From NCBI GenBank assembly GCA_036939755.1, contig JALLAZ010000041.1:1-28597 (forward strand): a DNA stretch of 28,597 bases. The letters are read 5' to 3'. Origin of the DNA: Stephanodiscus triporus. Taxonomy: Eukaryota > Bacillariophyta > Thalassiosirophyceae > Thalassiosirales > Thalassiosiraceae. The position numbers and the translations under genes are program-made. Shown here piece by piece: positions 1 through 28,597 of this stretch (its first letter is position 1; each line of letters begins with the position of its first letter). The notes beneath the pieces were generated by a model, which saw only the letters and a list, made by a program, of their open reading frames with translations, searched no databases and was not told where the DNA came from.

Positions 1-181
1 GGGGGGGGGGGGGGGAGGGGGGGGGGGGCGAAAAAACGTCGATGAGCAAGGCCTATTCGAAAGAGACGAGAAAAAGGGGAAAAAAAGGGGCGACGATGCC
101 CCGCCCGCCCGCCCCCCCCCCCCAGCGCGCGCATTAAACGTCGACGACGACGACGACGAGGGTAATAAATATAAAACTCAC
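1..181. repeat. Low-complexity G/C homopolymer tracts at the window edge
   Basis: The first 28 bases are almost pure G, and bases 101-123 are a C-rich run broken by a few G. The rest is purine-rich, followed by a short GAC repeat (about 140-160). On the minus strand this stretch lies in the intron that begins at 181, so it may be intronic low-complexity DNA. A terminal poly-G run can also mark a contig edge or a sequencing artefact. No coding or RNA feature is visible here. Confidence 0.6.
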
Positions 182-565
182 CACGGGCCTGTGGGTATCC
201 CATCCGATATTCACCGGATTCGGGTCCCCCGCCCCTCCCCCCCCCCTGCCGACGACGACGGCATCATCGACGGCCTTCTTCTTCCCAGAGGAGTTGGCGA
301 TGCGCGCCGCGAGGAGCGAGCGCTGGAACGCCTCGTTCTTCCCCCCCCCGACTGCGACGACCGTCGTCGTGGTCGGGGGGGAGGCCGTGCCGCCGAGGGA
401 GGTGGTGGTGGTGGACGACGACGATCGAGTAGGATTATGATTATTGCGGAAAAGCACGGCCGAGGAGACGGACGAGAAGCCTCGGGCGGAGCCGTACGAC
501 AATGCCGCGGATAGGACGAATAGGAGCGTCGTCGTGGACGCGGACTTGGCGGTGGTGGCGGTCAT
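182..565 (-). CDS. Probable plastid-targeted protein, first exon only (partial)
   Basis: This is a 128-codon first exon starting at the ATG at 565. The frame is open further upstream to 670, but the chosen Met sits directly before an N-terminus typical of a signal peptide: a few polar residues, then TTLLFVLSAALSYG, then SARGFSS. The last part resembles the A-x-x-F cleavage site of diatom bipartite plastid presequences, and the following Ser/Thr/Asn/Arg-rich stretch fits a transit peptide. The exon ends in IGWDTHRPV at a GTGAGT donor (181-176 on the minus strand). The remaining exons would lie beyond the left edge. I do not recognise the mature protein. It is divergent from the aldo/keto reductase gene across 714 bp. 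Plastid targeting is inferred from the presequence pattern only. Confidence 0.6.
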
Positions 566-1279
566 ATCGTTTTTTCCCGTCTTGTATGATATAAAAATCG
601 AACCTCGTCGTTCGGTCGTCGTTCGTCTCCCCGCCTGCGGTTTACACTCTGGCCCCTGCCCTGGCAGCATAAACGATATTTATTTTTACATCAACACCGA
701 ACACCGAGCTCGGGTTTTTTGGTCGTCGTCGGCATCTTTGGCGACTGATATCCGAGGCGTACATATTCCTAATGTAGTACTAATGTACGTACGTCGACGC
801 TCGCCAAGAGGGTATCCTTCCAGGTGTCAGGATGACACTTCAACACACAATCTCTCCATCCCCTACCGTAGAATACGCGGCACCATACCTACGCGGCCAT
901 GTGTTTTTTGCGAGAAAATTTACCTCTAGATACGATTGGTAAAAAGTTAGATTGAGGGCTGTGTTAATCCTTATTAGACGACCAGCATACCGTTGGATTC
1001 GTCTTGTTGAGCTGAATCGTTTTTGTGTGGTCCCCATTTTCTTAAAACGATCGCATCAATATCAAATTTGATCTTTTCTGTTTTGCTAATTACGATAGAT
1101 TTAGTAGAAATCATGTCGTCGCGCCGACAACAAAGTGCCGCGTGTTCTACGGTACTACTAATTCTGTTTGCCCCCAATTTCCTTCAACTGAACGAAATAA
1201 ATACCTACCATAGAGGAATCTAGAGACTGCTGCACCATTTTTTTTACGTATCGTACCATAATTATGGTAGTAGTACGAT
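566..1279. other. Intergenic region between divergent genes
   Basis: This 714-bp gap separates two divergently transcribed genes and should hold both promoters. It contains only short unsupported ORFs. Its right end has a strong palindrome (1249-1280, listed separately). A 13-base motif, agggctgtgttaa at 955-967, recurs at 5487-5499. No tRNA or other RNA gene was recognised. Confidence 0.5.
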
Positions 1280-1280
1280 A
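1249..1280. repeat. Inverted repeat abutting the aldo/keto reductase start codon
   Basis: TACCATAATTATGGTA at 1254-1269 is a perfect 16-base palindrome. It is flanked by outer arms TATCGTAC (1249-1256) and GTACGATA (1273-1280). The A of the start codon is the last base of the right arm. The structure could form a cruciform in DNA or a hairpin in the mRNA leader, or be a dimeric protein-binding site. Confidence 0.6.
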
Positions 1281-2815
1281 TGGTAAATGCGAACGCGAGA
1301 TCAACATCCACAAGAGCAATCGTTGACGGCGCCGACAGCAGCAGACGCCATCGCCAACGTCCTCACCGCCACTGCCATGCCATCCTCCTCGCATCGCTGA
1401 TAGGAGTGATCGTCAGTCTTTGTTCGTACATCGCCCATCCCTCCCTCGCGTCGCATCGAGATCATCGAATAGTCGGGATGATCAACTACACCCACCTCGC
1501 GATGGCATCGGCATCGGCATCGGCATCGGCATCGGCGTCTCTGACTCTGAACATGCCTCGAATCGGCCTCGGCACTCTGGGAATATCCCCCTCGATCGCC
1601 CGCCGTGCGATCGACGACGCCCTCGCGGCGGGATATCGCCTCTTCGATTGCGCCCCCGTCTACTTCAACGAGAGGGAGATCGGGGACGCCATCTTCGACG
1701 CCGTCGTCCGCCGAAAGGACGGAGAGGCCGCGACGACGACGACGACGACTACGACGACGACCGCCATCGTCGCGCCGGACGGTCGTCTCGACGACGACGC
1801 GCCCGTCGTCCTCTCGCGGGGGGATTTGTTCGTGACGTCCAAGCTGGCGAATCCGTTCCACAGGCCGGAGCACGTCGGGATTGCCCTTAGGAAGACTCTG
1901 AACGACCTTAGGCTTGGTCACCTCGACCTTTTCCTCGTCCACTGGCCGGTGGTGAGTGACACCTTTTTTTCCCCCCTTGCGCGCGACCGCGCGTTCGTTC
2001 GCTGGGATGTTCGTCCTTCGGTTGTTTGCTTTTGCCAGACCGCGTACCTCCCACGTCGGTCATCGTCTCCCTCTATCTTCGACGGCATCCGTCCCTAACA
2101 GGCATTCAAATACGTCGACATCGATCCCTCCGCGCGAGGGTGGTCGAACGAGGACATCGACGACTCGGACAGCGGGAGGAACATAGATCCGAACGTGTCC
2201 CTCCGGGACACGTGGACGGCCATGGAGGGATTGGTCGACGACGGACTCGTGCGTCACATCGGCGTCGCCAATTTCCCCGTCGCGCTCCTCCACGACCTCC
2301 TGGGCTACGCCCGCATCGCCCCGGCGGTGAATCAGGTCGAGCTGCATCCGTACAATCAGCAGCGACGTTTGGTGGAGTATTGTCATAGTCGCGGGGTCGC
2401 CGTCCAGGCCTATTCGCCCCTGGGAACGCCCGGATACAGGGGCGCAGACGAGCCCGACGTCCTGTCCGATCCGATCCTTGCGGAGATCGCCGAGGCGCGC
2501 GGCATCTCCGTCGCGCAATTGTGCATACGGTGGTCGGTCCAACGGGGGTGTCACGTCGTCGTCAAGAGTTCCGACAGGCGACGCATGGAGGAGAATTTGT
2601 CGTCGATGACGACGACGAATCGCCACGAGGGAAATGAGTCCTCCTCCTCTGCCGCCGTCGCCGCCGCGTCGAGGTCATCGTCCGGCGAGCACGGTGCCGT
2701 GGAGGTGTTGCTGTCGGATGAGGAGATGAGTCGCATCGCATCTTTGGATCGCGGCTATCGCTTCTTCAGGCCGGAAGATTGGTGGACGGAAATGCCGGTT
2801 CCGGTTTTTCACTGA
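1280..2815 (+). CDS. Aldo/keto reductase (aldose/xylose reductase-like), two exons
   Basis: This is a 461-residue NADPH-dependent carbonyl reductase of the AKR superfamily. Exon 1 is 1280-1951 and exon 2 is 2102-2815; the 150-nt phase-0 intron has a GTGAGT donor and a CTAACAG acceptor, and splicing joins HWPV to AFKYVD. The barrel begins near residue 91 with NMPRIGLGTLG. The full catalytic tetrad is visible: Asp123 and Tyr128 (in LFDCAPVYFNE), Lys188 (VTSKL) and His221 (LVHWP). Later family landmarks are VRHIGVANF, NQVELHPYNQQ and QAYSPLG. The first 90 residues are an extension with a hydrophobic segment (about residues 35-52) and an Ala/Ser repeat encoded by ggcatc units, so the protein may be membrane-anchored or organelle-directed. 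Later Met codons (67, 75 and 92) could instead give a cytosolic form. Likely substrates are aldoses or small aldehydes. It is convergent with the demethylase gene, 77 bp away. Confidence 0.9.
1504..1533 (+). repeat. ggcatc hexanucleotide microsatellite (five units)
   Basis: Five perfect ggcatc copies followed by a variant ggcgtc encode alternating Ala-Ser just before the conserved barrel of the aldo/keto reductase. The repeat lies inside the coding sequence and keeps the frame. Confidence 0.9.
1733..1761 (+). repeat. acg trinucleotide repeat encoding poly-Thr
   Basis: A run of ACG/ACT codons gives about ten consecutive threonines inside an insertion of the aldo/keto reductase, between the Asp/Tyr and the Lys active-site segments. 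An insertion here probably lies on a surface loop. Confidence 0.85.
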
Positions 2816-2892
2816 ATGGCATCGGCAGACGAGAGCGATGACTTCTGAGTTGGTTAACCTAGATGAATGTAATCCAGTTTTCACTACACGAC

Positions 2893-5407
2893 TTAGGTAG
2901 TTGGTAGCCCCGTGCTGCGACGATCGGCCATAATGGGTTTACCCCCCCTCCTCTTCTTCTTCTCGTCAAGTAGGGCAGCGCAGGGCCGCATCATCCCGCC
3001 GAGCTCATTCGCCACAGCCAAGACGTCCATGTTCACGGGATATTGTTCGATCGTGCTCTTGGCATTGGACGTCGACCATCGCCCCAGCTCCCTCGCCAAC
3101 GCCCCGTACCCCCTCAGGATGCGAGGGGGGTAAGCCGCACAGAGTATCCTCGCCTGTTGGTATCGCCGCCGCCGTCCCGCGCGCTTCTCGTTCGTTGTCT
3201 CCTTTTCGCGCCGCTGCCGCCCTCCGGGACGCACCTGATCAGCCGGCTCGTTATCGCTGTCGTAGTGCGGATTCGTTACCTCCTCCTCCCCCTTGTCCTC
3301 CTCCACCTCGTCGTCGTCGTCCTCCTCCTCCGCCTGCCGCCTCTCATGCCGCAAAAGCTCAACGCACTCCCCGACGAAGTCCCTCGCCACGTACCACATC
3401 AGTTTCTGGTAGTTCGGGAAGCGAAAGTCGGCGCCGACCCTCATCGCGCCCTCGAGCCTGTGTATCCTCAGCTGCATCTCCAACGAGTGACGGTGGACGA
3501 AGTTCCCACCGAAGACGAGGGAGTCCTCGTCGGGGGTGAGCACCGCGTGTATCCAACCGGACGGGATGAACAGGGTCTGACCACGACGTAGGATAACCTC
3601 ATACACGCACCCGCCCGCGGAGACAATGAGGTCCGGTAGGAATTCGTATCGTTGCTGTTTTGACCTCCTCCCTGCGCCGACGCCCTTCTTGCCGGTCGCC
3701 CAATCGGAATAAATCCTCAGATTCCTCGGCGTCGGCTCGATGAAGTAAAAGACCTTGCCGCCGGAGTACACGTGGTACTGCCGTTTTTTCACCCACCGAG
3801 CACGAACGAAAAAAAAGGGGCGGAATACGGAGGAGAAGGAATGATGAGGCCCGTGCAAACAAACACGGAGAGAGAGAAGCAAACGAAGAAGGGACGGGAC
3901 CATCACATCCCTAACGACGACTCACCCAAACGGACGTCCCGCCGAAGTCCACGTGAAAATCTGTGTAACTTCCAGCGGCGCTCATCAGGCAGTACTTCGT
4001 CACGCGGGGCCTCTCCTTCCACAGCTGGTCGAGCTGTTCCCCGACGTGTCCTCCTCCTCCTCCTTCCGACGACGAGGAAGAAGAAGACAAAAACGACGGC
4101 GTGTTCGACGATCGTCCGTTCGCGACAGAGTCGTCATCGCCTCTCGCGGTGTCGTTCGAGGCGACGACGGGACGAGGGGGGGGCGACATTGTCGTCGACG
4201 ATCGCCCGCCGCAGCCACCACCATTGCTGCCGCCGTTGCCGCCGCATCCCCCCCACGACCTCGGCCAGTGAAGCTCGACGAGATCCTCGTCCCTCGCGAA
4301 CCTCGGCTCCGCGATCATCTCTCCCAACCCCGTGTCGCTGACCTCGAGGGTGATCGCGTTCAGGACCCTCGCCCTCTCCGCGATCGGTGTCGAGAGGTAT
4401 CGCGCCCACTCCCCCAATGTGCACTCGACCGTGAGCTGGGTGGATACGTCGATCACTGTCATTCGACGATCGTGTCCGACGAGGACAGCAACGTCGGCGT
4501 AGGAGAAGGGTGGGGGCGGCAGGCGCATCCCCAGCGATTCGGCGGAGTGACGACGGCGGCGATCGATGTCGATGTCGCCGTCGAACGCGACGGGCACATC
4601 TTTGTCCACGACGGGGGGGAAGGACGTCGACGTTTTAGACCCGTCGTCGTCGTCGTCGCCCATCGTCGTCGTCGTCGTCGTCGGGGAGGAGGAGGACGGC
4701 AGGGGGACGAATATCCCCCCCTCCCCCCGTCGGCTTCGCAACATCCTCCCGAAGTCGACGTCGCGCGCCAGGTCGTCGCGGCAGTCCCCTCCTCCTCCTC
4801 CCCCCCTCCTCGCCGCCACCGCGAGGTCCACCAGCTCGTCGATCCTCGGTCGTCGCGACGACGACGATCGCGGTCGTCCGCCCCCGATGACGACGCCGAC
4901 AACGTCGTGGCAGTCCTCGTCGTAGTCCTGGTAATCGTCGTAGTCGTCCGACGTCGCAAGCGAGTCGACGGCCGCCGCCAGCGATTCGGACGTCGACGTC
5001 GTGCCCGGATCGTTCAGGCCGACGTAGTCGACCCTGCGTCTCTTCCTCAGCCCGACTCGGCGCGACGACGACGGCGACGATCGACTGCGTCGGACGTCGT
5101 CGTCGTCGTCGACGCGTCGTCGTTGTTGCTTCGACTTCGACGATGACAATAATGTGCCCGGCCCGTGGCGAGGGACGCACGAGGGGCAGTGCCAGACCTC
5201 GTACATGGACGCGAGCTCGGACGGTTCGAGGGGGAGACGATCGTCGTCATAATATTCGGACGACGACGACGACGGGTACCACCTGCCGCAGCCGGCGGCG
5301 TCGCATTGGATGTGCGTGATCGTGGTCGTCGTCGTCGCGCCATCCTCGTCGTTGTAGTCCTCGTCGTCGCAACGGCGGTCGTCGTTGCTTTGATGGTGCG
5401 CCATCAT
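2893..5407 (-). CDS. JmjC histone lysine demethylase, KDM2/KDM7 (JHDM1) type
   Basis: This predicted nuclear 2-oxoglutarate/Fe(II) dioxygenase demethylates histone lysines. Exon 1 is 5407-3926 and exon 2 is 3777-2893; the 148-nt phase-0 intron (GTGAGT donor, GGCAG acceptor) joins DFGGTSVW to YHVYSGGKVFYF, giving 788 residues. The JmjC core closely follows KDM2A/PHF8: VIDVSTQ, VLNAITLEVSDT, KYCLMSAAGSYTDFHVDFGG, QTLFIPSGWIHAVLTP and FGGNFVHRHSLEMQL. The iron ligands His485, Asp487 and His571 and the 2-oxoglutarate lysine Lys502 are present. Near residues 34-80 there is half of a PHD finger, with CDAAGCGRWYP and then WHCPSC, but no first Cys pair. The linker is very Asp/Ser/Arg-rich and encoded by GAC/TCG repeats. 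An acidic and then basic C-terminal tail follows. Target residue specificity cannot be read from the sequence. Confidence 0.92.
4640..4682. repeat. gtc/tcg trinucleotide tracts in the demethylase gene
   Basis: Short GTC/CGT runs here encode Thr- and Asp-rich tracts in the disordered linker of the demethylase on the minus strand. Similar runs recur through the exon (for example 5097-5115 and 5255-5272). Confidence 0.7.
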
Positions 5408-5411
5408 ATCA

Positions 5412-5471
5412 TCATCTCCTCCTTTTTGTCGCTGTCGCTGTCGCTGTCGCTGTCGCCGGCATCCTGCCCAT
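5412..5471 (-). promoter_or_regulatory. Upstream ORF in the demethylase leader
   Basis: On the minus strand an ATG at 5471 opens a 19-residue ORF whose TGA ends four bases before the demethylase start codon at 5407. It encodes MGRMP, alternating Ala-Thr from five tgtcgc units, and a basic end. If the transcript starts upstream of 5471 this uORF could limit translation of the main ORF. It is not known whether it is transcribed. Confidence 0.4.
5428..5457. repeat. tgtcgc hexanucleotide microsatellite
   Basis: Five consecutive tgtcgc units lie just upstream of the demethylase start codon and form the core of the upstream ORF. Unit number could vary between strains and would change the uORF length without shifting its frame. 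Confidence 0.85.
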
Positions 5472-6591
5472 TGTTCGCTTGAAATAAGGGCTGTGTTAAG
5501 TTTTATGAGACAGTCAAATAAGTAGATACTCTAGTCTTTTGTGTAAACTAGAGTAATGAGATAAGGAATGCGCTATCGTAATTAGAAAATGAAAAGGCCA
5601 TTATCAAATTAAATTTTGACACACCTTGTTATTTACACATGCACGTCCGTCCGTCGCCGCCGGTCGTCGGAGGAGTGATGGGGGATGGAGGCGGAGGGAC
5701 CGGGGGGACGTCGTGATCTTCATATCGGGAGGCGGGAGGTTCCAACCTCTAGAATGCCGCGACGATGATGTCCAACCCCACCCAGAGGTCGGGAAAGAGC
5801 AGCGGCCGACCGTGGGACGAATCATCACGACGAAAGTAAGGATCGGATGAAGGTCGTTCTCTACGGGAGCTTATGGGCGATATATCATGGCACGGTGGTC
5901 ATGCCGCTCATCCCACGTTTTTTGTTCTCTTTTTAGGTGAGTCGTTTTTCGCACATGCGGCACCGAAAGCTAGCGGCAGAAATACAGGAAACGCGTAACA
6001 TCTCATTTGGCAGGATGTCATGAAAAAAGAAGGTACATCATCGGCCCTCCAAAGTTGTCGCAATAGAAAAACATCGGATCGGACTTTCACTTTTCCCGCC
6101 ACTCATATTGCGCACAACTGAGGAGGGACATTGCGTCCACCACAATTTTTAATCCCTAAACTTGCCGGCTCTCACACTCTCGTGTCTCGCTCTCTCGATG
6201 GATCTCTTTCAAAGTTGACAAAATACGCCTCGGCCGTGAAAGTATCGTCGTATTCGACACGAGAGGAGGGGGGGGCATTTATATTCGATTGCCTTGAGAA
6301 GGTCGTTGCGGACTATGTGTTTTGAATTCAAAAAACACCTGAACGATCAACGTTGCCGGCATGAGTGTCACGAATGCAGTATCCGCCACGATTTGAAGAT
6401 GAGCGATTTCGCCGTCGTCCCGATGCTAAAGTTCAACGCTAGAAATTCCACAACGATCAAGACTCAATGCATTGCTTATGGAGGAGTCATGACCCTTTGG
6501 TGCGTCCTAGGAAGGATTGTCCTCGTCAATCCTTGATAACGTTATGTCAGCTATCTCCCCTAGAGAAGAAACAGATAGTGGCCGCGCTGAG

Positions 6592-6615
6592 CAGTCCCCC
6601 GTCAACGGGGAACTG
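6592..6615. repeat. 11-bp inverted repeat with a 2-base loop
   Basis: The arms cagtcccccgt (6592-6602) and acggggaactg (6605-6615) are complementary with one mismatch and separated by only two bases. A second, looser pair, ctatct (6551-6556) and agatag (6573-6578), lies just upstream. A compact RNA or DNA hairpin is possible. No T-tract suggestive of a Pol III terminator follows directly. Confidence 0.5.
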
Positions 6616-6659
6616 ACGCAAGGACTAATTTTAATAGAATAAATTCCAAAAGAGTGTTT

Positions 6660-6743
6660 AGACAAGAGACGATTCCTACAGATGGATGTAAATACTAAGG
6701 TCATGTCGTGTGTGATAAGACAAGAATCAATTCCTACAAATGG
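6660..6743. repeat. Imperfect 26-bp direct repeat, 58-bp spacing
   Basis: Copies at 6660-6685 and 6718-6743 share agacaaga, then four diverged bases, then attcctaca followed by gatgg or aatgg. They lie in the 3' flank of the amine oxidase gene. They may be remnants of a tandem duplication. Confidence 0.55.
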
Positions 6744-6822
6744 GCCGCTATTAAAAGTACGGCAGCCCTTTTTCTATGCAAACGTCAAATTAATCCCTAT
6801 TGAGATGTGATCCACAGGGCTT

Positions 6823-8910
6823 TCATGCAATCTTACGTGATTTGGCCCTGTCCAACATATATTTTCCACGATTGTCATGAACCCCATTCTTGCCCACACT
6901 GACATCGAGGTTTGTCCCGGAAGTAGGTGTTGCTTCAGTCGGCTTGCTTGTTGAGGACACACGAACTGTACGTTTCCTGATTGGAATTTTGGCAGATTCC
7001 AAGGCGTTCCTCCTTGTAGATAAACTGTTCTTCACGGCAGTCGCAACGCGTTGGCCCTCAAAAACAGCTCCTGGGACAGTTGAACCCATGGTGAGACTTG
7101 TTCCTTCTCCAGCAAAGAATATACGACCTTGGACGGGTTTCTGAAGTCTCACACGGGCGTTTCCCACATAAGCAGTTCCGTTATTGTCAACTATAAAGGA
7201 AAAATTAGCGTGCATGGGCGTGAGGGACGGGATCATCATCTATACAAGCAACTAGTAAAATATTGTGCTTACCTGTCTTGGGTGTTTGGAACGAGTAGGC
7301 TCCTCGAGTGTACTTTGATTTCCCCCAGTTTTGAATGATATATTTGTCGGGATGAATACTTCCAAAGCATTTGCTTGCAGGTGCATTTTCAAACATACGA
7401 TCCAAGTCATCCAAAATCTGCTCCACTATCTTGTTATCAGAGTGAAGATCTGACAACTTGTTCGCATTGTCTCCCATGAAAAAAGTCATGTAAACCTGAT
7501 CATGAGAGCCATCCTTGTAATTGGACGGCCACGACCATCCTCCAGACATGCCATTCGACACCATCCAACTAACCTCACCACCCGCAGCAGTATGCCACCA
7601 CGGCTTGCCAGTGACGTTGCAGCCATCTATAGAAGGGTCAAACTTGAGCGCAACTTTCATGCCTTGATCGAACCCAATGTCAACGATTGCTTGTTTCTTA
7701 TAGACATATTGTGTGGCGCACTAAAGTGAGATCAAAAATTACAAATCCAAGTGATGCCCAAGATGCAGACAAACTCATCACTTACCGTCGCTGGTGGAAG
7801 CCCAGGAGAGAACATGATGCCCTCACCACCAACATCTCTGATACTTTCTTTCAGAACACCGATAGATACAGTGACAATGGCATGATCAGCATGATATTCC
7901 CCCCCACTCTCGTCGATAACCTTGACTTGGGCAGCAGGGTCTTGAGGAGTATTGATCTGTGCAACAGGAGTGTTGAGTTTTAATGTGACTCTACTGTTAC
8001 TGACAGTACTTTCCCACCACGTGTCATTCAAAACTGACATTTTCGTCAGGCAGTTCGATGAGCTAGTGTTGACATGAAATCCAATACCAATCACACAATG
8101 AATAAAAGTCTTCTCACCGTCAGAATACCCACCGTTATTCGTATTCAACAGCACGAATTCAGAGAGCGGCCACTCAAACTGCATCACAGCGAGATCGTGA
8201 GCACCGAGCTTATCCACGGTTGTGCCATATTCACCCCCGAAATCACTATTGTAACAGAACCACCCTCTGGTCTCCTTATAATTTGGAATACCTTTGAAAA
8301 ATGTATTCGATTGAGACAATGCATACTCTTCGGTTTGGGTTTTGTTCTTCTGGAATGTAGCAGGCTTTTGTGTTCACTTGGGAGAACAATGTCAACAAAA
8401 CAAGTTTTCAATGATCGCGATAATCTCTTTTCACAATGATACAGTACTCACCCAGAACCAATAATAAATTCCGATAAACTGTTTCCAGTCCGAATCATCA
8501 GCACAGTTCTTCGCCAAGCCAGTTCCCGCTCCATAAGAAATAGTGCCACATGTGCTGTTGGGACTGGGAGGCATGGCATAGACAGTGGAGAATAAGTCTG
8601 CATCTTCGTAGATGTCCGTGCCATACTTCGCCGCCAACGCATCGTAAATGGGGTTACCTCCGTTCGAACCATAATTTTCTTCAGCACCCATTTCAACGCG
8701 GGTGCCGCCAAGTTGCACGGTCTTCACACGACCTCTGATACGATCGGTGGCCTCGAGGATGGTAATCTTGACTGAGGGATCAAGTTCAAGTAGGGTCTTT
8801 GCTGCACTCATGCTGGTGGCTCCAGCGCCTACAATGATTACATCACCAGCCAGCGCGTTGGGAGCAAGAAGGACTGCGAATGGTAGATGCAGATGGAAGA
8901 ATGTCATCAT
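6823..8910 (-). CDS. Flavin-containing amine oxidase (polyamine/monoamine oxidase family), four exons
   Basis: The model is 612 residues: exons 8910-8452, 8349-7786, 7720-7273 and 7190-6823. The introns are 102, 65 and 82 nt with GTGAGT/GTAAGT/GTAAGC donors. Residues 1-21 look like a signal peptide ending LAPNALA. The FAD dinucleotide-binding motif VGAGATSMSAAK follows immediately (Gly28, Gly30), then LEATDRIRGRVKT. The conserved C-terminal FAD/substrate segment GRIFFAGEGTSLTMGSTVPG lies near residues 512-531, followed by AVFEGQRVA. The family oxidises amines such as polyamines to aldehydes with release of hydrogen peroxide and ammonia or amine. The signal peptide suggests secretion or an endomembrane site. 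A basic tail of about 80 residues follows the conserved domain. In intron 3 the first AG (7239) would give a premature stop; the acceptor CTTTATAG restores KTVDNNGTAYVG. The exact amine substrate cannot be deduced. Confidence 0.9.
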
Positions 8911-9598
8911 AATCCGCTGTTAATTAGAGTATTGTTTGAATGGTTGTGTCTTCGGGCAACAAATTGTTGTTTGATGCGTCGACGGATTTAGCTTGACTGA
9001 TTCCTCCACGCGAAGCTATCGTACATATCTTAGGTGGGAAATCTCTAAATTTCGAAGATCCTCTCATGATGACAAAATCTGTGCCTGGGCATGGACGTCC
9101 AGTTGCATGGCGAGACTTGGTCATGTAAATAATGTTGAGGAAATAGGGAACAATATCTCATCAGCGGAGTGGAAATTCAGCGAAATGTAGCATGAATCGA
9201 ACGGATAGCTTGCAATGTTGATTAAGCTAGTCATCATCATCAAATTTTGTATCCAAATTGCCATATTTATCCTCTCCTCACAATCACGCCGGTATCTTCC
9301 GTGCCTGGGACTCCTCTACTTTCCTTGATGTACCTGCCGCAATGCGAGCAAGGTTTGATACTACTCAGTATGGCAATTGCAGCTAATACGATATAGAGCC
9401 GAGAGCTTGCAGTTTTAGTTATAGTATTGGAGGCCACGGGACGGCGAATTATGTGGAGCGATGATAAGGTGGGGATGTGAGCCATGGTACATTGCTCGAT
9501 AGTTGGTCCTATTTGCCAATTCTGTCCATTACTTGTCAAGATTGACAACGAGCAGTTGAGTTAACCCATCATTTTTGCTTCCTTTGTCAATAACCCTC
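8911..9598. other. Region upstream of the amine oxidase gene, no supported gene
   Basis: This stretch should contain the amine oxidase promoter. A 93-codon minus-strand ORF (9548-9267) has a short hydrophobic segment (LYIVLAAIAIL) and a C-x-x-C pair. It has no recognisable domain and no support as a gene, so I leave it unannotated. Confidence 0.45.
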
Positions 9599-10177
9599 CT
9601 ATTCTTTCACTACTCGTAGTACTAATACTACTAGTGCAAGCTGTATGAGACAGGCACTCTCTACCACTACTGTTGTGGGATGTCGGAGTTGACAACAACG
9701 ACAATGACAACGACAACAACAACAACAATGACAATGACAACAACAACGAGCAATATGCAGGAGCTTGTCGATGATGCCGCTGGACAATGCCAAAGACATC
9801 TCTTTTTCACCCAACAGAGAGATGTCGATCATCAACGTAGCTATCCTTATTTGAGACGTAGATGACTTGAGCTTTTCACCCTTACCAAGCTGTTGAAGAT
9901 GGCTCCACAGCATATCGATCGTGGACAGTACACGCTTCGCAATGATACCATCATGGTGCTTGCCCCAATCCCAACGACAGAGGGCCAGTAAGGAAGAATG
10001 GGCATCCGTGGCTACTCCCACTTGGTCGTTGCTGTTCAGACCAATGAGAAGCTTCGAAAGCGCCAACAGCAGGGTGTCACTGGCTAATATTGTGGTTTTC
10101 ATCTTGTTGATCCATCTCGTCAGACCTGCCGACATCATCCTTGTTATAATTGCAACCGTCGAAGCAGTCCAATGCAA
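9599..10177 (-). other. Helical ORF overlapping the 3' end of the zinc-repeat gene (possible gene fragment)
   Basis: A 192-codon minus-strand ORF runs in a different frame from the last 33 codons of the zinc-repeat gene and continues about 480 bases past its stop. From about 10080 to 9770 it reads like amphipathic helices (LLLALSKLLIGLNSNDQVG, VLSTIDMLWSHLQQLGKG, IRIATLMIDISLLGEKEM, SGIIDKLLHIA), similar in texture to ARM/HEAT repeats. It then runs into a Cys/His-encoding trinucleotide repeat. Its first codon is TTG, so any real coding segment would be an exon or a fragment, not a complete gene. I cannot identify a parent family. It could be a decayed duplicate or a spliced exon. Confidence 0.3.
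9691..9748. repeat. aac/gac/atg trinucleotide repeat
   Basis: An imperfect trinucleotide microsatellite built of acaacg, acaatg and aacaac units. On the minus strand it encodes a Cys/His/Arg run that is unlikely to be a real zinc domain. Confidence 0.8.
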
Positions 10178-12437
10178 TGGAAAATCTCCTCTTCACCTCC
10201 ACCGACTGTGGCATTTTCTTGCATATTGGCTCGTGCCGCCCATTGCTTCTGATGCCGACGGCCTTTCGCTTTTGATTAGAGGATGACGCCACGTCTCTTA
10301 TCCTTGACTGCAGCGCTTGGAGGGAGTACCGATACCGTATCCGCCCGGGCGGGACGTCCTCTTCTATGAATACTCTGCCCTTCTCAGCGGTGGGGATCAA
10401 GACGGAATAAAGGGTCGTCGTCCCGCCGCGATATTGATTCGACGGCTTCACGTTTATGATCTCTCCTTCCATTTCGGAGCTCCCATTATCATCCGCCATC
10501 CTCACAAGCACCGGACAGCAAATGGCGAACGCGATCTCCCCCTCCGAAATCGCGCTGCGACGTTTGCCAGATCCTATCCCTCTCGTCGAGGGATCCCCCT
10601 CCACCTCGTACATCATCGTTTGAGTTTGCGGATCGAACGCAACGGACCTCACGATGCCCGTGTCTGCCGTGAGGTTCCTCGAACACGGAATCGAACGTCG
10701 CATGTTGAACCAAACAGGACATCCCACCGGGTACAGGGCCCATTGGGGCGGTCCCTCCGTCCATGGCGATTTAGCCGATCCCCCTTCCTTGGTGAACTCG
10801 TTTTCCTCCGCCGCGGCGGAGTCCTCCTCCACTGCAGCAGTGGCACACCCGCAGGTGGACTCGGCCGGCGGCCTCCCCACTCCCTCCTCATCTTCCCGCG
10901 CGACGACGTCCCAGTTCGCCGCACCCACGTTCCGATCCTCCAGATGCATGGCCCCCAACGACGCAGTTCCATCATCCCCGATCGTTGTCTGATGCGCGGC
11001 GGACGGCAACGGAAGGCCGCCCCCCTCTTGCAATCCCCCCCCCTCACCGAAGCGACGACGACAACGGGGACGACGGTGGTCCACCTTCGAATCGGAATTC
11101 TCATCATCGTCGTCAATGACAATGACATCGACGAAAGGACGATGTTGAGGGCGAGGATGAAGGGGAACAGTAGGGACGTGGGCCGTGGGCCGTCGACGCG
11201 GCAGCACCATTACTTCAACTTCGTCTTTGTCTTCGACGTCGACGTCGATGGCGGCGAGGCACGTTTTCCCGTGCTCCTCCACCACCTCCCCCATTGTGAG
11301 GAAGCGCCCCACGCCGCGGACGTCGCGAACGCATGACGCGACGCCAGCGTCAAGCGGCCTCGCACACCCTCCCAATGTCGACGCGGTCGCGCACTCCTCG
11401 TCGCAATCGTCCTCCTCGGGAGGTAGAGCTCTCGGATTCGTCGGGGATGTCCCCCCCGCCGCCCCGTCCACGTCGACAACTGCGGCCAGGCACGCCCTCT
11501 CGTGCTTCTCTGCCTCCTCCATCGTGGGGAAGCGCGCGACGCCGCATATGTCGCAGACATACGACACGACATAAGGACGCCGAGGTCGCTCGTCGCAATC
11601 GTCTTCGACCCGATCGTTGACGTCGGGGGGGGACCCGTCCGGGAGGTCCGTGACCCTTGCGAGACCCACGCCCCCCCTCGAACGACGCGGGCCATCCTCA
11701 TCGTCTTCCACGGTCTCGTAGGTGTACTCAGAGTCGTCATCGTCTTCGCCGTCATCTTCATCGTCGTCGTCATCGCCGTCGTTGTCATCTTCATCGTCGT
11801 CGTCGTCGTCGTCATCGTCGTCGCTGTTGCGCTCCAGTACAGCGAGCGCCCTGAGGGCGATGCCGCTCGGCGACTTACCACTCACATCCCTCACTCGCGC
11901 CCCCCTCGGCCCGCCGATATCCCCGCCCCTTCCGACAATAGCGCCGCCAGTCGCGGCTTGGTCTCGCTCGGCGGGCCGAGGAGGCGGATCAACCTTGCCC
12001 GGGGCGGCGATGAGATACTTCGCACCGTGCCTTTTGCAAACTCCGCCCTTAACGGCTCCATTGGTGCACCCCTCATGGCTGCAGAGTATTATCTTCACCT
12101 TCGCGCCGTGTCTGTAGCAAACTCCTCCCATGAGGCTTCTGTTGGTGCACCCCTCGTGGCTGCATCGTTTCCTCTTTGCGCCGTGCCCGACACAAACTCC
12201 GCCCTGAACGGCAAAATTGGTGCACCCCTCGTGGCTGCAGCGTTTCTTCTTCGCGCCATGCCTGAAACAAACTCCTCCCTCTCTGCCAATATTGGTGCAT
12301 CCCTCATGGCTGCAGCCGTACTGGTAGCGTGTCTTCTCCACGCCGTGCCTCATACAAACTTTTACCTCTTGATCGTCGTTGTCGTCCTCTCCCGGCGGGT
12401 CGGGGGAGTGATCAGGGAGCGATCCCGTGCGGTTCAT
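10077..12437 (-). CDS. WRKY19-like zinc-repeat protein
   Basis: This single-exon ORF of 786 residues starts at the ATG at 12437 (MNRTGSLPDH). Residues 28-140 hold a half unit (VCMRHG) and four full units of the form CSHEGCTN-x6-GGVC-x2-HGAK, a C-x4-C-x9-C-x2-H pattern, with first cysteines at residues 42, 67, 92 and 119. Such units occur in WRKY19-like proteins and are common in diatom genomes. There they probably bind zinc, but their role is not established. An Asp tract follows (about residues 206-236). Residues 295-316 form a possible C2H2/C2HC finger (Cys295, Cys298, His312, Cys316), and a second copy near 370-393 has lost its first two cysteines. Residues 566-700 (WALYPVGCPVWF to RVFIEEDVPPGRIRYR) look like a folded beta-rich module. 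The C-terminus is basic. A nuclear or nucleic-acid-binding role is an inference. Confidence 0.82.
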   Translation of the reverse strand: MNRTGSLPDHSPDPPGEDDNDDQEVKVCMRHGVEKTRYQYGCSHEGCTNIGREGGVCFRHGAKKKRCSHEGCTNFAVQGGVCVGHGAKRKRCSHEGCTNRSLMGGVCYRHGAKVKIILCSHEGCTNGAVKGGVCKRHGAKYLIAAPGKVDPPPRPAERDQAATGGAIVGRGGDIGGPRGARVRDVSGKSPSGIALRALAVLERNSDDDDDDDDDDEDDNDGDDDDDEDDGEDDDDSEYTYETVEDDEDGPRRSRGGVGLARVTDLPDGSPPDVNDRVEDDCDERPRRPYVVSYVCDICGVARFPTMEEAEKHERACLAAVVDVDGAAGGTSPTNPRALPPEEDDCDEECATASTLGGCARPLDAGVASCVRDVRGVGRFLTMGEVVEEHGKTCLAAIDVDVEDKDEVEVMVLPRRRPTAHVPTVPLHPRPQHRPFVDVIVIDDDDENSDSKVDHRRPRCRRRFGEGGGLQEGGGLPLPSAAHQTTIGDDGTASLGAMHLEDRNVGAANWDVVAREDEEGVGRPPAESTCGCATAAVEEDSAAAEENEFTKEGGSAKSPWTEGPPQWALYPVGCPVWFNMRRSIPCSRNLTADTGIVRSVAFDPQTQTMMYEVEGDPSTRGIGSGKRRSAISEGEIAFAICCPVLVRMADDNGSSEMEGEIINVKPSNQYRGGTTTLYSVLIPTAEKGRVFIEEDVPPGRIRYRYSLQALQSRIRDVASSSNQKRKAVGIRSNGRHEPICKKMPQSVEVKRRFSIALDCFDGCNYNKDDVGRSDEMDQQDENHNISQ
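11736..11822. repeat. tcg/tca-rich tract encoding poly-Asp/Glu
   Basis: A run of TCG, TCA and TCT triplets on the plus strand encodes an uninterrupted acidic region in the zinc-repeat protein on the minus strand. It also opens long false ORFs on the plus strand. Confidence 0.8.
12018..12356 (-). repeat. Tandem coding repeats of the CSHEGCTN zinc unit
   Basis: Four full units spaced 75, 75 and 81 bases apart, plus a leading half unit, are visible as repeated ggtgcacccctcgtggctgc-like blocks on the plus strand. They are well conserved in DNA as well as protein, which suggests recent tandem duplication or gene conversion. Confidence 0.85.
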
Positions 12438-12649
12438 TCACTTTTACCCGGCCGGCCGCGAGTAATAGAGGTAAGGTAGAGAACATAAAAATTTGTTCGT
12501 CGGCCACAGGACAAAAAAGAAAAAAGCGCATCGAACACGCGCCACGCGGACAGTCTCTTTTTGGGGGGCAGGGGGGACCGGGGACCCCCTCCATCCATCC
12601 CCCCAAACTTTTGGGTTCGCAGCAAACGACGACGACAACGACGACGACG
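12438..12649. promoter_or_regulatory. Divergent promoter region
   Basis: The 212 bp between the start codons of the zinc-repeat gene (minus) and the AAA+ ATPase locus (plus) must carry regulatory sequence for both. It includes an A-rich run (12513-12525) and a G/C-rich block near 12560-12605. No specific core element is recognised. Confidence 0.4.
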
Positions 12650-14034
12650 ATGGGTCCGGCCGATGCGGCCCCGGACGACGATGAGGACTCGATCGTCCCT
12701 CCCGACGCTCGTCAATGTCGTCTTCGTCGTAGTCATCGTCGTCAACGCCCGAACGAAGATCTCGTCGTCAGCGTCCGTCTTCGTCCCGCATCGACGAACG
12801 ACGGGGGGGGCAGGACGACGAGGAGGGCCCCGCTCGTGCCGATCGTCCTCCTCCGACTCGCGTCGACGACTGCCGCCGCGGCACATCGGCTCGAGGACGA
12901 TCCCCTCCTCCGTGCGTGCGTCAGGCGGCTGCTCGTCGGGAGGGTGGTGTCCCGTCCCTGGACGGGCGAGGGCGAGGTTGACGACGACGACGACGACCGC
13001 GGCGAGACGATCGTGCTGCGCGTGCCGAGGCCGGGCGGTCGTCGTGTGGACGACGACGACGGCGGCGGCGGAATTCTGGAGTTTGTCGTGATCAAAGTTG
13101 AGGCCGCCATCGGGAAAACTGGGAAGGTCGCGAAGGACCTCGTCGTGGTGCCTAGCACGAGGATCGTCTTTCTACCTTCGTCCGCGGACGACGGCGATGG
13201 CGTCGTTGCCACGCCAGCCCCCCCGCCGATTTCTTCGTTGTCATCGTCGTCGTCGTCGTCAGGAACTGTCGCTCCCGCCCCGCACGAGCTCTTGGTGGAT
13301 TGCCTTAGGTCGATACTTTCCCTCCATTTGTCGCCATTTGAAGGAGAAGAAGAAGACGGCTACGACGTCGACGATCGATGACAATGGTGCGGGCGGTGAC
13401 ATCGGCGTCGACGTCCCACCTTCCCCCACTCCTTCCTCCTCTCTGGCCCACCGGGCGTGGGCAAGACCCGCTTGGTGAGGACGGCGGTCGACATCGGGAA
13501 CGCGTCCTTGTTGTGGCCACGACCAATCGCGTCGACGCCATCCCTGATTGTCTGCAATGGCCCAGACGGCTGGAGAGGGAGATTGTCGTACGACCGCCTG
13601 ATGCGGACGGGAGGTACGCGCTGTTGAGAGACATGCTGCACGAGGTCGACGATGACGGTGGCGATCTTGAGGGGGGCCTGCGGGGTGTCGCCAACCCATG
13701 CATCGGCTACGTTGCGGCCGACCTGTTGGTGCTGGTGCAAAGGGCCGCCCAGCTTGCGGTGGAGGGGGCAAGGGGGGGGGTCGGGGGTCGCGGTGGACCA
13801 ATGCGCCATCCCGGGATGACCGCGAGAGACCTGACATCGGCCATGGCCGACATTGGCGCGTTGTGCCTGCGGGATGCGGCGATCTCCGCCCCGCCGGAGA
13901 CATTGTGGGACGACGTCGCCGGCGATGCCGGGGGGGCAAAGCGCACGCTTCGTGAGGCAATCGAGTGGCCAAAGACGCGCCAGAGCGCGTTCGAGGTGCT
14001 AGGACTGTTCCCCCCCCACGGCGTCCTTCTACAG
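12650..14034 (+). pseudogene. Cdc48/AFG2 (SPATA5)-type AAA+ ATPase, internally deleted and frame-disrupted
   Basis: The parts of a two-ring AAA+ ATPase appear in the right order but incomplete. The frame from ATG 12650 gives an N-domain-like region ending VVVPSTRIVFLP and PHELLVDCLRSILSLHLSP, then stops at 13379. The first Walker A, FLLSGPPGVGKTRLVRTAVD, is at 13433-13492 in that same frame, after a second in-frame stop. The next recognisable part, VLVVATTNRVDAIPDCL (sensor-1 region), starts at about 13501 in another frame. About 100 residues including Walker B are absent between them. The end of ring 1 (GYVAADLLVLVQRAAQLA) and the start of ring 2 (LWDDVAGDAGGAKRTLREAI and FPPHGVLL) follow without a break to 14031. 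The second Walker A and all the rest are missing, and MutY sequence begins instead. Full-length AFG2 is about 780-900 residues. As written, this cannot be a working ATPase. Confidence 0.75.
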
Positions 14035-15358
14035 GCTCGACTGCTGCACGCCGGCGCGAGGCGCGTCATGAACAAGTACGGCGGCATCGTGACCGACTCG
14101 GTGTCCGAGCTATTGAAGGTCGAGGGCGTGGGGAGGTACATGGCATTGGCGATCGCGAGCATCGCGTACAGCGTCAAGGTGCCGGTCGTGGATGGCAACA
14201 TCTGCCGCGTGCTCTGTCGACTGACAGGCGTCGCGAACCACATTAAGGCGGGCGTGCTGAAGGACGACCTTGGATGGACCCTCGCGGATAGGATCATCCG
14301 AGCCGGGACACCGCCGGGGGGGGGGGAGAAAGGCGCCGGTCGCGGCTCCCCGGGCGAGGTGAACCAGGCGCTGATGGAACTCGGCGCGACCTACTGCTCC
14401 CCCAACGGGAGCGGCATCGACGACGGCGATCCGCTCAGGGAATTTTACGTTTCCACCCGGCTGGGCGTCGCCATCGGACGCGCCGTGCGTGACGCCGCCG
14501 ACAGGGGTCGCGTGGAGAGTCTCGTCGCGAGCAAATTTGCGTCGTCGGGGGACAAGGGGGAAGGCCGTTGTCGCCTGTGCGATCCGGGCGGAATGTTTAC
14601 CGCGTACTACGATATCGTGGACCGGATAGACGCCGACTCGGGCATCAGCTCGAAGGCGCGACGAGAGAATGCGTACGCCATCGCCGGCCACTCGTCCATA
14701 CCCATATCTCCACCAAAGAAGAGTAAGAGGGAGGAGGTGATCGCCGTCGCGGTGATTAGTTTGCGGGTTTCAAACAATGATCGTCATTGGCTCATGGCGA
14801 AGCGGCCTTCGGAGGGCTTGCTTGCTGGTAAGTGTGTGTGGAGCCTTCTTCCTAGAGCAGTATTTGTACTGAGGACTCTCAGCTGAGTCTGTGTTTCTTT
14901 TTTTTTCTCTTCAATTGTCAGGTCAGTGGGAGTTTCCATCAGTGTGCCTCTGGAACTCGGCCGAGCAGGCGAAGGGGAAAGGAAACGAAAAAGCTGGCAA
15001 GCCCCCAACTGTTGCAGTCCCGCTCATTGATCCCGATTTAAGATCAGACGCACTCAATTCTTTTTTGACTGATATATTCGAATCCAGCGATGATTATTCC
15101 TCGGTCACCTTTGAAAAGAGGGTGCAGATTAAGGATGCTGTCGTCCACGTCTTTTCTCACGTGTCCCACACCATGTGGGTTGAGCACGGCGAGGTCGAAG
15201 CCGCCGTTGACGACCTGTCACTCCTGTCCAAAAGATGGAAACTCAATGGGCGAGAAATTGGCTGGATGACTGAAGGTGACATGGAATCTTTTGGCATTAC
15301 ATCGGGCGTGCGTAAGGTCCTTGCTTTGACCCAACGATGTATTACATCTCTAGCCTAA
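14035..15358 (+). CDS. MUTYH: MutY-type adenine DNA glycosylase, N-terminally truncated, fused in frame to the AAA+ remnant
   Basis: MutY/MUTYH removes adenine mispaired with 8-oxoguanine in base excision repair. The coding parts are 14035-14827 and 14922-15358, with a 94-nt intron (GTAAGT donor, TTGTCAG acceptor) that joins GLLA to GQWEFPS. Homology starts at ARLLHAGARRVMNKYGG. It continues through the helix-hairpin-helix VEGVGRYMALAIASIAYS, the catalytic aspartate in VVDGNICRVLCRL (codon at 14191) and NQALMELGATYC. Cluster-type cysteines are at 14395 and in CRLC (14569-14580), separated by an insertion. The C-terminal NUDIX-like 8-oxoG recognition domain is complete (HWLMAKRPSEGLLAG and VVHVFSHV). 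Missing are the N-terminal helices with the catalytic Glu (family motif around LQQTQV) and an obvious fourth cluster cysteine. The frame is open upstream to 13378 through the AAA+ remnant. The locus is convergent with the kinase gene, 108 bp away. Confidence 0.8.
14828..14921 (+). other. Intron in the MutY gene
   Basis: GTAAGT donor, a strong polypyrimidine run (14895-14910) and a TTGTCAG acceptor. The intron is phase 1 and splicing restores the conserved LLAGQWEFPS motif. It contains an in-frame stop, so it must be removed. Confidence 0.9.
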
Positions 15359-15466
15359 TCATTGTTATATATGATTAGAACTGTACTCCACCCATTATGC
15401 TAAGAATGCAATAGCACGGCAAAGGCAGAACGGTTATTAATTTAGCTTAATAAAGTTACTCTTTTG

Positions 15467-18400
15467 CTACATCATATTCAAGTCTTTCTTGGAAAACGGA
15501 GTCTTCTTCGCGTATGGATTTATTCCCTTCTGGGTATTCATATCTGCAGCCCGACCAGTATTTTCTTTGTTGCGTCTCTTGGCCCAGTCGGGCCACGACG
15601 ACGTATCCAATACTGTTCTTGTTTGTACTTTCGGTAGAGGAGACTGGAGGGACAGACTGTAACACAAGGAGTCCGATAGGGATTTGCTGAGTACTTCGTG
15701 TTCAGGTATTTGATTGAGTGGTGATTTGAACACAGATTCAGGATTTTCACCAAAATGAGCCCTCCGAGGTGATTGTGACAGTGAGGGGCCTTCCATAGCA
15801 TTTATCGTAGTCATATTTGGAGATTTTGGATTGTGATCAATATTGTTTTTGAGAAATGTATGACTCAGTATCGCGGAGGCGCTCGGACGCTTGGAAGGAT
15901 CTCTTTGAAAGCACACGGTCAATATTTTCTCCAAGAGAGAATACTCCAGATCGCTACAATCATTCAACTCAGGTAGCTTTGGGGGCCTGTCGTGACTTTT
16001 TAGATGTATAAATAAAGCAATTGGACTCTTGAAACCCATGCTTTTCCACGGTGGTGAACCGGTTAGCATCTGATATATGCAGCCTCCAACACTCCATATA
16101 TCAGCCTTACTTCCATACTTTTCCTCAAATACTTCTGGAGCCATGAAGTAACTATTAAATACGAAAGGGAGAGAGTGCAAGACATTGCCCATTGAGAAAG
16201 CGAGGATGAAGAGGGTGCGGGGCAAGCGAATTAGGACGCGAGTATGAAAAACAAAAAAAAACCACTTACGGAGTCCCTCTCATGGTCATTTCCATCTCGT
16301 CAGACACTGCACAAAACTCTTCAACTCGTTTGCTGGCACCAAAGTCAGCAAGCTTTATTGTGCCATCATTACTCACTAAGATGTTTCCTCCCTGAAAGAA
16401 ATATAATATACCAAAGTTTGTAAGAAATGATTGAAAAGACAGGCAGAGATTACTCATGTCCTACCTTGATATCACGATGTATAATTCCATGGGAGTGAAG
16501 GTAGTCAAGACCCTTGAGAATTTGTATAAGATAAGACTTCACAACAGTAATGGAAAATGGCCCAAACCTCTTCAGCAGTGCCGAAATGCTCCCTCCTGGA
16601 GCCCATTCTTGGAAGATGTTGAGTATGTTTTTTGAGTTATCCACCTCTGCACCTAAGTACCGGACTATGTTTGGATGCTTTAATGACTTCATGAGATCGA
16701 TTTCTCTTTGAATATCCTCTACAATTGCACGTTTATTTTCGCTAGGGATGTGGAGCACCTTCACAGCCATGATACCTGCCAGTTGAACGCAATTTTACAA
16801 AAGACATGAATAATGAACAACAAATCATTCTTGGCAACACATGGATTGGCAAAGATGGATTTCACTCACTGCCATTAATAGCATTCAGTCCCGTGTAGAC
16901 TCTACCAAAGGATCCTACTCCAATCTGAGACCCGAGACTCCATTTTCCCTTCTCGATTAGATTTCTTGACTTGATCGAATCACCGAAAGAGTTAGACATA
17001 GACATCGTATCATCGAGATTGCGATTTGGTGTTTTGGAATTGACGCTAAAATCGGGGGACAAGTTCTTGAACACCGTTCCAGACATAATGGAAACATCGT
17101 TCGCGTCCTCCTCGGCTGACGTAGCACTCTTTGGCGACGAACAATAATTGGCTGCAGATATTGCTTTGAATTCCGAGGACACACTTTGCTGATCGTTCTT
17201 CTGTTGCAACAAATCATCTACAGCTGCCCAGCTTGGCATATTTTGCTCGCCATCACAGGATGCGTTGAATTTCAATAGCGGACCCAATATGCATTTGGCG
17301 TTCTCAACAGAAACATTCTTTTTATGTTCATCCTCTTCACATCCATCATCCTGCATCACATCATCATCCACCGTCAATTGCGGTATCACTTCTGCTTCTC
17401 CACACAGGACGACTTCTGCACCGTAGCCGTCGCCTTCATCGGCACTCGCGACCTCAAAAAAACTAGGCTCATTTGTACCCTCAAGATTGTCACCCTTCCG
17501 TCCAAATTCCAGCTCAACATTTCCCTGAATCAGGTCAGTCAGCCTCGATTTAATAAGCTTTTTCATTCTTTTCTCGACTTTTGGAAGATAAAAATGATTG
17601 GCGACAGACTGAAGAATATCTTTTACTGTGACAGTGTCCTTATCGGCCTCAGAAAACAGTCGATCGACAATATCATACATCTCCGATGTAGAAGGCTCGA
17701 CAGGAGGGGACGAATCTTTCACTGATGTACACAATTTTGTACAAGGAGTTTGAACAGGACATATCTCTTGAGATTCTGGCTCTTCGTCATGTGGAGCAAG
17801 TGAGATTGTGTCAGCGTCTGCATCCTCCAGTGACCCACCCAGGTCATCATTGGCACTTTCATTTTCATCGTTGAGGATGTAGCTCAGCGTTTTTTTGCAT
17901 TCTCTGAGCTGACTTGTTGATGATGTTCCCGGATCTTTGTAGAGAATGACATCCTCCTCGCCGCCACTACCATCATCACAAATACCCGCATTTACAGCTC
18001 GACCACCAACCGCCTTCTGCCTTCCTTTATTTCCTTGCTTCTTTGCACTTTCATCTGACTCAAACTCAAACTCGTCGTCACTGTCGCTACTTTCTGCATC
18101 AACTGAATAATCCTCATCCTCCGATTCGTAATCATCACCCTCGTCATCATTGTCGTTGTAGCTCTGGTCACAGCTTTGGCTTTCTATATCGCCAGTTGCA
18201 GGGTAAGATCTTGACATTTCACTTGAATGAGCGCTGGTTTCTTCATCATCTTCATCTTTATCGCCGCTGTCATTGATTTCACTTCTTGAATCTCGTGATC
18301 CAAAAGTTTCGCTGCTATCTTCCATCTCGTCTGGATGTGCACTGCCAAAAGTATAACTGTCGTTGTCGTGTTTATCTTCGTTTGACGCGGGTGATGTATC

Positions 18401-19012
18401 ACAATTTAGAAATACCGGAGATAATGGAGAGAGCAATAGATCGCAGTTGTCGCCCACATAGCTGTCGGTGTTCACTTTGACCGATGTCATCGGTAGAGTA
18501 TACGTCGAACTTTCCGCCGGCGACAGTGTATAAGATGACTGATCTGCATCTGCAGCACTCACGAAGATATTGGCATTATTTTCTTTACCGCCTCGTTGTG
18601 TTGATGGCGGCGTGGACGGTCCATTCGATTTAGTGGGCTTAGCGCAAGGTATGGAAGACTCGATCACCTTCTTATACTGAATTTGTGTTGATTTCGAAAC
18701 CTTCAATTCCTGCTTGGGATTCAAGGGTTCATCTATTACAGCAAGCGATCCCACTGCTACCAATTTGTGTGACGATTCCACTAAAACATCATTCAGCATG
18801 GATTTGCCTTCCTTTTTCGTCCGCGATGACGACTTCATTTTCACTCGCACGTGGGACGCCGCATGCGCTCCTCCATCACCATCATCGTCGTAATTCTCCT
18901 CCTCCACGACGATACTTTTCCCGTGGAGATTGGCCAGCATGCCACCGGCTCTTTGAGCGCGGGCACGTCCTCCTCTCCTCCGTGCGCGGGGCTTGTTATT
19001 GTCTTCCGCCAT
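15467..19012 (-). CDS. MAPKKK-like Ser/Thr protein kinase (STE11/MEKK/ANP type), four exons
   Basis: The model is 1086 residues: exons 19012-16870, 16775-16465, 16391-16270 and 16151-15467, with introns of 94, 73 and 118 nt. All junctions restore kinase motifs. The kinase domain begins near residue 690: IGVGSFGRVYTG (ATP loop), Lys720 in MAVKV, HRDIKGGNIL with catalytic Asp816, and Asp834 of DFG in KLADFGASKRV. The activation segment ends RGTPYFMAPEV, followed by ADIWSVGGCIYQMLTG and RPSASAILSHTF. The GTPYFMAPEV segment and WAPGGSISALL match the MEKK/ANP subfamily, which phosphorylates MAPKKs. About 690 N-terminal residues are acidic and Ser-rich, probably disordered and regulatory, after a basic start (RARRRGGRARAQR). 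The C-terminal tail ends NPYAKKTPFSKKDLN. It is divergent from the coiled-coil gene across 328 bp. Upstream signal and MAPKK partner are unknown. Confidence 0.93.
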
Positions 19013-19340
19013 GGTTGAGGGGTGTTTTTTTCACGCCTGTAGACTGTAGACGCCGCCGCGCCAACGACAGAATTTCAGTTCACTCTCTCCTCTATTGTAC
19101 TTACATTAGTACGGAGGAGATCAGTACAACTCTTTTCCACAGAGAAGCAAGCAGAAGAGAAAAAAGTGAAACTGGAACTTGATGCCGTCGGCGAGAAAAC
19201 TGCTTCCCCCCCGCTCCTCCTGGCCTGGCCTCGCGCAAGGTTGAGGAATCGCCCAACAAGTTGTATGTATCTCTGGCGGAGGAAGGAAAAGCATCACCCA
19301 AAAGAGTGTAAGCTAAAACGAAGCGCCACCAAAGCAGATC
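19013..19340. promoter_or_regulatory. Divergent promoter between the kinase and coiled-coil genes
   Basis: This 328-bp gap lies between two start codons facing away from each other. It is likely to carry both promoters or one bidirectional promoter. ORFs of about 100 codons cross it on both strands but show no domain. No specific core element is recognised. Confidence 0.45.
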
Positions 19341-21800
19341 ATGAAGAGCCCAATCAGATGGGCACGGCGAAAGACGCCGTTGCGAAACGAAACGAACACC
19401 CCAATCAAAAACACTATGACAATTCAATTGAGAGACGATCGTGGTGCTCTTGGGATGAACGATAGTTGCGATGATACGGATTGTCTTTTATCGGATGAAT
19501 CTGTCATCACAGGAGATGCATCTCACAAACGCTGGCCGCGTGCCGCCGTGGATCCTCCTGAATGGCCGCCCCAAAACACGGTCACCAGGCGAGCAGCGGC
19601 AGTTGCAGTTCAGCGATCATCGAATAATGGCGAAATGTCGAAATCGACTCAACATTCTTTAAGCCTCGCCTCTCGATCTCATGACTCTAGATCGAATGCG
19701 TCTGTGTCTGCTGCTTCCAAGTCTCATGTTTTCAGAGGGTCTCCTCCACGAGATCATCGTTGTGGTGCTGACGACACGTCAAGTATTTGGGTCGCCAACT
19801 CTGATTCATCCTCCTGCGACGATATGACGTCCAACAAGAATGAGAGAGTTCCACGACCTCTGATGAAGGAAGATACTAATGTTTTTGCATCAGAATTGGT
19901 CGAGATTCCCCAGGTATTGTTAAAGAGCCGCTGCGACGGCAGCGATGGCAGCAGCAGTGGTAGTAGTAGTAGTAGCAGCAGCAGCAGCAACGACGGCAGC
20001 ATGCCGCCGCCAGGTTTTACTCTCCCACGCAAGGAAATCCGCGACACTATCAAATATCATCACAAAATGGGGCGAATTCTGTCGAAATTGGCGTTGGATC
20101 CAGACATGAAGTCTATGGTTGACAGTAGAGTGACTGGTGCTACGTTTCCAGTGGATGCCTACACGAATCATAGTGGAATCATGTCAGTTCATTCATCTTC
20201 TCTGAATGGACTACACTGCATCAACAGTACCGGTGGATCTGATGTGTCAAAAAAAATTGTAGTACCTAATTATGCATGCAAAATCAAGGAAAAGAAAGAA
20301 TTTCCCATCTGTGTGGAGCAGTGGGTTTCCAACTTCGTGAATGTTGTGAGTCATGATGCTGAATTGGAGCGAGTTCCTAGCATGGAATCTGGATGCTCTA
20401 GCTCACACAACAGCAGCAAAACGAATCGGAGCAAGAAGTTGGAGCAACACTTATCCTTTCTTGAGAGACACATGATCTTACAATTCAGTTCCTCTGCTGC
20501 TTCACCAACAAATCATTGGCCTGCCGCATCACCCTCAAACGATTGTCACGGGGATTGGACTTCTTCCATCACAGATCATAATGCTACTTCAATCTCGAAC
20601 ATGCCGTCCAATGTCTCCTTCTTTCCAATAATGGACGACCTGAGATCTCCACTGACGCGCACTTCTTCACCAGTGGGACAGGTTGACGATGCAGCTGATA
20701 TGGATCCTTCACCTAAATCGTCTATGGCTTATAATTTTTCTCTACCTCGCGTGCACCATGCATCATCTCAAACCACGCTTAACATTGACTATGATGCTGT
20801 TGCTGATACTGATGGTGGTGGTAATGATGAGATTAAATGTCAGCAAGACTTGGATAATGCTTGCTCTGAACTCGTTGAAGATATTAGACGCATCAAGGAC
20901 GAAACCGCATCAATGATGATGAAAATCAAGGATGGCATTCGAACTGACATTCAAGAGACTATGGAAGCACAAATGCAGCAACATCGTTCAAGGCTCAAGT
21001 TGGAAGTATCAGAAATGAGTAGGCGCTTGGAAAATGCTGCTCAGGCCACAGTTAAGGCAATCGAGAGTTTTCAAACAGATAAAGAAAATGAAGTGCTACT
21101 ATCACCATTGCTTAGGAAGGCTTCACCTTCTTATCCACACAAACGAATGCAATCGTATGGTACTAATTCGTCTACATTCTCCAGCAAAACTCCCAATCCT
21201 CCTGCTGCGGTGAATGATATCAACGGAGAAATCTTACTCACAGAGCTAGAAAAATCTTTTTTGTCCATGGAAGCAAGAATTTTGGATAAACTTACGGCCC
21301 AAATGGACAATGATGCGATTCGGCAACAACTTGCGATCAAAGAAATGATCGAGGAGAAAGTGTCCAAGGCAATAGCTGGATCAAATCTTGAAACGAAATT
21401 GGCTGTTCATGCAGTCAAAGCAGAGGCTGAACGAGTTTCCAAGATGGTATTGCGTGATAGGACGCCACCACGTGATAAAACACCACAACAAACAGGCTTG
21501 TCAAAGACTCAAACGAGCTTCATCAGTCCTACTCGCAATGCGCCTTCTCCGCAAATTTCCAGTAACAGTAAGAGTAAAGGAGATGACAAATCTTGGATTA
21601 GAGGCAATACCTCTAGCGTGATAAAGGAGGCCAAACATGGCTCCCAGAGGAGCTTGGAGGATAGTTTCACCGACACAATGAAAGTTATTGATGACTTTGT
21701 AGCTGATTGCGATGATATCGTTAGCGACTTCGATAAAATTGCATTTCGAATGCAAGATGGTAACGATTCATCTGATTCAGAGTTTGATTCTGAAGTTTGA
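19341..21800 (+). CDS. Ser-rich coiled-coil protein of unknown function
   Basis: This is a single-exon ORF of 819 residues. I do not recognise a family. The N-terminal half is basic and then Ser/Asp-rich and low-complexity, with a poly-Ser tract (about residues 200-215) encoded by AGC/AGT repeats. Residues about 505-580 (from QDLDNACSELVEDIRRIKDE to VKAIESFQTDKENE) and about 625-695 (ELEKSFLSMEARILDKLTAQ to HAVKAEAERVSKMVL) have the heptad-like charge pattern of coiled coils. Many Ser-Pro and Thr-Pro sites (for example RDRTPPRDKTP) suggest proline-directed phosphorylation. The C-terminus is acidic (DSSDSEFDSEV). The first Met is chosen; Met26 and Met39 are alternatives. A cytoskeletal or scaffold role is possible but not shown. 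It is head-to-head with the MAPKKK gene. Confidence 0.8.
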   Translation: MKSPIRWARRKTPLRNETNTPIKNTMTIQLRDDRGALGMNDSCDDTDCLLSDESVITGDASHKRWPRAAVDPPEWPPQNTVTRRAAAVAVQRSSNNGEMSKSTQHSLSLASRSHDSRSNASVSAASKSHVFRGSPPRDHRCGADDTSSIWVANSDSSSCDDMTSNKNERVPRPLMKEDTNVFASELVEIPQVLLKSRCDGSDGSSSGSSSSSSSSSNDGSMPPPGFTLPRKEIRDTIKYHHKMGRILSKLALDPDMKSMVDSRVTGATFPVDAYTNHSGIMSVHSSSLNGLHCINSTGGSDVSKKIVVPNYACKIKEKKEFPICVEQWVSNFVNVVSHDAELERVPSMESGCSSSHNSSKTNRSKKLEQHLSFLERHMILQFSSSAASPTNHWPAASPSNDCHGDWTSSITDHNATSISNMPSNVSFFPIMDDLRSPLTRTSSPVGQVDDAADMDPSPKSSMAYNFSLPRVHHASSQTTLNIDYDAVADTDGGGNDEIKCQQDLDNACSELVEDIRRIKDETASMMMKIKDGIRTDIQETMEAQMQQHRSRLKLEVSEMSRRLENAAQATVKAIESFQTDKENEVLLSPLLRKASPSYPHKRMQSYGTNSSTFSSKTPNPPAAVNDINGEILLTELEKSFLSMEARILDKLTAQMDNDAIRQQLAIKEMIEEKVSKAIAGSNLETKLAVHAVKAEAERVSKMVLRDRTPPRDKTPQQTGLSKTQTSFISPTRNAPSPQISSNSKSKGDDKSWIRGNTSSVIKEAKHGSQRSLEDSFTDTMKVIDDFVADCDDIVSDFDKIAFRMQDGNDSSDSEFDSEV
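19938..19990 (+). repeat. agc/agt trinucleotide repeat encoding poly-Ser
   Basis: A run of GGC/AGC/AGT codons encodes a Gly-Ser and then Ser tract inside the coiled-coil protein. It is an in-frame, length-variable type of repeat. Confidence 0.85.
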
Positions 21801-22362
21801 ATAAATCTATGGGCGCATATTCTCCCTGGCACTGTTGATAGCAGCTACATAAATTTATATACATTATTAACGGTGGAAGTGATATAAGTGTCATGTAGTA
21901 AAATGCCATAACTAGAAAATTCTCAAACAAATGTATCAACAGAGTAACATGTGATTGATTGCGGTATAGCCTTTTGATGAGCTCTTGTTGTTGCCTAGAT
22001 TGAATGAAACAAATAATATTGTAATGATTTGTTTTATCGACCTTTTCTCTTCCTCAAAGAATTCAAAATATGACGAAGGGGACTTTCAGAATCAAGGTAT
22101 GAATTCATGGTCGGTCTTCCTTAACTTTCTTCAAAGTAATCTTCGCCAAAAAAGCACTGAAGTCATTTTCCGAGTTCAATGATTCTTTTTCTCCTCGTTG
22201 GCACGAATAAAACGTGAGCTTCGTTAGTTGGTCACGAGGTGACGGTCTACAAAAGAGGCGACCGAATATCACTGCCAATCACAAATGCAATATGTAATGA
22301 AAATAATAACTTCCAGGCGAACACATATTCCTGATTCAAACTGATGTCTATGCGACAGTATT
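21801..22362. other. Convergent 3' flank
   Basis: This 562-bp stretch lies between the stop codons of the coiled-coil gene (plus) and the rhomboid-like gene (minus). It is AT-rich and holds only short unsupported ORFs. Polyadenylation signals would be expected here, but diatom signals are too variable to assign by eye. No RNA gene was recognised. Confidence 0.5.
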
Positions 22363-23612
22363 TTATACCCCTTCATCTCCATCCCCATCAGCCTGTTGCT
22401 GCCTCCGCCTCTCCGCCGCCCGCTCCAGCAAGGCTGCTCTCTCCTCGGATGTTTTAGGCGGCCTAGTGCCCCGGGACAATAGTCCCCCTCCACGTGGGCC
22501 ACCACCTAGAGATCTCCCACCCGATGACGGGAAAGAAGATGTTGTTGAAGCTGCTGGATCTGATGGTGCCCGTACTGCTGCTGGCCCTCCCCCGCCACTG
22601 CCGCTACCACTTCCCCCACCTCCTCCGCTCCCTATAAGCCAAGCATTGGGTCCACTAGCCGAGCCTAGAGTAATAAATCCAACTCTTTGCACGAAACTAC
22701 TCAAGCATCCTCCCCCGTCGCGATTTTCCCATTTCCTCACCTAAATGAAAAGAGGAGAGACAGTGCGGGGGCTCGTGTTATTAGTTGTCGGGTGAAGAAA
22801 ATAAATGTTAATGGAACATCTTCCCAATTGAACAAAATGAATAGATACTCACGGTCTCAACCTTGACCTTCCATCTATCTAGCTTTCCATACCCATAAGC
22901 ATATCCAACGGCCACACCCAACCCATACGCTAATCGAAAACCCGAGAACATGCTAAACAGTGCCAATAGCACCAACGGATAATAAAGAGTCGGAATTTCC
23001 AAGAAGAATAGACGACGTTTCATGTCTGGCGGGGCCTCAGAGCACTCCACCGCAATGATGCCAAGCAAAACTGTCCAAATTCCCAATGAAGCTGCCGTCA
23101 AATATTTCTCGCTGTTCGTTAGACCCCACAATAGAACCGATACGATCAAAAACAGAATATTGGTAACAATCGTCAACGTAATAAATAGCACCGCAAAGAA
23201 ACTGGATCCCATGGATCTAGGTAGGAATAATTCATGGATCAACATTGGGGTGAGTGGGGGTGAAGGAAGGCGTAATGAAAAATAAAATATTAAGGTCCGA
23301 GGTGTGAACTCACTGTTCTAGTTTTACCCCGTGATTCATGAAGCCCATGAAGGTGAAGAATAGTGATAATATATCCGTGCAAATGAGAGGACTCGTCAGT
23401 ATACGATACAATTGAAATTTGAATAGCGTAAAGACGGGAATATTGGCAAGAAGGTAGGCCGGACTGAAGAAGAAGCCTGTCAAGTAGGAGATGACGGTGG
23501 CATTTAGGACGTATCGAGTAATGAGTGGCGTGTCACGAAGGTATGACTCATATGCCGTCGATACCGGGTTGGCGTTTGGCGGACCACTGTTATTACTGCT
23601 CTCTCGGGACAT
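22363..23612 (-). CDS. Rhomboid/Derlin-like polytopic membrane protein (probable pseudoprotease), three exons
   Basis: The model is 346 residues: exons 23612-23314, 23216-22853 and 22740-22363, with introns of 97 and 112 nt. Junctions restore KLEQ-SMGSSFF and VET-VRKWEN. The start of the membrane domain (YESYLRDTPLITRYVLNAT and NIPVFTLFKFQLYRILTSP) follows the pattern of Derlins and rhomboid-like proteins such as UBAC2. About five to six hydrophobic segments are visible, the last near AYGLGVAVGYAYGYG. I see no rhomboid GxSG serine motif or matching TM histidine, so it is probably non-catalytic. Family members act in the ER, typically in ER-associated degradation or trafficking. The cytosolic tail is Gly-rich, with FPSSGGRSLGGG loosely like an SHP (p97/Cdc48-binding) box, then a basic helix (SEERAALLERAAERRRQQQ). 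ER location and Cdc48 binding are inferences. Confidence 0.85.
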
Positions 23613-23992
23613 TGGGGGGGTGTCAACGATTTTGAATGAGAAACCGACGTTTGGGGCGGATGCAGTGTGGCGAGTGCAATGTGATATGGTTCGTTGTCCG
23701 TGGCTGTTCGTTCGCTCTAGCTCATACCATGCCTCGCCTTAGGGTTTTAGGGTATCGTTGGGCGAGAAATTGTTACTCTAGTGTGGATATCGTAGATAGT
23801 ACCCTACCGACCGCGGTATTTTCCAGTTTTTCCCAACAAAATTCGATACTCTCTGTATTTTTCTGGGTCAAAAAATCTCTCTGCGTCCAGTGTAAAAATA
23901 GTGCCGATGCCAGACCACAAGCTTGTCGACCGACGGACCCTTCGTCTTCACACCCCCCCCACCCACCCCAACGACTATTTACTCAAGCACTC
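23613..23992. promoter_or_regulatory. Divergent promoter region between the rhomboid-like and hydrolase genes
   Basis: The 380 bp between the two starts is short of recognisable elements. The hydrolase frame is open upstream to 23636, with an in-frame Met at 23729. An N-terminally extended hydrolase is therefore possible, and the true promoter could be shorter. Confidence 0.4.
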
Positions 23993-25466
23993 ATGGTGGC
24001 CACCATTAATCAATTTCTCCAGCGTTGCAAACCTGCTATGGCTGCGTCATTTTTCCTATCTTACGAGATAAATAAGAAGAATGACATCCCAACCAAATGC
24101 GAGGGCCTCTCCTCCACTGCCTCGACGGGTTTGCTCTTTCTCGGCACCGGGTCATCGTGAGTGATGTGATCTTCATCCTTGTGTAATGAAACATGTTGTG
24201 GTTCTGATTCCTTCTTTCACGATCTTAACCGACGTATTGCACCAAGAACGGGATGCCCAAGGCCGAATTGCGCCCTTCTGTTTAATGCTAATGTAATCTC
24301 GGTTTCTCCCGATTCAAATGATGAATACGTCGAAAAGATGAAACAAAATTGTATTGTGAGCAGCTTGGCAACCCGAGGCGATCCGAGGTTTAACAAAGAC
24401 TACAGAGGCAATCCAAGCCTTATGATTATTCACCAAAATAGCGACACGGGTCGTGAAGAGCTTTCGGATGATGGCATTGTTCACATTAAGGCGTCCCAGA
24501 AGGGGGAGTCACATCGTAAAACTGTTGTCATTGATGTCGGCAAGACATTCACAGAAAATGCCTTGAGATGGATGCCATCTCATGGTCTCACGGCCATTGA
24601 TGCAGTGGTATTAAGTCACGAACACATGGAGTGGGTCATATGCAACGGTTTTCTTATCCTGTTTGCTTTGTATACATTCCTAATTATCGTTGTTTGTTTC
24701 CGTTACTGTTACAGTGCGATAGGTGGCCTTGATGATCTTCGTGGTTTCCAGGCGCTGCATACTCGGAATGCCCAAACAGGTCTGCCAGAACAAACGCCAA
24801 TATCTGTGCACCTATCGGAAACTTGCTTGGCGGCGCTCAAATCACAGTTTTTTTACTTATTCCCTAAGACGTCCCTGTTTGCAGGAGAAAGTGTATCACC
24901 GGATGGGACAAGGGTTCATCGGCACGTTTCAAAGCTAGACTTTTGTGTAGTGCAGAGTTTTCAGCCTTTCTTGGCGGCTGGCCTGCGCATGATTCCCTTG
25001 CCTGTCATGCACGGTGAAGATCTGATTGCAAACGGCTATGCATTTTCATTAGATGGCAGCAATAACAAGAAAACAAACGTAGTGTACGTAAGTAATGTGA
25101 TTGGCGGCAGCTGCTTTATTTCTTTCTCTAAAAGACACTCTAACTTCATTAACAATAATCAATTTCATGAAGCTGTCGGACATTAGCCGCATGCCAATTG
25201 AGACTGAAAATTTTATCATGGAAAAGCTTCCTCCCACCGATGTACTCGTGGTTGATGCTCTGTCACTAGACGGACTCGATCACCATACTCATTACAACCT
25301 AAGGCAGGCAGTGGAGCTTGTGCGTCGACTTAAGCCCCGACGTACTTTTTTGGTCGGCATGAGCTGTGATAGATTTCTACCGCACGATGATATGAATAGA
25401 GAATTGAAGGCGTTGGATGTAGACATAGAGTTTGCATTCGATGGCCTACTAGTTGAGACGCGGTGA
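23993..25466 (+). CDS. Metallo-beta-lactamase-fold hydrolase, PhnP-like (cyclic phosphodiesterase family), four exons
   Basis: The model is 404 residues: exons 23993-24156, 24247-24630, 24715-25087 and 25173-25466, with introns of 90, 84 and 85 nt. Splice 1 rebuilds LFLGTGSSTGCPRPNCALL, the typical start of this fold in PhnP-like proteins. Splice 2 rebuilds the metal site SHEHMDAIGGLDDLRG (His179, His181, Asp183). Splice 3 rebuilds VVYLSDISRMP, which carries the aspartate expected as a bridging ligand. Further metal-ligand candidates are the His in PLPVMHGED and those in GLDHHTHYN. Bacterial PhnP opens 5-phosphoribosyl 1,2-cyclic phosphate; the eukaryotic relatives in plants and fungi are largely uncharacterised, so the substrate is open. 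The Met at 23993 is chosen because the conserved domain starts about 45 residues later; an in-frame Met at 23729 would add 88 residues without homology. Confidence 0.9.
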
Positions 25467-25960
25467 TCGAGTGGCGAAGGCTAGAGCAGGCCACCATGTT
25501 AGGATTGGGGAGGGGGATCGAATTATTGGGGGAGAGGGATCAAGGAAGAGGCGATGTCTGGACCGAACGGAAGTTACGGCTAGTTGAAAATTGTGCTATT
25601 GACCTTATCGCAGCTGTTTAAAGACGTTGAAGTAGTGAAAGTGTGTGTATCCTTTGCGAATCTCGAGAGGGATCGTATATCCCCCGCGTACGCACATACA
25701 CAGAAGAAGTGTATAAGGTACAACTGATATCGTGTGTAATGGGACGAGGACATTACAAAAAGAACACCTCATGATTTGTTATCACTGTATCGACACATGA
25801 GTAACCTCAGAAGAGATGAGCAAGCTCCTGTAAAAAGTAGTGCAGTTGTTTCTAAATTAACTCTACTTCTTATATCCCCATACTGCATGAACCGAAATTA
25901 CCCACTCATCTCTAAAAAAGAATGCCCACTCCGTTTAATCAGCTATCACCGTTGTCGTTT
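25467..25960. other. Convergent 3' flank without a recognised gene
   Basis: This 494-bp gap separates the stop codons of the hydrolase (plus) and the SR protein (minus). A 62-codon plus-strand ORF (25776-25964) has no recognisable feature. No tRNA or snRNA was recognised. Confidence 0.5.
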
Positions 25961-28318
25961 CTAGCGACTCCTGCTTCGACTGTTGGAATAGGAAGGACTG
26001 CGCCTTCCTCTCTTTTTCCCATGGCGACGCCTCGATGAAGTATCAGATTCATAAGACGACCTTGACTGTGGGGATGGCTTTCCCTCGTCCTTACGCTGCA
26101 CCTGTTTCCTCTTGTTCTCCCTAGTCCTCTTCGTAGCCCTCTTCCCCGAAGAGGACGATGAACGACTGCTACTACTGCGCTCGCTTCCTCGACTATCAGT
26201 GCTGCTGTAGCTACTGCTGCCACTGCTCCGGCTACTGCTGCCACTGCTTCGGCTCAGACTGCGTGAATAAGATCGAGAGAGTCGGCGATTCTTCCTGCCA
26301 CGCCCCCCACTCCTAGATCGAGACGTTTTACTCTTTCCGTCACGGGCAGACGACGGACTCGATCCCACGCTCTTATCGGAACGAGATGGTGAGCGATCCA
26401 ATATCTTACCCTTGTCCGCCGATTCGCGGGAAGGAAACGAAGAGCGATGCGACTCCTCCTTCCCCGAGACTGGCCTATCGCCCCACCTACTTTTGCCCCT
26501 CCCCCTACTAATGATACCACCCACCTCCTCGCTAGTAAAAACAACGCCCTTATCACCATCCTCTGCATGATCAGTATCCCGCCTTCCATTGTTTTGTTCA
26601 GAGATCGAACGTCCACCATCGGACAATGCGGGTGGGATGGACAGGGAAGGTACCCCCGGACTTGTCTGACGACTGTCGCCACCGCTTCCCTCGGGGGCGG
26701 CATCGCTAGTTCGTTTGGGAGGCGGCGGCGGCGACGAACTTGATGCCCCCCCGCCGACGCCGCCGTCCACTTTCGTCATCGCGCCGCGATGGCGATTTTC
26801 ATCCCGACTGGCGGGGTCAGAGGGCGATGCGGGCGACGCGCTCGATGCGCCATTCGCATTCTTCTTCCTCGCCGGCGTAGGAGAAGGCGACATCGAACGA
26901 CTCCCGCTCGCGCTTCTTCTACCGGGACTATTGCCGCTGCTGCGTCGGCGGTATGCATCCACGTCCTTCCTCGCGCGGGGCTTCTTGTCCCCACTGTCCG
27001 ATCTTGAGCGCGAGGAGGGGCTGCCGTCGCGATCGCTCCTGCCTCGGGACGAAGAGCTGCCGCGGCTTCGCCCGCGACGAGACCTCTTGACGCCACGTCC
27101 TCGGCGACTATTGCTGGAGTAGGAGGACGACGAATAAGATCGGCTGCTCTTGCTGTAACTGCTCCTTGAACTGCCGGAGGAAGATGACGAGTAGGATGAC
27201 GAGTAGGATGACGAGCTGTACGACCTCGAGCTGGCACTGCTGCTGGACGTGCTGGGAGAACGCCCCCTCCTGGCGTTCTTGCCATTCCTCGTCTTCATCT
27301 TCTTCGTCTTCTTCTTCTTCTTCTTCATCTCCCCATCATCACCGCCATCCCGATCCCCCTCTCTGCGTTTCAGCTTGTCCTCCCTCCGTTTCTCTCGAAT
27401 CCTCGCCCGTTCCTCCTTGCGCATGGCCCTCTCGAGCGTTTCCTTCTCCTTCTGCCTCTCCATTTTTTTCCTGAGTTGCAACTCGCGATCGAACGCCTCC
27501 CCCTCCCTGTGCCTGTCGCGGGAGATCCCGAACGCGTCGCGCAGGCGATCGTTGCGCTGGTCCTGCAGGCGCTGTCGCGCCTGGGCGTTGTTGCCGCCGC
27601 GGCCCGTCGGCGCGCCGACGGGCCATCGATCGTCGCGGCCGCCATCGCGTCCGTCGTCGCGACGTCCACCCCGTTCGGATGCGGCGGGATTGTCCCACCG
27701 TCGCTGGCGCGTGGGCGGGGGCCGGCGATCGCCGCCGCAGTTTTCGGGGACCTCGTCCCCACCGGGGACGGCCTCCTTATCCTCCCCCGGTGCCTCGCCT
27801 CCCCCGTCCGCGACGTCGTCGGAATTCGCCTCGCCCTTCTCCGTGATCAGCTTGACCCCTCCACCTCCCTCCGCCTCCTCCCCATCGCCGCCGCGATCAT
27901 CGGCGCGCTCCTGTCCCTGCCGCCTCCTCCGTTCCTCCTCCTCCAATTCCTTCTTGGCCCACGCGTCCAACGTGCGCTTGCGCTCCCATTCCACCTCCTC
28001 GTCGATCTCCCCGTCGTTCATCCTCCCCCCCCCCTCAAGCCGATCGCGCAGCTCGAGCAGTCTCACCTCCAGCTGGCGTTTCTTCTCGTGCAGGGCCAGG
28101 GATGACGCACCCTCCCTCAGCGCCTCGTCGGTGAGGAGCTTATTCCGCGGCACGTCATTCCCGCCGCGTCCGCCGCCGCCGCGTCCGCCGCCGCCGGCGT
28201 TGGCATTCCTCCATGCGCGATGGAATCGGGAGGAGTTGCGCACGTGTCCGGCGTTGTACTGGACGTGACCGGACGTGGCTGTGCCCCGGACGGAGGATAA
28301 TCCGATCCCGTTGTACAT
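25961..28318 (-). CDS. SRRM2: SRRM2/Cwc21-like spliceosomal SR protein
   Basis: This is a single-exon ORF of 785 residues. The N-terminus MYNGIGLSSVRGTATSGHVQ matches the near-invariant start of Cwc21/SRRM2 (MYNGIGL-x-x-x-RG), the segment that in the yeast and human spliceosome contacts Prp8 and Snu114 near the catalytic core. The cwf21 helix follows at about residues 60-130 (HEKKRQLEVRLLELRDRLE and DEEVEWERKRTLDAWAKKE). Next are a charged Glu/Arg helix, a Lys run (MKKKKKKTKKMK), and several hundred residues of RS/SR-type low complexity ending in SYSNSRSRSR. Animal SRRM2 is long and Arg/Ser-rich while yeast Cwc21 is short; this one is intermediate and SR-rich. It should act in the nucleus as a splicing co-activator. 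RS serines are expected substrates of SRPK/CLK kinases. No intron is needed. Confidence 0.92.
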   Translation of the reverse strand: MYNGIGLSSVRGTATSGHVQYNAGHVRNSSRFHRAWRNANAGGGGRGGGGRGGNDVPRNKLLTDEALREGASSLALHEKKRQLEVRLLELRDRLEGGGRMNDGEIDEEVEWERKRTLDAWAKKELEEEERRRRQGQERADDRGGDGEEAEGGGGVKLITEKGEANSDDVADGGGEAPGEDKEAVPGGDEVPENCGGDRRPPPTRQRRWDNPAASERGGRRDDGRDGGRDDRWPVGAPTGRGGNNAQARQRLQDQRNDRLRDAFGISRDRHREGEAFDRELQLRKKMERQKEKETLERAMRKEERARIREKRREDKLKRREGDRDGGDDGEMKKKKKKTKKMKTRNGKNARRGRSPSTSSSSASSRSYSSSSYSSSYSSSSSGSSRSSYSKSSRSYSSSSYSSNSRRGRGVKRSRRGRSRGSSSSRGRSDRDGSPSSRSRSDSGDKKPRARKDVDAYRRRSSGNSPGRRSASGSRSMSPSPTPARKKNANGASSASPASPSDPASRDENRHRGAMTKVDGGVGGGASSSSPPPPPKRTSDAAPEGSGGDSRQTSPGVPSLSIPPALSDGGRSISEQNNGRRDTDHAEDGDKGVVFTSEEVGGIISRGRGKSRWGDRPVSGKEESHRSSFPSRESADKGKILDRSPSRSDKSVGSSPSSARDGKSKTSRSRSGGRGRKNRRLSRSYSRSLSRSSGSSSRSSGSSSYSSTDSRGSERSSSSRSSSSSGKRATKRTRENKRKQVQRKDEGKPSPQSRSSYESDTSSRRRHGKKRGRRSPSYSNSRSRSR
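27296..27330. repeat. ttc trinucleotide repeat encoding poly-Lys
   Basis: A TTC/TCT run on the plus strand encodes the consecutive lysines of the SR protein on the minus strand. Confidence 0.8.
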
Positions 28319-28597
28319 GGCGTTCGTGGCTCCGATTGACGAAGAAAAAGTGTCCTGCTTCCTTTAAAACGCTTGCTGCTCTCGATCAATCATAATCATC
28401 GGTGGACGTCCGTAAAAAATCGTATCTACGTAGATCGTACCATTAAATACACTTTTGTGGTAGTAGAGACTAGGTAGATAGATAAGGTACGTATCCGTAC
28501 TCTTATCACTTCTCAACTCAATGAGGTTGAGGGAAATAGGGGCGTACGAGTTTAAACCCTATTGTGAATCGCCCCCTTTTCTAACACTTTTTTTGGA
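28319..28597. promoter_or_regulatory. Upstream region of the SR protein gene
   Basis: These last 279 bases lie 5' of the SR protein start on the minus strand and should contain its promoter. The stretch is AT-richer than the coding region. It carries no ORF with support and no recognised RNA gene. Confidence 0.4.

What the first reader, a model, noticed from the sequence alone, without database searches (positions are those of the whole stretch)
12650..15358. Chimeric locus: collapsed AAA+ ATPase running in frame into a headless MutY glycosylase
Two unrelated families meet at about 14032-14035. Upstream is the start of the second ring of a Cdc48/AFG2-type ATPase (FPPHGVLL, where YGPPG should follow); downstream is MutY from ARLLHAGARRV on. 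Both are truncated at the same point, yet the frame stays open across it, giving a 502-codon ORF (13378-14886) that continues through a normal intron to the MutY end. The simplest history is one deletion that removed the ATPase second ring and the MutY N-terminus from two neighbouring same-strand genes. The alternatives are an assembly collapse between two GC-rich genes, or a true expressed fusion. A protein carrying the MutY 8-oxoG recognition domain on an ATPase remnant would be novel.
Basis: partly seen in the sequence, partly recalled or inferred. Interest (0 to 1): 0.85.

Follow-up and report, generated by a model that had tools for sequence, protein, structure and literature searches.

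The report
Broken diatom ATPase–MutY pseudogene junction
In this diatom contig a wrecked ATPase gene happens to run in frame into a DNA-repair gene that has lost its catalytic front half; it looks like a decaying, deletion-scarred gene remnant (or an assembly fault) rather than a new working fusion protein.

Summary
The junction is in the sequence. AFG2-type ATPase homology ends at 14033 and MutY homology begins at 14034/14035. The frame stays open, and a GT-AG intron (14828-14921) leads to the normal MutY end at 15358.

A working fusion is not supported. The ATPase has a second internal deletion at about 13500, and its Walker A lies in another frame from the 502-codon ORF. The MutY part lacks residues 1-312 of its closest relative, including the catalytic-Glu motif. 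No homolog listed by my searches combines both families.

Another S. triporus record (P0001) has an intact MutY. The window differs from P0001 at 13 of 409 codons, all at 14068-14562; 11 of 14 inferred base changes are CpG transitions, and the remaining 233 codons have none at protein level. The ATPase remnant shows the same bias. A second, 5'-truncated AFG2 copy on contig C239 is also decayed and fixes the breakpoint to the base.

Best reading: a decayed, deletion-bearing copy or allele. Assembly chimerism cannot be excluded without reads.

The parts
12650..13381 (+). 5' part of the AFG2-like gene (243-codon ORF ending at TGA 13379-13381)
   Evidence: No Pfam or NCBIfam hit by itself; tblastn to P0121 343-572, P0124 302-537 and P0127 4-228 from 12815-12830 onward
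13439..13468 (+). Ring-1 Walker A (LSGPPGVGKT) in the frame of the 12650 ORF, not of the 502-codon ORF
   Evidence: Three-frame translation
13498..13501 (.). Internal ATPase deletion point: Walker A side joins the VLVVATTNR side; GAAC can be read as belonging to either side
   Evidence: tblastn coordinates of relatives; residue positions
13498..14033 (+). Second half of ring 1, linker and first residues of ring 2 of the AFG2-like ATPase, CpG-decayed
   Evidence: CDC48 family match; 51-63% identity to six AFG2-like relatives; 13 departures at 82 invariant columns, 9 of them CpG transitions
14033..14034 (.). ATPase/MutY breakpoint
   Evidence: Identity to C239 ends at 14033; MutY match from ARLLHAG at 14035
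14035..14827 (+). MutY exon 1, lacking residues 1-312 of P0001; CpG transitions at 14068-14556
   Evidence: 13 of 264 codons differ from P0001
14828..14921 (+). GT-AG intron
14922..15358 (+). MutY exon 2 with NUDIX_4-like domain and stop
   Evidence: 0 residue differences to P0001; NUDIX_4 E 4.5e-4, below the curated cut-off

Best explanation
This is a decayed, non-functional stretch of Stephanodiscus triporus DNA. An AFG2-family AAA+ ATPase gene lost internal pieces by at least two deletions, and one of them joined the start of its second ring to the middle of a MutY gene. The remnant and the adjoining 5' part of MutY carry C-to-T and G-to-A changes mostly at CpG, the pattern expected of methyl-cytosine deamination or a repeat-directed process. 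The frame is open across the join by chance. Shown: both truncations, the exact breakpoint, the second deletion, the CpG bias, an intact MutY in another record of the species, and a second truncated, decayed ATPase copy. Inferred: that the deletion exists in the cell (as a second allele or duplicate), that methylation caused the transitions, and that no useful protein is made.
For: Exact breakpoint shared with ATPase copy C239. Second internal deletion and frame conflict. 11 of 14 base changes to P0001 are CpG transitions against 7.7% of possible missense changes; even among GC-to-AT transitions alone, 11 of 13 at CpG against 44% expected (p 0.003). Same bias in the ATPase remnant, 9 of 13 departures. 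The CpG footprint fades away from the join: 9 of 54, 2 of 49, then 0 of 64 possible CpG missense sites. C41/C239 overlap: 13 of 14 substitutions are transitions. Intact MutY in S. triporus P0001. No long repeat at either join that would explain a short-read misjoin.
Against: No reads or transcripts seen. P0001 is known as protein only, so silent sites could not be compared. No second copy of the MutY part in the held genome, so a duplicate is not shown, but only 21.65 of about 58 Mb is held. Exon 2 and the intron are undamaged and the frame is open, which fits a young event or a contig that passes from a decayed copy into the intact gene. The CpG bias on C239 is weaker (7 of 14 single-base departures). 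Low CpG o/e at 13501-14034 is unusual but not unique (5 of 311 windows as low).
Confidence: 0.58

Rival explanations
1. Assembly artefact: the short-read assembly joined pieces of different places or copies in a GC-rich region. One form is a switch from a decayed copy into the intact MutY gene near 14560-14600.
For: Fragmented assembly (15,611 sequences, N50 7,327; PMC12159174 passages). Another S. triporus record has an intact MutY on a 95,244-bp contig, longer than any sequence of the window's assembly. Differences to P0001 stop abruptly after 14562.
Against: No long shared word at 13500 or 14033. Neighbouring GC-rich ORFs such as the aldo/keto-reductase-like and 786-codon ORFs are long and open. 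A pure join error does not create clustered CpG transitions.
Confidence: 0.32
2. Simple single deletion between two neighbouring same-strand genes, otherwise intact.
For: Same strand, colinear order, sharp join.
Against: A second internal deletion, frame differences within the ATPase and clustered CpG transitions need more than one event. Adjacency of AFG2 and MutY in an intact genome could not be tested (searches found no S. triporus AFG2).
Confidence: 0.05
3. A true expressed fusion that tethers the MutY OG-recognition domain to an ATPase remnant.
For: Open frame over the join, intact splice sites, exon 2 unchanged.
Against: Catalytic front of MutY missing; arginine-finger motif changed; Walker A out of frame. 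None of 120 listed MutY-side hits has an AAA Pfam domain and none of 78 ATPase-side hits shows a MutY domain as printed. An open frame is not remarkable: 39% of simulations stay open at 10% change per CpG base.
Confidence: 0.03

Closest known systems
Stephanodiscus triporus MutY (P0001, ACHAW5_002653)
   Same: 396 of 409 residues identical from 14035 to the stop
   Different: P0001 is complete (721 aa; HhH-GPD, HHH, NUDIX_4); the window lacks its residues 1-312
AFG2 (SPATA5/Drg1) family AAA+ ATPases
   Same: The closest solved structures for relative P0121 are AFG2A and AFG2B, with CDC48/VCP close behind
   Different: The window keeps only the 5' part, Walker A, the second half of ring 1 and the first residues of ring 2
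Truncated AFG2 copy on contig C239 of the same genome
   Same: 112 bp overlap at 86.6%, decayed, truncated
   Different: It keeps ring 2 and the C-terminus, lacks everything before ring 2, and starts beside a 20-bp tandem repeat
CpG-decayed or repeat-induced-point-mutation-like pseudogenes
   Same: Clustered C-to-T and G-to-A changes at CpG in two related truncated copies
   Different: Fungal RIP acts premeiotically on duplicates (established knowledge); neither timing nor dependence on duplication is tested here. Diatom DNMT4 is described as related to fungal RID with moderate support, function unknown (PMC9998398, passages)

Membership tests
MutY / MUTYH adenine glycosylase | Complete HhH-GPD domain above cut-off | tested here: not met
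   PF00730 12.0 bits against a cut-off of 26.2 in the 502-codon ORF; not among the genome's PF00730 hits
MutY / MUTYH adenine glycosylase | Catalytic Glu motif (SEVMLQQT) | tested here: not met
   Present in P0001 and aligned to solved MutY, lies in the missing residues 1-312; role of the Glu from established knowledge
MutY / MUTYH adenine glycosylase | Catalytic Asp in VVDGN and C-terminal NUDIX-like domain | tested here: met
   VVDGN present in the window; exon 2 identical to P0001 in protein; NUDIX_4 itself below cut-off on exon 2 alone
AFG2 AAA+ ATPase | Two AAA rings, each with Walker A, Walker B and arginine finger | tested here: not met
   Ring 1 lacks the Walker A to second-homology segment and its RRPGR is QWPRR; ring 2 stops before its Walker A
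Conserved AFG2-MutY fusion | Homologs with both domains | tested here: not met
   0 of 120 listed (309 found), 0 of 78, 0 of 19, by Pfam lists as printed (some cut)
RIP-like hypermutated duplicate | Directional C-to-T/G-to-A transitions in a preferred context | tested here: met
   11 of 14 changes in MutY and 9 of 13 in the ATPase half are CpG transitions
RIP-like hypermutated duplicate | Acts on duplicated sequence | tested here: inconclusive
   ATPase: a second copy overlaps by 112 bp only; MutY: no second copy in the held part of the genome
RIP-like hypermutated duplicate | Methyltransferase-dependent, premeiotic | not testable with these tools
   Only the presence of C5-methyltransferase domains on 4 contigs was seen

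The most novel reading that the evidence does not exclude
Diatoms have a RIP-like or methylation-driven process that rapidly fills gene duplicates with CpG transitions, and this locus catches it spreading from a dead ATPase copy into the front of a DNA-repair gene in one S. triporus haplotype.
Probability: 0.13. Interest if true: 0.65.

Novelty: new member of a known kind. Interest (0 to 1): 0.27.

Why it matters
As a fusion protein it would be new, but the evidence speaks against that. If the junction is real, it is a young pseudogene or null allele of MutY, an antimutator gene, in a diatom. The local CpG-transition footprint (11 inferred changes within about 500 bp, none seen at protein level in the remaining 233 codons) would then be a sharp test case for methylation-driven or RIP-like mutation in diatoms, whose DNMT4 enzymes are described as related to fungal RID with unknown function (PMC9998398, passages read). 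If it is an artefact, it warns against gene-loss or fusion claims from this fragmented assembly.

Tried and rejected
Intact MutY elsewhere in the own genome: protein searches with the window fragment and with P0001 returned only C41 plus a weak hit on C332. This is not proof of loss: only 21.65 of about 58 Mb is held, and PF00562 gave a single hit, on the 80-kb contig C72.

AFG2 of S. triporus by protein search: no protein so named was listed among candidates of 393-1250 aa or 302-961 aa, so adjacency of AFG2 and MutY in an intact genome stays untested.

Conserved fusion in other diatoms: none seen; 189 of the 309 hits were not listed.

Repeats at the joins: the repeat finder showed mainly low-complexity and short families and no long shared word at 13500 or 14033 (20 of 28 direct families shown).

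Microhomology at the joins: GAAC at about 13498 fits either side, and TTCTAC could be shared at 14028-14032, but the DNA of the intact genes was not available, so this is not settled.

Iron-sulphur motif: the pattern was found in 0 of 120 MutY homologs, but it also found nothing in the three other HhH-GPD loci tried as controls, so that side result has no positive control.

Correction: my notebook checkpoint says 14 of 15 transitions for the C41/C239 overlap; one search shows 14 substitutions, 13 of them transitions, plus one gap. The correction is noted.

Literature: diatom plus repeat-induced point mutation (9 papers listed), diatom/CpG/deamination/TpG (20 of 265 listed) and AFG2/MutY/diatom/fusion (6 listed) showed no report of this locus or of CpG hypermutation in diatoms in the titles and abstract starts seen. 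That holds for this open-licence library only.

Full report
What is there. The ORF 13378-14886 has 502 codons. Its residues 35-219 match the CDC48 family and residues 206-343 the MutY family. After 14827 a GT-AG intron ends at 14921, and exon 2 runs to the stop at 15356-15358, restoring LLAGQWEFP. The closest solved structures to ATPase relative P0121 are AFG2A and AFG2B, with CDC48 close behind, so 'AFG2-type' is likely rather than proven.

The exact join. A second ATPase fragment lies on contig C239 of the same genome. It matches window 13923-14033 over 112 alignment columns at 86.6% and continues as ring 2 (CTTCTACA then TGGGCCGCC), while the window continues as MutY (CTTCTACA then GGCTCGACTG). 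The breakpoint is therefore 14033/14034 without visible filler. That the ATPase frame leads into the MutY frame would happen by chance one time in three.

More than one deletion. Walker A (13439-13468) sits in the frame of the 12650 ORF, behind two TGA codons; the next homology (ERVLVVATTNR, from 13498) sits in the frame of the 502-codon ORF. Between these points relatives have about 108 residues (P0121) to about 157 residues (P0128) that the window lacks. P0121 and P0124 also carry about 340 and 300 N-terminal residues without a match upstream of 12815, but P0127 starts close to the window's start, so a third loss is uncertain. The first ~40 codons of the reported ORF are out-of-frame sequence.

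What MutY lost. P0001, annotated ACHAW5_002653 of Stephanodiscus triporus, has 721 residues and HhH-GPD, HHH and NUDIX_4 domains above their cut-offs. The window lacks its residues 1-312. The lost part holds SEVMLQQT, aligned to the corresponding motif of solved MutY structures (the role of its Glu is established knowledge). In the window HhH-GPD falls below the curated cut-off. A protein from this ORF could not be a normal adenine glycosylase.

Which genome. Contig C60 of the own genome is 85,084 bp. A published table gives the S. triporus assembly as 15,611 sequences, 58 Mb, N50 7,327, longest sequence 85,084 (PMC12159174, passages). The window's MutY is identical to S. triporus P0001 at 396 of 409 residues. 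I therefore take the window as S. triporus; this is an inference from contig length and protein identity. P0001 lies on a 95,244-bp contig, so it comes from a different assembly. The held set is 21.65 Mb in 1,324 contigs, and every contig length printed exceeds 10 kb, so it is probably the long-contig subset. PF00562 hits only C72, whereas MutS_V hits six contigs. Absence of an intact MutY from the held part is weak evidence.

The mutation footprint. From 14035 on, window and P0001 align without gaps: 13 of 264 exon-1 codons differ and no residue of exon 2 differs. The 13 codons need 14 base changes: 11 CpG transitions, 2 other G-to-A and 1 C-to-A. Earlier codons were inferred by fewest changes, ties broken towards CpG, neighbours held as now; the rule prefers CpG only where two earlier codons are equally close. 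CpG transitions are 130 of 1,688 possible missense changes (7.7%); binomial p 1.6e-10. That null has no transition bias; among the 13 GC-to-AT transitions alone, 11 at CpG against an expected 44% gives p 0.003. All differences lie at 14068-14562. CpG changes per possible CpG missense site are 9 of 54 at 14035-14340, 2 of 49 at 14341-14600, and 0 of 37 plus 0 of 27 beyond (Fisher near against far p 6e-4). At 172 well-conserved MutY columns the window departs 15 times and P0001 9 times. P0001 is known only as protein, so silent changes are unseen.

The ATPase remnant. At 82 columns where all aligned relatives (at least 10 of up to 14) agree, the window departs 13 times: 9 CpG transitions, 2 other G-to-A and 2 T-to-G, one of the latter in the junction codon itself (against 44% expected among its 11 GC-to-AT transitions, p 0.012). 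Hits include the arginine-finger motif (RRPGR to QWPRR; the name of the motif is recalled). CpG o/e at 13501-14034 is 1.06; 5 of 311 GC-rich windows from this genome are as low (mean 1.36), and 1 of 311 reaches its TpG+CpA to CpG ratio (windows overlap and come from loci chosen for other reasons). On C239, 15 departures at 148 columns include 7 CpG transitions among 14 single-base changes, a weaker bias. The C41/C239 overlap has 14 substitutions, 13 of them transitions, and one single-base gap. C239 begins its ATPase match next to a 20-bp tandem repeat.

Reading. Two truncated, decayed ATPase copies and an intact MutY in another record of the species point to a decaying copy or allele rather than a new protein. 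Because the footprint stops near 14560 and the rest of MutY is unchanged in protein, either the event is young and the mutagenic process local, or the contig passes from a decayed copy into the intact gene. No second copy of the MutY part was found in the held genome. A RIP-like process is an attractive but untested cause: diatom DNMT4 enzymes are described as related to fungal RID with moderate support and unknown function (PMC9998398, passages), and C5-methyltransferase domains occur on four contigs here. No reads were available to exclude assembly or base-calling causes.

Fusion test. None of the 120 listed MutY-side hits (of 309) has an AAA Pfam domain, and their query coverage does not exceed 68%, against 65% for the MutY part alone. 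None of the 78 hits or the 19 shows a MutY Pfam domain as printed, though some long domain lists are cut. An open frame after CpG hits is not remarkable: in simulation 64%, 39% and 13% of sequences stay open at 5%, 10% and 20% change per CpG base.

Verdict. What remains is a scarred pseudogene or allele, or an assembly fault, with a CpG footprint that reads could settle.

Noticed in passing
window 14395-14600 and homologs P0001-P0120: MutY homologs of this diatom-type set lack the usual C-x6-C-x2-C-x5-C iron-sulphur motif: 0 of 120; a CxLC motif remains in 96 of 120. Resembles the 'clusterless' MutYs mentioned in PMC11078426 (passage). No positive control for the pattern in my loci.
   Followed up: partly
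window 11912-12384, inside ORF 10077-12437 (-): Zinc-finger-like CSHEGCTN repeat ORF belongs to a large repeated family: 92 further matches in the held genome, most to this stretch.
   Followed up: no
G000 contig C239 (L037:8258-8341): A 5'-truncated AFG2 ring-2 fragment begins beside a 20-bp tandem repeat.
   Followed up: partly
G000 contigs C644, C159, C1158, C102: C5 cytosine methyltransferase domains (PF00145) on four contigs; not checked for DNMT type or bacterial contamination.
   Followed up: no
window 1-28597: Strong GC mosaic: 1-kb windows range from 0.41 to 0.67 GC, with GC-rich blocks at about 1.5-5.5 kb, 10.5-14.5 kb and 26-28.5 kb.
   Followed up: no
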